This document shows, piece by piece, positions 1-64,000 of a DNA stretch of 64,000 bases. Every line of letters starts with the position of its first letter. The first letter of the stretch is position 1. Source of the stretch: Caulobacteraceae bacterium (GTDB lineage Bacteria; Pseudomonadota; Alphaproteobacteria; Caulobacterales; Caulobacteraceae). Location of the stretch: assembly GCA_947475875.1 (NCBI GenBank), contig CANJME010000011.1, positions 1 to 64,000 on the forward strand. Reading direction: 5' to 3'. A program made the position numbers and the translations under genes. The notes under the pieces were generated by a model. The model ran no database searches and was not told the DNA's origin. It saw only the letters and a list, made by a program, of their open reading frames with translations.

Positions 1-59
1 ACATCAACCTGCCGCAGCTTGGCGACGATCTCTTCCGGCTTGTAACGAACCCTTGCCAT
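1..59 (-). CDS. IS3-family transposase OrfA, N-terminal fragment (runs off the window)
   Basis: The first 19 codons read leftward from an ATG at 57-59 and begin MARVRYKPEEIVAKL, the characteristic opening of IS3-family OrfA proteins. These carry a helix-turn-helix DNA-binding domain that, fused by frameshift to OrfB, makes the DDE transposase. The rest of the gene lies outside the window, so nothing can be said about whether it is intact. The start is supported by a GGATGGAGAG stretch just upstream on the minus strand. Family assignment is from the N-terminus only. Confidence 0.75.
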   Translation of the reverse strand, partial: MARVRYKPEEIVAKLRQVD

Positions 60-127
60 CTCTCCATCCTCATAAAAGTGGCCCTAAGACCAACATTGCG
101 GGTGGATCACTTCAAGGGGTGCAGACC
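1..127 (-). mobile_element. Left-hand edge of an IS3-family insertion sequence
   Basis: The transposase start at 59 is followed by about 70 noncoding bases. Read on the minus strand, the sequence TGGTCTGCACCCCTTGAAG ends near 127 and resembles the TG-starting terminal inverted repeats of IS3 elements. The exact end is my estimate, because the opposite terminus is outside the window. The element stops about 30 bp from the CCA end of the tRNA-Thr gene. Confidence 0.5.
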
Positions 128-157
128 ATTCCCCTCCCCCGCTGCGCAGGGAAGGTT

Positions 158-233
158 TGGTGCCGCTTGGGTGACTCGAACACCCGACCCCATCATTACG
201 AATGATGTGCTCTACCGGCTGAGCTAAAGCGGC
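158..233 (-). tRNA. tRNA-Thr (anticodon CGU)
   Basis: A 76-nt cloverleaf reads leftward from 233. The acceptor stem GCCGCTT pairs fully with AAGCGGC, followed by discriminator A and an encoded CCA at 160-158. The D arm contains AGCTCAGCCGGTAGAGC, the anticodon loop is TTCGTAA (anticodon CGT, reading ACG), and the T arm contains GGTTCGA-type GTGTTCGAGTC. All elements have canonical length. An IS end lies 30 bp beyond the 3' end. Confidence 0.95.
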
Positions 234-384
234 CCATTGCAGGGTGGCGCTTCTTAGACGCCGGGCGGGCGATTGCCAAGGGACGCCCGCGTGCGCCCCT
301 CTAGCATCGATCGGGCATTTTGTGTCATCTAGGCAGAATGGTGATCTCGCGGGGACAGCGGGACCCTGAGGAGGAGTTTGCATC

Positions 385-2670
385 ATGAAATTCGCGCTTG
401 CGGCTGCGGCCGTTGGAGGCCTGGCCGGCCTAGTCGGCCTTTCCCTGGTTTCGGCATCCCTGGCCCAGCCAGCGGCGCCGAATGGTCAGGCGCTGTTCAA
501 CGGCGTCTGTTCGGGCTGTCACACCAAGGAAGATCGCGCCGACTTCTCGCAAGCTGAACTCGTCGCCACCATGACCAGCGGCGCCATGTCCCCGATGGCC
601 CAGGGCGCAAACGGCGGCCGCGGCTGGTCGCCGGCCGAGATCCAGGCCGTTGCCAATTACATCAAGGGCGTGACCCCGCCGGCGCCGGCAGCAGCGCCTG
701 CAGGCGCGCCGGCAGATGGCGCCAACGCGACAGGGACGCCCGGCGGACGCGCCGGCGCGCCGGCGGGCGGCCGGGCCGGAGCAGCGGGGCGCGGCGGAGC
801 ATCAGCCGGCGGAGCGGCCGCTGCCGCGGGTGGAGCCGCGGCCGCCGGCGGACGCGGGGGCGGCGCCCCCTCCCAGGCCAAGCCCGGCTATGTCCAGCCG
901 CCCGAAAATTCCGCCGGCCTCTACCCCACCGCCGGCGAAGGGCCCTATCAACAGCGTTGCGCGACCTGCCATGGAACGGGCGTGGGCGGCGCGCCACCCT
1001 ATTCCACCCTCGAAAAAATGAGCCCCGAAGCGGTCTACGCCGCGCTGAAACCGGGCGGCAAGATGGCCGGCAACGCCACGGGCCTGAACGACAACGTGCT
1101 CTACGGCATCACCCGCTACATCACCGGCAAGTCGCCAACACCGAACAGTCTGGCTGGCGTCAACGACAAGACCTGCACCACCACGCCGGCCATCCGCAAC
1201 GCGCCCGCCGCCCAGCAATGGAATGGCAACGGCAAGGAAGTCACTCAAACTCGCTATCAGCCGAACCCGGGCTTTACCGCCGAGCAGGTGCCCAATCTGA
1301 AGGTCAAGTGGGCCTTCTCCTATCCGGGCACCAAGAATTCGGCCCCGGTGATCTGGGGCGACCGCGTTTTCGTGGCGAGCATGGGCGGCCACGCCTATTC
1401 GCTCGATACCAAGACCGGCTGCGTGCACTGGCGCTATGACTGGGGCGGCGGCACTCGCGCCACCATGTCAGTCGGCCCTCTGGCTTCGGCGCCGAGCAAG
1501 TTCGCCCTGTTCATCGGCGACGACCGCGCCTGGGTCCGGGCGCTGGACGCGGGCTCGGGCCGTGAACTGTGGAAAGTGCAGGTCGACACGCACAAGGTCG
1601 GCCGTATCACCGGCTCGCCGACCCTCTATGACAATGTCCTCTACGCGACCCTGTCCTACGCCGAGGAAAGTCAGGGCAATGTGGCGACCTATCCCTGCTG
1701 CACCGGTATCGGCAAGGTCGTCGCCGTCGACGTCCGCACCGGGCGCATCCTGTGGTCGAACAATGTGCTGGGCAATGTGACACCGCAGCCGACCCGCCGC
1801 AATATGGCGGGCACCCAGATGTACGGTCCCGCCGGCGGGGCGATCTGGTCGGCGCCGGCCATCGACGCCAAGCGTGGACAGCTCTACGTCGCCACCGGCG
1901 ATTCCTACACCGAGGTCAATCACCCGGCCTCGGACGCTGTCGTCGCCATGGATCTGAAGACCGGCCGCATCAAATGGACCAAGCAGGTGCTGGCCAACGA
2001 CAACTTCATGTCGGGCACTGTCAACGGGCCCACCGGCACGCGCGGCCCGGATTACGACTTCGGGCAGTCGCCCGTGCTGGTGAAAGTCGGCAATCGCGAC
2101 ATTCTGATCGCCGCCAACAAGTCTTCGGTCATCTACGGCATGAACCCCGACACCGGCGAGTACGTCTGGCCGGAAAGCTCGATGCAGAAATACGGCATCG
2201 GCGGCGCCAGCGGCGGGTTCATGTGGGGCTCTGCCACGGACGGGGTGCGCTTCTACGCAACCTCGAACGACGCGCCCGGCCGGGGCAAACCGGGGATCGT
2301 CGCGGTCGATGTCAACGATGGACACCTGCTGTGGCGCTATGACTCGCAAGCGGTCCCGACCTGCACCGCCTGGTCCGGCCAGTGCAGCCAGGGCTATGCG
2401 GCAGCGGCGACCGCCATTCCCGGCGCCGTCTTCGCGCCTGGCAAGGACGGACACTTAAGGGCCTTCGCGGCCGCCGACGGCAAAATGATCTGGGATTACG
2501 ACACCGCCCAGCAGGTCGACACCGTCAACGGTCTCAAGGGCCAGTGGGGCGGCACCCTCGACATGGGCGGGGCGACCGTCGCCGGCGGCCAGCTGTTCAT
2601 TCACTCCGGCTACGGCGGCACCGCCGGACCCCGGAACCTGCTGCTGGCGTTCTCGGTGGACGGCAAGTAG
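385..2670 (+). CDS. Secreted two-heme quinoprotein (PQQ) dehydrogenase, polyvinyl-alcohol-dehydrogenase type
   Basis: 761 residues. A Sec signal peptide (about 1-27) is followed by two cytochrome c heme motifs, CSGCH (42-46) and CATCH (192-196). A Gly/Ala/Arg-rich linker (about 100-165) separates them. From about 275 to the end is an eight-bladed PQQ beta-propeller with repeated W-docking-type strands, including an adjacent Cys pair (438-439) in a CCTGIG setting. This matches the PVA dehydrogenase (cytochrome) family, which oxidises secondary alcohols in the periplasm and passes electrons to cytochrome c. Usual family members carry one heme domain; here two are present. AGGAGG lies 8-9 bases before the ATG. 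The actual substrate cannot be read from sequence. Downstream, on the opposite strand, lie an exported esterase and a second exported protein. Confidence 0.8.
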   Translation: MKFALAAAAVGGLAGLVGLSLVSASLAQPAAPNGQALFNGVCSGCHTKEDRADFSQAELVATMTSGAMSPMAQGANGGRGWSPAEIQAVANYIKGVTPPAPAAAPAGAPADGANATGTPGGRAGAPAGGRAGAAGRGGASAGGAAAAAGGAAAAGGRGGGAPSQAKPGYVQPPENSAGLYPTAGEGPYQQRCATCHGTGVGGAPPYSTLEKMSPEAVYAALKPGGKMAGNATGLNDNVLYGITRYITGKSPTPNSLAGVNDKTCTTTPAIRNAPAAQQWNGNGKEVTQTRYQPNPGFTAEQVPNLKVKWAFSYPGTKNSAPVIWGDRVFVASMGGHAYSLDTKTGCVHWRYDWGGGTRATMSVGPLASAPSKFALFIGDDRAWVRALDAGSGRELWKVQVDTHKVGRITGSPTLYDNVLYATLSYAEESQGNVATYPCCTGIGKVVAVDVRTGRILWSNNVLGNVTPQPTRRNMAGTQMYGPAGGAIWSAPAIDAKRGQLYVATGDSYTEVNHPASDAVVAMDLKTGRIKWTKQVLANDNFMSGTVNGPTGTRGPDYDFGQSPVLVKVGNRDILIAANKSSVIYGMNPDTGEYVWPESSMQKYGIGGASGGFMWGSATDGVRFYATSNDAPGRGKPGIVAVDVNDGHLLWRYDSQAVPTCTAWSGQCSQGYAAAATAIPGAVFAPGKDGHLRAFAAADGKMIWDYDTAQQVDTVNGLKGQWGGTLDMGGATVAGGQLFIHSGYGGTAGPRNLLLAFSVDGK

Positions 2671-2684
2671 CGCTCAAGCAGCGA

Positions 2685-2705
2685 GCCCCGGACTTGATCC
2701 GGGGC
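2685..2705. repeat. REP-like hairpin, copy A
   Basis: Perfect 8-bp stem (GCCCCGGA/TCCGGGGC) around CTTGA, just after the dehydrogenase stop. The 13-bp core CGGACTTGATCCG recurs in reverse orientation at 6174-6194. Confidence 0.7.
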
Positions 2706-2732
2706 GAACGTTAGCGCGAACTAAAATGCCCG

Positions 2733-2907
2733 CCTGCGCGCGCCTCAGCGCGCAGGGAAATAAGTACACGGAGATCACGGAGGAGACACGGAGCACACAG
2801 AGAGTCTGAGCATGCTCGGACAACTCCGTGATCTCCGTGCATGCCTTCGGGCTTGCCCGAAGGCCGGTGATCTCTGTGCACCTATTTCCGCCGCGCCGAA
2901 GGCGCGG
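2733..2907. repeat. Compound palindromic intergenic element
   Basis: This gap between two convergent genes is built of nested inverted repeats. A CCTGCGCGC/GCGCGCAGG hairpin lies at 2733-2756. A perfect 16-bp inverted repeat, CACGGAGATCACGGAG, lies at 2767-2782 and its complement at 2824-2839. A 10-bp stem, GCCTTCGGGC/GCCCGAAGGC, lies at 2843-2864. A degenerate third arm (GTGATCTCTGTG) starts at 2867, and a CCGCGCC-GAA-GGCGCGG hairpin lies at 2891-2907, directly beside the stop codon of the leftward gene, where it could act as its terminator. No coding signal is visible. The CTCCGTG/CTCTGTG octamer style is seen in dispersed repeats of unrelated bacteria. Confidence 0.7.
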
Positions 2908-2908
2908 G

Positions 2909-4012
2909 TTACCGCGCCGCGGACTTGCCCTGTGCGGCGGCTCTCTCGGCTTCTCTTGCGCCGGCGAGGACGTTTTCCAGGCCATAGTTGCCCTCGTGGC
3001 AGGCGTACTCGAACAGGCCCCCGCCTTGGGTCGGATAGAATTCGTATTCCCCGCCCCAGGATGTCGCCCACACCGTCGGGTCATCGATCGTGAACTGATA
3101 GAGCAGCCGATCGCGGCCGACGCGGGTGAACTTCTCAGTCAGCTTGAGGTTGCCGTCCGAGCCCTGGAAGCTGGTCGACGGGTGGTAGTTGGTGGTCTCG
3201 ACCACGAGGGTGTCGCCTTCCCAGTGGCCGATGGAATCGCCGAACCAGGGCTTCACACCGTCCGTGCGGTGCTTGCCGCCGATGCGCACGATACGCACGT
3301 CGTGGACCATCTCCAGCCAGATAGCGACCGAGTCCTTGCCCTGTACGATGCGGATATTGTTGTTGTAATAGCCGTTCGGCAGCATCGGCCCAGCGGTATT
3401 GCCGAAGGCCAGGCACCGCTCGGCCGCCGGCCGCAGTTCGGGATTGTCCATGGCCCCGGCGCGCTGGACAGCGTTCTCGCCGGCGGCGTCGTCTGCCTCG
3501 CGCTGGGCCTGGGCGGCCCGGCCGGCCCCGCCGCCGGCTTTGGGGATCGCCGGCGGAATGCGGCCGTTGGCGGTGGTGGTGATGAACGAGGTGCGCGGCT
3601 CGCCGCCCACCCGCATGACATTGGTGGTCAGATCCTTCCAGCCGGCGTTATAGCCGCAGTCTCTACCCGCCGCGCCTGACCCCCCCTTGGTGGTCGGGTT
3701 GCAGTTTTTGTTGGTGGTGTCCTCGGCGCCGATGGTGACGGGGGTGGGACGGTTTTCGTAGGTCGCCTTGTCCTGGGCCTTGCCTTCCGCCGAGCGGACT
3801 TCGTCAGGCGTCATCACCTTGCGATCGCCGTACTGCGGCGAGCGCTGCAGCGGCGTGATCGTCACGTTGGTCCAGGTGCCCTGGATGTCGGCGACACCGA
3901 AGGCGGTGCGCGGAGCCTTGTACCGGGCCGGAGCCTGCGCGGCGCTGACGCCGGAGAACGCGACGGAAATGACCGCGACGCTGCAGATCGAAGCGAGCAG
4001 ACTGGACTTCAT
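2909..4012 (-). CDS. Secreted protein of unknown function (GHWEGDTLVVETTN / YACHEGN family)
   Basis: 367 residues from an ATG at 4012, with GGGAGAG upstream. An in-frame opening extends further upstream but gives an unlikely low-complexity extension, and the chosen start begins a clear signal peptide (about 1-25, ending SAAQA). The body carries GHWEGDTLVVETTN, a FTIDDP segment and a C-terminal YACHEGNYGLENVLAGAR block. I recognise these as hallmarks of a large uncharacterised family, common in Acidobacteria and sphingomonads, with no assigned reaction. Residues about 175-215 are Gly/Ala/Arg/Gln-rich. It is 125 bp from, and co-directional with, the upstream esterase, so the two may be cotranscribed. 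Confidence 0.75.
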   Translation of the reverse strand: MKSSLLASICSVAVISVAFSGVSAAQAPARYKAPRTAFGVADIQGTWTNVTITPLQRSPQYGDRKVMTPDEVRSAEGKAQDKATYENRPTPVTIGAEDTTNKNCNPTTKGGSGAAGRDCGYNAGWKDLTTNVMRVGGEPRTSFITTTANGRIPPAIPKAGGGAGRAAQAQREADDAAGENAVQRAGAMDNPELRPAAERCLAFGNTAGPMLPNGYYNNNIRIVQGKDSVAIWLEMVHDVRIVRIGGKHRTDGVKPWFGDSIGHWEGDTLVVETTNYHPSTSFQGSDGNLKLTEKFTRVGRDRLLYQFTIDDPTVWATSWGGEYEFYPTQGGGLFEYACHEGNYGLENVLAGAREAERAAAQGKSAAR

Positions 4013-4137
4013 AACGCACTCTCCCTTGAGCGCGCCGGCCGCGAAACGAGAGGCCCGCGTGCCGGCCCTGGTTTGGTTCCAGCCTGCAGCATACCCCGAG
4101 TTCGCGGTTTGGGTAGCGCCAATCGCCCTCGCGGCTC

Positions 4138-5730
4138 TTAGGTGTGCGGCTGGCTCTCGGTGAAGTTCAACAGGGCGTCCTGCATCTTGGTGGTGACGCG
4201 CGGGCCTGAGTTGCTGAACTCCAGCAGGTTGTCGTTGGCAACATTGTACTTGTCCCACTGCGGCCCGCCCGCTGCGCCCGGGTTCAGGTACTTGGCGAAC
4301 GAGGCCCAATAGGCGTTCATCGTCTGGGCCGTGGCCAGGTCCTCGCCCGCGTAGCCCCGGTTCGAGTTGAACACATAGGGGATGTCGGCGGCGTGGCGGG
4401 CGCCGCGAACGCCGGCGGCAATGCGGGCGGCCGGGGCCTCATAGGAGAAGTAGTACAGCCAGATCGGCTTGCCCTGGCGGGTTTGCAGGCGCGCGACGTT
4501 GCGGTTCGGCTCGGTCATGCGAAGCACGGTCCAGTAGTCGTTGATCAGCTGGGCGTCGGAGAGGCGGTTCGCCGGATTGAACACCTGCGCCATGCGGGCC
4601 CGGTTCGGCACCTCGTTCAGCGCGGCCGGCAGGCTGTTTTGCATGTTGTAGAGGCTGGCGTCGTTGGAATTGCCGCCGATCATGACCGCGACCTTGGCGT
4701 CGCCCTTTTCAAAGCCTTCGGTGATGCCATAGCGGATCGATTTGCCGTCCACCGTCGGATAGGCGCGGGTGTTATCGAAATAGCCCTGGCTGGCCGGGAA
4801 GGCGGTCAGCGGCAGGCGGCGCAGGGCGGCGGCGGCGGCGGCCGTATCGCCGGTCACGCCGGCGGCGGAGGCGGCGCGCGCCGAATAGGCGTCGATGGCG
4901 GCGCGGTTGCCCGGCACGTTTCGCGGGAAGCCCGACTGCGATATGGCGCCGCGGAAAAGCCCGCGCGCTTCCGGCGAGATGACGAGATAGAGCACGGACA
5001 CAGCGCCGGCGGATTCGCCGAAGATGGTGACCTTGGCCGGATCGCCGCCGAACGCGCCGATGTTGGACTGCACCCACTTCAGCGAGGCGATCTGGTCGAG
5101 CAGGCCGAAGTTGGCCGGCTGGCCTTCCTTGGTCAGGGCCGGGTGCGAGAACCAGCCGGCTCTGCCCAGGCGATAGTTGATGGTGACGACGACGATGCCC
5201 TGTTTGACAAAGCGGGTGCCGTCATAGGCCGAGCCCTGGCCGGAGGTGAACGAGCCGCCGTGGATATAGACCATCACCGGCAACTTATCGCCGGGCTTGG
5301 CGCCCTCGGGCTTTTGTACATTGAGATAGAGGCAGTCTTCGTTGGGCGCGGCGCAGCCGCCGCCCGGCTCGAAGGCGTCACGCACGCCAGTCCATTTGGC
5401 GGCCGGCGCCGGCGGCTTCCAGCGCAGGTCGACGACCGGCGGGGCGGCATAGGGAATGCCCTGGAAACGGGCGACCTCGTCGATGATCACGCCGCGCAGC
5501 TCGCCCGTCGAGATCTTGACGTTCTGCTTGGCCATGGTGGTGTAGTCCACCGGCGGAGCAGCCGCCCGTCCGCCTCCACGACCCGCAGGCGCCCCGCCCC
5601 GAGCCGGCGCGCCGGCCGCCGCGCCCGCGCCGCCCCGGCCGCTGGCCGGGGGTTGCGACATCGCCGCGGTTGAAAGGCTGATGATCGATACGGCTGTCGC
5701 CGCGACGAGCAGGATGCGTTTGACGGACAT
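4138..5730 (-). CDS. Secreted type B carboxylesterase
   Basis: 530 residues, alpha/beta-hydrolase fold. A signal peptide (about 1-25) and a Gly/Ala/Arg linker (26-60) precede the esterase domain. Visible motifs are EDCLYLNV (131-138), the oxyanion HGGSF (157-161), the nucleophile GESAG with Ser240, and a catalytic His446 in RHAADIPYVF. The acid that is Glu in most members appears to be Asp357 (GGNSNDASL). It hydrolyses carboxylic esters; the natural substrate is unknown. GGGGAG lies about 10 bases before the ATG. The linker resembles the one in the quinoprotein dehydrogenase at 385-2670, which hints that the exported enzymes work together, but this is inference. Confidence 0.88.
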   Translation of the reverse strand: MSVKRILLVAATAVSIISLSTAAMSQPPASGRGGAGAAAGAPARGGAPAGRGGGRAAAPPVDYTTMAKQNVKISTGELRGVIIDEVARFQGIPYAAPPVVDLRWKPPAPAAKWTGVRDAFEPGGGCAAPNEDCLYLNVQKPEGAKPGDKLPVMVYIHGGSFTSGQGSAYDGTRFVKQGIVVVTINYRLGRAGWFSHPALTKEGQPANFGLLDQIASLKWVQSNIGAFGGDPAKVTIFGESAGAVSVLYLVISPEARGLFRGAISQSGFPRNVPGNRAAIDAYSARAASAAGVTGDTAAAAAALRRLPLTAFPASQGYFDNTRAYPTVDGKSIRYGITEGFEKGDAKVAVMIGGNSNDASLYNMQNSLPAALNEVPNRARMAQVFNPANRLSDAQLINDYWTVLRMTEPNRNVARLQTRQGKPIWLYYFSYEAPAARIAAGVRGARHAADIPYVFNSNRGYAGEDLATAQTMNAYWASFAKYLNPGAAGGPQWDKYNVANDNLLEFSNSGPRVTTKMQDALLNFTESQPHT

Positions 5731-5888
5731 GTGGTGAAGGCTCCCCAGGATTGCCCGGTCTTAAGCCGCCGGGACGATTGGGCTCTTTTTCGGACGGATG
5801 GGGCGCGGTGTAAAGCGCTGGCTTGCGTTGCGGCTTATCCTCCGGACATGGATCGAAACTGCACAGATGCAGGGTTATGGAGGGTCTC

Positions 5889-6104
5889 ATGAGCGTCTCC
5901 GTCCGTTCCATCGCCCTGGCCGTCCTGCTGGTCGGCGCCAGTCAGGTATCGCCGAAGGTTATGCGGGTCAGGGTGGAGGACGAGCTGTACGTTGACCAGG
6001 ACGACCCGCCGGACCGGATCATTACCATCCGCAAGACCATTCGTGGCTTCAGCTTTGCCCGACGGCGCGGAGAGGCGCCCACCAATTGGGTGCGATGTTC
6101 ATAG
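5889..6104 (+). CDS. Small exported protein, hypothetical
   Basis: 71 residues from an ATG with GGAG 6-9 bases upstream. The N-terminus (MSVSVRSIALAVLLVGASQ) looks like a short signal peptide. The remainder is charged, with an acidic stretch (DDPPDRI) then a basic one (FARRRG). I recognise no family. It diverges from the esterase and is followed by a hairpin at 6115-6138. Coding status is uncertain because the frame could be extended upstream and there is no motif evidence. Confidence 0.45.
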   Translation: MSVSVRSIALAVLLVGASQVSPKVMRVRVEDELYVDQDDPPDRIITIRKTIRGFSFARRRGEAPTNWVRCS

Positions 6105-6114
6105 CAAACTAAAA

Positions 6115-6138
6115 GGCGGCTCCGTCGCCGGAGCCGCC
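6115..6138 (-). terminator. Rho-independent terminator downstream of pnp
   Basis: Perfect 9-bp stem GGCGGCTCC/GGAGCCGCC with a 6-nt loop. Read leftward it is followed by TTTTAG, as expected for the end of the pnp transcript. It may also end the small rightward gene at 5889-6104. Confidence 0.75.
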
Positions 6139-6173
6139 TCTCAGATTTCAGTGCGGGCGTTAGCCCCTCCACC

Positions 6174-6194
6174 CCCTCGGATCAAGTCCGAGGG
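6174..6194. repeat. REP-like hairpin, copy B
   Basis: 8-bp stem CCCTCGGA/TCCGAGGG around TCAAG. The core is the reverse complement of the core of the copy at 2685-2705. A second, unrelated hairpin (CTCCCCAG/CTGGGGAG) follows at 6212-6232. Confidence 0.65.
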
Positions 6195-6244
6195 CTAAAG
6201 GCGCGGTCCCCCTCCCCAGCATGACTGGGGAGATGTTTTGGGAA

Positions 6245-8395
6245 CTACGCCTCCGCGTCTTCCCGGTCCCGTTTGGCCGGCGCGATCTCTTCGCCGGTTT
6301 CCTGGTCGACGACCTTCATCGAGAGCTTGGTCTTGCCGCGATCGTCGAAGCCGATGAGCTTCACTTTCACGATCTGGCCTTCGGTCAGCACGTCCGAGGG
6401 CTTGGCGACCCGTTCATTGCTGATCTGGCTGACGTGAACCAAACCATCCTTGGCGCCGAAGAAGTTCACGAAAGCGCCGAAATCGACGACCTTCACGACC
6501 TTGCCTTCATAGATGGCGCCGATTTCCGGCTCGCTGGTCAGGCTCTTGATCCAGTCGATCGCCGCCTTGATCTTGTTGAGGTCTGCCGCGGCCACCTTGA
6601 TCAGGCCTTCGTCGTTGACGTCGACCTTGGCGCCGGTGGTGGCGACGATCTCGCGGATCACCTTGCCGCCGGTGCCGATGACGTCGCGGATCTTGTCCAC
6701 GGGAATCTGGATGGTCTCGATCCGCGGGGCGAATTCGCCGACTTCGGGGCGGGCGCCGTCGATGGCCTTGGCCATTTCACCGAGGATGTGAAGACGGCCG
6801 GCTTTCGCCTGCTCGAGCGCCTTCTTCATGATCTCCTCGTTGATGCCGGCGATCTTGATGTCCATTTGCAGCGAGGTGATGCCGTCTTCAGTGCCGGCGA
6901 CCTTGAAGTCCATGTCGCCGAGGTGGTCTTCGTCACCGAGGATATCCGAGAGCACAACGTAGCCGTCCGGCTCCAGGATCAGGCCCATGGCGATGCCGGA
7001 AACGGGCTTGGCCAGCGGCACGCCCGCATCCATCAGGGCCAGCGACGAGCCGCACACAGTGGCCATCGAGGACGAGCCATTGGACTCGGTAATCTCGGAG
7101 ACCAGGCGGATCGTGTAGGGGAAGTCTTCCTTGGCTGGCAGCATCGGACGGATGGCCCGCCAGGCGAGCTTGCCGTGGCCGATTTCGCGGCGGCCGGCGC
7201 CGCCCATACGGCCGGTTTCGCCGACGCTGTAGGGAGGGAAGTTGTAGTGCAGCAGGAAGGCCTCCTTGTAGGTGCCTTCCAGGCTGTCGATGTACTGCTC
7301 GTCCTCGCCGGTGCCGAGGGTGGCGACCACGAGCGCTTGCGTTTCACCGCGGGTGAACAGGGCCGAGCCGTGGGTGCGGGGCAGGACGCCGACTTCCGAG
7401 ACGATGTCGCGGACCTTGTCGAGGGCGCGGCCGTCGATGCGCTTTTTCGTCTTCAAAACGTCGCGGCGCAGGACGGAAGCTTCCACTTCCTTGAAGGCGT
7501 AACCGAGCTTGGGGGCCTCGATGCCGTGCGGGTTGGCCTCCGACAGGCCGAGATCTTCAAACATCCGCTTCTTGGCGGCGCCGACGGCGGCGTGGCGCTC
7601 GGTTTTGCCCTTGATCTTGTAAGCCGCCTTCACGTCCTCACCGACCAGCTTGGTGATCTTGTCGATGTAGGGGGACAGATCCTCCGGTTCGAACTCGCGC
7701 GGCTCCTTGGCCGAGTGTTCGGCCAGTTCGATGATCGCGTCGATCACCGGCTGGAAGCCGCGGTGGGCGAACATGACGCCGCCCAGCACTTCGTCTTCCG
7801 ACAGTTCGCGGATTTCCGATTCCACCATCATGACGGCGTCGGCGGTGCCGGCGACGACCAGGTCCATGCGGTTTTCGCCGTCGTGGACCTGCTCGAGGGT
7901 CGGGTTGAGGATGTATTCGCCATTGATGAAGCCGACGCGCGCGGCGCCGATCGGGCCCATGAAGGGCACGCCCGAGAGCGTCAGGGCTGCCGAGGCCGCC
8001 ACCAGGGCGACGATATCGGGATCATTTTCCTGATCGTGGGAGAGCACGGTGCAGACGACCTGCGTCTCGTGCTTGTAGCCCTTGACGAACAGCGGGCGGA
8101 TCGGACGGTCGATCAGGCGGGAAACCAGGGTTTCCTTTTCGGTCGGACGGCCTTCGCGCTTGAAATAGCCGCCGGGGATCTTGCCCGCGGCGAAGGTCTT
8201 TTCCTGGTAGTTGACGGTCAGGGGGAAGAAGTCGAGGCCGGGTTTCGGAGCGTGCTCCGAAACGACGGTGGCCAGGACCGTGGTCTCGCCGTAGGTGACC
8301 AGCACAGCGCCATCGGCTTGCCGCGCGACTCGGCCGGTTTCGAAGGTGAGCTTGCGGCCGCCCCAATCGACGGACTTGCGTTTGATATCGAACAT
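6245..8395 (-). CDS. pnp: Polyribonucleotide nucleotidyltransferase (PNPase)
   Basis: 716 residues from the ATG at 8395 ([13 protein letters not shown]). It degrades RNA 3'-5' phosphorolytically and is a core subunit of the degradosome. The order is two RNase PH domains separated by a helical domain, then a KH domain with the GxxG loop [11 protein letters not shown] (about 555-565), then an S1 domain near 620-690 ending in a charged tail. Length matches the family. It is the last gene of the leftward rpsO-pnp unit, and a long leader separates it from rpsO. A terminator lies at 6115-6138. Confidence 0.97.
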
Positions 8396-8617
8396 TTTGG
8401 GTTTTTCTTTCTCATTATCCCCGGGGCGTATTCCCTCGGGGGGCGGACAGGGGCGGGCTTTTTCAGGGCTACCGGTGGTCCTCTCCAAACGACAGACGGG
8501 ATGAGGACTGCTTTTGAGCCCTCGCGAACATACAGGCCAATCTGGCCTTAGATGACCCACCGGTTCCGGTCTGTCGCGGAACAGGTGGGGTTTGCCCCAA
8601 TGAGCGGGGCGGAATGC
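8396..8617 (-). promoter_or_regulatory. rpsO-pnp intergenic leader
   Basis: 222 bp without a gene. It contains several inverted repeats: GCCCC/GGGGC right after rpsO, GGCCAGATTGGCC, and an 8-bp long-range pair ACCGGTGG (near 8472) with CCACCGGT (near 8556). In enterobacteria the equivalent leader is cut by RNase III and bound by PNPase for autoregulation. A similar role here is inference from position and structure only. Confidence 0.4.
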
Positions 8618-8887
8618 TTACCGGCGCAGGCCCAGGGTGGTGATCAGCGCGTCGTAACGGCTGACGTCCTTGGACTTGAGGTGATCCAGCAACCGGCGGC
8701 GCTGGCTGACCATATTCAGCAGGCCCCGGCGTGAGTGGTGGTCCTTCTTGTGGGTCTTGAAGTGTTCGGTGAGGTTGGCGATCCGCTCAGAGAGGATCGC
8801 GACCTGAACTTCGGAAGACCCGGTGTCGCCCGTGGTGCGGGCATGGGTTTTGATGAGATCGCTCTTGCGATCAGGCGTTACCGACAT
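8618..8887 (-). CDS. rpsO: 30S ribosomal protein S15
   Basis: 89 residues, full length. It contains the family core [16 protein letters not shown] and the C-terminal [20 protein letters not shown]. It binds 16S rRNA early in assembly of the 30S platform. It sits 18 bp downstream of truB in the leftward operon and upstream of pnp, the usual bacterial order. Confidence 0.98.
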
Positions 8888-8905
8888 CGTGGCTCCTTCT
8901 GGGAG

Positions 8906-9835
8906 TTAGAGGATGAAATTGCGCACGGGGCGGATTTGCCCTGCCCGCATCTCGCAGATCGCGGCGGCCCGGCCCTTGTGCGTGGCAAGAACGGTTCTGG
9001 ACGCGCCGTTGAGGGACGCTTTGACCGTTTCCACCTGCCTTGGGAGCAGAACAACACCTCGCCCTTGCGAGAGCCTGAAGGCGTCTTCGTCCGTCATGGC
9101 CAGGGCCGGGATGTCGTCCAGCGCGGTCTCGACGGGAAGCAGGGCCTCCTGACGGGCGCCCCTATGCACCAAATCTTCCAGCATTTCCAGCGATATCGCG
9201 TTTTGCTCGCCAAAGGGGCCGACGAAGGTGCGGCGAAGATCGGCGACATGGGCCTCGGTCCCCAGGGCCGCGGCAAGGTCGCGGACCAGAGCGCGGACGT
9301 AGGTCCCCTTGCCGCAGCGCATGGAGAGGGTGATGTGGTCGGCATCGGGCGCATCGACGATGTCGATGGCGTGGACGGTCACGGTCCGCGCGGCGTGTTC
9401 GACCGCCTCGCCGGCGCGGGCGAGGTCATAGGACCGCTCACCATCGACCATGATCGCCGAATAGGCCGGCGGGATTTGCTGGATGTCGCCGATAAAGGCC
9501 GGCAGGGCGGCCTCTACCGCGGTGCGGGTCGGCCGGACATCCGACGTCGCGGCAATCTCGCCCTCCCGATCCAGTGTCGTGGTGGTCTCGCCCCAGGCGA
9601 TCGTGAAGCGGTAGCCCTTCATCGCGTCCATCATGAAGCTGACGGTCTTGGTCGCCTCGCCCAGCGCAATGGGCAGAATCCCGGTCGCCAGCGGATCCAA
9701 CGTTCCGGCATGGCCAGCCTTTTGAGCGTTGAACAGCCGCCGCACCCGGCCCACCGCTTGGGTGGACCCAAGCTCAAGGGGTTTGTCGAGGCAGACCCAG
9801 CCCGACACCGGATCGCCCTTCTTGCGGCGGGCCAC
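8906..9835 (-). CDS. truB: tRNA pseudouridine(55) synthase TruB
   Basis: 309 residues. It makes pseudouridine 55 in the T loop of tRNAs. The catalytic motif [12 protein letters not shown] is present with Asp47, and the KxY motif appears as [10 protein letters not shown] then PPAYSAI. The C-terminal PUA-like region is present. Its start overlaps the last base of the rbfA stop, which indicates translational coupling within the rbfA-truB-rpsO-pnp unit. Confidence 0.97.
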
Positions 9836-10236
9836 TACTCGTCCGGGTCCAGGTCGGCCCGCACCTTCGGGTCGCTGAACAGGCGGTCCATATAGGCAGC
9901 GGTGTCGTAGCTCTCGTCGTGGAGGAACTTCAGCGCCGGGGTGAACCTCATATCAATGGAATGGCCGAGGCGCCCGCGCAGGAACTTCGAAACGCGGTTG
10001 AGGCCCGCCACCACATCGGCCGCATGGGCGCCGCCGAGCGGTTCGACGAACACCGTCGCATGGCGCAGATCTGGGCTCACCCGGGCCTCGGTGATCGTCA
10101 CCGACACGCCCACCAGCGCTGGATCGGTGAGGGTTTCCTCACGCAGAATTTCAACCAGCGCATGGCGCACCAGCTCGCCCGCGCGCAGCTGGCGCTGGGA
10201 GGGTCCGAGAGCTTTGGATTTGCCGTGTCGGGTCAT
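9835..10236 (-). CDS. rbfA: 30S ribosome-binding factor RbfA
   Basis: 133 residues, a KH-like fold assembly factor for the 5' helix of 16S rRNA. It contains [14 protein letters not shown]-like [14 protein letters not shown] near the N-terminus, [21 protein letters not shown] and the C-terminal [14 protein letters not shown], all typical. It overlaps truB by one base and follows the small exported protein after a 48-bp gap. Confidence 0.95.
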
Positions 10237-10284
10237 GGGGCGCGCGGCTTATCCTAAAGCAAGCGCCTTAGTCCAGTGGCAGAC

Positions 10285-10830
10285 TCAGCGGGCCGGGCGC
10301 ATTCCGGGGGGCGCGTCAGGCTGGCGCGGATCGCGGAACGGCAGGGTCCACTCGCCGCGGAAGGTGAAGGCCAGGCTCGCGCAGAGCTTGGCCTTGCCGG
10401 TGGCCGGATCATCGCCCAGGGCGTGAACGGTGACATCCTCACGGGCGCGAAGGGCCCCGAACACCAGCCAGCCTTTCGTTGACCCCGGGCAAAACGCTCG
10501 CACCATGGCCGGCCCCTGTCCTTCGTCGACGATTCGGTAGAGGGCACGCTCGTAGGCCTCCTTGGGCAGGATGCGATCAAGGCGAACCCCGAGTTCTTTT
10601 TCACCCGCCTCTTCGACCCTGGCGGCGGCGGGGGCCTGGGTGGAGAGCACTTCCTTGACCCGAAAGCCCAGCAGGCCTTTGTCGAAAATGAAAGTCAGCC
10701 CGTTGTCGACATAGGCCCGCGTTTGCGGATTGGCCGGGTCGTACGAAAAGATCTTCTCGGCGGCAAACGCGACGGCAGGTGGGGCGGCGAGCGCCAGAGC
10801 GAGCAGCCAGAAGGCGGGTTTGCGCAACAT
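10285..10830 (-). CDS. Exported hypothetical protein between infB and rbfA
   Basis: 181 residues with a clear signal peptide (about 1-23, AVAFA-AEK). AGGAGG is placed 7 bases before the ATG. The mature part has no motif I recognise. It contains three cysteines outside a heme pattern, and a Pro/Arg C-terminus. Its place inside an RNA-processing operon is curious for an exported protein. Some Caulobacterales appear to carry such an insertion, but I cannot confirm that here. Confidence 0.7.
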   Translation of the reverse strand: MLRKPAFWLLALALAAPPAVAFAAEKIFSYDPANPQTRAYVDNGLTFIFDKGLLGFRVKEVLSTQAPAAARVEEAGEKELGVRLDRILPKEAYERALYRIVDEGQGPAMVRAFCPGSTKGWLVFGALRAREDVTVHALGDDPATGKAKLCASLAFTFRGEWTLPFRDPRQPDAPPGMRPAR

Positions 10831-10874
10831 CTGCGCCTCCTAGCACGGCCCTTGCGACAAAATCAGGGCGCGCC

Positions 10875-13715
10875 CTAGAGCGTCCGCTGAACTTCCTCGA
10901 CGGTGAAGCACTCGATGAGGTCGGCCTCGCGGATGTCCTGGAAGCCGGCGAAGTGCATGCCGCATTCCTGGCCGGCGACCACCTCGTTGACCTCGTCCTT
11001 GAAGCGCTTGAGCGTGGCCAGCGTGCCGAGTTCGAGGACGACGATGCCCTCGCGAACGATCCGCACGCGGGCGCCCTTTTGCACGCGGCCTTCGGTGACC
11101 TTGCAGCCGGCGATCTTGCCGACCTTGCTGATCTCGAAGACCTGCAGAACCTCTGCGTTGCCGAGGAAGGTTTCGCGCTGCAGCGGCGCCAGCATGCCAG
11201 ACAGCACGCCTTTGACGTCGTCCAGCAGGTCATAGATGATCGCGTAGTAGCGGATCTCGACGCCTTCACGTTCAGCGAGCAGGCGAGCCTGGGCGCTGGC
11301 GCGGACGTTGAAGCCGATGATCGGCGCGCCGACACCCTTGGCCAGTTGCACGTCGCTCTCGGTGATGGCGCCGGCGCCGGAATGAATGATCCGGGCGCGC
11401 ACCTCGTCGGTGGCGAATTTGTCGAGCGAGCCGACAATGGCCTCCACAGACCCCTGCACATCCCCCTTGATAACGAGCGGAAGTTCGGAAACTTTTTTGT
11501 CCTGCAGCTTGGCCATCATGTCGGCCAGGGTGGTGGGACCGCCCTCCGCGCCGGTGACCCGGACGGTGGAGGTCTTTTCGCGCTTCTGACGGGCGCGGTA
11601 GTCGGTGAGCTCGCGGGCGCGGGCTTCTGACTCGACCACGGCGAAAGCGTCACCTGGATTGGGCGTGCCATCGAGGCCGAGGACTTCCACCGGCTCGGAG
11701 GGTTTGGCTTCAGCGACCTGCTCGTCGCGTTCGTTGATCAGGGCGCGCACGCGGCCCCATTGCAGACCGGCCACCACGATATCACCGCGGCGCAGCGTGC
11801 CGCGCTTGACCAGAACCGTGGAGACCGCGCCCCGGCCCTTGTCGAGCTTGGCTTCGATGACCAGGCCCTCGGCGGTGCGGTCGGGATTGGCCTTCAGGTC
11901 CATGACCTCGGCCTGCAGCAGGATGTTCTCGATCAGATCATCGAGACCTTCCTTGGTCTTGGCCGAAACCGGTACGGCCTGGGTGTCGCCGCCGAGGCTT
12001 TCCACGACGATCTCGTGCTGCAGCAGTTCGTTGATGACCTTGTTGGGGTCGACGCCAGGCTTATCGATCTTGTTGATCGCCACGATGATGGGCGTGCCAG
12101 CCGCCTTGGCGTGATTGATGGACTCGATCGTCTGCGGCATGACCCCGTCGTCAGCGGCCACCACCAGGATCGCGATGTCCACGGCGCTGGCGCCTCTGGC
12201 GCGCATCGCCGAAAAGGCGGCGTGGCCGGGCGTGTCGAGGAAGGTGATCTTCTGGCCCGACTTGGTGGTCACCTGATAGGCGCCGATGTGCTGGGTAATG
12301 CCGCCGCGCTCGCCGCTGGCCACATCGGCCTGGCGAAGAGCGTCGAGCAGGCTTGTCTTGCCGTGGTCGACGTGACCCATGACGGCCACGACCGGCTGAC
12401 GGGGCAGTTGGTGATCGTCATGGTCTTCGGCGTCGATGAAGCCCAGTTCGACGTCGGATTCGGAAACGCGCACCACATTGTGCCCGAACTCAGTGGCGAT
12501 CAGTTCGGCGGTGTCGGTGTCGAGCACGTCGGCCGCCTTCACCATCATGCCCTGGCGCATCATGAACTTGATGACCTCGGCGGCGCGGATGGTCATCCGC
12601 TGGGCGAGGTCCTGAACGGTGATGGTGTCCGGAATGACGACGTCGCGTTTGGCGATGCCGGTGTCGGCCGCTCCTCCGCCGCGGCGTTTTTCCTTTTCGC
12701 GCTCCCGCGCCCGGCGCAGGGAAGCGAGCGAGCGCATCCGCTCGGCGGAATCCTCATCGCCGGCCACGGCCTGAATGGTCAGGCGGCCCTCGCGGCGCTG
12801 GGGCGCGCCCTTGACGCGACTGCCCTTGCCTTCTTCAGCGCCGCCATCGCGCTTGCGTTCGAAATCGGCGGGGCGGCGGTCCTTGCCGGCGCCCGGAGGC
12901 GCCGAGCGGGCGGCGCGCTGCACTTCCGGCGTCGCGGGTGCGGCGGCGGGGCGAATGTTGGGGCCTCGCGGGCCGCCCGGACGAGCCGCGCCTGGAGCCG
13001 GGCGCGGCGCATTGGCCGAATAGCGAACCGTCTCACCGGCGCGGGCGGGACGATCAGAGCTCGGACCGGGACGCTCGCCGGAACGCTCACGGTCGCGGGG
13101 CGGGCCCTCGCGGGGCGCGCGCTCATTGGTAAACTGTGGCCGGTCGGTGCGAACCGGCGGACGATAGGTGGTGGTGGAGCGATCATCGCGCCGCGGCTCG
13201 GCGCGCGCCTCAGGCGCCCTGGGGGCGACGGGGGGCGGGGCGGCGGCGGCGGGGGCGACTGGAGGCGGGGGCGCCTCGGCCTTGACGGGTTCAGGGGCGA
13301 CCGGCGCTGGGGCCTCGGCGACAGGCGCGATAGGCGCGGCAGGCGCTGCCGGCTCGGCAGCCTGACGCTGGGCCGCGGCTTCGCGCTCAGCGGCCTCACG
13401 CTCATTCTGTTGCTTGGCGAATTCGGCGGCGACGCGCTGACGGCGCAGCATTTCTTCCTGGGACAGACCCCCAGGCGGGGTCGGCGCAGCGCGCTCAGCC
13501 ACCGGGGCAGGCGCTGGCTTGCGTTCCGCCGCCGAGGGCCCGGCGAGGTTGACCGCGGGCGCATCGAACCGGCGGCGCTTGGTCTCGACCACCACCGTCT
13601 TGGACCGGCCGTGGCTGAAGCTTTGCTTGACCACACCCGAGCTCACTGAGCCCGTGCGGGGCTTCAGGGTCAGAGGCGTTCTTGCAGGCCTGTCGTTGTC
13701 GTTCTGGTCGCTCAT
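10875..13715 (-). CDS. infB: Translation initiation factor IF-2
   Basis: 946 residues. It delivers fMet-tRNA to the 30S subunit and drives subunit joining. A long Pro/Ala/Arg-rich, poorly conserved N-terminal extension (about 55-310), typical of Caulobacterales, precedes the IF2-N module (about 360-410). The G domain begins at GHVDHGKT (447-454), with DTPGH and NKID following. EF-Tu-like and C-terminal fMet-binding domains complete the protein. It is transcribed leftward, and a strong terminator precedes it at 13770-13807, so it may need read-through or its own promoter. Confidence 0.97.
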
Positions 13716-13769
13716 CCGGTCTCGTTACTAAACACGGCCCGAAAGGGCCAAGATCATAGGTCACAAACT

Positions 13770-13807
13770 AAAAAGGGACGGGGGCGAATTACCGCCCCGC
13801 CCTTTTT
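13770..13807 (-). terminator. Strong intrinsic terminator between ylxR-like gene and infB
   Basis: AAAAAGGG pairs with CCCTTTTT (13770-13777 with 13800-13807), continued by CGGGG/CCCCG with one bulged A. It is flanked by A and T runs, so it can work both ways. The leftward stop codon TAA of the preceding gene (13806-13808) lies inside the stem. Confidence 0.8.
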
Positions 13808-14441
13808 AAGGCTCCTCGCGCCAACGCTCGGGAAGAAGCGGGGTAAAACCCGCCAGGCGTTCAACGTCAACCGACCAATGGCCGGCTCCCTGTCCCGCAA
13901 GGAAGGCGAGGTGTATCACATTATCCAGGCCCAAGGCCAAACCCAATTCGTCAGACGCGAAAACCCCGACCAGGCGGGGCCTGGGACTGGCGTGTCGAAC
14001 CAGACCCAGCAGCTTGCCACGGCCATCGTCAGCGCCATCGGCGGCTTCGACCAGGAAGGCGACCTTGCCGTCGCGGATCGCCGAGGCGGTTTTCTCAAAG
14101 CCCGAGATCAGCGACCCGGCCTTCTTCGCAAGCCCAAGGCCGGCCAGAAGATGGGCGCGCAACAGGCTCTCGACCTGGTCGGCCAGACCGACGGGCGCGA
14201 TCAATTTTGCCTTGGCTGACCGCGAAAACAGGCCCTTTTTGGCGGCCTGATCGATACTGGCGCGGCTGGCGGCCACCCACATGCCCCGGCCCGGCAGCTT
14301 GCGGGCAAGGTCGGGCACCACCTGGCCCTCGGGGCCGGCGACAAAACGGATGAGACGGCCTTCGTCCATGACCTCGCCGGAGACGAGGTCACGACGCTGG
14401 CGGTCGGCCTCAGCCTTCGTTCTGGGGTTCGAGACCGGCAT
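13806..14441 (-). CDS. YlxR-L7Ae-type RNA-binding protein
   Basis: 211 residues from the ATG at 14441, preceded by GAGGGAGAGG. Starting here it overlaps the nusA 3' end by 32 bp. Residues about 10-85 form a YlxR (DUF448) domain, with LIRFVAGPEGQVVPDLARKL and GRGMWV. Residues about 105-195 resemble an L7Ae/Gadd45 fold (LGLAKKAGSLISGFEK). Such fusions are usual between nusA and infB in alphaproteobacteria and bind RNA; the exact role is not settled. The CxxC of many YlxR proteins is not present. Confidence 0.85.
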   Translation of the reverse strand: MPVSNPRTKAEADRQRRDLVSGEVMDEGRLIRFVAGPEGQVVPDLARKLPGRGMWVAASRASIDQAAKKGLFSRSAKAKLIAPVGLADQVESLLRAHLLAGLGLAKKAGSLISGFEKTASAIRDGKVAFLVEAADGADDGRGKLLGLVRHASPRPRLVGVFASDELGLALGLDNVIHLAFLAGQGAGHWSVDVERLAGFTPLLPERWREEP

Positions 14442-16065
14442 CGGCCTCTCCCTCTTCAACGAGTTCAGGCTCGGGCTCGAGCTCGGAGGCTTCGACCCAG
14501 CCCATGGCGACACGGGCGCGCATGATCAGGCCCTCGGCGTCGTCGGGCGACAGGTTGAAGCTTTCCAGCATGCCGGCCTGGCGAACGCGCTCGCCGTCCT
14601 TGCCGGGCTCGAACCAGCCGCGCAGATCGTCGGGGACGAGGCCCGCCAGATCTTCCAGGGTTTTGACCTCGGCCTGACCGAGCGCCACGGCGATCGGCAG
14701 GGTAACGCCTTCGACTTCCAGGACAGGGTCCTCGACGCCCAGTTCCTTGCGCTTGGCGTCCAGCTCGGCGGCTTCCTTGTCGAGGAATTCGCGGGCCCGG
14801 GCCTGTAGCTCTTCCGCCGTTGCTTCGTCGAAACCTTCGATGGAGGCGATTTCATGCTCGTCAACGAAGGCGACTTCTTCGACGGTGGCGAAACCTTCGG
14901 TGACCAGCAGCTGGGCGATAACCTCGTCGACGTCCAGGGCTTCCTGGAAGAGGGCGGTTCGCTCGGTGAACTCGCGCTGACGGCGCTCGCTCTCTTGCGC
15001 TTCAGTCATGATGTCGATCTGCCAGCCAGTCAGTTGACTGGCGAGGCGCACGTTCTGGCCGCGGCGGCCGATGGCGAGGCTCAGTTGCTCGTCGGGCACC
15101 ACGACTTCGACGCGCTCTTCTTCCTCGTCCATCATCACCTTGGTGACCTCGGCGGGGGCGAGCGCATTGACGAGGAACGTGGCTTCGTCGGGGTTCCACT
15201 GGATGATGTCGATCTTCTCGCCCTGCAGCTCGGCGACCACCGCCTGGACGCGGGAACCGCGCATGCCGACGCAGGCGCCGACCGGGTCGATGGAGGAATC
15301 GTTGGAGACCACCGCCATCTTGGCGCGGGAGCCCGGATCGCGGGCGACGGCGCGGATTTCGATGACGCCGTCGTAAACTTCCGGCACTTCCTGAGCGAAC
15401 AGCTTGGCCATGAAGCCGCCGTGGGCTCGGGACAGCATGATCTGCGGGCCCTTGGTCTCGCGGCGGACGTCATAGATGTAGGCGCGGATGCGGTCGCCGA
15501 TGTTGAACATCTCGCGCGGGATGGCCTGATCGCGACGGACAACCCCCTCGCCCCGGCCCAGATCGACGATGATATTGCCGTATTCGACGCGCTTGACGAC
15601 GCCGTTGACGATCTCGCCGACGCGGTCCTTGAACTCTTCGTGCTGGCGCTCGCGCTCGGCCTCGCGGACCTTGCCGGTGACGACCTGACGGGCCATCTGG
15701 GTCTGCACCCGGCCCAGTTCGAAGGGCGGCAGCTCCTCGACATATTCCTTGCCGACGAAGGCGTCCTTGTCGTGCTTCAGCGCGTCCGAGAGGATCTCGA
15801 AGGCATAGGTGTTCATCGGCTCTTCGAGATTGTCGCGCACGCTATCCTCGACCACGGTGACGACCCGGCGGGTGTCCATCTCGCCGGTGGCGGGATCGAT
15901 CTTGACCCGGATGTCATGCTCGGCGCCGTAGCGGGACTTGGCGGCCTTTTGCATGGCCTCCTCGATCGCTTCGATGACGATCTCTTTTTCGATCGACTTT
16001 TCGCGAGCGACCGCATCGGCGATCTGCAGCAGTTCGAGCCGGTTGGCGGAAATACCGGTGGCCAT
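14410..16065 (-). CDS. nusA: Transcription termination/antitermination factor NusA
   Basis: 551 residues from the ATG at 16065 (MATGISANRLELLQIADAV). It binds RNA polymerase and nascent RNA. The order is N-terminal RNAP-binding domain (1-125), S1 (about 135-200, VVKRVEYGNIIVDLGRGEGV), KH1 and KH2 (about 230-345, with IGRRGQNVRLA), two C-terminal helix-hairpin-helix repeats, and an acidic tail. It starts 4 bp after the rimP stop, so coupling is likely. Confidence 0.97.
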   Translation of the reverse strand: MATGISANRLELLQIADAVAREKSIEKEIVIEAIEEAMQKAAKSRYGAEHDIRVKIDPATGEMDTRRVVTVVEDSVRDNLEEPMNTYAFEILSDALKHDKDAFVGKEYVEELPPFELGRVQTQMARQVVTGKVREAERERQHEEFKDRVGEIVNGVVKRVEYGNIIVDLGRGEGVVRRDQAIPREMFNIGDRIRAYIYDVRRETKGPQIMLSRAHGGFMAKLFAQEVPEVYDGVIEIRAVARDPGSRAKMAVVSNDSSIDPVGACVGMRGSRVQAVVAELQGEKIDIIQWNPDEATFLVNALAPAEVTKVMMDEEEERVEVVVPDEQLSLAIGRRGQNVRLASQLTGWQIDIMTEAQESERRQREFTERTALFQEALDVDEVIAQLLVTEGFATVEEVAFVDEHEIASIEGFDEATAEELQARAREFLDKEAAELDAKRKELGVEDPVLEVEGVTLPIAVALGQAEVKTLEDLAGLVPDDLRGWFEPGKDGERVRQAGMLESFNLSPDDAEGLIMRARVAMGWVEASELEPEPELVEEGEADAGLEPQNEG

Positions 16066-16069
16066 GGGC

Positions 16070-16627
16070 TTAGTCCTCTTCTTCTTCGTCGTCGGTTGTT
16101 TCAGTTTCAAGGCGGGCGGCTCTGGCCGCGGCGCCGCGTTTCATCAGTTCGTCGCTGAGCACCAGCTTGGCGTCGATGATCCAGGAAAACGGGATCAGGG
16201 TGGTGTCGGGCTTATCGTCTTCGTCGAGGCAGATGTTGTCGCCCTCGATGCCGGCCAGTTCGCCCTTGAAGCGCTTGCGGCCATCGGCCATGCGGTCGAG
16301 TTCGAGCCGGGCTTCGAGGCCCTCGTAGCTGGTAAAGTCTTCCAGCCGGGTCAGTGGCCGGTCGATCCCCGGTGACGAGACCTCAAGCACGAAGTCGCCC
16401 TTGATGGCGTCTTCGGCGGCCTCGAGAACCTCGGAAATAGCGCGCGATAGCTTCGTGCAGTCGTCGATGCCCATCTCGCCGTCGGACGGCCGTTCGGCCA
16501 TGACCTGCAGCCGGCGGCGCTCCTTGCCGCTCATCAGGCGCAGGCGCACGATGTTGTAACCGACCGCGCCCGCGACGGGCTCGAGCAGTTCAAGCAATTG
16601 CCGGTCTTCCTGCGTCTTCGCGCGCAT
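16070..16627 (-). CDS. rimP: Ribosome maturation factor RimP
   Basis: 185 residues from the ATG at 16627, with AAAGGG upstream. A longer in-frame start at 16687 would place translation through the leader terminator and adds a non-conserved segment, so I reject it. It contains the family signature [14 protein letters not shown] and an acidic C-terminus (DDEEEED). It assists 30S maturation. First gene of the rimP-nusA-ylxR-infB unit. Confidence 0.93.
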
Positions 16628-16641
16628 GATCCCTTTGAGCC

Positions 16642-16674
16642 AAAACAAAAGCGGCGCGCCCGGAGGCCCGCCGC
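16642..16674 (-). terminator. Leader terminator/attenuator in front of rimP
   Basis: Read leftward: stem GCGGCG/CGCCGC (16674-16669 with 16656-16651), a second 3-bp stem closed by a TCCG tetraloop, then TTTTGTTTT at 16650-16642. It lies between the promoter at 16719-16746 and the rimP start at 16627, so transcripts must pass it to reach the operon. Confidence 0.75.
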
Positions 16675-16718
16675 TCGAATGCGCCATCCAGCGCGTCCAA
16701 ACGAATGTAGTGGCGGGG

Positions 16719-16746
16719 TTTATAGCGGGTTTTTGGGGTTTGTCAC
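16719..16746 (-). promoter_or_regulatory. Candidate sigma-70-type promoter of the rimP-nusA-infB unit
   Basis: Leftward GTGACA (16746-16741), 16-bp spacer, TATAAA (16724-16719). It is properly placed upstream of the leader terminator and rimP, in the short divergent gap with the protease gene. Confidence 0.5.
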
Positions 16747-16773
16747 GGGGGTTTCGGCGGGTACACAGCGCCC

Positions 16774-17910
16774 ATGATCATCCAGCGGCGGCATTTTTTG
16801 ATCGGCGGGGCGGCGGCGGGGCTGCTCCCGGGCGCCGTCCGAGCGCAGGACCCCGCGCCAAAGCCGCCGGCCCCACGCACCGCCTTTGACTTCACCGACG
16901 GCAAGATCCGCGTGCCCGTCCGCGTGAAGGGGATCGACGTCAGCGCGGTGCTGGATTCCGGCGGCCAGTATCACGCAATGGACAAGGGCCTGGCCCAGAC
17001 CCTCGGCATCGCGCTCTATGACAAGGTCAGCCTTTCGACCCTGTCGGGGAGTGTCTCCGGCCGGCTGAGCGATCCGGTCGACATCGTCGTCGCGGGGCAG
17101 AGCCTGAACCAGTCGCAGTTCGTGGTGCTCGATCTTTCCCGCCTGTCGCAAAGCGTCGGCCGACCGGTCGACCTGATCATCGGCGGACCCGTCTTCCGGC
17201 GCTTCGACGTCGATATCGACTTTGCCGGCAAGACCCTGGCGATCATGCCGCCCAACGACTACGAACTGCCGGAAAACGGCTCCATGGCCCCGCTCAAGGC
17301 CGCGACGCGCGGCATGACGGTCGAGGTTATCCTGCCGGTCGGCTCGGTGCAGGCAACCGTCGATACCGGCTCGGAAGCCTGCCTGACGTTTAGCCCGGCC
17401 GCGGCCCAGCGGCTGGGTGTGCTGAAGGGCGGACCGGTTTCCACCGCCCTGATCGGGGGTCTGGCTGGAAGCAAGGTCGGACAGGTCAGCAGCATCCGGG
17501 ACATCCTGATAAGCGGCCAGGAATTCAAGGACTTGCCGATTGTCGTGGCGCCGCGCGAGTTCGGAGCCGATGCGGTGCTGGGCTGCGGGGTGCTCTCGCA
17601 TTGCCGCGTCGCGTTTGATTTCCCGGGCGACTGGCTGATCCTGTCGGAGCGGGCCGAGCGGCCCTTCCGCCGCGACCTGACCGGCCTGCAGGCTTCGCCC
17701 CAAGGCGAAGTGCTCAAGGTGACCCACGTGGCCAAAGGCGGTCCGGCCGAAAAGGCGGGGTTCCGCACCGGCGAGAGGATCACCGCCATCAATGGCGAGC
17801 CGGCCGTGGCCGCCAACGCGCGCCTGACCGGCGCCGCAGCCGCAACCGCGGTCAGCTTTACGCTCCAGGGCGGCAAGACCCGGGCCCTGACGCTGGCGCG
17901 CTACTACTAG
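16774..17910 (+). CDS. Exported aspartic-protease-like protein with PDZ domain (copy 1)
   Basis: 378 residues. The N-terminus [13 protein letters not shown] fits a twin-arginine (Tat) signal. Two retropepsin-like halves follow, each with a catalytic-type motif: DSGG at 61-64 and DTGS at 197-200. A PDZ domain follows (about 310-365, [21 protein letters not shown]). Clan AA proteases with DTG/DSG normally dimerise or, as here, use two halves; the Gly in DSGG in place of DSGA/T is unusual. Likely periplasmic, substrate unknown. A paralogue follows after 19 bp and the pair is probably cotranscribed. Confidence 0.82.
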
Positions 17911-17929
17911 GACCCCTAAGCTCAAGGTC

Positions 17930-19054
17930 ATGCAGCCCACCCGGCGAATGATCATGGCGAGCGGCCCGGCGGCGTTTCTGGCGCCCTCCGCCTTCGCGCA
18001 GAATAGAGCGGCCCGCTCGCCGGGCGTCGCCAGCGCCGGCGTCTTCACGGCCGTGACGGTGAATGGCCAGGTGGTGCAGGGATTGCTGGATTCCGGCGCC
18101 ACCGAACACGCCATGGATGCGGGGCTGGCGCGCACCTTAGGGATCCGCGCCACGGGCCGGCGGGTGAACACCCTGGGGATCGGAGGAGTGTCACGGGGAT
18201 TCTACAGCGACCTGGTTGACCTGTTGATCGGCGGACGGATGTTCGCGCGCAGCACGGTGGCCATCCTCGATCTTTCCGATTTGTCCAATCGGCTGGGCCA
18301 GCCGGTGCAGATGCTGTTGGGGCGGCCGCTCTTCAACGCCATGACCGTCGAGATGGATTTCCGTCTTCGCACGGCGCGCCTGTGGGAGCGGCTGCGCTTT
18401 ACCGAGCCAACGGACGCCACGGCGGTCAAGCTGAGCGGCATCATGGGTCTGATGACCGCGCCGGTCACCCTGCCGGGCGGGGTGGTCTATGCGGCGGTGG
18501 ACACCGGGACCATGCCGGGTCTGGTGGTCTCGCCGCGCGGCGCCGAGCGACTGGGCCTGCTCAAGGACGAGAGCAAGGTGTCGACGACCCTGCTGGGCGG
18601 CGTCGCCGGCGTCAGTGAAGGGAGGATCACCAGCGCGGCGAGCCTCAAGCTGGCGGACAAGACCTTCGAGGATGTGCCGGTGCGCATCTCGCCGCGGCCG
18701 GTTGGACCGGAAGCCGTGCTGGGCCTGGAGCTGCTCTCGCGCTTCCACCTGCATCTCGACCTGGGCTACCAGCGGATGTGGATGCGGGCGGACGGTCCGC
18801 AGCTGCCCTTTCAGCACGATCTGCTGGGTCTGTTCGGCGATCCCACCCCGCAGGGCCTGAAGGTGACCCACGTGGCGCGGGGCAGTCCGGCGGAAAAGGC
18901 GGGCCTGATGGCCGGTGATCTGATCGTGCGCATCAACGGCCGGCCCTCAGTTGGCGTCGACGTCAGCATCGTCAATGCCGAGCCGGGATTTCCGATGACC
19001 TTCATCCTGGCCGACGGCGCCCGGCGGATGGCGAGCCTGGCGCGGTACTATTAG
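17930..19054 (+). CDS. Exported aspartic-protease-like protein with PDZ domain (copy 2)
   Basis: 374 residues, a tandem paralogue of the preceding gene with the same architecture. It has a signal with a twin-arginine (TRRMIMAS), DSGA at 54-57, DTGT at 191-194, a PDZ domain near 315-350 (GSPAEKAGLMAGDLIVRING), and the same C-terminal LARYY. AAGG lies 5-8 bases before the ATG. Periplasmic protein turnover or signalling is plausible but not shown. The first motif is more canonical than in copy 1 and the second less so. Confidence 0.82.
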   Translation: MQPTRRMIMASGPAAFLAPSAFAQNRAARSPGVASAGVFTAVTVNGQVVQGLLDSGATEHAMDAGLARTLGIRATGRRVNTLGIGGVSRGFYSDLVDLLIGGRMFARSTVAILDLSDLSNRLGQPVQMLLGRPLFNAMTVEMDFRLRTARLWERLRFTEPTDATAVKLSGIMGLMTAPVTLPGGVVYAAVDTGTMPGLVVSPRGAERLGLLKDESKVSTTLLGGVAGVSEGRITSAASLKLADKTFEDVPVRISPRPVGPEAVLGLELLSRFHLHLDLGYQRMWMRADGPQLPFQHDLLGLFGDPTPQGLKVTHVARGSPAEKAGLMAGDLIVRINGRPSVGVDVSIVNAEPGFPMTFILADGARRMASLARYY

Positions 19055-19069
19055 GTTTTCGCGCGTTTA

Positions 19070-19098
19070 TTCCGAAAACCGGCTTCCACTTTTCGGAA
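19070..19098. repeat. Dispersed palindrome with TTCCGAAAA/TTTTCGGAA arms
   Basis: 9-bp perfect arms around an 11-nt centre (CCGGCTTCCAC), in the 50-bp gap between convergent genes and followed by CGCGCTCTAGA. This closely resembles a repeat I know from rhizobial and other alphaproteobacterial intergenic regions. It may also serve as a two-way transcription stop. Confidence 0.7.
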
Positions 19099-19104
19099 CG
19101 CGCT

Positions 19105-19779
19105 CTAGACCCGAACGAACTCCAGAAAGACCGGGGCGCAGTCGCCGAGTTTCTTGGTCTCGTAGCGGGTGGTCAGGTGACCCTCGGGCGGGCCGGTCGG
19201 ATCGTCGGGCCGGAGTATCTGTCGCTGGAATTCGGGGGAGGCGGTCAGGCGCTCGAGCGTCCAGTCGGCATAGTCCGCCCAGTCGGTGCCATAGCGAAGA
19301 GTTCCGCCGGGCCTCAGCACCCGCGCCAGCTCGGCGAGGAAGTTGGTCTGGATGATGCGCCGCTTGTGGTGGCGCGCCTTGGGCCAAGGATCGGGAAAGA
19401 GGATGAACACCCGCTCAAGCGAGGCGTCCGGCAGGCGGGCGACGAGATCGCGCGCATCGCCCTGCAGCAGGCGGACGTTGGTCAGGGCCTGTTCGTCAAC
19501 GTGGCGCACAGCGCTGGCGACGCCGTTCAGAAAAGGCTCGGCGCCAAGGATCAGAACGTCCGGATGCAGCGCCGCCTGGCCCGCCATATGCTCGCCGCCG
19601 CCAAAGCCGATCTCCAGCCAGACGGCGCGGGCGCCCGGCATCAGAAGGGCGAGGTCGACCGGACCCTCCGGGATCGCGATTCGCGGTAGCAGGCTCTCGA
19701 GCAGGGCTTCCTGCCGGGGCTTGATGGGGCGCGACTTGATGCGGCCGTAGGTGCGTAATGGCCCGTGCGGGGATTGCAT
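19105..19779 (-). CDS. trmB: tRNA (guanine-N7-)-methyltransferase
   Basis: 224 residues. It makes m7G46 in tRNA variable loops using S-adenosylmethionine. It contains the SAM-binding LEIGFGGGEHMAGQA, then VRLLQGDARDLV and the family signature FILFPDPWPKARHHKRR. It is convergent with the aspartic-protease pair and divergent from the metallopeptidase. Confidence 0.95.
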   Translation of the reverse strand: MQSPHGPLRTYGRIKSRPIKPRQEALLESLLPRIAIPEGPVDLALLMPGARAVWLEIGFGGGEHMAGQAALHPDVLILGAEPFLNGVASAVRHVDEQALTNVRLLQGDARDLVARLPDASLERVFILFPDPWPKARHHKRRIIQTNFLAELARVLRPGGTLRYGTDWADYADWTLERLTASPEFQRQILRPDDPTGPPEGHLTTRYETKKLGDCAPVFLEFVRV

Positions 19780-19853
19780 GGGGCCTCATATACAGAGGCC
19801 GCGTCCGATAGCTATTGACCTTGCGGGCCGGGGCTGGCCGGATCGCGCGCGTG

Positions 19854-20615
19854 ATGAGTCTCTTTCGCCCCGCGCCCCGCTTTGCCCACGGCGACCGCTT
19901 CGAGCTTGAAGGCGCCATCGTACGCTTGCGGGTCGATGCGCGGGCGCGGAGGGTTTCATTGCGCATCGACCAGAGGGCCGGCGAGGTGGTCGCGACCGCG
20001 CCCAATGCCCGCAGGCTTGGCGAGGCTGTCGATTTCGCCCGCAGCCGGGCGGTGTGGATCGCCGGCCAGATGGTGCGCCTGCCCGAGCCATCGACCCTTA
20101 TCCCCGGCCAGACCATCGAGGTGCTGGGTCAGCCCTGCCGGCTGGAGGCCGCGCCCGGACGGGGCAAGCTGCTGTGGGCCACGGAAAGCGCGCCGATGCG
20201 CATCCTGGCGCCGGAGGGCGAGCGGTTCACCGCCACGGTGCTGCGCCTGTTGAAAGTCGAGGCCCGGCGGGTGCTGACCGAGCGGACGGCGGCGCATGCG
20301 CAGGCGCTGGGCCAGCCGGAACCGGCCATCATGATCAATGATCCCAAGGGGCGCTGGGGGTCCTGCACGCCGGCCCGCAAGGCCGGGTTTGCCAGCGCGG
20401 CGCGCGTCGGCCGCATCCGCTATAGCTGGCGGCTGATCCTCGCGCCGTTCGAAGTGCTGGACTATGTGGCCGCCCACGAATGCGCCCACCTGATCGAGGC
20501 CAATCACGGGCCGAAGTTCTGGGCCCTGGTCGAGGCGCAAATCCCCAACATGAAACCCCGCCGCAAATGGCTGCGCGATCGCGGCGCGGCCCTGCATGCT
20601 TTCGGGCGGGGCTAG
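19854..20615 (+). CDS. YgjP/DUF45-type zinc metallopeptidase
   Basis: 253 residues from the ATG at 19854. An upstream in-frame TTG would add 13 residues inside the divergent promoter area and is less likely. The C-terminal metal site is AAHECAHLIEANHGPKFW, with His208, Glu209, His212 and the third ligand His218. RWGSC (167-171) is also a family mark. The N-terminal half is the usual beta-rich region. It is cytosolic and of unknown function. Its stop codon interlocks with that of the next gene in a CTAG. Confidence 0.85.
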   Translation: MSLFRPAPRFAHGDRFELEGAIVRLRVDARARRVSLRIDQRAGEVVATAPNARRLGEAVDFARSRAVWIAGQMVRLPEPSTLIPGQTIEVLGQPCRLEAAPGRGKLLWATESAPMRILAPEGERFTATVLRLLKVEARRVLTERTAAHAQALGQPEPAIMINDPKGRWGSCTPARKAGFASAARVGRIRYSWRLILAPFEVLDYVAAHECAHLIEANHGPKFWALVEAQIPNMKPRRKWLRDRGAALHAFGRG

Positions 20616-22702
20616 TACGGAATAACCGTCCCGGTGGTGGGTTGGGGCGCGGGCGCCGCCGGCCGTGGCGCGAGCACCGGCGCGGCCGGGGTAGGAGTCG
20701 GCTGGACGGGCGCCGGCTGTGCGGGGGGCGCGGCGACGGGGGCCTGAGGCTCCGGCGGGCGGCCGATACCGGTGATATTGCCGATCAGATTGCCGATGGC
20801 GTCGAGCGGGCCTTCACGCTTGGGGCCCGGAGCCGGGCCGCCGGGGATTTCCGCCACCGCCAGGCGCGGCAGGGCCTGGGACATGAACATCTTCCAGGCG
20901 GGCACCGAATAGGTCGCGCCCTGGACGTTGCGCATCGGGGTATTGTCGTCGCGCCCGACCCAGATGGTGGCGACAAAACCCCCGGTGTAGCCGGTGAACC
21001 AGGCGTCGCGGGAATCGGTGGTGGTTCCGGTCTTGCCGGCCAGATCGTAGCCCGGGACCTTCGCGGCGGCGCCGGTGCCGGAACTGACCACCTCACGCAG
21101 CATCAGGTTCATGTACTGCAGGGCCGGATAGTCGATCACCTGCCGGTGATCGGCCGGATGCTGGGCGGCGTCGTAGAGCACTGTGCCCTGGACCGTGCTG
21201 ATCTTCTCGATCCCGTAGGGACGCACCGAATAGCCGCCGTTGTCGAAGGCGGTGTAGGCGGCCGCCATCTGCAGTGGGGTGACCGAAACCGTGCCCAGGG
21301 CCATGGAGGGATTGAGGTCAATGTGACTGGTGACGCCAAGGCGCGTCGCAGTGGCGGCCACATTGGGGCGGCCGATCTCATCGGCCAGCTTGGCGGCGAC
21401 GGAATTGACCGAGTGGGCGAGCGCGTTCTGCAAGGTGAGGGAGCAGTTGCAGTAGGTCCCCTCGAAGTTCTTCGGCGTCCAGTTATCGAAGGTGTAGGCT
21501 TGGTCGACGATGGATTGGTAGGGTGTGAAGCCCTGCTCCATGGCGGTCAGATAGACGAAGGGCTTGAAGGACGAGCCCATCTGCCGGCTGGCCAGGGAGG
21601 CGCGATCGTACTGGCTGTCGACATAGGAAACCCCGCCGACATAGGCGCGGATGCGCCCCTCCCCGTCGAGCGCCACAAGGGCGCCCTGCTCGACCCCTCT
21701 TTGCTTGCCGTTCGTCACCGCCCAGCGCACGGCGTTTTCTCCGGCCATCTGGATGGGCAGGTCGAGCGTGGTCTGGACGATCAGGTTCTGGACGGGCTTG
21801 CCGACCAGTTGTTCGACCTGGGCGTCGATCCAGTCGACGAAGTACTGGGCGTTCTGGCCGGCCAGGGTGGGCGAGACCTGGACGTGCTGGGCCTTGGCGG
21901 CGTCGCGCTGGGCGGGTGTGATCTTGTGCGAAGCGACCATGGCGTCGAGCACAACGCCTGCGCGGCGGCCGGCCCGCTCCTTGTTGGCGATGGGGCTGTA
22001 GCGCGAGGGGCCCTTCAGCATGCCGGCCAGAAGCGCGGCCTGGCCGAGCGTCAGCCGGTCAGCCGAGGTGTTGAAATAGCGCTGCGAGGCGGCCTCGATG
22101 CCATAAGCGCCGGAGCCAAAATCCATGCGGTTCAGATAGAGGGCGAGGATCTGCTTCTTGGAATATTTTGCCTCCAGAACCATGGCCAGTTCCAGCTCGC
22201 GAATCTTGCGCAGATAGTTCTGGTCCTTGTTGAGGAAGAGATTGCGCGCCAGCTGCTGGGTGATGGTCGATCCCCCCCGCAGCGGCATGCCCTTGCCGGA
22301 ATGGCCGAGGTTATAAAGCTGCGAGCGGATGATGCCCCAGGGGTTGAAGCCGAAGTGGTGGTAGAACTGCTGGTCCTCGATGGCCACGAAGGCGTCGGGC
22401 ACATATTTCGGCAGCTTGTCGATATCGACCGGCGGGGCGTATCGGGAACCTCGCACCGCCAGCTGGATTCCGGACCGGTCGAGATAGGACACCGTCGGCT
22501 GGGCGGTCGTGGAATAGAGCCTGGAGGTGTCCGGCAGGCCGATGGCCAGCACGAACATCAGGGTGACTACAAAGATCATGCCCCAGATGGCGGTGACCGA
22601 GAGCCAGTAGAGGATACGCTGCAGCGGGGTGCGCACGCGCGCAGACCCGCCGGGCGGTCTGCCGGCGGGAGATCTGCCCCCCTGTCTTGCGTCTGACGCC
22701 AT
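20612..22702 (-). CDS. Class A penicillin-binding protein (transglycosylase/transpeptidase)
   Basis: 696 residues from ATG 22702. A short Arg/Gly-rich cytoplasmic tail is followed by a transmembrane anchor (about 34-56). The GT51 transglycosylase domain has the catalytic Glu in AIEDQQFYHHFGF (Glu109) and GGSTITQQLARN. The transpeptidase has the SxxK serine 377 (GSSFKPF), SVN (431-433) and a later KTGTT. The C-terminus is Pro-rich with TPTPAAP repeats. It polymerises and cross-links peptidoglycan in the periplasm. PBP1a-like, but which paralogue is unclear. Confidence 0.92.
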   Translation of the reverse strand: MASDARQGGRSPAGRPPGGSARVRTPLQRILYWLSVTAIWGMIFVVTLMFVLAIGLPDTSRLYSTTAQPTVSYLDRSGIQLAVRGSRYAPPVDIDKLPKYVPDAFVAIEDQQFYHHFGFNPWGIIRSQLYNLGHSGKGMPLRGGSTITQQLARNLFLNKDQNYLRKIRELELAMVLEAKYSKKQILALYLNRMDFGSGAYGIEAASQRYFNTSADRLTLGQAALLAGMLKGPSRYSPIANKERAGRRAGVVLDAMVASHKITPAQRDAAKAQHVQVSPTLAGQNAQYFVDWIDAQVEQLVGKPVQNLIVQTTLDLPIQMAGENAVRWAVTNGKQRGVEQGALVALDGEGRIRAYVGGVSYVDSQYDRASLASRQMGSSFKPFVYLTAMEQGFTPYQSIVDQAYTFDNWTPKNFEGTYCNCSLTLQNALAHSVNSVAAKLADEIGRPNVAATATRLGVTSHIDLNPSMALGTVSVTPLQMAAAYTAFDNGGYSVRPYGIEKISTVQGTVLYDAAQHPADHRQVIDYPALQYMNLMLREVVSSGTGAAAKVPGYDLAGKTGTTTDSRDAWFTGYTGGFVATIWVGRDDNTPMRNVQGATYSVPAWKMFMSQALPRLAVAEIPGGPAPGPKREGPLDAIGNLIGNITGIGRPPEPQAPVAAPPAQPAPVQPTPTPAAPVLAPRPAAPAPQPTTGTVIPY

Positions 22703-22890
22703 AGATTTCCACTGACCCGGCAAGGCTTACCGCCGCATTAAACCTGTCGGCCCGGAAAGCGGCGGGATGACGGCGGCAAACCGAAGTTTACGGACACTGA
22801 CTCGCTCGAATCCGTACTCTAAACCCGCCAAATGGAATTTAGATCAACGATTCGCGCAATCCCGGCGCCCACCGCGAAAATCGCCCTGCC

Positions 22891-24717
22891 ATGAGCACTC
22901 TGTACGAGGCGCGCGAGGTGCTGCGGCGCGTGTTCGGGCACGCCGAGTTTCGCGGCATGCAGGCTGAGGTCGTGGCCGAAGTGCTGGGCGGACGCTCGGC
23001 CATGGCAGTGTTGCCCACCGGCGGCGGCAAGAGCCTCTGCTACCAGATCCCCTCGATCGTGCGGCCGGGCCTGGGCCTGGTGATTTCACCGTTGATCGCC
23101 CTGATGAGCGATCAGGTGGCGGCCCTGCAGCAGTCGGGCGTGGCGGCCGAGCGGCTGGATTCCACCGCCGCGCCCTGGGAGCGGGACGAAATCCTGGCCC
23201 GCCTGGCGGGCGGCGAGCTCGACATGCTCTACCTTTCGCCCGAAGGCCTGATGCAGCCAGCCATGCTGGCGCGGCTCGCCAAGATGAAGTTGGCGCTGAT
23301 CGCCATCGACGAGGCCCACTGCGTCAGCCAGTGGGGCCATGACTTCCGGCCCGACTATCGGACGCTCGGGCGTCTGGCCGAGCTCTTCCCGGGCGTTCCC
23401 GTTCTGGCGGTGACCGCCACCGCGGACGCCCGCACGCGGGCCGATATCCGCCAGGAACTGCGGCTAGCCGAGGCGGCTGAGTTCGTCGACAGTTTCGCCC
23501 GGCCCGAGCTGCAGCTTGCCGCCGAGCGCAAGACGGGACGTGGCCGGGCGCGGGTCATCCAGCTGGTCAAGGCGCGGGCCGAGACGTCCGGCATTGTCTA
23601 CACCGGCTCACGCGAGGGGGCCGACGATCTCGCCCAGGCTCTGCGGGATGAAGGGATTCCGGCCCTCAGCTATCACGCCGGGCTCGACAAGGGCGTGCGG
23701 GCTGAGCGGCTGGAGAAGTTCCTGGAAGCCGACGCCGCCGTCATGGTGGCGACCATCGCCTTTGGCATGGGCATCGACAAACCGGACGTGCGTTTTGTCA
23801 TCCACGCTGATCCGCCGGCCGCCATCGAGGCCTACTGGCAGGAGATCGGCCGGGCCGGGCGGGACGGGCAGCCGGCCGATGGCATCACGCTCTATTCCTC
23901 GGCGGACCTGGCCTGGGCGCTGCGGCGCATCGAAAGCCGCGAGATGGGCCCCGAGGTCAAGCAGGTGCAGGTGCGCAAGGCCCGGCAGCTCTACGCCATG
24001 CTGGATGGCAATGTCTGCCGAGCCGCCTCGGTACGGCGCTATTTCGGCGAAACGAAAGTAGAGGCGTGCGGAGTCTGCGATATCTGCATCAGCCCGCCGC
24101 AGAGCGTGGACGCCACAGAGGCGGCGCAGAAAGCGCTGGCGGCCGTGCACCGGCTGGGCGGGCGGCTGGGCCGGGCGCGGATCATCGATCACCTGATGGG
24201 CAAGACCAAGGAACCGTCGGATCGCGAAATCACGCTCTCCACCTGGGGCATCGGCGCCGATTTCAGCCCCAAGGGCTGGCGCGACCTGATCGACGGGCTG
24301 TTGCTGGAGGGACTCTTGCTCGAGGACCCCAACGACGGACGCCCGGTCATCGGCCTCGGCGACGCCGATGGCGTGCGCGCGGTCTATCGCGGCGAGCGGC
24401 GCATCAGCTTGCGCGAACATCTCGAGGCGCACGATGGCTCGACCCGGTCCGGGCGGCCGAAGAAACGCACCCGAGAGGCGATGGCGGCTTTATCCGGCGA
24501 GGCCGCAGCCCTGTTCGAAGCCCTGCGCGCATGGCGCAAGGGCGAGGCGCATGAGCAATCGGTGCCGCCCTACGTCATCTTCCACGACAAGACGCTGGCG
24601 GAGATCGCGATGTTGCGGCCGGCCGACCTGGCCACCCTGGCGCTGGCCGGAGGCGTCGGAACCGGCAAACTTGAACGGTATGGCCAGGCCGTACTGAAGG
24701 TGGTGCGGGAAATTTAG
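22891..24717 (+). CDS. recQ: ATP-dependent DNA helicase RecQ
   Basis: 608 residues, 3'-5' helicase for repair and recombination. Motif I is TGGGKS (43-48), motif II is DEAH (DEAHCVSQWGHDFRPDY), motif VI is IGRAGRDG. The RecQ-C zinc site is ACGVCDICISPP together with an upstream Cys, and an HRDC domain lies at the C-terminus (about 520-608). Length is normal. It diverges from the penicillin-binding protein, and an intrinsic terminator follows at once. Confidence 0.95.
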   Translation: MSTLYEAREVLRRVFGHAEFRGMQAEVVAEVLGGRSAMAVLPTGGGKSLCYQIPSIVRPGLGLVISPLIALMSDQVAALQQSGVAAERLDSTAAPWERDEILARLAGGELDMLYLSPEGLMQPAMLARLAKMKLALIAIDEAHCVSQWGHDFRPDYRTLGRLAELFPGVPVLAVTATADARTRADIRQELRLAEAAEFVDSFARPELQLAAERKTGRGRARVIQLVKARAETSGIVYTGSREGADDLAQALRDEGIPALSYHAGLDKGVRAERLEKFLEADAAVMVATIAFGMGIDKPDVRFVIHADPPAAIEAYWQEIGRAGRDGQPADGITLYSSADLAWALRRIESREMGPEVKQVQVRKARQLYAMLDGNVCRAASVRRYFGETKVEACGVCDICISPPQSVDATEAAQKALAAVHRLGGRLGRARIIDHLMGKTKEPSDREITLSTWGIGADFSPKGWRDLIDGLLLEGLLLEDPNDGRPVIGLGDADGVRAVYRGERRISLREHLEAHDGSTRSGRPKKRTREAMAALSGEAAALFEALRAWRKGEAHEQSVPPYVIFHDKTLAEIAMLRPADLATLALAGGVGTGKLERYGQAVLKVVREI

Positions 24718-24723
24718 GCCCTA

Positions 24724-24752
24724 CCTCCACCGTTTCACGGGGGAGGCGTTTT
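24724..24752 (+). terminator. Intrinsic terminator of recQ
   Basis: Stem CCTCCaCCG/CGGgGGAGG with one mismatch and a TTTCA loop, followed by CGTTTTG. It fills the 36-bp gap to the convergent ATPase gene. Confidence 0.75.
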
Positions 24753-24753
24753 G

Positions 24754-26310
24754 TTACCGCATCAAACTTCCCAATAGCCCGCGCACCAGCTGGCGGGTGA
24801 TCTGGGTGCCAGCGGTTCTGGCCATGGATTTCATGGTGGCCTCCATCACGGTTTCGCGGTTGGAGCGGCGCGGAGCGCGGGCGGCCTCCAGGCGGGCCTG
24901 GGCGCGGGCCTCGCGTTCCGCCTCAGCCTGTGCCCTGGCGGCTTCTTTCTGGGCCAGCGCATCGGCCTTGGCCTGATCGGCGGCGGCTTGAGCTGCGGCG
25001 GACGCGGCGGCATTGGCTTCGGCCCTACCGTTGAGCAACTCATAAGCGCTCTCGCGATTGACGGCCGTACCGTAGGATCCGAGCACCGGGCTTTGCGCCA
25101 GGATACCGGCGCGTTCATCCGGCGTCATCGCGCCCATGCGCCCGGACGGCGGGCGGATCTTGGTCTTGGCGACCATGGTCGGTGCGCCCTTTTCGTCCAG
25201 GGTGGAAACCAGCGCCTCGCCGACGCCAAGGTTCTGGATCGCCTGGGCGGTATCGAACGCCGGGTTGGCCCGGAATGAGCGCGAGGCAATCTGCAGGGCC
25301 TGCTGCTCATTGGGCGTATAGGCGCGCAAGGCATGCTGGATACGGGTGCCGAGCTGGGCCAGCACGGTCTCGGGAATGTCCGCCGGGCTTTGGGTGATGA
25401 ACCAGATGGAGACGCCTTTGGAGCGGATCAGGCGCACGACCTGTTCGATCTTTTGCAAGAGGGACTTGGGCGCGTCGGTAAAAAGCAGGTGCGCCTCGTC
25501 GAAGAAGAACACCATCCGCGGCTTGGGCTGGTCGCCGACCTCAGGCAGGGCTTCAAACAGTTCGGATAGCAGCCAGAGCAGGAAGGTCGCATAGACCTGG
25601 GGCGAATTGATCAGCTTGTCGGCGGCCAGCACATTGACATAGCCGCGCCCGTCGAGGCCCACGCGCATCAGGTCTTCGAGCCGCAACGCCGGCTCACCGA
25701 ACAGGTGCGCCCCGCCCTGGGTGCGCAAGGAAAGCAGTCCGCGCTGCACAGCGCCGACCGTGGCAGGCGCGACGTTGCCGTACTTGAGGCCGATCTCTTT
25801 GGCGTTCTGGCCGACGTTGATCAGCATAGCCTGCAGATCGTCGAGATCGAGCAGCAGCAGTTTCTGATCGTCGGCGACCTGGAAGGCGATATCCATCAGC
25901 CCGGCCTGGGCGTCTTCCAGTTCAAGCAGCCGCGAAAGCAGCGTCGGGCCCATCTCGCTGACCGTGGTGCGGACCGGGCAACCCTTTTCGCCGAACAGGT
26001 CCCAGAAGATCGTAGGAGAGGCCTTGCCTTGCCAGTCGATGCCCATCGACTGGGCTCTTGCCAGAAGCTTGTCGTTCGGCGTTCCGACCATGCCGATGCC
26101 GGACAGGTCGCCCTTCACGTCGGCGGCGAAGACGGGAACCCCGGCGGCGGAGAACCCTTCGGCCAGACCCTGCAAGGTGATGGTCTTGCCGGTGCCCGTG
26201 GCGCCGGTGATCAACCCATGGCGGTTGGCGCGGTCGAGGCGGATGGATTGCGGTCCGTCCCGTTCGCCGGACTCAAGTCCCAGTCCTACGAGAAGTTCGC
26301 CGTCGGCCAT
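24754..26310 (-). CDS. HerA/DUF853-type ATPase (YjgR-like)
   Basis: 518 residues. Walker A GATGTGKT (36-43), Walker B in [12 protein letters not shown] (about 268-280), an arginine-finger-like region [11 protein letters not shown], and a Lys/Ala/Glu coiled-coil segment (about 425-480) before the C-terminal basic end. It belongs to the HerA-FtsK superfamily DUF853 group. Members are common and function is unknown, although HerA relatives pump DNA. No nuclease partner is adjacent. Confidence 0.88.
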
Positions 26311-26371
26311 ACCTGTCTCCTGTTCACCTGAAGACCCTTATAGCCCCGGGCGCGCCTTGGCCAAGACCGGG

Positions 26372-28813
<2,442 letters not shown>

Positions 28814-29926
28814 TCAGTCTTCCAGCGGGGTCAGATGGCCCTCTTCGACGCGAACGCCGAGAGCCCTGCCCCTTAAATCCTCAAACAGCGACTGGTCGGT
28901 TCCCGTCAGGAAGGCCTGCAGGCCCAGCGCCTCGATTTCATCGAACAATGCCGCCCGCCGGGACTGGTCCAGATGGGCGGCGACTTCATCCAGCAAGAGT
29001 ACAGGATTCGGGTCGGAATTGACACGAGAAAGTCGCGAGGCCTGCGCCAAAACGAGATTTAGAATCAAGGCCTTCTGCTCGCCGGTGGAACATTCGGCGG
29101 CGGGGCGGTCGCGGCCTGCGTGAACCACCTCCAGATCACCGCGATGAGGGCCGCAAAGCGCCCGCCCGGCGGCCGTGTCGCGCGCCCTGGACCCGGCCAG
29201 AATTTGAGCCAGTTCAGCCGGCTCAGCGGCCGCGCCGAAGTCGCCGCCCAGCGAAAGACCGGCCAGCGGAAAGGGCCGGTCAATGCGGCTGTCGATCTCG
29301 CTCTGCAGGGCTTCGAGGGTTCGGATGCGCGCTTCGCTCATCATTGAGCCCGCCTCGCCCATCTGCAGCTCCAGCGCGTCCAGCCACAGCGGGTCAGGCT
29401 CCTCGCCCCCCAGCACGGCGTTGCGCTCGCGCATGGCCTTGTCATAGGCCGCCACGGCGCGGGCGTGAGCGGGCTCGGCGGCGAACACCAGCCGGTCGAA
29501 GAACCGCCGCCGGTCGGACGCGGCTTCAAGAAACAGCCGATCCTCGCGCGGCGTCAGCCAGACTAGGCGAACCAGGTCGAGCAGTCGGCCCGGCGCCACC
29601 GTCTCGCCCTCGATATGCACCGCCCGGCGCGGCGAATTGGGGGTCTCCAGGCCGGTGCCGACCTGGGTCTCGCCCTCATCACCAGAAATGATCGCCGAGA
29701 TCGCCCAGGCCCGGCCCTGCACCTCGCCCGGCAGCCGCCGCCCCACCTCGCTGGCCTGCACCCCGCGCAAGCCGCGGCCAGGCATCAGGAAGCTGATCGC
29801 CTCAAGCAGGTTGGTCTTGCCCGCGCCATTCGAGCCGAACAGATAGACAGGGCCCGGGCCGAGGCTCAGCTGCGCGCGCCCATAGGAGCGAAAGTCGGTC
29901 AGGACCAGACGAGTCAGAAACGTCAT
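28814..29926 (-). CDS. recF: DNA replication and repair protein RecF
   Basis: 370 residues, an SMC-like ATPase that loads RecA at gaps. Walker [15 protein letters not shown] sits near residue 30. The signature and Walker B are [10 protein letters not shown] and [13 protein letters not shown]. It forms the recF-gyrB pair, as near many replication origins. The dnaN gene is next upstream but is separated by an oppositely oriented methyltransferase. Confidence 0.96.
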
Positions 29927-30022
29927 TGGCTTTGGAATAACCCCATCCGGCTGGAGGACCTAGGGATCGGCCGGCGCATTCAGGCTTGTCACATCGTCGC
30001 TTTTTGGTTCAAGCATCCGCCG

Positions 30023-30676
30023 ATGATTGAATTCTCGCGCACCAGGCTTTCGCTTCGTCGCTCGCCGCTTAGCTATGACAAGGTGCGCAAGGCCCTTGGG
30101 CCTTTCGCCCGGCGTTGGCCGACCCGCGGCCGTAAGGCGGCCGGTGCTTATCTAAACGTCGGCTGCGGCCGAAATCTGCACCCCGACTTCTTCAATATCG
30201 ATTTCCGTTTTTATGAAGGCATCGACATGGCGCACGACCTGCGCAAGCCCTTGCCGATCGCTTCGGGCGTCGCGCGTGGCGTTTTTACCGAGCATTGCCT
30301 TGAGCATCTCGATTTCGACGATGTCAGGCGCGTGCTGTCTGAGTTCCATCGCGTCATGCGGCCCGGCGCCGTCCTGCGAATTTCGGTGCCTGATATTGAA
30401 GCCTATGTGCGCAGCTATGCCGCCGGGGATCCGATGCCCTATGGCGAGGAGGACGCGATTGATATCGGCTACACGCCGGCCATGAGCGTGAACCGCATTT
30501 TCTACGGCTCGGGTCACCGTTTCATCTATGACTTCGAGACTCTGGCGCTGATGCTGGGCGCCCAGGGCTTTCGGGATATCGCCCATGTTGCGTTCGGCAA
30601 GGGTCGGGACCCCGTTCTCTTGATCGATCAGGAAACCCGGCGCGCCGAGACCCTTTATGTGGAGGCTGTCCGCTAG
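30023..30676 (+). CDS. Class I SAM-dependent methyltransferase (predicted)
   Basis: 217 residues from ATG 30023; no clear ribosome-binding site is visible, so the start is tentative. Motif I is LNVGCGRNLHPDFFNIDF, an acidic post-I region follows, and HCLEHLDFDD then FHRVMRPGAVLRISVPD match methyltransferase motifs of the type found near glycan or polyketide genes. Substrate unknown. It reads opposite to dnaN and recF and its stop interlocks with that of dnaN. Confidence 0.8.
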   Translation: MIEFSRTRLSLRRSPLSYDKVRKALGPFARRWPTRGRKAAGAYLNVGCGRNLHPDFFNIDFRFYEGIDMAHDLRKPLPIASGVARGVFTEHCLEHLDFDDVRRVLSEFHRVMRPGAVLRISVPDIEAYVRSYAAGDPMPYGEEDAIDIGYTPAMSVNRIFYGSGHRFIYDFETLALMLGAQGFRDIAHVAFGKGRDPVLLIDQETRRAETLYVEAVR

Positions 30677-31791
30677 ACCCTGAGCGGCATCAGCACATAC
30701 TGAACCCCGCCGTCCTCGGGATCGATGACCAGCGTCGGGCTGGCCGGATCGGCGAAGCGGAACTCGGCCTCGGCCCCGTGGATCTGGCCGGCGACGTCGA
30801 GCAGATAGCGGGCGTTGAAGCCGATTTCGAAGGGCTCGCCGTCGTAGTCGATCTCCAGTTCCTCGACGCCCTGGCCGGCTTCCATGTTGCGCACGGTCAG
30901 CACCATCTTGCCGGGCTCGACCGCCATTTTCACCGAGCGGGACTTTTCAGCCGAGATGGTGGCTACGCGGTCCACCGCGGCGGCGAACAACGCATTATCG
31001 ACGCGCAGGATCTTGCGATTGTCGCGCGGAATGACTCTCACATAGTCGGGGAACGAGCCGTCGATGACTTTCGACGTCAGGGCCGCCAGGCCAAACTGGA
31101 ACTTCACCTTCTGGGCGCTGACCTGCATTTCGATGGTCTCGCCAGCGTCTTCCAGCAGGCGGCGCACTTCCTGGATGGTTTTCCGGGGAATGATCACGCC
31201 GGGGGATCCGGCCGCGCCCTCGGGGGCGGGCATTTCGGCCAGCGCCAGGCGGTGGCCGTCGGTGGCGACGGCGCGCAGCCGCGTCTCGCCATCCTCGACG
31301 ACGACGTGGAGATAGAGGCCGTTGAGGTAGTAGCGCGTCTCCTCGGTGGAGATGGCAAAGCGCGTCTTGTCGATCAGACGGATGAGGTCGGCGGCGTCGA
31401 TGGTGATCCGCGAGCCCAGGCCATCGGCAGACATGATCGGAAAATCGCCGGCCGGCAGAACCGGCAGGTTGAAACGCGAGCGGCCGGCCTGGACGGTCAG
31501 GCGCGGATCCTCGCCCGTGTAGGTCAGCGCCACATCGGCGCCTTCCGGCAGCTTGCGGACAATCTCATAGAGGGTGTGGGCCGGCGCGGTGATCTGGCCT
31601 GTGCCTTCGACATTGGCCGGAGTCTCGTCGACGATTTCCATGTCGAGATCGGTGGCCGAAAAGCCCACCAGTTCGCGCTCGGCCGACAGCAGCACGTTGG
31701 AGAGGATCGGGACGGTGTTTCGCCGTTCGACCACGCTCTGCACATGTCCCAGCGCCTTCAACAGCGCCGCGCGCTCGATGGTCAGCTTCAT
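30673..31791 (-). CDS. dnaN: DNA polymerase III beta sliding clamp
   Basis: 372 residues, the processivity clamp. It starts MKLTIERAALLKALGHVQSVVERRNTVPILSNVLL and has the three-domain repeat, ending YVLMPLRV. It lies 77 bp downstream of dnaA, and two DnaA-box-like sites lie in or beside that gap. Confidence 0.97.
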   Translation of the reverse strand: MKLTIERAALLKALGHVQSVVERRNTVPILSNVLLSAERELVGFSATDLDMEIVDETPANVEGTGQITAPAHTLYEIVRKLPEGADVALTYTGEDPRLTVQAGRSRFNLPVLPAGDFPIMSADGLGSRITIDAADLIRLIDKTRFAISTEETRYYLNGLYLHVVVEDGETRLRAVATDGHRLALAEMPAPEGAAGSPGVIIPRKTIQEVRRLLEDAGETIEMQVSAQKVKFQFGLAALTSKVIDGSFPDYVRVIPRDNRKILRVDNALFAAAVDRVATISAEKSRSVKMAVEPGKMVLTVRNMEAGQGVEELEIDYDGEPFEIGFNARYLLDVAGQIHGAEAEFRFADPASPTLVIDPEDGGVQYVLMPLRV

Positions 31792-31827
31792 AAAGTCCGT
31801 CCGGTCTCGCTTATTGGGGCGGTGAGC

Positions 31828-31876
31828 TTATCCAAATCCACCGTCGAAGGAAGCCCCGCGCGGGCCTTTATCCACG
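31828..31876. promoter_or_regulatory. Two DnaA-box-like sites at the dnaA-dnaN junction
   Basis: TTATCCAAA at 31828-31836 and TTATCCACG at 31868-31876 (8 of 9 to the TTATCCACA consensus), same orientation, 40 bp apart. The second includes the dnaA stop codon. They could let DnaA affect dnaN transcription. Confidence 0.5.
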
Positions 31877-33304
31877 CAGCTTTCGGACTAGGGTTTCGAG
31901 GTCGCGCGCCAGGACCGGATCGCCGGCCTTAAGCTCCTCGATGCGCCGCACGGCGTGAAGCACCGTGGTGTGGTCGCGGCCTCCGAAACGGCGGCCGATA
32001 TCGGGCAGAGAGCGGGTGGTGATCTGTTTGGCGATCCACATGGCGGCCTGACGGGGCCGGGCGATGGCGCGCTGGCGGCGCTCGGAAATCAGGTCGGCCT
32101 GTTTGAGGCTGTAGTACTCGGCCACGGTCTTCTGAATCTCGTCGACGGTGACCCGGCGCTCTCCGCCGCGCAGGTTCGGTCGCAAGATGGCTTGCGCTTC
32201 ATCGAGGCTGAGGCGGGCGACCCCGCCGCCGAGGCGTGCCATCAGGGTGTTGAGGGCGCCTTCCATCTCGCGAACGCTGTCGGTGAAACGGTCGGCCAGG
32301 AATTGCAGGACTTCCGGTTTGACGGTCAGGCCAGAGACGCCGACCGAGCGGCCCAGGGCATCAAGTTTCTTTTCGAGAATGCCGAGCCGCAAAGCCCGGT
32401 CTGCCGGCTCGATGCCGCACACAAGGCCCGCCTGGAGGTGGCTGCGCAGGCGAGGCTCCATCTCGGCCAGATCGACCGGCGCGCGGTCGGAGGTGAACAC
32501 CACCCGGCGACCGTCTTCCATCAGGGCGGTCAGGGTGTGGAACAGCTCTTCCTGGGTGGACTGCTTGCCGGCGATGAAGTGCACATCGTCGATGAGCAGG
32601 AGGTCGGCATCGCGCAGGGTTTCCTTGAAGACGGCCGTCTTGCGGTCCTGGATAGCGCGCACGAAGGTCGACAGGAACCGCTCGGCGGTCAGGTAGACAA
32701 CTTTTTTCGAGGGCGCGGCGCGGGTCGCCTCATGGGCGATGGCGTTCATCAGGTGGGTTTTGCCGAAGCCGTAGGGGCCATGGAACAGCACCGGATTGAA
32801 ATGGCCATCCGACCAGGAGGCGACCCGGCGGGCCACGGCGTAGGCGAACTCATTGGGCGCGCCGGCGACAAAGGTTGAAAAAGTGAGACGCTCCTGCAGG
32901 CCGGGGACAGGGGCCAACCGGCTTGCGTCACCGCGGCCGGGGGCCAGGTGAGGCAGGTCAGAGGAGACCGGATCAGCGGCCTCCAGATAGTCAGCCTGGC
33001 CGGTGCGGGCGGCCAAAGAGTCGAATTCAATCCGCGACTTCAGCGCCAGATGGCGGCCCTCCGGATCGTTCTGGCTCCACAACTCCTGGATGCGGCGCCA
33101 GGCGTTACGCCGGATCCAGTCGCGGGCGATGCCGGTCGGGGTGACGAGAACAACGCCGCCATCGCGGTCCTGGCGGAGCGAAGCCTGACCGAGCCAGGAG
33201 CCGAACGCATCGGCACCCAGCTCTCCCTTCAATGTGAGGCACGCGGCGGTCCAGATACTGCCCGGAGACACCTTCGCGCTCTCCATTCTTTCCGCGATCG
33301 TCAT
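31868..33304 (-). CDS. dnaA: Chromosomal replication initiator DnaA
   Basis: 478 residues from ATG 33304 (MTIAERMESAK); an upstream in-frame start is possible but is not conserved in character. Domain I is short, domain II is a variable linker (about 95-145), domain III has Walker A GPYGFGKTH and LIDDVHFIAGKQSTQEE, and domain IV has the DnaA signature GRDHTTVLHAVRRIEEL. It closely resembles Caulobacter DnaA from memory. The upstream region has a cluster of GANTC sites, which fits CcrM-type control. Confidence 0.96.
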   Translation of the reverse strand: MTIAERMESAKVSPGSIWTAACLTLKGELGADAFGSWLGQASLRQDRDGGVVLVTPTGIARDWIRRNAWRRIQELWSQNDPEGRHLALKSRIEFDSLAARTGQADYLEAADPVSSDLPHLAPGRGDASRLAPVPGLQERLTFSTFVAGAPNEFAYAVARRVASWSDGHFNPVLFHGPYGFGKTHLMNAIAHEATRAAPSKKVVYLTAERFLSTFVRAIQDRKTAVFKETLRDADLLLIDDVHFIAGKQSTQEELFHTLTALMEDGRRVVFTSDRAPVDLAEMEPRLRSHLQAGLVCGIEPADRALRLGILEKKLDALGRSVGVSGLTVKPEVLQFLADRFTDSVREMEGALNTLMARLGGGVARLSLDEAQAILRPNLRGGERRVTVDEIQKTVAEYYSLKQADLISERRQRAIARPRQAAMWIAKQITTRSLPDIGRRFGGRDHTTVLHAVRRIEELKAGDPVLARDLETLVRKLRG

Positions 33305-33685
33305 ATCAATGCCCCGCCCGTCGCAGGAGCCATCAGGCGCCCACGTCACATTCCGTCAAAGTCAAAATATCTACAACAGATACAAGCGCTTATCCGGCAT
33401 CATCATTGGTCCTGGCGGTTATGTTCCGCCCCGGAGAAGCGCGTTTCCGATCTTTACGATAGCCTTCCATTGACCCCGGTCAATGGGAGAATCAGGACTG
33501 ATTCGCGAACATCGTTATTGACTCCGGACAGGTCGTTGGGAGGCTTAAGAAAACTGTCGCAAAAAAATTTTCCGAGGGACAACTAGGTCGCAACTTTGCA
33601 GCGCTGCGGCCAAAAACGCGCGCTGAACGGGTGACGAAATCGCACGCCGAAATTGTCGTGGAATCTAGAGGTGTTAGATTAAACT
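33305..33685 (-). promoter_or_regulatory. dnaA upstream region with GANTC cluster and palindrome
   Basis: 381 bp without a gene. It holds a perfect 9-bp inverted repeat CCATTGACC/GGTCAATGG at 33467-33486. Three GANTC sites follow within 36 bp (GAATC 33489, GATTC 33500, GACTC 33520), and a fourth lies at 33661. An A/T tract (AAAAAAATTTT) lies near 33560. It also has a partial DnaA-like TTATCCGGC near 33391. In Caulobacter, CcrM methylation of GANTC in the dnaA promoter controls firing; the same is inferred here. I see no cluster of DnaA boxes that would mark oriC. Confidence 0.55.
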
Positions 33686-33701
33686 CAACCCTGGAGGGTT
33701 G
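33686..33701 (-). terminator. Hairpin terminator of rpsT
   Basis: Perfect CAACCCT/AGGGTTG stem with a two-base centre, beginning directly after the rpsT stop and followed leftward by GAGTTTAAT. Confidence 0.65.
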
Positions 33702-33971
33702 TCAGGCCGCGCCTAGCTTTTTGAGTTGGGCGTGCAGGCGCGACACTTTGCGCGCGCCGGAGTTCTTGTGCACCAAACCCTTGCCGACGGCGCGCATCAG
33801 TTCCGACTGGGCCTCAACGAAGGCGGTCTTGGCGGCGGCGGCGTCGCCCCCTTGCAGGGCTTCTTCGAACTTGCGCAGGAAGGTGCGGACGCGGCTGCGG
33901 CGCGCCTTGTTGACCTCGGTGCGGCGGGCGATCTTGCGGATCGCCTTCTTGGAGCCGGGCGTATTGGCCAT
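33702..33971 (-). CDS. rpsT: 30S ribosomal protein S20
   Basis: 89 residues from ATG 33971; the longer in-frame opening is not used. It begins [22 protein letters not shown], a basic N-terminus typical of S20, and ends [11 protein letters not shown]. It binds 16S rRNA in the 30S body. It lies upstream of dnaA, as in Caulobacter. Confidence 0.97.
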
Positions 33972-34082
33972 TCGGTAGTTCCTCGTATGCGCGGAGGTTT
34001 GATCCACGCCGGAATTTCAGGAAGGCGCGCCTATAGCGAAAGGACCCCTTCGCGTCAACGCGCGCCGGCGTGACAGCGAGTT

Positions 34083-34961
34083 TTATGGTCCTTCGACCGT
34101 GATCCCCCGCGCCCGGAGCATGGCCGGCACGCTGTCGGGACCAACCAGATGGCCGACCCCGACCACGATGACGGTCTCGCCCGATCCGGCCAGCCGATCC
34201 ATGATTTTCGGGATCCAGGCCGTGTTCCGTTGTTTGATCAGCCGGTCATACATGCCGGGCGTTGCTTTCTTAAGGGGATCGAGCGCTTCGGTTACGAGGC
34301 CGGCGGTATCGCCTCTCATCCAGTATCCGACGATATCGCCGAAACTCTCCGGCTCGTCCTCGATGGTGTGGAGGGTTTCGACGAGACTGGCGAGTTGGTC
34401 GGCACGCGAGGCGTCGGCCAGGGTCGAGATCTGCTGTTCGGCGGTCTCGAACGACCGCCGATGAACGCGGGCGGGGGTATCATGGTCGAGCACCTCTTCG
34501 ACGCCCAGCGCGGCTTCGCCGCCGTGGGAGGACGCGTCGACCTGGGAGAGGGTGAGGTCTGCCATCCAGGGGGTCATGCGATCATAATAGGCCAGCGCCT
34601 GGCCATGGGTGGCGGCGAAACGCTTCAACCGATCGAGCGAAACAGTATCCAGCATGGCGCTGAGGCTCTCGCCGGCAGGGAGGACGCCGCGCCGCGCTGC
34701 TGTCTGGGCGCCGGCCAGCCGACTTTTTGAATCGAAAGTGGTTTCGAACCAGATGTCGTCTGCCCGGGCGAGAGCAGACTTCAGCACCGCGGGCCGCCAA
34801 TCCTGCCCCTGAGGCAGGATGTGAACCGAACCGAAGAGGATGATCGTCGAGTCCTTGTCGCGGATAACCCAGACCGGCGGCTCGGCGTGGGCCGCGCAGG
34901 CGGAACCGAAAAAGGCCAACAGGGCAAAGAGAAAGGCGAGCTTGCGCACGGAGTCGATCAT
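34083..34961 (-). CDS. TraB/GumN-family exported protein
   Basis: 292 residues from ATG 34961, overlapping the mutM stop by ATGA. A signal peptide (about 1-27) is followed by the GumN/TraB (PF01963) pattern: IILFGSVHILP near the start, conserved acidic and aromatic residues through the middle, and VIVVGVGHLVGPDSV near the C-terminus. The family is related to TIKI-type metalloproteases; function in bacteria is mostly unknown. Likely periplasmic and cotranslated with mutM. Confidence 0.85.
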   Translation of the reverse strand: MIDSVRKLAFLFALLAFFGSACAAHAEPPVWVIRDKDSTIILFGSVHILPQGQDWRPAVLKSALARADDIWFETTFDSKSRLAGAQTAARRGVLPAGESLSAMLDTVSLDRLKRFAATHGQALAYYDRMTPWMADLTLSQVDASSHGGEAALGVEEVLDHDTPARVHRRSFETAEQQISTLADASRADQLASLVETLHTIEDEPESFGDIVGYWMRGDTAGLVTEALDPLKKATPGMYDRLIKQRNTAWIPKIMDRLAGSGETVIVVGVGHLVGPDSVPAMLRARGITVEGP

Positions 34962-35821
34962 TTCTGGCAAACGCGGCAGAAAAAGGTTGAGCGGCCAGCC
35001 TGAACGGCGCGCTCGATGGAGCCTTCGCAGCCCAGCGTCGGGCAAGGCTGGCCCTCACGGTCGTAGACCCGGAAACGATGCTGGAAATAGCCGAGCGCGC
35101 CGTCGGCGGCGGCGTAGTCGCTGATGGAGGACCCGCCCGCCTCTATGGCTTCGGCCAGGACATCGCGGATGGCGCCCACGAGCTCCGGCAGCCGGGCGGC
35201 CTTGACCCCGCCCGCCGCTTTGAGCGGCGAGATATGGGCCCGATGCAGGGCCTCGGAGACGTAGATGTTGCCGAGGCCAGCGACGATGCGCTGGTCGAGC
35301 AGCAAGGTCTTGGGTCCCTGTTTGCGACCGGCGAAAGCGCGGGCGAGCAGGCCGGTGTTGAAATCCGGGCCGAGGGGTTCGGGGCCCATGCCGGCGAACC
35401 AGGGATGGCGCTCCAGCCCCTCGGTGCCGATCAGGTCCATAAAGCCGAAGCGGCGCGGATCGTAGAAGGTGACCGCCGCGCCGGCCTCAGTTTCGAACAC
35501 CACATGGGCGTGTTTCGGATCGGGCGCGCTGGCGTAGAGATATTCACCCGGATGGGTAGCCTGGCTTTCCCGCTCGATCTCGAAGCGGCCGGTCATGCCG
35601 AGGTGCATCACCAGGGTGTCGCCCCGGTCCAGCGGGGCCAGCAGATATTTCGCGCGGCGCTCCAGCCGCTCGATCCGCGCGCCGGTCAGGCGCTGGACGA
35701 AACCCTCCGGGAAGGGGAAGCGCAGATCCGGCCTGCGGGCCTCGACGCGCACCAGCCGGGCGCCGGCCAGCACCGGCTCCAGACCCCGGCGAACGGTTTC
35801 GACCTCGGGCAACTCAGGCAT
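34958..35821 (-). CDS. mutM: Formamidopyrimidine-DNA glycosylase
   Basis: 287 residues from ATG 35821; a longer in-frame start exists but MPELPEVE must be the N-terminus because Pro2 is the catalytic nucleophile. It removes 8-oxoguanine and cuts the strand. It contains Glu3, the helix-two-turn-helix, and a C-terminal zinc finger CPTLGCEGSIERAV...STFFCRVC. It diverges from ubiE. Confidence 0.95.
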   Translation of the reverse strand: MPELPEVETVRRGLEPVLAGARLVRVEARRPDLRFPFPEGFVQRLTGARIERLERRAKYLLAPLDRGDTLVMHLGMTGRFEIERESQATHPGEYLYASAPDPKHAHVVFETEAGAAVTFYDPRRFGFMDLIGTEGLERHPWFAGMGPEPLGPDFNTGLLARAFAGRKQGPKTLLLDQRIVAGLGNIYVSEALHRAHISPLKAAGGVKAARLPELVGAIRDVLAEAIEAGGSSISDYAAADGALGYFQHRFRVYDREGQPCPTLGCEGSIERAVQAGRSTFFCRVCQK

Positions 35822-35875
35822 GCCTCCGCTCATCGAAGATGACGCGCGCCCGCGCAAGGTCTAAAGGCATGCGCC

Positions 35876-36646
35876 ATGGAACCGGCGGCCGGAAACGATA
35901 AGGCGAGCTTCGGCTTTCGCGAGGTCGAGGCGGGCGAGAAAGCGGGGCTCGTGCGCGGCGTCTTCGATTCCGTCGCCTCGCGCTATGACCTGATGAACGA
36001 TGTGATGAGCGCGGGCGTCCACCGCGTGTGGAAAGACATTACGGCCGCCCGGCTCAATCCCCAGCCCGGCGAGGTGATCGTCGATTGCGCGGGCGGCACC
36101 GGCGACATGGCCCGGCGGTTCGCCCGCCTGGCGGAAAAGGCCCGCAAGCGGCGCGGCGGAGCCCCGGCCGAGATCTTTGTGGTCGACTACAATGCCGAGA
36201 TGATCGCCGCGGGCCGGGCAAAGCCCTTCGACGCGGCGATCCGCTGGAGTGTGGGCGATGCCCAGAGGCTGCCGCTGCCGGACGGATGCGCCGATGCCTA
36301 TGTGATCAGCTTCGGCATACGCAACGTCACCGATATTTCGGCGGCGCTGGCCGAAGCCCGGCGGGTGCTGAAGCCCGGCGGGCGGTTCCTCTGCCTGGAG
36401 TTTTCACGGCCGGTCACGCAGACGCTGCAAAAGGCCTATGATGCCTATTCGTTCAAGGTCATCCCGGCCATGGGCGAACTGGTGGCCCGGGACCGGGCCT
36501 CCTATCAGTACCTGGTCGAGAGCATCCGGCGCTTTCCGCCGCAAGACCGGTTCGCGCAGTTGATCCGCGAAGCCGGGTTTTCCAATGTCGGCTGGACCAA
36601 TTTCACCGGCGGCGTCGCCGCCCTGCATCACGGCTGGGCGGTTTGA
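35876..36646 (+). CDS. ubiE: Demethylmenaquinone/ubiquinone biosynthesis methyltransferase UbiE
   Basis: 256 residues, the C-methyltransferase of ubiquinone synthesis. Family motifs are [33 protein letters not shown] and SFGIRNVTD, then [11 protein letters not shown] and the C-terminal [19 protein letters not shown]. It overlaps ubiB by four bases (TTGA), so coupling is likely. Confidence 0.96.
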
Positions 36647-38157
36647 AGGATATTCCGGCGTTTTTCAGACTGGTCGGCATCGGCTGGCGGCTGGTGCGCG
36701 CCGATGCGCTCCTGCCGCGCGAGATCGATCATTTGCTGCCCGCCAGCGTGCGGGTCATCGCCGGCTTCCTGCGGCTGTTCTCGGGCCGCGCGGCGCGGGC
36801 CGGACGGCCGGGTCAGCGGCTGGCCGGCGCCTTGGAGAGCATGGGTCCGGCCGCCATCAAGCTGGGACAGCTGCTTTCCACCCGCGCCGACATCTTCGGA
36901 GACGTATTTGCGAACGACCTCTCGCACCTGAAGGACCGGCTGGCGCCGTTTTCCCTGGCCCTGGCCCGGGCCGAGATCGAGACCAGCCTGGGACGCCCGC
37001 CCGAGGCTTTATTCATCTCCATTGATCCGCCGATCGCAGCGGCCTCCGTCGCCCAGGCTCACCCCGCCACCCTGCACGACGGGCGCAAGGTGGCGGTCAA
37101 GGTGCTCAGGCCCGGCATCGAGGCGCGGATCGATCGCGATGGCGAAACTCTGATGCTGGCCGCCCGGCTGGCCGAACGCCATGTGCGCCTGGCGCGACGG
37201 CTGGAGGCCAGGGCCCTGGTCGCCACCGTGATCCGCTCGCTGGAGCTGGAAACCGACCTTCGGCTCGAAGCCGGGGGGGCCGATGAACTCAAGGCTGTCA
37301 TGGCCAAGGACGGGCTGATGGACGCGCCCGCCGTGGTCTGGGACGGGGTGGGCCGACGGGTGATGACGCTGGAGTGGGCCGGCGGCATGCCGCTCTCCGA
37401 TCCAGCCTCGATGACGGCGCCCGGCGTCGATCGCCATTCGGTGGCGAAGAAGCTGATCCAGGCTTTTCTGGCCCAGGCGCTCGATCACGGCGTCTTTCAT
37501 GCCGACCTGCATGAGGGAAACCTCTTCCTCACCGCGCCAGACCGGATCACCGCGGTGGATTTCGGCATCATCGGCCGTATCGGATCGGACGTGCGACGGT
37601 ATCTCGCCGAAATTCTCTGGGGCTTCATTACGCGGGACTATATCCGCGTGGCCCGGGCCCACTTCGAAGCGGGCTATGTGCCGAAAACCCAGTCGCTGGA
37701 GCTCTTCGCCCAGGCCCTCCGCTCGGTCGGCGAGCCGGTGATCGGCAAGGCCGCCGACACGGTGTCCATGGGGCGGCTGCTGACCCAGCTCTTCGCCATC
37801 ACCGCGCTCTTCGACATGCACCTGCGCCCCGAGCTGGTGTTACTGCAGAAGACCATGGTGGCGGTCGAGGGCGTCGCCCGCAGGCTCTATCCCGACCTTG
37901 ACCTGTGGGCCACATCGCGCCCCATCGTCGAGCGCTATATCGCCCGCGAGCTGTCGCCTTTGAAACGCATCAATGGCCATCTGGAAGAGATCACGGCCGC
38001 CGCCCGCGCCATCGTCCGCTTGGCCGAACGCGAGCCGGCCCCGGTCGTGGCGATCCAAGCGCCAAGGCCGGGCCGGGCATTGCTGTGGTTCCTGGCGGGC
38101 GCGGCGAGCGCCAGTCTCGTCAGCCTTGTGACGATCTGGATTGTGCTGACTTCGTAG
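36643..38157 (+). CDS. ubiB: UbiB/ABC1-family atypical kinase for ubiquinone biosynthesis
   Basis: 504 residues from a TTG overlapping the ubiE stop (TTGA). The ABC1 KxGQ motif appears as [17 protein letters not shown], then [26 protein letters not shown] and [11 protein letters not shown]-terminal transmembrane helix (about 478-500) anchors it to the inner membrane. It is an ATPase/kinase-like protein needed for ubiquinone assembly. The last 38 bp overlap the 3' end of the convergent exported protein. Confidence 0.92.
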
Positions 38158-38683
38158 CGGCCTTGCGCGGGGCCTTGTCCTTGGCGGACGCCAGCGTCTG
38201 TTTCTGCTGGGCCCAATAGGCCTTGCCGTCGGCCGGCTTGAACAGGGTGCGCGGTGCGCCTTCCTTCGACATCACCGCGAAGATGTTCTCGCGGGCGTCA
38301 TAGATCAGAGTATCGCCATTGGCTCGTTTCAGGCTTTCGGCGCCGGACGGCGGATGGCCGGTGAAATCGTGGGCCTTGGCGACATAGGCATCCACGTTCG
38401 CCGACCCGAAGTCGGTCCCGTGATGCTCGAACTGGTACTGGGCGTTTTCCTGGGCCGTATGGTCCTTGTTCGCCGCCCACATGGGCTTGCCGGCAACCTT
38501 GGCGACCGGCAGATCGCGCGGATCGACCCTGGCGTCGGCCGAGGGCGTTGTCAGCGAGACGGGAGTTATCACCCCATCCTGCGAATGATCCCGCGCCGGA
38601 AGATCGGCGACATTCCTCTGGCAGGCCGCGCCGACCAGTACAAAACCGAGCGCCGCAACGCTCAAAACCGGACTGAATTTCAT
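38120..38683 (-). CDS. Exported protein with BECR-type toxin-like C-terminal domain (predicted)
   Basis: 187 residues from ATG 38683, preceded by GGAGGG at good spacing (a start 12 bases further up is less likely). A signal segment (about 1-20) ends at Cys21 in a weak lipobox (GAAC), so a lipoprotein is possible. Residues about 84-160 (QFEHHGTDFG, AYVAKAHDF, NGDTLIYDARENIFAVMS, RTLFKPADGKAYW) look to me like the barnase-EndoU-ColicinE5/RelE nuclease domains at the ends of bacterial polymorphic toxins. The tail is Lys/Ser-rich. No immunity gene is recognisable nearby. The assignment is from memory of pattern and is tentative. Confidence 0.55.
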   Translation of the reverse strand: MKFSPVLSVAALGFVLVGAACQRNVADLPARDHSQDGVITPVSLTTPSADARVDPRDLPVAKVAGKPMWAANKDHTAQENAQYQFEHHGTDFGSANVDAYVAKAHDFTGHPPSGAESLKRANGDTLIYDARENIFAVMSKEGAPRTLFKPADGKAYWAQQKQTLASAKDKAPRKAATKSAQSRSSQG

Positions 38684-38784
38684 GACACCCTCCATCCCTT
38701 GAACCCGCCATCACAGTGGCACGGAACAAAAGAAGAACATATCTGAACTTTTGTCGAGTCCTTTTTTCAGGGTATTGGCAGGCC

Positions 38785-39990
38785 ATGGAAAAGCGCGTGC
38801 TTCTCATCGTCGGCGGCGGGGTGGCGGCCTACAAGGCGCTGGAACTGACGCGCCTGCTCCGCAAGGCGGGCGTCGCGGTGCGGCCGATCCTGACCGAAAG
38901 CGGAGCGAAATTCGTCACGCCCCTATCGCTCTCGGCGCTGGCCGAAGGCAAGGTCTACTCGGACCTCTTCGACCTGACCGACGAGTCCGAAATGGGCCAC
39001 ATTGAGCTTTCCCGCTCGGCCGACCTGGTGGTCGTGGCGCCCGCCACCGCCAATCTGATGGCCCGCGCCGCGAACGGCATCGCCGATGATCTGGCGACCA
39101 CCACCTTGCTTGCCACCGACAAGCCAGTGCTGATGGCGCCGGCCATGAACGTGCGGATGTGGAGCCATGCGGCCACCCGGCGCAATCTGGCGACCCTGAA
39201 GGCCGACGGCGTGTCGTTTGTCGGTCCCGACGAAGGCGCCATGGCCTGCGGCGAATTCGGGCCGGGACGCCTGGTCGAACCCGGCGTGATTTTCGAAGCC
39301 ATCATGAACGCTCTGCAGGGTGGAGCATCCGGCCCCCTCGCGGGCAAGCGGGCGCTGGTGACGGCGGGCCCCACTGAGGAGCCCATCGATCCGGTGCGGG
39401 TGATCACCAACCGCTCGTCCGGACGGCAGGGGTATGGCATCGCCGGCGCGCTGGCCATGCTGGGTGCGGACGTCACCCTGGTGAGCGGCCCGACCGCCTT
39501 GCCGACACCCACGGGCGTGAAGCGCATCGACGTCGTCACCGCCGAGGAGATGTACAAGGCCTCGCTTGAGGTTGCGAAATCCGGCGAGCCGCTGGATGTG
39601 GGTGTGTTCGTCGCCGCCGTGGCCGATTGGCGGCCGGACGATGTGTTCGGCGTCAAGCTCAAGAAGGGCCACGCCGGCCCGCCGACCATCACCCTCGTGG
39701 AAAACAAGGACATCCTGGCCGCGGTCGCTTCGCTGAAGAAACGCCGCCCGAAACTGGTGGTCGGGTTCGCCGCCGAGACCAACGATGTCGAGGCCCACGC
39801 CCGCGCCAAGCTCGCCCGCAAGGGCTGTGACTGGATCATCGCCAACGACGTCACCGAAAAGGGCGTCATGGGCGGCGACGAGAACGCCGTCCTGCTGGTC
39901 ACCGCCAAATCCGTCGAGCGCTGGGAGCGCGCCGCCAAGGGCGCCGTTTCGGCCAAGATCGCAGACCGTATCGCAGAGGCTTTGAAGTGA
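38785..39990 (+). CDS. coaBC: Bifunctional phosphopantothenoylcysteine synthetase/decarboxylase
   Basis: 401 residues from ATG 38785; upstream in-frame codons are not conserved in character. It performs two steps of coenzyme A synthesis. The CoaC half has the catalytic His72 in MGHIELS, the PAMNVRMW flavoprotein motif (119-126) and Cys155 in [13 protein letters not shown]. The CoaB half has [20 protein letters not shown] and [18 protein letters not shown]. It overlaps dut by four bases. Confidence 0.96.
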
Positions 39991-40442
39991 ACCCGACCAT
40001 CCCGATCAAACGCCTGGCGCACGGCGAGGGCCTGCCGCTGCCGGCCTACGAGACGCAAGGGTCGGCCGGCATGGATCTGCGCGCCGCCGTGCCCGAAGGC
40101 GAGCCGATGGTCCTGCGCCCCGGCGCCCGCGACATGGTTCCGACGGGCCTCGCCTTCGCCGTCCCGCCGGGTTTCGAAGCCCAGGTGCGCCCAAGGTCGG
40201 GCCTTGCCGCCAAGGCGGGGGTCACCTGCCTGAACACCCCCGGCACCATCGATTCCGATTATCGCGGCGAGGTGAAGGTCATCCTGATCAATCTCGGCGA
40301 AGAGGACTTCACCATCCGCCGCGGCGACCGCATCGCCCAGCTCGTTATCGCCCCGGTAACGCGGGCGGAATGGCTGGAGACATCGGAACTGGACGAAACA
40401 GCGCGCGGCGCTGGCGGTTTCGGGTCGACCGGGCAGGGCTAG
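39987..40442 (+). CDS. dut: dUTP diphosphatase (dUTPase)
   Basis: 151 residues from a GTG that overlaps the coaBC stop (GTGA). It hydrolyses dUTP to dUMP. Five trimeric-dUTPase motifs are visible: [42 protein letters not shown], and the C-terminal [10 protein letters not shown]. The stop interlocks with that of dapB in a CTAG. Confidence 0.96.
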
Positions 40443-41248
40443 GCCTTGAACCCCAGCACGTCCAGCATGTCGTAGAGGCCGGGCTTCTTGCCGACGATCC
40501 AAGCGGCGGATTGCACGGCCCCTTGCGCGAAGAGGGCGCGGTCTCTGGCGGAATGGCCGAGGGTCAGGATCTCGTTCTGACCCGCGAAGATCACCTGGTG
40601 CTCGCCGATGATGTCGCCGCCGCGCATCACTGAAAAGCCGATGTGCCCTTGCTTGCGTGGACCGGTGATGCCGTCGCGGCCGCGGTCGCTGATGTCGGCG
40701 AGGGTCTGGCCGCGGCCCTCGGCGGCGGCTTCGCCCAGCATCAGGGCGGTGCCGGAAGGGGCGTCGACCTTACGCTTATGGTGGGCCTCGAAGACCTCGA
40801 TGTCCCAGGCCTCGGGACCCAGCCGCTCGGCCGCCTGGCGCACGAGGCCCAGCAGGGTGTTGACGCCAAGCGAGAAACTGCGCGAGCGCACGATGGGAAT
40901 TTTGGCGGCGGCGGCGGCGATCACCGCCTCCTGCTCGGCGGATAGGCCCGTGGACCCCAGAATCAGGGCGGGCTTGCCGTTCTGACTGGCCTGGCGCGCC
41001 AGGGCCACCGTGGCCTCGGGCGCGGTGAAATCGACGATAACGTCGCAAAGGCCCAGGGCCTCTTCCCGCGTCACCATCACGCGGCTGTGGCCGCCTTCGT
41101 AGTCCACCACCTGGCCTTCGGACCCGGGCACATCATAGATGGCCGCAATCACCACATCGTCGCGCGCGTCGATGAGGCGCGCGACCGCCCAGCCCATGCG
41201 CCCGAGAGCGCCGGCGATGCCGATTTTGATGGGAGCTGCTGTGGCCAT
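40439..41248 (-). CDS. dapB: 4-hydroxy-tetrahydrodipicolinate reductase
   Basis: 269 residues, lysine/diaminopimelate pathway. N-terminal Rossmann motif [16 protein letters not shown], and the signature [18 protein letters not shown], whose His pair and Lys serve catalysis. Where most members have an Asn before the FS-x-GVN stretch, here the sequence is SRSFSLGVN. Length is normal. Divergent from maeB, and probably expressed alone. Confidence 0.94.
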
Positions 41249-41355
41249 AATGCGTCGATAAGGCCGCTCCCGTCCTCGCGCAAGCTGACGCGGTTGTGAT
41301 CTGCGGTCGGCGCCGCTAGGTTGCGCGCCCGCATCCTCAATCCCCGCAAAGACTT

Positions 41356-43628
<2,273 letters not shown>

Positions 43629-43632
<4 letters not shown>

Positions 43633-45359
43633 GCGGGATGCTCGGTCGCTTCGGCGGCCGCGGCGTTGTCTTCCAGCAGTTTTTTGTGCCGGGGCGCGAT
43701 CCAGAAGGCGAGCGCGATGGCGAAGACGCCGATCACCGTCGAATAGACGAAGAAGGTCGCATAGCCGGCGCCGAGATCGGCCGGCGTGACATTGAGGCTG
43801 GCCGAGCCCTTGGAAAACGAGATCGGCGGCAGGCCCGAGAACCAGGATTTGAAGACGGCCGGCGGCCCGCCGTCCTGCGAAAGTTTGGCCCAGCTTTCGA
43901 CCAGCCGCCCCGATTGCGAGGCGATGAGTTTTCCCGGCAGAGCGTAGAGGGATGAGAACAGCGCGTACTGTGTGGCCGTAAAGCCCGCGCTCGTCAGGCT
44001 GGACATATAGGCGATCAGCGCCGTGCCGGCGTAGCCGGTGGCGACATTGTCTACGCTGATGGCGGCATAGAGGGCGCTGGTGTGCGGCCCTTGCGTCGCC
44101 AGCCAGGCGAAGATCAGGTTGGAGACGGGGCTGGCGAAGGCGCCGATCACCATGGTGCGGATGATGCCGAGCCGGGCCACAGACAGTCCGCCGATGAAGA
44201 CTCCGACCATGGAGGCCACCACGCCGAACACCTTTCGGACCTCAGCGATCTGGTCGAGGGTGAACCCGAGGTCGATGTAGAACGGGTTCATGATGTTGAG
44301 GACGAAATCGGCCAGCCGGTAGAGGCAGATCAACGCCAGGATGGGCCCGGCCAACCCTGAGAACCGGTCGAAGAAATCTTTGAGCGGGGCGCCGAACGAT
44401 ACGGCCAGATAAACGCCCGGTCGGGTCTTGAACCGAGGGATCGGCCAACACGCGAGAACCAGGCCCGTCAGGCCAATGGCGACGGCGGCGAACTGCAGGT
44501 AGGCGCCGCCCGGCTTGGAGGTCCAGGCCTTCTTCAGGGCCGCCGCCTGATCGGCGCTGCCGCCGAGCCAGGTCTGGATATTGGCGAGGAGGTCAGCCGA
44601 ACCGGAAAGACCCGAACCGATGATCAACGCCACGAGCGCAATGAGCGCCAGCCGGATGATCCACTCGATCACCTCCAACGCGGGCCTCGATGGCGTGTCG
44701 CCCACGGGAACAGGGCGCAAATTATGCTGGGCCTCGCGTGGGGCGAACAGTACGGCGACGACGCCGATGCTCATCAGCGCCGCCATCGCGGCGTAGGAGA
44801 GGTTCCAGCCGACCCGCTCGGCCATGAGCAGCGGCACGGCGCCGGCCACGATGATGGCGATACGATAGCCCCACTGATAGGCCGTCAGCATCGGGCCCTG
44901 GCGGCTGTCCGGCGCGACCTCGATCCGCCAGGCGTCCATGACGATGTCCTGGGTGGCCCCCGAGAACCCGACGGCGACGGCGAAGAGGGCGATGCGCCAC
45001 AGCCCTGTGGCCGGATCCTGGCCCGAGATCAGCCAGAGACCCGCGATGATCAGGCCTTGCGTGACCAGCATCCACGAGCGCCGATGCCCGAAGAGCCGGG
45101 TCAGGACCGGGATTGCGGTTCGGTCGACCAGCGGCGCCCAGACGAACTTCAGGGAATAGGAGAGCGTGGCGAGCGCGAAAAACCCGATCACCGACAGCGA
45201 CACACCTGAGGTGCGCAGCCAGGCCGACAGGGTGTCGAAGATCAGGAGGTTCGGCAGACCCGAGGCAAAGCCCAGCCCCAGCATGCAAAGGGTGCGCACC
45301 TCGAAAAAGATGGCCAGGGCCGCGAGGAATGTGCGCTTCGGCGCCGCCACATCGGTCAT
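43629..45359 (-). CDS. ampG: AmpG-like muropeptide MFS transporter
   Basis: 576 residues with about 14 hydrophobic segments. The N-terminal GFASGLPNLLIFDTLSAWLR and GFFALATLSYSLKFVWAPLVDR is the AmpG signature. It likely imports GlcNAc-anhydro-MurNAc peptides for wall recycling. Members vary in loop size; this one has a long central cytoplasmic loop. It is convergent with maeB, the stops interlocking, and is 70 bp downstream of the hybrid kinase. Confidence 0.85.
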
Positions 45360-45429
45360 GCCTGCATCCCCTTGCGCTACCGGCGCGAAGGATCGCGCCT
45401 GCTTGAGCGCGCGCTTGCGCGGGCGCGAG

Positions 45430-46941
45430 TCAGGAAGCGAGCTTGGCGTTCTCTCGGGCTTTCGTCCAGCCGTCTGACAGCACCCGGGCCAGTAGCGCGT
45501 TCAGGGCGGCCGGATCGAGGGGTTTGGTCAGGAAATCGTCCATGCCGGCGGCGAGGCACGCCTGGCGGTCCTCCTCGAACGCGTCGGCGGTCAAGGCCAC
45601 AATGGGAGCCGTAATTCCGGCAGCGCGCATATTGCGGGTGGCGGTGACGCCGTCAGCGCCGGGCAAACGCCGGTCCATGAGGATGAGGTCGAAGGTCATG
45701 GTCTCGGCGGCCAGCATGGCTTCCTCGGCGCTGGGCGCGAGGCTGACCACGCATCCCTCGCGTTCCAGAAGCTTGCGGGCCAGCAGCGCGTTGATCGGAT
45801 TGTCCTCGACCAGCAGCACGCGCGCGCCCTTGGCAGGTTGGGTGTCGGCGCGCTCGTCGGCGGGCGCCGGCGCGCCGGCCTCGGCCCGACCAAGCGCGGA
45901 CAGCACCCATTCGCTCAGCGAGGTCTGACGCAGCGGCTTGATCAGATAGCCGGCAAACCCGGCATCGCGGCTCCGGTTGATACGCGGCCTTGATTCTGGG
46001 CGCAGCAAGACAAGACACGGGTGGCCGACGACCGGCCGGATCTTCCCTGGACTCTCGTCGACCAGCACGACGGCCCCCGGCGGCGCCCGGCGCTGCGCGT
46101 CCTCGCTGGAAAGACAGGCCATGGCCTTGCCGCCGGCCGCTTCGATCTGGCGCGCCGCGGCCTCGCGGACGATCTGTGAGGGCGAGGCGATCATGACTGT
46201 CACACCGGCCAGAGGCGCATGCGAGCGGACCTCACCGGCCGGATCAAAAGCGGCCTCAAACCAGAAGGTCGCCCCTTCGCCGGCCTGAGAGTCCACACCG
46301 GCCGACCCATGGCAGGCTTGCGCCAGACGCTTGACGATGGCCAGGCCCAGACCCGTTGAATCCGGGCGGGCTCCATCGCCGTCTTCGGCGTGGGTAAAGG
46401 CTTCGAAAATTCTCGCTTGCCGGTCGGCCGGCACGCCGGGTCCGGTGTCGCGCACCGTCAGGCGCAGACGCACATCGCCCTGCGGCAAGGTTGCAAAGTC
46501 GCAGCCCAGCAGAACGCCGCCGCGGTCGGTGAATTTCACGGCATTGCCAGCCAGATTGAACAACACCTGACGAAGACGCCCTTCGTCAGCCATCACTGTC
46601 GGCAGGTGGTTGGGCGCCGCCCAGGCGATCTCCAGCCCCTTTTCGTGGGCTCGGGGACTGAGGAGCTCGGCCACCGTCTGCAGAAGCTCGGCGATGTTCA
46701 CGGGCTGTAGATTGAGGGTGACGGCGCCCGCTTCGAGGCGGGCCATGTCGAGCACATCGCCCACGAGGGCGAGCAGGTGATCGCCGCTCGATTTCAGAGC
46801 GGCGACATAGGATTTCTGCTCGGCGGTGAGCCGCGTGCCCTCCAAAAGGCGCGCCATCCCCAGCACCGCGTTGAGCGGAGTGCGGAACTCGTGGCTAAGC
46901 GTCGCCAAGGCTGAAGGTTGGGGTGGCGTGGGCCTGTCCAT
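45430..46941 (-). CDS. Soluble hybrid histidine kinase with degenerate and true receiver domains
   Basis: 503 residues with no sensor or membrane segment. HisKA begins at once, with His17 in SHEFRTPLN. HATPase_c motifs are N-box NLAGNAVKF (Asn133), DTGPG and GLGL. A first receiver-like domain (about 245-350) lacks the acidic pair (IASPSQ) but keeps LIKPL. A second receiver (about 374-495) has EDN, phosphoacceptor Asp423 (LMDRRLPG) and Lys473. The input signal must come from protein partners or the N-terminus. No cognate regulator is adjacent. Confidence 0.88.
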   Translation of the reverse strand: MDRPTPPQPSALATLSHEFRTPLNAVLGMARLLEGTRLTAEQKSYVAALKSSGDHLLALVGDVLDMARLEAGAVTLNLQPVNIAELLQTVAELLSPRAHEKGLEIAWAAPNHLPTVMADEGRLRQVLFNLAGNAVKFTDRGGVLLGCDFATLPQGDVRLRLTVRDTGPGVPADRQARIFEAFTHAEDGDGARPDSTGLGLAIVKRLAQACHGSAGVDSQAGEGATFWFEAAFDPAGEVRSHAPLAGVTVMIASPSQIVREAAARQIEAAGGKAMACLSSEDAQRRAPPGAVVLVDESPGKIRPVVGHPCLVLLRPESRPRINRSRDAGFAGYLIKPLRQTSLSEWVLSALGRAEAGAPAPADERADTQPAKGARVLLVEDNPINALLARKLLEREGCVVSLAPSAEEAMLAAETMTFDLILMDRRLPGADGVTATRNMRAAGITAPIVALTADAFEEDRQACLAAGMDDFLTKPLDPAALNALLARVLSDGWTKARENAKLAS

Positions 46942-47001
46942 GGCGCAGCTTTTTAGCGCCTGCAGCTTAACAGGCGGTCAAGCGCTCAGCCTACGGCAAG
47001 T

Positions 47002-47232
47002 TTAATACTGGCCGCTGCTAATCATGCCGCGCAGGGCCAGGAAAGCAACGAACAGGATTGCGACCGGGATCGCGAGCAACAGCTTCTTCCAAAGCGGCCA
47101 TTTGTAGAAGTGCTTCGGCGCAAAAAAACCCAACAGGTTCAACTGCCAGTTGTTGACGTCGTCGAACCTCTCCGACGCGCTTTTCCTGTCGAGGTTCTCA
47201 AGAACCGACCTTGTACGCTTTTCATCGTCCAC
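47002..47232 (-). CDS. Small single-pass membrane protein, hypothetical
   Basis: 76 residues from a GTG with GGAGG seven bases upstream. The N-terminal half is charged (DDEKRTRSVLENLDRK), and one transmembrane helix follows (about 51-70, LLLAIPVAILFVAFLALRG). Base composition here is more AT-rich than in its neighbours. No family recognised. A 12-bp palindrome CCCAAGCTTGGG lies 16 bp upstream of the start and could be an operator. Confidence 0.6.
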   Translation of the reverse strand: MDDEKRTRSVLENLDRKSASERFDDVNNWQLNLLGFFAPKHFYKWPLWKKLLLAIPVAILFVAFLALRGMISSGQY

Positions 47233-47598
47233 GGTTTGGCCTCCAAGCCCAAGCTTGGGTTGTCACTTCCACGCTTGGGATGTCAACCGCCAGTGGTTTC
47301 AACACGGCTTTCGTTCTAGCCGGTGCAATTTCCAATATAGTTGAATAGTATTATTCCGACTCCACAATTTATTCAGCTTAACCATAACAACAATTTTGCG
47401 GCTGCCAATTTCATCAATGAAATAACGTCGTTGCGCGGAATTGCCACATGTATTGTCAAGTCCATCTCGACCTATAGCTCTCGTAGACGCGACGGGATTT
47501 CACGGTAAAGCTTCTTCAGCTCGGCTGCGCAGGGGGAAATCTGAGGTTCGTCATTGGAACTTTAGACCCTGCACTGAAGCTGGACTGGAGACCGAACG
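47233..47598. promoter_or_regulatory. AT-rich divergent intergenic region
   Basis: 366 bp without a convincing gene, between two divergent genes. It contains CCCAAGCTTGGG (47248-47259), a perfect operator-like palindrome ATTTCAT-CA-ATGAAAT (47408-47423) and one GACTC site (47358). The stretch 47325-47430 is clearly AT-richer than the window. It probably holds promoters for both genes, but no matrix-quality -35/-10 pair stands out. Confidence 0.5.
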
Positions 47599-48198
47599 AT
47601 GCGATTGGTGAAGCACCGGACCACAGTCCGGATTCAGAGCCGTTTCCGGCGGACGATCCGGCGGATCCTGCATTCAGCCCTGGCGCTGAAGGGCGCTCTG
47701 CTGCTGGTGTTGGCGTGTCCGGGCCTGGCCTATTCACCCCAGGCGCTGGCGGCCTTACCCCGCACCGACCCTCTCCTCGCCTCTCTGGCCGCCAGCCCCG
47801 CCGAACAGGAAGCGGCGATCGAGTGCCTCGGCGAAGCAATCTACTACGAGGCCGGGTTTGAGCCCCAAGCCGGCCAGGAGGCCGTGGCCCAGGTCATCCT
47901 CAACCGCGCCCGCAGCGGCCACTACCCGGATGATGTCTGCGGCGTCGTCTATCAGGGCCACAAGCGGCGCACCGGCTGCCAGTTTTCGTTCACCTGCGAC
48001 GGCTCTCTGACCCGCCGGCCGCCGGAGGCCGCGCAGCTGGAACAGGCCCGCCGGATCGCCAGCCTGCTGATCGACGGGCTGGTCTTCGTGCCTGAGGTCG
48101 GCGCCGCGACGCACTATCACGCCGACTATGTACGGCCCTACTGGGCGCCGACCCTGCGCAAAATGGCCGTCGTCGGCCGCCACGTGTTTTACCGCTAG
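47599..48198 (+). CDS. SleB-type cell wall hydrolase
   Basis: 199 residues. A basic N-terminus and signal segment (about 22-50) precede a Hydrolase_2 (PF07486) domain. Visible are CLGEAIYYEAGFEPQAGQEAVAQVILNR, with the likely catalytic Glu in EAIYYEA, and CQFSFTCDG and ATHYHADYVRPYWA, all typical. It likely cuts glycan strands in the periplasm. GGAG lies upstream of the ATG. Its stop interlocks with that of yifB. Confidence 0.88.
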   Translation: MRLVKHRTTVRIQSRFRRTIRRILHSALALKGALLLVLACPGLAYSPQALAALPRTDPLLASLAASPAEQEAAIECLGEAIYYEAGFEPQAGQEAVAQVILNRARSGHYPDDVCGVVYQGHKRRTGCQFSFTCDGSLTRRPPEAAQLEQARRIASLLIDGLVFVPEVGAATHYHADYVRPYWAPTLRKMAVVGRHVFYR

Positions 48199-49739
48199 GC
48201 GGAGACGCGACCCATCGCGCTTTCAGCCCCCGGCGCGACGCGACGATAGACCAGGGCTTCGGCGATGTGGATGCGCCGAACCGCATCGGCGCCTTCAAGG
48301 TCAGCGATTGTGCGGGCCAGGCGAATGGTCCGCGTCCAGCCGCGCGCGGTGAGGTTCCCGACCTCCGAGGCGCGGGCGAGCAGGGCTCTGGCCGGATCAT
48401 CCATAGCGGCGATCCTTTCCAGATAGCCGCCATCGGCGCGGGCATTGAGGTCGGCGACGCCGTCACCTTCAACCCTGGCGCGCTCGGTCTGCACAGCCCG
48501 CGCGGCGGCGACCCGCGCGGCGACCTCGCGCGAGCCTTCGGCGGGCGGTGGCAACGAAAGATCGGCGGCGGTCACCGGCGGGACTTCGATCTGCAGGTCG
48601 ATACGGTCCATCAGGGGCCCTGAAACCTTGGTCTGGTAGGATTGCTGACAGCGCGGCGCCCGCCCGCAGGCGCCCTTGCCCATGCCACCGTGGCCGCAGT
48701 GGCAGGGATTCATGGCCGCGATCAGCTGCACGCGGGCGGGATAGCGGATGTGGGCGTTGGCGCGGGCGACGATGACCTCGCCGGTTTCCAGCGGCGCGCG
48801 CAGCGAATCCAGCGCCTGGGCCGAAAATTCCGGCAGTTCGTCCAGGAAGAGCACGCCATTGTGGGCAAGGGAGATTTCGCCCGGCTTGGCCTTGAGGCCC
48901 CCACCGGTCAGGGCGGCCATGGAGGCCGAATGGTGGGGCGCGCGGAACGGCCGGGCGCGAGTGAGCGTGCCGCGAGCGATCAGGCCGGCTACCGAATGGA
49001 CCATGGAAGTTTCCAGGAGTTCGTTCGGGGTCAGCGGCGGCAATATGCCGGGCAGGCGCGCGGCCATCATCGACTTGCCGGAGCCGGGCGGGCCGACGAA
49101 CAGCAGATTGTGGCCGCCGGCCGCGGCGATCTCCAGCGCCCGCTTGGCGCTCTCCTGACCCTTGACGTCGGAAAGATCCCGCCCGGTGTCGCCCTCGACC
49201 ACCGGCCCCGGCTTGGGCGGGCTCTGCACCTGGGTGCCACGGAAATGATTGACCACGCCGATCAGCGAGCGCGGCGCGATGATCGAGCAGTCCCCCGCCC
49301 ATGCCGCCTCCGGCCCGCAAGCCTCGGGGCAGATCAGGCCAAGGCCCATGGAACTGGCGGCGATAGCGGCGGGAAGCGCGCCGGCGACGGGGGCGATCTC
49401 GCCGTTCAGGGACAACTCGCCGATCGCCGCCCAGCCGTTCAGGGCATCGGGCGGAATGACTCCGATGGCCGCCATGACCGCGAGCGCGATCGGCACGTCA
49501 TAGTGACTGCCCTCCTTGGGCAGGTCGGCGGGCGCGAGGTTGCAGACGAGACGCACCGCGGGGAAAGCCAGACCCAGCCCGGCAAACGCCCCACGCACCC
49601 GCTCACGGCTCTCGGTGACAGCCTTGTCCCCCAGCCCGACAAGGATGAATTTCGGCTCGCCGTTGGTGAAGGTGACTTCCACGTCGACCCGGCGCGCCTC
49701 GACGCCATCGAAGGCGACCGTGACAACCCTTGCGACCAT
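48195..49739 (-). CDS. YifB/ComM-family Mg-chelatase-like AAA ATPase
   Basis: 514 residues from ATG 49739 (a GTG 15 bases upstream is also possible). An N-terminal Lon-protease-like domain (about 1-165) is followed by an AAA domain with Walker A GPPGSGKS and Walker B NGVLFLDELPEF, then MNPCHCGH and the C-terminal ChlI-like end. ComM homologues promote branch migration in transformation; whether that applies here is unknown. It lies downstream of gshB. Confidence 0.9.
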   Translation of the reverse strand: MVARVVTVAFDGVEARRVDVEVTFTNGEPKFILVGLGDKAVTESRERVRGAFAGLGLAFPAVRLVCNLAPADLPKEGSHYDVPIALAVMAAIGVIPPDALNGWAAIGELSLNGEIAPVAGALPAAIAASSMGLGLICPEACGPEAAWAGDCSIIAPRSLIGVVNHFRGTQVQSPPKPGPVVEGDTGRDLSDVKGQESAKRALEIAAAGGHNLLFVGPPGSGKSMMAARLPGILPPLTPNELLETSMVHSVAGLIARGTLTRARPFRAPHHSASMAALTGGGLKAKPGEISLAHNGVLFLDELPEFSAQALDSLRAPLETGEVIVARANAHIRYPARVQLIAAMNPCHCGHGGMGKGACGRAPRCQQSYQTKVSGPLMDRIDLQIEVPPVTAADLSLPPPAEGSREVAARVAAARAVQTERARVEGDGVADLNARADGGYLERIAAMDDPARALLARASEVGNLTARGWTRTIRLARTIADLEGADAVRRIHIAEALVYRRVAPGAESAMGRVSA

Positions 49740-49754
49740 GGCGATCCCCCGCAC

Positions 49755-49841
49755 TTATCCACAATCATAATCATGGGTTTCGGAGCGGATCAAGAACAAA
49801 AAGGGAACTATATGTGAAAATGAGATAAAACAGTCATATAG
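49755..49841. promoter_or_regulatory. Consensus DnaA box and AT-rich dyad upstream of yifB
   Basis: TTATCCACA, a perfect DnaA box, at 49755-49763, then an inverted repeat CTATATG (49808-49814)/CATATAG (49835-49841) in an AT-rich gap between gshB and yifB. A single box has weak meaning alone. Confidence 0.45.
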
Positions 49842-49863
49842 TCGACATTGCTCAGCCGTGAGA

Positions 49864-50808
49864 CTAGCCGGCCCGGATCGCCTCGACCCGATCCCACAGC
49901 GCGGCGGCCGCGTCGGTCCCGCCGAATCTCTTCAGCTGCTGGGCGCCGGTGGGCGAGGTGACGTTGATCTCGGTCATGTAGTCGCCGATCACGTCGATGC
50001 CGACGAAGAGCAGACCACGCTTCTTCAGCTCCGGCCCGATGATGGCGCACAATTCCTTGTCGCGGGCCGTCAGCTCGACCGCCTCGGCCCGGCCGCCGCG
50101 CGCCAGGTTCGAGCGCACCTGATCCTTGGCCGGGATGCGGTTGATCGCGCCCACCGCCACCCCGTCGACCAGCAGAATGCGCTTGTCGCCCTTGGAGACC
50201 GCCGGGATAAACTTCTGGCAGACCACGGCCTCGCGGCTGATCATTGCGTGCAGTTCAAGCAGGGCGTCGAGATTGGGGTCGTCGGGCCGCAGGCGCACCA
50301 CGCCCGAGCCGCCACCGCCGTAGAGGGGTTTCAGCACCATGGCGCCGTGCCGGGCGCGGAAGTCGTAGATCGCCTCGACGTCCGAAGTCACCAGGGTCGG
50401 CGGCTGCACACCGGCAAATTCCGTGACGAACAGCTTTTCCGGCGCATTGCGCACCTCGGCCGGGTTATTGACCACCAGGGTTTTCGGATGGATGCGCTCC
50501 AGGAAGTGGCTGGCGGTGATATAGGCCATGTCGAAGGGCGGGTCCTGGCGCATGAGCACCACATCGAACTCGCTCATCTCGCGGGTCTCGTAGCCGCCGA
50601 GGGCATGGTGATCGCCCTTGATGGCGCGCAGATTCAGCGCCCTGCCCCGGCCAAACACCCGTCCGTCCTCGAGGCTGAGCTTGTCGGCCGTGTAGACCCA
50701 CAAGCCGTGCCCACGCGTCTGGGCTTCCAGCATCAGCAGGAAAGTGGTGTCGGTGTCGATATTGATCCCTTCGACGGGATCCATCTGAATGGCGACGGAG
50801 AGGGTCAT
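49864..50808 (-). CDS. gshB: Glutathione synthetase
   Basis: 314 residues, ATP-grasp enzyme joining gamma-Glu-Cys to Gly. It contains [18 protein letters not shown]-type [14 protein letters not shown] and [12 protein letters not shown], all family marks. It is 40 bp downstream of the SirB1-like gene in the leftward block. Confidence 0.96.
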
Positions 50809-50848
50809 GGGCGAGACTTAGTGCACCAGGTCCGGTCACGCTAGGTCG

Positions 50849-51664
50849 TCAGTTCAGCTTTAGCCTGACCCGTTCGCGTTGCGCCCGCGCCGCGATCGCA
50901 GCCCCGCCATCGAGGGTCTGGGCCATGGCCAGGGCCTGCAGGGCGCCGGCGAGTGCGCCCTGCCCCTCCCGGGCCGCGGCGACGTCGAGCCAGGGGCGGT
51001 GGTCCTTCGGGTCGATCAGCGCGCGGCGAAGGGCCGAGCGTTCGGCCCTGGGATAGTCGCCACGGGCGGCGGCCCTGGCGAAGATGTTGTTCTCCAGGCG
51101 GATAGCGACGGCCCGGTCGGCGACCGGTTTCATGAGATCTTCCAGCTGATCGGCCACGCCCGGCATCAGGCCGGCCTGCAGGGCCCGGGCGGTAAGCTCC
51201 GAGGGCAGCACCAACCGGCCGTGGCTGAACGGGTCGATGGCCACAGGGCCCTCGTCGGTCTCGACCCGCAACAGGAAGTGGCCAGGAAAGTCCACGCCCG
51301 CCACCGGCAGGTCACAGCGCCGGGCGGCGGCGATGTAATAGACGCCAAGGGCCACCGGTAGACCCTTGCGCCGCTCGGCGACGCTGATCAGATCGGCGTT
51401 GGCGGCGTGATCATAGTTGATCAGGTCACCGTCGAGGCCCAGTTCGCCCGCCAGCACCTCGGCAAGAGTTTCCTCGCGGCGGCCTTTGGTTGCGCTGGCG
51501 CTCAGGCGCTCGGCGGCCTGGGTCAGCAGGGCGCGGGCCTGGCCAGCGTCGCGCGAGGGGTCTTCGTGCAGCGCGCAGGTCAGGGCGACTTCGAAGAGAT
51601 CGAAGCCCTCATCGCCTGCGGTTCCCAGATGGCGCAGGGCCTCTTCGACGTCCTGCCGGTTCAT
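50849..51664 (-). CDS. SirB1-like transglutaminase-fold protein
   Basis: 271 residues. The SirB1 N-terminal domain (PF13369) shows LINYDHAANADLISVAERRKGLPVALGVYYIAAARR and FPGHFLLRVE, followed by a tetratricopeptide-like helical tail (about 185-271). Function of the family is unclear. The start overlaps the yraN stop (ATGA). Confidence 0.85.
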   Translation of the reverse strand: MNRQDVEEALRHLGTAGDEGFDLFEVALTCALHEDPSRDAGQARALLTQAAERLSASATKGRREETLAEVLAGELGLDGDLINYDHAANADLISVAERRKGLPVALGVYYIAAARRCDLPVAGVDFPGHFLLRVETDEGPVAIDPFSHGRLVLPSELTARALQAGLMPGVADQLEDLMKPVADRAVAIRLENNIFARAAARGDYPRAERSALRRALIDPKDHRPWLDVAAAREGQGALAGALQALAMAQTLDGGAAIAARAQRERVRLKLN

Positions 51665-52047
51665 GGCGCGCTCACATCGTCCTGCCAGGCCCCGGGGATG
51701 TGACGCGGGAGGCGTCCGGGCGCAAGCGCAACCAGATCAAGACGCAGGGCCAGATGCTTCAGCGCCGGCCGATTGCCGGCCAGGGCGCGGCCCGCCCGGC
51801 GCAGCCGCTCGCGCTGTTCGGCTTCGACGCACTCGAGCGCCGCTTCCAGCGTGGTGCGCCGCTTGACCTCGACCACCGCCAGCACGCCCTTCTTCATGGC
51901 CAGCAGGTCGATCTCGCCCTGGCGGGTCTGCAGGCGAAAGCCGAGAATGCGGTAGCCCTTGCAGAGTAGCCACAGGGCGGCCAGCCACTCGGCCTTGCGT
52001 CCCGAGACCCGCGCCGCCGAACCCCGCGCTCGCCGCGCCTCGCTCAC
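51661..52047 (-). CDS. yraN: UPF0102 (YraN-type) nuclease-fold protein
   Basis: 128 residues from a GTG overlapping the rsmI stop (GTGA). It holds a restriction-endonuclease-like core: GYRILGFRLQTRQGEIDLLAMKKGVLAVVEVKRR, with the acidic Glu-Asp...Glu-x-Lys pattern. The family usually accompanies rsmI. Likely nucleic-acid processing. Confidence 0.92.
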   Translation of the reverse strand: MSEARRARGSAARVSGRKAEWLAALWLLCKGYRILGFRLQTRQGEIDLLAMKKGVLAVVEVKRRTTLEAALECVEAEQRERLRRAGRALAGNRPALKHLALRLDLVALAPGRLPRHIPGAWQDDVSAP

Positions 52048-52916
52048 GGTTTGGCCTTCAGCGCCAGCGCGCGACCATAGAGGTCCTGACGCGACAGGCC
52101 GAGCGCCTTGGCGACTTCGGCGGCGGCGGCGCCGGGCGAGAGGCGGCCGAGCGCTTCGGCGAGCGCCTGGTCGATGTCCTGCGGGCTGGCCAGGGCCTCA
52201 GCACCCGGCCCAACCACTACAACCAGTTCACCTTTCGGATCGGCGAAGGCCGGATCGGCGGCGAGCTGCGTTAAGGTTCCCCGGGTGATCGTCTCATAGA
52301 GCTTGGTCAGTTCGCGGCAGACCGCCGCCGGGCGATCCCCGAAGACGTCAGCCATGTCGGCTAGGCTGGCGGCCAGGCGCGAGCCGCCCTCGTAGAAAAT
52401 CAGGGTGGCGCGAACAGGCGCGAGACCCTCGAAAAACGTGCGGCGTCCGGCGGTTTTCGGCGGCGGGAAACCGGCGAACAGAAACCGCTCGGCGGGCAGG
52501 CCGGCGACCGTGAGGGCCGCCAGCGCGGCGGAAGGCCCGGGGATCGGCCAGACCTTGTGTCCCGCCTCAATGGCGTCGCGGGCAATGCGATAGCCGGGAT
52601 CAGAGACCAGCGGCGTTCCGGCATCGGATACCAGGGCGACCCGCTCGCCTGCCGCCAGCCGCTCCATGATCCTCGGTGAAATTCGTGGCGCGGCGTGGTC
52701 ATCGCAGCGCTCCAGCTTTTTCGAAAGGCCATAGGCGGAGAGAAGCTTGGCGGTGACGCGGGTGTCCTCGGCCAGAATGAGGTCGCAAGCCGCCAGCACA
52801 TCCAGCGCGCGCAAGGTGATGTCCCTCAGGTTTCCGATCGGAGTCGCCACCAGATATAGCCCCGGATCCAGCGGAACAGGATTCAGTGACGGGGGAGCAA
52901 TCGGAGGGCGGGCCAT
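52044..52916 (-). CDS. rsmI: 16S rRNA (cytidine1402-2'-O)-methyltransferase
   Basis: 290 residues, tetrapyrrole-methylase fold. It contains LVATPIGNLRDITLRAL, AEDTRVTAKLL, LVSDAGTPLVSDPGYR and FYEGGSRL. It methylates C1402 in the ribosomal P site, together with RsmH. It starts 3 bp after the hemW stop. Confidence 0.96.
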   Translation of the reverse strand: MARPPIAPPSLNPVPLDPGLYLVATPIGNLRDITLRALDVLAACDLILAEDTRVTAKLLSAYGLSKKLERCDDHAAPRISPRIMERLAAGERVALVSDAGTPLVSDPGYRIARDAIEAGHKVWPIPGPSAALAALTVAGLPAERFLFAGFPPPKTAGRRTFFEGLAPVRATLIFYEGGSRLAASLADMADVFGDRPAAVCRELTKLYETITRGTLTQLAADPAFADPKGELVVVVGPGAEALASPQDIDQALAEALGRLSPGAAAAEVAKALGLSRQDLYGRALALKAKP

Positions 52917-52919
52917 GGG

Positions 52920-54062
52920 CTATCGGATCAGGTTGGAGGTCACGTGGTCAAGCAGGCATCGTCCCCGCGCGGTGGCCATCAGCCGTCCGCCCGCCCGCAC
53001 CAGCAGGCCGCCCAGCACCATGTCGTTGATTTTCTCAGGCTTGATGTTCAGAGGCGCGATGTCGGCCAAGGGTACGCCTTCATGGCCGCGCAGTCCCAGC
53101 AGCAGGCGCTCCAGGGCGTATTGCCTGGGCTTCAGGGTCTCCGGCGCGCGGCAGCCGATGCCGGTTTCCTCGACCGAGGCGATGTAGTCGGCGACTTTTG
53201 TTTCGCCCTCCAACGCCAGCCGACCCGTCTCGGCGGCAAGGCGCCCGTGCGCGCCGGGGCCCACGCCCAGATAGTCCCAGCCGCGCCAGTAGGCCATGTT
53301 GTGAACCGAGCGGGCCTCGCGCCGCCGGGCGTGGTTGGACACCTCATAGGCTTCGAAACCGGCGGCGCCGAGCATCTCCTGGGTCAGCTCGTAGAGATCG
53401 GCCGAAGCGTCTTCGGCGACCGGCTCGATGACCTTGCGCCGCACGGCCCGCTCGAAGGGGGTGCCCGCCTCAATGGTCAGCTGGTAGGGCGAAAGGTGTT
53501 CCGGGCCCAGAGCGATGGCTTCGCGCAGAGAAGCGCGCCAGTGGTCGAGCGTCTGTCCAGGCAAGGCATAGATGAAGTCGAGCGAAAGCCTTGGAAAGAT
53601 CGAACCGGCCAGCGCGGCCGCCCGCCGGGCCTCGGCTGCGGAATGGTTGCGGCCGAGGAATTTTAGCGCCGCGTCGTCCAGCGACTGCACGCCGAGCGAC
53701 AGGCGCGTGATTCCGGCCTGCGCAAGGGCGCGGAAACGGCCCGCCTCGGCGTCGGTGGGATTGGCCTCCAGGGTGACCTCGGCCGGTTCCGCGCTCGGCC
53801 AGAGCCGCCTGGCCGCCTCAATGATGCGGCCGGCCCACTCGGGGCGCATCAGCGAGGGAGTTCCGCCGCCGAAAAACACCGAGGTCAGCCGGCGGGGCCC
53901 GATCAGCGCCGCCTGGCCCATCAGATCGCGGACGATGGCCTCGGCCAGCGCCGCCTGCTCCATCTGGCCCCGGTCGCGCACCACGTTGAAGTCGCAATAA
54001 GGACAGATGCGGGCGCAGTAGGGCCAATGGACATAGACCGCGAGCGGGGGCGCCTCAGTCAA
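52920..54062 (-). CDS. hemW: Radical SAM protein HemW-like (coproporphyrinogen-III oxidase related)
   Basis: 380 residues from a TTG that overlaps the rdgB stop by 8 bp. The radical SAM motif CxxxCxxC is present as C16, C20, C23 in [20 protein letters not shown] and the HemN-C region are present. HemW proteins are heme chaperones rather than oxidases. The lack of the extra Cys of true HemN near the motif (Phe25 instead) supports that. Confidence 0.9.
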
Positions 54063-54657
54063 ACAGCGCCGCCTTCAGCTGGGAAAAGGCCCTGGCCCGG
54101 TGGCTCATGGCCTCCTTTTGGGCGGGGTCCATCTCACCGAAGGTGCGATCGAAGCCTTCCGGGATGAAAATCGGGTCATAGCCAAAGCCGTTCGCGCCCC
54201 GTCCCGGAAAGGTCAGGGCGCCGTCGATGCGGCCCTCGAAGACCACGGCCGGCCCGCTCGGCCAGGCGACCGCCAGGGCGCAGGTGAACCAGGCGGAGAA
54301 GTCCCCTGCGCCGGCTTCCTCAAGGCGTTCTTCGACCTTGGCCATGGCGAGGGCGAAATCCTTGTCCGGCCCTGCCCAGCGAGCCGAATAAATACCCGGG
54401 CCGCCCCCCAGGGCCGTGACCGACAGGCCGGAATCATCGGCGATGGCGATCAGGCCCGAAAGGCCGGCCGCATGGCGCGCCTTCAGGATGGCGTTGCCGG
54501 CGAAGGTGCTCTCGGTTTCATCCGGTTCAGGAAGGCCAAGGGCGCCGGCGCTGACGAGGTCAAACCGCCCGTCAAGCAGGGCGGCGAGCTCAACCGCCTT
54601 GCCGGGGTTGTGCGTGGCGGCCACCAGCCGCGATCCCTTGGGTAGCGATAGCGCCAT
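54055..54657 (-). CDS. rdgB: Non-canonical purine NTP pyrophosphatase (RdgB/HAM1)
   Basis: 200 residues from ATG 54657; a longer in-frame start is possible. It removes ITP, dITP and XTP. It contains [52 protein letters not shown] and [11 protein letters not shown], all family motifs. In related genomes rph lies directly upstream. Here an island of three genes lies between. Confidence 0.95.
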
Positions 54658-54897
54658 TTGTCGCCCAGCTTGAGGCCGATTTGCCCAAATGTTCCTCACG
54701 TGTTGCGGGACGCGTTGCAAGGGGCGACAGGATTGCGACATTAAGCGCGTTGTGCATTGCGGTATGGAAACAACATATCGATTGATTGTTTTTCGATAAT
54801 GCCGTATTGAATATCGCCATGGGGCTACCTATTTCTGCCCTGTCGGAGCCGGATTGGCCGGCTTTGATGGTGCGGTGCACAATTGGGAGCATTTAAC
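54658..54897. promoter_or_regulatory. Divergent control region of rdgB and the microprotein island
   Basis: 240 bp, AT-richer than its surroundings. It has an inverted repeat TATCGA (54776-54781)/TCGATA (54793-54798) with an 11-bp centre, a possible operator for the XRE regulator at 55792. No gene other than the shortest frames is visible. Confidence 0.4.
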
Positions 54898-55011
54898 ATG
54901 ACCTACGGACGCGTCACGCTTCTGGACCGGGTGGCCAACCTTACCGGCTCGCTGGCTCTGCTGTCGGGGTTGATCCTCGGCGCAGCTCTTCTGGTCCTGC
55001 AGTCCCTGTAA
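54898..55011 (+). CDS. 37-residue single-pass membrane microprotein
   Basis: ATG at 54898 with GGGAG eight bases upstream and TAA at 55009-55011. The translation begins MTYGRVTLLDRVANLTGS and continues as one hydrophobic helix (about 18-36) ending LQSL. It precedes the DUF2975 gene by 144 bp on the same strand. No family recognised. Coding status rests on the start context and the clean transmembrane sequence. Confidence 0.5.
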   Translation: MTYGRVTLLDRVANLTGSLALLSGLILGAALLVLQSL

Positions 55012-55155
55012 TGTCCCCCGCTTTCATGCGCGGCCATTACGGGGCATTCTCGCCAGCTGTCTGACGCGCGCTTTGCCGTCGGACAGTTCGGCGGAATGTG
55101 TTAATTCCGGCCGGAGAACCGGAAGCTGAACAAAAAAGGGGAGAGGCCCCACGTC

Positions 55156-55692
55156 ATGCGAACCCTGGGCCCACGCTCGGTATCGAGCTTTCTGAAAGTC
55201 GTCCTCGACATCACCTTCATCCTGTTGGTGATCGGCCTGCTGTTCTTCGGCGGTCTGGCGTTGATCAACGCCTTCGGCCTGATCACCGGCGCGAAGCTGC
55301 CGGACTGGATTTGGCCCGTCGGCCAGCATTGGCCGATGTTCGCCGGCACGCCGCGCGCCGTTGCGCTGCTCTCGTGGATTTCGCTCAATCACATCGGCGC
55401 CCTGGTCATCGTCGGGCGCTTACGCAGAATTTTCCGCACCCTGACCAGCGACACGCCTTTCCAGGCGGAAAACGCGCGGCGACTGCGGATCATCGGCCTC
55501 GTTATGGCTGCCCTGCAGGTTTCCGAATGGGTGATCTGGGCGGTGGTGGGCCAGGGTGCGCCCGACCGCGTTGAGTATCTGCGGCCAGACGTCAATCCGG
55601 TGGCGATCTTTGGAATCATCGTGATGTTCGTGCTCGCCGAAGTGTTCGACGAGGGCGCGCGGATGCGAAAGGACCTCGACCTGACGATCTGA
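55156..55692 (+). CDS. DUF2975 membrane protein
   Basis: 178 residues with four hydrophobic segments (about 14-38, 68-85, 110-132, 145-165). GGGGAGAGG lies 9-17 bases upstream of the ATG. The segment LRRIFRTLTSDTPFQAENARRLRIIG is a strong DUF2975 mark. This family is almost always paired with a small XRE regulator, as here. Role unknown, perhaps a membrane-linked sensor of the regulator. Confidence 0.88.
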   Translation: MRTLGPRSVSSFLKVVLDITFILLVIGLLFFGGLALINAFGLITGAKLPDWIWPVGQHWPMFAGTPRAVALLSWISLNHIGALVIVGRLRRIFRTLTSDTPFQAENARRLRIIGLVMAALQVSEWVIWAVVGQGAPDRVEYLRPDVNPVAIFGIIVMFVLAEVFDEGARMRKDLDLTI

Positions 55693-55791
55693 CGCACATC
55701 AAAGGTCGTTGATCGAATTACGATATGTGACTAACCCTGAAGACAAGCCCGCAACTGACAAGCCGGGCAAACACAAGGAACGCTCTTTCTA

Positions 55792-56025
55792 ATGCCGATC
55801 CGGGTCCATCTCGACCGAGTTCTGCTCGAGCGGCGCATGTCGCTGACCGAGCTGGCCGACCGGGTCGGGGTGACCATCGCCAATCTGTCGATATTGAAGA
55901 CCGGCAAGGCCCGCGCCGTTCGGTTCTCCACCCTGGACGCGCTGTGCCGCGAACTGCAATGCCAGCCGGGCGATATCCTCGTGTGGGAAGATGGCCCGCC
56001 CGATCCGGACGACGCCGCGGATTAG
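55792..56025 (+). CDS. Small XRE-family transcriptional regulator
   Basis: 77 residues, one helix-turn-helix: [53 protein letters not shown], with the acidic tail usual for DUF2975 partners (YozG type). AAGGA lies upstream. It probably controls the DUF2975 operon. Its stop shares TTAG with the rph stop. Confidence 0.92.
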
Positions 56026-56738
56026 CCCTTCAGAGCCGCCTTCTGGATCACGCCCAGTTCGCCGATGCCTTTTTCCGCCAGTGAAAACAGCGTCTCGAAC
56101 TCCGCCCGGGTAAAGCCGCGCTTTTCGCCGGTCGCCTGCACCTCGACGATGTCGCCGGAGCCGGTCAGCACGAAATTCGCATCCGCCTCGGCGTTGGAAT
56201 CCTCGTCGTAGTCGAGGTCGAGCACCGGCGTTCCCTCGAACACGCCGCAACTGATGGCGGCGACGGAATCGATGATCGGATCCTTGGTCAGCACGCCCTC
56301 GTCCAGCAGATATTGCGTGGCCATGCGCAGCGCAACCCAGGCGCCGGTGATCGAGGCGGTGCGGGTGCCGCCGTCGGCCTGCAGCACGTCGCAGTCAATG
56401 GAGATCTGCCGCTCGCCGAGCGCCTTCATATCGATGATGGCGCGCATGGAGCGGCCGATCAGACGCTGGATTTCCTGGGTGCGGCCCGACTGCTTTCCAG
56501 CTGCGGCCTCACGGCGGCCGCGGGTGTGGGTGGCCCTCGGCAGCATGCCATATTCGGCCGTCACCCAGCCCTGGCCCTTGCCGCGCAGGAAGGGCGGCAC
56601 GCCGTCCTCAATGCTGGCGGTAACGTGAACTTTGGTATGTCCCGCACTGATGATGCACGAGCCTTCGGCATAGCGGCTGACCTTGGTCTCGATCGTGACG
56701 TCACGAAGCTGGTCGGCGGCGCGGCTCGACGGGCGCAT
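56022..56738 (-). CDS. rph: Ribonuclease PH
   Basis: 238 residues, phosphorolytic 3' trimming of tRNA precursors. It contains [40 protein letters not shown] and [23 protein letters not shown]. Full length. It is divergent from hrcA by 55 bp. Confidence 0.97.
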
Positions 56739-56793
56739 GGGGATTCTCCGGGGTTGCGGTGAGGTGCGCGGGGCTTATCCTAGATGGACAGCC

Positions 56794-57873
56794 ATGACGA
56801 GCCTCTTCCAGCCCGGACCTGCGATCACGCCCGCCCCGTCCATTGGCGAGCTGGACGCGCGCGCGCGCGACATCTTCCGGCGGGTGGTGGAGAACTATCT
56901 GGCCACCGGCGAGCCAGTGGGATCGCGCACCATGTCCAGGGCCGGTCTGTCTCTGTCGCCCGCCTCAATCCGGAACACCATGCAGGACCTGGCCCAGATG
57001 GGCCTGCTGGACGCGCCCCACATCAGCGCCGGACGCATCCCGACCCATGCGGGCCTGCGCCTGTTCGTCGACGGCCTTCTGGAAGTCGGTGATCTCTCGG
57101 CCGAGGACCGGGCCGCCGTCGATGCGCGCCTGCTGGCCAAGGGGCGCTCGTTCGAGGCGGTGATGGATCAGGCGAGCGGCCTGTTGTCGGGCCTCGCCGG
57201 CGGCGCGGGCGTGGTGGTGACCCCCTCGCGTGAGGCCGGGGTCAAGCACGTCGAGTTTGTCTACATGGGCGACCAGGCGCTGGTGGTCATGGTCTTCGAG
57301 GACGGCCAGGTCGAAAACCGGCTGATGACGCTGGCGCCGGGGATCACGCCCTCAGCCCTGACGGAAGCTTCCAACTTCCTCGCCTCGCGGCTGAAGGGCC
57401 GCACCCTGGCCGAGGCCCGCGTCGAGATGAAGGGCGAGCTGGACGGCGCCCGGCGTGAGTTGAACGAAACCGCCGCCCGGCTGGTTGAAGATGGCCTCGC
57501 CGCCTGGTCGGGCGGTGAAGACGAAGGCCGCAGCCTGATCGTGCGCGGCCGGGCCAACCTTCTGGACGACCGGTCGGCTGCCGCCGATCTGGAGCGGGTG
57601 CGCATGCTGTTCGAAGACCTGGAGCAGAAGGAACAGCTGATCACCTTGCTGGAAGGGGTGGGCGTCGCGCCCGGCGTGCGCATTTTCATCGGCGCGGAAA
57701 CGCGGCTTTTTTCACTTTCGGGTTCCGCCGTGATCGCGGCGCCCTATATGAGCGGCCAGCAAAAGGTGCTGGGTGCGATCGGGGTGATCGGCCCGGCCCG
57801 GCTGAACTATGCGCGGGTTATTCCGTTGGTTGATTATACAGCCAGGGTGCTCGGGCGATTGATTGACGGATAG
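56794..57873 (+). CDS. hrcA: Heat-inducible transcription repressor HrcA
   Basis: 359 residues from ATG 56794; the longer in-frame start would run into the rph promoter. Winged helix N-terminus with [27 protein letters not shown] and the [22 protein letters not shown] signature, then a GAF-like domain. It represses groESL through CIRCE, of which I find no copy in this window. It is followed by grpE after 8 bp. Confidence 0.95.
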
Positions 57874-57881
57874 GACTTGGA

Positions 57882-58484
57882 ATGACTTCTGACGACATGC
57901 CTGAGAACGACTATGCCGACGCCGTCGCCGAGACGGGCTTTCCTGAGCTCGACGTCGCGCACGAGGAAATCACGCGCCTGAAGGAACAGATGCTGCGCAT
58001 CGCCGCCGAGGCCGAGAACACCAAGCGGCGGGCCGAGCGAGAGTCCAACGACGCGCGAGCCTATGCCATCCAGAAATTCGCCCGCGACCTCATGGGCGTG
58101 GCCGACAACCTGCAGCGGGCTCTGCAGCACGCTCCGCGAGACGACGCCGACCCGGCGGTCAAGAACCTCGTCGTCGGCCTCGACATGACCGAGAAGGAAT
58201 TGCTCGGCGCGTTCGAACGCAATGGCTTGAAGGCCATCGATCCGGCCCGGGGCGAAAAGTTCGACCCCAATTTCCACCAGGCGATGATGGAACAGACCGC
58301 CGAAGATGTGGCCCCCGGCGGCGTCCTGCAGGTCATGCAGGCGGGTTATGAGCTGATGGGCCGCCTGGTCCGCCCAGCCATGGTCGTCGTGGCCGACAAG
58401 GCCTCAGGCGGGGCTGAGCCTCCCAAGGGCGGGTATGCGGCGAACGGCGCGGGTGACAGCCACGGCGTCGACAAGAAGGCGTAG
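57882..58484 (+). CDS. grpE: GrpE nucleotide exchange factor of DnaK
   Basis: 200 residues. A long helical N-terminus (RLKEQMLRIAAEAENTKRRAERE) is followed by the beta-wing (FDPNFHQAMMEQTAEDVAPGGVLQVMQAGYELMGRLVRPAMVVVA). It releases ADP from DnaK; dnaK itself is not in the window. It forms the hrcA-grpE operon. Confidence 0.96.
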   Translation: MTSDDMPENDYADAVAETGFPELDVAHEEITRLKEQMLRIAAEAENTKRRAERESNDARAYAIQKFARDLMGVADNLQRALQHAPRDDADPAVKNLVVGLDMTEKELLGAFERNGLKAIDPARGEKFDPNFHQAMMEQTAEDVAPGGVLQVMQAGYELMGRLVRPAMVVVADKASGGAEPPKGGYAANGAGDSHGVDKKA

Positions 58485-58507
58485 GCGCCTCCCCACTCTT
58501 CCGATCG

Positions 58508-58595
58508 TCCCCGCGAAGGCGGGGATCCATGAGCAGTCACCCTTGGCGCCGAAGGTCCGAGGTAATGTTCGGATGGGTCCCCGCCTTCGCGGGGA
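58508..58595. repeat. Inverted pair of REP elements
   Basis: TCCCCGCGAAGGCGGGGA at 58508-58525 and TCCCCGCCTTCGCGGGGA at 58578-58595, mirror copies 52 bp apart, each able to fold a 6-bp GC stem on a 4-base loop. They lie between the convergent grpE and mdh and may act as a two-way stop. Confidence 0.75.
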
Positions 58596-58619
58596 TGATC
58601 GGTAGAAAAGCGGTGAACG

Positions 58620-59633
<1,014 letters not shown>

Positions 59634-59681
59634 CTACGCCGGGCAAGGGTTGGGCCAGGCTTTCTCTCGGCCAGAACCCGC

Positions 59682-59699
59682 CCGGGCTTGAAAGCCCGG
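59682..59699 (-). repeat. Perfect GC-rich hairpin between VOC gene and mdh
   Basis: CCGGGCTT/AAGCCCGG with a two-base centre. No T run follows on either side, so a terminator role is uncertain. Confidence 0.5.
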
Positions 59700-59766
59700 T
59701 GTTCGTCGCGGGAATGGCCAAATCGTGGGCCAAAGCATAGCGGCGCGTGAACGCGCCGCCGGCTTC

Positions 59767-60135
59767 TCACCCCATATAAAACGCGTTGAGCTTGTTGCCT
59801 TCGGTATCGCGGAAATAGGCGGCGTAGAAGCCGTCCATACGCTGGCCGGGAGGGCCTTCGCAGGTTCCGCCGTTGGCAAGGGCGGTGGCGTGCACGCGGT
59901 CGACCTGTTCCTTGCTCGAGGCGGCGAGGCCCACCATCACGCCATTGCCGACGGTGGCCGCCTTGCCGTCATAGGGCTTGATCAGGCTGACCATGGGACC
60001 CGCGCCCGAGCCCCAGGCGATGAAACCGTCGCCCATTTCCATCGTCCGCGTTCCGCCGAATTCCTTGGCGATCGCATCGTAGAAGGGCGCGGCCTTTTGC
60101 AGGTTGTTGGTGCCCAGGGTGACGTAGCCAATCAT
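59767..60135 (-). CDS. VOC (glyoxalase/bleomycin-resistance) superfamily protein
   Basis: 122 residues. GGAGG sits before the ATG. It begins MIGYVTLGTNNLQKAAPFYDAI, followed by DGFIAWGSG, VAFAASS-type GLAASSKEQVDRVHATALANGG and GFYAAYFRDTEGNKLNAFYMG, the two-module VOC pattern. Metal and substrate cannot be told. Confidence 0.88.
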   Translation of the reverse strand: MIGYVTLGTNNLQKAAPFYDAIAKEFGGTRTMEMGDGFIAWGSGAGPMVSLIKPYDGKAATVGNGVMVGLAASSKEQVDRVHATALANGGTCEGPPGQRMDGFYAAYFRDTEGNKLNAFYMG

Positions 60136-60261
60136 GATTTCCTCCGGTGATTGAACATTTGGCGCCAGCTTTGACTCATTACGGGGTGCAGGCCAATCCG
60201 GATTTGTCGGCGCGGTTGCGCAAGGCTAGAAGCCTCGCGCGACAGTTTTTCAGGGCGGCAC

Positions 60262-61308
60262 ATGACCAAGACAAATCCGGGCAACTATTTCGAGGATTTC
60301 CGGCTCGGCCAGATCATCCGCCACGCAACGCCCCGCACGATTACCGAGGGCGATGTCGCCCTCTATGTCGCCTTCACCGGATCGCGGTTCGCCGTCACCT
60401 CATCGGACGAGATGGCGCGCGCCGCCGGCCTGCCGAAAAGCCCGGTCGATCCGATGCTGGTCTTCCACATGGTGTTCGGCAAGTCGGTGCCGGACATCTC
60501 CCTGAACGCCGTGGCCAACCTGGGCTACGCCGATGGCCGGTTCCTGGCGCCCGTCTATCCTGGCGATACGATCACCTCGACCTCTGAGGTCATCGGCCTG
60601 AAGGAAAACTCCAACAAGAAGACCGGCGTTGTCTATGTGCGCACGGTCGGCGCCAACCAGCGCGGCGACATCGTGCTGACCTATGTGCGCTGGGTGATGG
60701 TGCGCAAGAACGATGAGGCGGCTGTCATCGCGTCCGAAACCGTTCCCGGTCTTTCCGGCGCGGTGGCGGCCAAGGACCTGGTCCTGCCGGCGGGTCTCGA
60801 TTTCACGTCCTACGACTTCACGCTTGGCGGCTCGGCCCACGCTTTCGAGGACTATGCGGTGGGCGAAAAGATCGACCATATCGACGGCATGGCTGTCGAA
60901 GAGGCTGAACACGCCATGGCCACGCGGCTCTATCAGAACACCGCCAAGGTCCACTTCAACGCCTTCGAACGCGCCAGGGACCCCTCCGGGCGGCGGCTGG
61001 TGTATGGCGGGGTGGTGATCTCGACGGCCCGGGCCCTGGCCTTCAACGGCCTGGAGAATGCCGGGCTGATGCTGGGGATAAATGGGGGCCGGCACGTGAA
61101 CCCCTATTTCGCCGGCGGAACGATCTTCGCCTGGTCGGAAGTGCTGGACAAAGCCGATCTCGGCAACGTCGGCGCGCTTCGCCTTCGTCTGGTCGCAACA
61201 AAGGATCGGCCTTGCGCCGACTTCCCGGACAAGGACGCCGAAGGCAAGTATCCGCCCGAGGTGATTCTGGATTTCGACTACTGGGCCGCTGTTCCGAAAC
61301 GCCGATGA
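60262..61308 (+). CDS. mch: Mesaconyl-CoA hydratase (beta-methylmalyl-CoA dehydratase)
   Basis: 348 residues, two MaoC hotdog domains. It closely follows the Mch pattern: TNPGNYFEDFRLGQIIRHA, FGKSVPDISLNAVANLGYADGRFL, ENSNKKTGVVYVRTVG, EDYAVGEKIDHIDGM, QNTAKVHFNAF and RLVYGGVVIS. It hydrates mesaconyl-C1-CoA to beta-methylmalyl-CoA in the ethylmalonyl-CoA pathway. It overlaps the HIT gene by ATGA. Confidence 0.9.
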   Translation: MTKTNPGNYFEDFRLGQIIRHATPRTITEGDVALYVAFTGSRFAVTSSDEMARAAGLPKSPVDPMLVFHMVFGKSVPDISLNAVANLGYADGRFLAPVYPGDTITSTSEVIGLKENSNKKTGVVYVRTVGANQRGDIVLTYVRWVMVRKNDEAAVIASETVPGLSGAVAAKDLVLPAGLDFTSYDFTLGGSAHAFEDYAVGEKIDHIDGMAVEEAEHAMATRLYQNTAKVHFNAFERARDPSGRRLVYGGVVISTARALAFNGLENAGLMLGINGGRHVNPYFAGGTIFAWSEVLDKADLGNVGALRLRLVATKDRPCADFPDKDAEGKYPPEVILDFDYWAAVPKRR

Positions 61309-61721
61309 GCGAGCCCTTCCGCCTGCCGCCCGACATCGAGGCCGTCAGCACGCCCCTGGACGGGCTGGAGCTTTGTGAAGCGCGGCTGATGAACGACGCC
61401 CGCTTCATCTGGGTGGTGCTGGTCCCGCGCCGGGCGGGGGCTGTCGAGATCGATGATCTGGATCTGGCCGAGCGTATCCTTCTGCTCGAGGAAAGCGTCG
61501 AGACCGGCCGCCGGGTGCGCAGGATCGGCGAGGCGCTGGGCCGTCCGGTAGAGAAGCTCAACATCGCCGCCCTGGGCAATGTGACCCGCGCCTTGCATGT
61601 GCACGTCATCGGGCGAAGGTCCGACGATGCAGCCTGGCCGCGGCCGGTATGGGGCGTGGGCGAGGCAAGCTCCTGGGATGCGACGTCCCTGTCCCTTGTC
61701 CAACACCGCTGGAAGGGCTAG
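61305..61721 (+). CDS. HIT-domain protein
   Basis: 138 residues, starting inside the mch stop (ATGA). It is an alphaproteobacterial HIT type with LNIAALGNVTRALHVHVIGR. The His triad is HVHVI, so the third His is Ile, while the middle catalytic His is kept. Likely nucleotide hydrolase or transferase of unknown substrate. Its stop shares CTAG with the next gene. Confidence 0.85.
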   Translation: MSEPFRLPPDIEAVSTPLDGLELCEARLMNDARFIWVVLVPRRAGAVEIDDLDLAERILLLEESVETGRRVRRIGEALGRPVEKLNIAALGNVTRALHVHVIGRRSDDAAWPRPVWGVGEASSWDATSLSLVQHRWKG

Positions 61722-62389
61722 CGGCGGAGGGCCGGAGTCGACTTGGATTTAGCTTTTGATTTCGACTTCGATTTCGACTTTGAGCGGGATTTCGCCTTGG
61801 GCGCTGGCGGCGGCGTATAGGGCGGGGCCTCGGCCGCCGCCGTTTCCAGGCTGTCGTCGCGCAGCATCAGCACGGCCGAATTGATGCCGGCTGTCCGGAT
61901 CTGCCCGCTCCACGAGCCCGATCCGCCTGAGCGCAAACGCAGCTGATGCTCAAAGCCGGCCTGTTTGAACGCGAGCACGGTCTCGCCGCCTGCCTGCGAG
62001 ACATCATCGACAAAGCCGGTCGCATCAGGCCCGTTGACGCGCGGATCGCGCCAGACGCCTTCCACCTTGCCTGGCCCGTCGCCCGGATCGGTGATCTGGA
62101 AGGCATAAAGCACTGAACCGTCTGGTGATTTTACAAGCCAGCGCCCGTCGAGCGGGCCCTGCCTGGCCTGGGCGTTCTGGAAGGCGCCCAGCACCTTGTT
62201 GTCATAGTCGCGGTCGGCGGCGGTGAGCGGATCGGTTTCGACTACGGGGTCGTTGACGTGGGTCGCTCCGGCCGGAGCGACCTGCTGACGGAGCAGGTCT
62301 TCCAGAGACCGTGGCGGGTTCTGGGCTTCGGCGCCCGCAGCGAGCAGGGCCGTCAAGAGCATGACAATCAAAACGGTCGCGAGTCGCAC
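61718..62389 (-). CDS. Exported hypothetical protein with Lys-Ser repeat tail
   Basis: 223 residues from GTG 62389. Signal peptide (about 1-22). The middle (about 78-180) has a DGRWLVKSPDGSVLYAFQI beta pattern and acidic loops. Proline-rich (PPYTPPPAPKAK), then a tail of alternating Lys and Ser (about 198-216) ending TPALRR. A repeat of six bases (TTCGAY-type) encodes the tail. No family recognised. Tail length may vary between strains. Confidence 0.7.
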   Translation of the reverse strand: MRLATVLIVMLLTALLAAGAEAQNPPRSLEDLLRQQVAPAGATHVNDPVVETDPLTAADRDYDNKVLGAFQNAQARQGPLDGRWLVKSPDGSVLYAFQITDPGDGPGKVEGVWRDPRVNGPDATGFVDDVSQAGGETVLAFKQAGFEHQLRLRSGGSGSWSGQIRTAGINSAVLMLRDDSLETAAAEAPPYTPPPAPKAKSRSKSKSKSKSKAKSKSTPALRR

Positions 62390-62432
62390 AAGGTCTTGAT
62401 TACGCCGGATTGAGTCCGGTTCAAGACGCCCA

Positions 62433-62481
62433 GGGCTTTTTTAGCGGCTCAGCTTGGGACAACTCAGCCGGAAAAAAGCCC
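62433..62481. repeat. Long AT/GC hairpin
   Basis: GGGCTTTTTT (62433-62442) pairs perfectly with AAAAAAGCCC (62472-62481), and inside it CGGCT pairs with AGCCG. The polarity (T run in the 5' arm) is unlike a normal terminator. It lies between the Lys-Ser protein and the malyl-CoA thioesterase. Confidence 0.6.
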
Positions 62482-62543
62482 GTCTTTCTAACATCGTGTG
62501 CGCGCCGGGCGGGTTAGCCGGTAGCCACCTAACCCTGGCGCGC

Positions 62544-63413
62544 TCACCCGGCTGAGGTAATCGCTTCGTGAACGGCGACCAGGCGTTCGGCCTGCGCCAG
62601 ATGCAGCCGCTCGGCCATGCGGCCCTCGACACGGATCGCGCCTTTGTTCGCATTGTCCGGCTGGGCGAAGGCCTGGATGACCGCCCGGGCGAAGGTGATA
62701 TCGGCGTCCGACGGCGAGAAGACGCGGTTGCAGATTTCGACCTGACGCGGGTGAATCAGGGTCTTGCCATCAAAGCCGAAGTCGACGCCCTGCTCGCAGA
62801 TCGCCTCGAAGCCGGTGTCATTGTCGATGTCGTTGTAGACCCCGTCGAGGATAACCAGTCCGTAGGCGCGGGCGGCCGCGACCGAGAGGCCAAGCGCGGC
62901 GTGGAAGGGCTCGCGCCCCGGCGTCTGGCGGGCGCGCATCTCCTTGGCGATGTCGTTGGTGCCCATGACCCAGACCGACAGTCGGCTGAAGGCTCCCGCC
63001 GCGGCGATCTCGTCCAGGCGGAACAGCGAGCGGCCGGTCTCGATCATGGCCCAGAGGCGCGTTTTGGCTGGGGCGGAAGCGATCTCGGCGTCATAGCGGG
63101 CGACATCGGCGGCATCGTTGACCTTGGGAACCAGGATGCCGTCAGGGCCGGCTTTGGCGGCGGCGGCGAGATCGTCGCCGCCCCAGGGGGTGTCGAGGCC
63201 ATTGACCCGGATAATGACTTCGCGCGCGCCGAAGCCGCCGGCTGCGACCGCCTCGATCGCCTGGGCCCGGGCCATATCCTTGGCTTCCGGCGCAACCGCG
63301 TCTTCCAGGTCGAGGATGACCGCATCGCAGGGCAGACTGCGGGCCTTTTCGATAGCCTTGGCGTTGGACGCGGGCATGTAAAGGACGCTGCGGCGCGGAC
63401 GATTGGCGGACAT
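62544..63413 (-). CDS. mcl2: (3S)-malyl-CoA thioesterase (Mcl2-like, CitE family)
   Basis: 289 residues, HpcH/CitE TIM barrel. RSVLYMPASN, VILDLEDAVAPEAKD, RVNGLDTPWGGDDL, VMGTNDIAKEMRAR, GVYNDIDNDTGFEAICEQGVDFGFDGKTLIHP and VFSPSDADI match Rhodobacter Mcl2 as I recall it more closely than Mcl1. It hydrolyses malyl-CoA to malate in the ethylmalonyl-CoA pathway. The lyase itself is not seen. Confidence 0.82.
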   Translation of the reverse strand: MSANRPRRSVLYMPASNAKAIEKARSLPCDAVILDLEDAVAPEAKDMARAQAIEAVAAGGFGAREVIIRVNGLDTPWGGDDLAAAAKAGPDGILVPKVNDAADVARYDAEIASAPAKTRLWAMIETGRSLFRLDEIAAAGAFSRLSVWVMGTNDIAKEMRARQTPGREPFHAALGLSVAAARAYGLVILDGVYNDIDNDTGFEAICEQGVDFGFDGKTLIHPRQVEICNRVFSPSDADITFARAVIQAFAQPDNANKGAIRVEGRMAERLHLAQAERLVAVHEAITSAG

Positions 63414-63439
63414 GGCTGTGAAGTCTCCGAAAGTTAAGT

Positions 63440-64000
63440 CTAGTCAGGACGCTTGGCGGTCAGCGCGCCATAGAGATCGGGGCGGCGGTCCCTGAAAAAG
63501 CCCCAGGCCGCCCGGTGCGTGGTCAGGAAATCGAGGTCAACGCTCGCGGCGCAGACACCTTCCTCGTCGCGGCTCATATCGCAAAGAAGGTCGCCGCGAT
63601 GGTCGGCGATAAAGCTGGAGCCATAGAACCGCTGGCCGCCGCCAGGGTAGCCATCCCAGGGCTCAAACCCGGTGCGGTTGGCGCCCACCACCGGGATCAC
63701 GTTCGAAACCGCATGGCCCTGCATGGCCCGGCGCCAGGGCGCGGCCGTATCGAGGGTGGGATCGTGGGGCTCAGAGCCGATGGCGGTGGGATAGAGCAAG
63801 ACTTCGGCGCCCATAAGGGTCATGGCGCGAGCGGCTTCGGGGTACCACTGGTCCCAACAGATCCCGACGCCGAGACGGCCGAATTTGGTGTCCCAGACCC
63901 GAAAGCCGGTGTCGCCGGGGCGGAAATAGTACTTTTCCTGATAGCCGGGCCCGTCGGGGATATGGCTCTTGCGATAGACTCCCAGAGCCTCGCCGCCGGC
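63440..64000 (-). CDS. aguB: N-carbamoylputrescine amidase, C-terminal part (cut by the window)
   Basis: 186 codons and a stop are visible; the N-terminus lies beyond the window. Nitrilase-superfamily motifs are RKSHIPDGPGYQEKYYF (catalytic Lys) and GVGICWDQWYPEAARAM (catalytic Cys), then LLYPTAIGSEP, which is typical of AguB. It releases ammonia and CO2 from N-carbamoylputrescine to give putrescine. The catalytic Glu would be in the missing part. Confidence 0.85.
   Translation of the reverse strand, partial: AGGEALGVYRKSHIPDGPGYQEKYYFRPGDTGFRVWDTKFGRLGVGICWDQWYPEAARAMTLMGAEVLLYPTAIGSEPHDPTLDTAAPWRRAMQGHAVSNVIPVVGANRTGFEPWDGYPGGGQRFYGSSFIADHRGDLLCDMSRDEEGVCAASVDLDFLTTHRAAWGFFRDRRPDLYGALTAKRPD

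Follow-up and report, generated by a model that had tools for sequence, protein, structure and literature searches.

An exported protein family without a modelled counterpart recurs beside PVADH-type quinohaemoprotein dehydrogenases: a two-haem case from a Caulobacteraceae bacterium

Members of a large exported protein family outside the coverage of Pfam and NCBIfam, here called UEF, are repeatedly the direct neighbours of PVADH-type quinohaemoprotein dehydrogenases in other bacteria, although most copies of the family are not. The window analysed here, a stretch of 64,000 nucleotides (positions 1 to 64,000 of contig CANJME010000011.1, assembly GCA_947475875.1, Caulobacteraceae bacterium), carries one such neighbourhood, composed of a two-haem dehydrogenase, a UEF protein, and a carboxylesterase, all three exported. 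The reading preferred here, which we regard as plausible but somewhat short of probable, is that of a periplasmic oxidation locus in which the dehydrogenase would have the UEF protein as its partner in a wider sense and the esterase would release alcohols.

An open reading frame check placed all three genes where the preliminary description had put them. The dehydrogenase gene (385..2670, forward strand; 761 aa, with two c-type haem motifs and a PQQ-type propeller) is convergent with the UEF gene (2909..4012, reverse strand; 367 aa counted from the ATG at 4012) and with the gene of a PF00135 carboxylesterase (4138..5730, reverse strand; 530 aa, with the serine-hydrolase motif GESAG). Since the dehydrogenase is encoded on the strand opposite to the other two genes, the trio does not constitute one operon; the esterase and UEF genes could share a transcript.

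The earlier assignment of the first protein as a two-haem quinoprotein of the PVA dehydrogenase type was borne out by the Pfam scan, in which the propeller matched PF01011 (E = 1.3e-27; 97.3 bits against a cut-off of 26.7) together with two Cytochrome_CBB3 stretches, and by the CxxCH motifs at residues 42 and 192. The latter (CATCH, residues 192-196; 958..972, forward strand) is the canonical haem motif of the family, accompanied by a conserved Met at residue 227; C192, C195, H196, and M227 were each conserved in 96% of 73 aligned sequences, the propeller Asp D556 in 99% of them, and the adjacent cysteines 438-439 (1696..1701, forward strand) were kept in 73/73 aligned relatives. On sequence grounds, a place among the PVADH-type quinohaemoproteins is supported for this protein, which, with its two CxxCH motifs, departs from the single haem domain of a PVA dehydrogenase in the strict sense. 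The extra N-terminal motif (CSGCH, residues 42-46; 508..522, forward strand) was recognised by motif scan and paralogue comparison. One haem is indeed usual, as had been remarked before, and at least two CxxCH motifs were present in only 2 of the 73 aligned relatives, namely the window protein and its congener orthologue. The domain carrying the extra haem shares 56% identity with the haem domain of a paralogue (L053, 7857-10001), and the two-haem protein looks like a fusion of two paralogous N-termini. The window's genome contains 13 matches to the dehydrogenase at E ≤ 1e-50. A search for PqqE, run without a positive control, found none above the cut-off in this genome, so the dehydrogenases may need PQQ from outside or may lack PQQ.

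The description of the second protein as exported and of unknown family proved accurate: no Pfam match was obtained even at E = 10, none in NCBIfam at 0.001, and none among PDB sequences at E = 1. None of 102 scanned members of the family had a convincing Pfam or NCBIfam match either, the best single E values (0.028 and 0.0095, respectively) being scattered over unrelated families. Assignment to a known family was rejected for the databases searched, sequence matches being unconvincing and fold comparison giving just FABP-like barrels at moderate scores; kinship to a family outside these listings is possible. In the literature searched, no paper on the family was found under PVA dehydrogenase/haem, paralogue expansion, or PQQ growth dependence, and we know of no published name for it, so that an earlier description in print is possible. 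There are 25 UEF copies, plus two contig-end fragments, in the 2.85-Mb genome of the window, and up to 84 matches in other genomes (G076; 65 in G074). Of the 142 alphaproteobacterial genomes sampled, however, only 2 had a UEF match; the UEF profile gave no match on the Sphingopyxis locus discussed below and two weak matches only, both from Novosphingobium, in the plasmid collection. The commonest Pfam family among 132 UEF neighbours was DUF6152 (13/132), with DUF6644 (4/132) and PQQ (3/132) also present, in a neighbour set that had no background control and excluded proteins longer than 1300 aa or with undetermined residues. DUF6152 also occurs near a dehydrogenase paralogue in the window's genome (L062, 5139-5531); neither DUF was identified in the window locus, and no paper naming either was found in the literature searched.

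The structure model of the UEF protein (pLDDT 84.7) gave its best Z of 9.4 with FABP5 (4azq; rmsd 3.2, 117 aligned residues), the usual best for the tool being 7 to 8, and Foldseek returned a best E of 1.4e-3 (TM 0.21 by query length) and no hit at E ≤ 0.001. The modelled protein is tentatively taken as a calycin/FABP-like barrel with a long insertion. Calycin barrels are mostly ligand binders, and this counts against the alternative that UEF is an enzyme acting on the oxidised product, as a sequence-unrelated counterpart of oxidised-PVA hydrolase. The polar residues that are invariant or almost so (R174, E209, H212, D213, R215, E310, H314, E315, and N317) would suit such an enzyme, as would the location of UEF beside the dehydrogenase, at the position of the Sphingopyxis hydrolase; however, a known active site was not recognised, and the two invariant cysteines (175 and 313, model numbering) may form a disulphide in an exported protein. 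We consider an enzymatic UEF rather unlikely.

The association of UEF with the dehydrogenases was evident at the level of whole genomes. Over the 36 genomes covered by both searches, UEF (E ≤ 1e-3) was found in 9/9 genomes with the dehydrogenase (E ≤ 1e-50) against 3/27 without it (Fisher P = 2.3e-6), and, with one genome per genus within the family, in 7/7 against 3/13 (P = 0.003). As for adjacency, UEF lay within 500 bp of 8 of the 57 dehydrogenases in other genomes, with 0.35 expected (Poisson P = 4e-9), and collapsing the five divergent Steroidobacteraceae pairs to one left 4 adjacent cases (P = 5e-4). Within the family, UEF lay within 3 kb of 7/38 dehydrogenases (2.0 expected, P = 0.003), of 6/37 without the window's own pair (P = 0.012), and of 5/36 when two neighbouring C6 dehydrogenases were also counted once (P = 0.04), G010 and G019 (three dehydrogenases) being left out of the co-occurrence and within-family counts; related genomes among those compared are not independent. 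The pairs occur in convergent (window, L169, and L261), divergent (L205, L206, L209, L211, and L215), and tandem arrangements, the latter with either UEF first (L118 and L159) or the dehydrogenase first (L184 and L235).

At the same time, 52 of 63 dehydrogenases had no UEF within 3 kb, the set consisting of 57 of the 59 dehydrogenases of other genomes (two G068 rows were left out) and six from the window's family, and only 2 of the 25 UEF sites in the window's genome (C11 and C6) were beside a dehydrogenase. Some loci stop at contig ends, so the neighbour counts there are lower bounds. UEF was present and the dehydrogenase absent in three genomes; G076, with the most UEF matches of any, lacked any dehydrogenase match at E ≤ 1e-30, and a single match was present in G074. 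This last distribution bears on the idea that UEF carries a cofactor, PQQ or haem, and not substrates. Co-occurrence with PVADH-type quinoproteins would fit a carrier of this kind, as would PQQ scavenging in a genome where the uncontrolled search found no PqqE above the cut-off, but the 84 UEF matches of G076 have no PVADH-type counterpart at that threshold, and tens of diverged paralogues per genome suit a diversity of ligands better than a single cofactor, making such a role improbable in our view.

The third gene encodes an exported carboxylesterase, as previously stated (PF00135, E = 1.5e-96; 324.8 bits against a cut-off of 27, with GESAG in the translation), which is ordinary apart from its linker and has matches at 8 places in the window's genome. 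The grouping of the three genes as a set held in part. In the congener G001, orthologues of all three genes fall inside a stretch of roughly 9 kb, ordered differently; in the congener G002, however, the best matches are on three separate contigs, and the trio was not found in any further genome examined. The dehydrogenase and esterase occurred together in 0/80 UEF loci covered by both queries (the G001 esterase is just beyond locus L069), the esterase and UEF occurred together in 0/60 dehydrogenase loci, and the esterase was missing from 57/60 of the latter. A conserved trio was thus rejected, the genes being close together just in the window's genome and G001; an Acidobacteria genome (L133) has a looser set, in which the esterase and UEF accompany a PQQ dehydrogenase of a different kind. 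All three families are abundant in the genome, so chance contacts are likely, and the three exported proteins may be chance neighbours with no common pathway, a possibility that the changed order in G001, the scattering in G002, and the rarity of the esterase at dehydrogenase loci all favour. Against this, UEF and dehydrogenase genes are adjacent more often than expected in other genomes, even with related pairs collapsed, and we regard chance for the whole trio as possible though doubtful. The excess gives the esterase no help, and a fair reading is that it stands beside the other two by chance.

Gly-Ala-Arg linkers near the N-termini of the dehydrogenase (residues 100-165; 682..879, forward strand) and the esterase (about residues 26-60; 5551..5655, reverse strand) are present as first noticed; their interpretation as a sign of exchange or joint evolution stood less well. 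Similar linkers were found in 18 of 265 genes sampled from regions picked around the dehydrogenase, esterase, and UEF families (16/107 called genes with a crude signal peptide against 2/158 without), and 14 of the 18 belonged to these three families and 4 to others. The dehydrogenase-esterase pair scored highest of 19 linker DNA pairs (z = 3.39), and its score was matched in 5/1000 codon shuffles, so a shared origin of the two is possible. As a specific signal, exchange between them was rejected, the linkers being so widespread and the second-best score (z = 3.23, with a UEF linker) so near.

The preliminary description had further suggested attack on a polymer. A degradation locus for polyvinyl alcohol or a similar polymer would accord with a PVADH-type dehydrogenase beside an exported esterase, and two of the UEF-dehydrogenase pairs (L205 and L206) are from Povalibacter uvarum, whose species description is said to present it as a PVA degrader. 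However, oxidised-PVA hydrolase had no match in the window's genome (in a search without a positive control), on which account a PVA operon at the window was rejected, and the divergence among the 13 dehydrogenase matches points to many substrates, so that we hold a polymer locus to be very improbable.

The reading as a periplasmic oxidation locus is supported by the kinship of the dehydrogenase to one that stands beside an oxidised-PVA hydrolase, with the cysteine pair, Asp556, and the haem residues conserved, and by the co-occurrence and excess adjacency of UEF and PVADH-type genes in four arrangements; it is weakened by the many UEF copies apart from any dehydrogenase, by DUF6152 as the commoner neighbour, by the weakness of the barrel in Foldseek, and by the absence of a PqqE above the cut-off in the uncontrolled search. 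In such a locus, the dehydrogenase would oxidise secondary alcohol groups of a substrate in the periplasm, and electrons would reach the respiratory chain by way of the canonical haem and the additional N-terminal one. The UEF protein, one of about 25 paralogues, would occupy the place held by the hydrolase in the Sphingopyxis PVA locus, its calycin-like barrel binding, presenting, or further converting hydrophobic substrates or products, and the esterase would free alcohols from esters. More generally, we suggest that UEF handles substrates or products of PVADH-type periplasmic oxidations. It is conceivable, if speculative, that UEF comprises undescribed, recurrently amplified exported calycin-like barrels in Caulobacteraceae, Steroidobacteraceae, other Gammaproteobacteria, and Acidobacteriota, which would diversify substrate handling for periplasmic quinohaemoprotein oxidation, each paralogue serving one alcohol or ketone class and the two-haem dehydrogenase being a wired-up variant.

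Should UEF prove to be the partner that PVADH-type dehydrogenases have so far lacked, a family with tens of copies in small genomes and no Pfam or NCBIfam model would gain its first role, and there would be a pointer to the substrates of many uncharacterised periplasmic oxidations, possibly including those of synthetic polymers. The partnership can be tested directly with the divergent pairs of cultured Steroidobacteraceae.

Among known systems, the esterase matches PF00135 carboxylesterase structures over the full domain (E = 3.2e-66 to the carboxylic ester hydrolase 8wdm and 7.8e-60 to the fumonisin B1 esterase 8s6d) and differs from them solely by its N-terminal low-complexity linker. The UEF model has the meander barrel in common with fatty-acid and retinol binding proteins, but UEF is an exported protein of about three times their length, has a long insertion ahead of the barrel, and lacks a PDB sequence match at E = 1. 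DUF6152 and DUF6644, families of unknown function that adjoin UEF in other genomes, are unrelated by Pfam scan. A further comparison is with the PVADH-type protein that Sphingopyxis sp. 113P3 encodes next to oxidised-PVA hydrolase (NZ_CP009453.1; PDB match 3wla), to which the window dehydrogenase is 36.9% identical over its residues 188-761. The genome paper of this strain reported a pva operon sequence on the chromosome (PMC4611681), whereas the locus compared here is on a plasmid record. The Sphingopyxis enzyme has one CxxCH and adjoins oxidised-PVA hydrolase, whereas the window enzyme carries an additional haem at its N-terminus as well as a Gly-Ala-Arg linker and adjoins UEF and a carboxylesterase; common to both are the PQQ-type propeller, the canonical haem, the cysteine pair, and most of the listed conserved positions.

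The three genes of the trio, encoding a polyvinyl alcohol dehydrogenase (PVADH)-type enzyme, an exported protein (UEF) and a PF00135 carboxylesterase, were all present as the preliminary description had claimed, and the novelty among them is the UEF, the protein that it had called unknown. All three lie where it had placed them, and the dehydrogenase (385–2670, forward strand) is transcribed convergently to the UEF (2909–4012, reverse strand) and the esterase (4138–5730, reverse strand). The UEF open frame extends back to 4309; the ATG at 4012 was taken as the start because a signal-peptide-like segment begins there. A gene identified by reading as pnp (6248–8560, reverse strand) adjoins the trio, and the esterase likewise adjoins pnp at locus L149 of the congener G001. 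The dehydrogenase-UEF gap (2671–2908) carries a dispersed repeat with inverted parts, found again in the fetched regions L067 and L058 (≈ 82–83% identity over ≈ 150 bp) and as shorter copies in L050. Elsewhere in the window (16774–19051), two adjoining exported genes resemble, by eye, retropepsin-type aspartic proteases; such domains also occur in 2 of 132 UEF neighbours.

No convincing Pfam or NCBIfam match was found for any of the 102 UEF members scanned. The window's own genome has 25 UEF copies plus two contig-end fragments, and eight of these copies form a tandem array on a single 17-kb contig (L048, 2939–13496, all on one strand), flanked by genes reading as short-chain dehydrogenase and thiolases. 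Relatives were found in Caulobacteraceae, Phenylobacterium, Steroidobacter, Povalibacter, other Gammaproteobacteria and Acidobacteriota. Among the matches listed by a pattern search, 477 of 592 encoded a UEF relative; 80 of these were kept, and in 19 of the genomes holding them the UEF profile gave 425 matches, fragments included, with 3 to 84 per genome. A UEF match was present in 2/142 genomes of a class-wide sample at E ≤ 1e-20, the window's own genome included, and in 16/60 close relatives at E ≤ 1e-3. A quickly built tree of 184 members placed the window copy with one counterpart each in the congeners G001 and G002 (SH-aLRT 67), and since most other copies of the genome likewise grouped with congener copies, the expansion mostly predates the species. 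In other genomes, a more divergent UEF-like gene of ≈ 260–330 codons, which may encode a second subunit, frequently stands ahead of a UEF (L090, L094, L102, L118 and others); of 129 UEF-like ORFs, 25 scored below 150 bits.

The predicted model of the UEF (pLDDT 84.7, pTM 0.84) contains one strand early in the chain and a later set of eight, and its best Foldseek matches were FABPs and retinoid-binding proteins (E 1.4e-3 and above). A second aligner gave Z 9.4 over 117 residues, slightly higher than its stated usual value of 7 to 8, and the model is likely a calycin-like barrel. Invariant residues include R174, C175, E209, E310, C313 and E315 (model numbering).

The favoured reading, based on co-occurrence and adjacency with the chemistry inferred, is that the UEF would act as a substrate-handling partner of PVADH-type oxidation. 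Among the 36 genomes covered by both searches (dehydrogenase E ≤ 1e-50, UEF E ≤ 1e-3), the UEF was present in 9/9 with a strong dehydrogenase match versus 3/27 others, and, when each genus of the family was represented by a single genome, in 7/7 versus 3/13 (P 0.003). Two independent sets served to count adjacency. Within the window's family, a UEF lay within 1.5 kb of 5/38 dehydrogenases (1.36 expected, P 0.011) and within 3 kb of 7/38 (P 0.003); removal of the window's own pair left 4/37 (P 0.04) and 6/37 (P 0.012), respectively. In 19 other genomes, picked for holding UEF and with the expectation taken from their own UEF density, a UEF lay within 500 bp of 8/57 dehydrogenases (0.35 expected). 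Counting five divergent Steroidobacteraceae pairs once (four genomes, the family assignment looked up for two) left 4 adjacent (P 5e-4). Convergent, divergent, UEF-first and dehydrogenase-first arrangements all occur, which speaks for an association that would have arisen repeatedly rather than one inherited pair. At L149 of G001, dehydrogenase and UEF are separated by a DUF6351 tannase-like gene, and on the other side of the UEF orthologue a further protein (11780–14170) reads as a PQQ dehydrogenase with CxxCH near its C-terminus.

Against this association, most UEFs have no adjoining PVADH-type dehydrogenase. No PVADH-type match at E ≤ 1e-30 was found in the genome G076, despite its 84 UEF matches, and G074 has one for 65 UEF matches. 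Among 132 UEF neighbours, DUF6152 was the commonest Pfam family (13), with PQQ in 3 and the esterase family in 2. These results indicate that the role of the UEF probably extends beyond this dehydrogenase, or that it is tied to oxidation more generally. The adjoining DUF6152 and DUF6644 (4/132) genes, e.g. L094 7244–7849 and L100 7031–7504, suggest a wider module.

The esterase is an ordinary PF00135 enzyme with common relatives (26/36 related genomes match at E ≤ 1e-50). Its neighbourhood with the dehydrogenase is retained in G001 (165 bp apart, convergent), but beyond G001 such an esterase was found in 3/60 dehydrogenase loci, and its part in the pathway is putative. The Gly-Ala-Arg linkers, proposed to be shared by these two proteins, were surveyed in 265 called genes of at least 150 aa from the window plus 20 regions fetched from its genome; they occurred in 16/107 genes with a crude signal and 2/158 without (7 dehydrogenases, 3 esterases, 4 UEFs and 4 others). 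Linker exchange between dehydrogenase and esterase may have occurred, this pair ranking top of 19 in DNA-level similarity (z 3.39), but a pair with a UEF linker came next (3.23), and we read the likeness as probable shared low complexity.

The extra haem of the dehydrogenase was rightly seen. Pfam placed a PQQ propeller and two cytochrome stretches in the protein. An alignment of 73 relatives took in 10 of the 13 matches of its own genome, 60 from other fetched genomes, a Sphingopyxis protein and the best G001 and G002 matches. The second haem is the canonical one of the family; the first is extra and is present in only 2/73, the window dehydrogenase and its G001 orthologue, while the best G002 match (62% identity) has one haem. 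The first haem domain shares 56% identity with that of the paralogue L053 7857–10001, and the second 47% with that of the paralogue L061 6321–8450; the simplest account would be an L053-like N-terminus fused onto an L061-like enzyme. Since the window protein retains both the adjacent cysteine pair and the conserved Asp of the family, a working quinoprotein is expected. The sole PqqE-profile match in the genome (C3:18233–18742, L264) scored 49 bits versus a cut-off of 381, so this genome, with its 13 PQQ-type dehydrogenase matches, may lack PQQ synthesis of its own; all 14 control genomes also fell below the cut-off, which makes the absence an uncontrolled one. One dehydrogenase paralogue (C21:41745–43547) looks decayed, its matched stretch containing four in-frame stops. 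The best plasmid match of the window dehydrogenase is the Sphingopyxis sp. 113P3 protein (36.9% identity over residues 188–761); the product of the gene directly adjoining that relative matches the oxidised-PVA hydrolase structure 3wla (E 3.5e-189), and genes for an MFS transporter and a c-type cytochrome come next at that locus.
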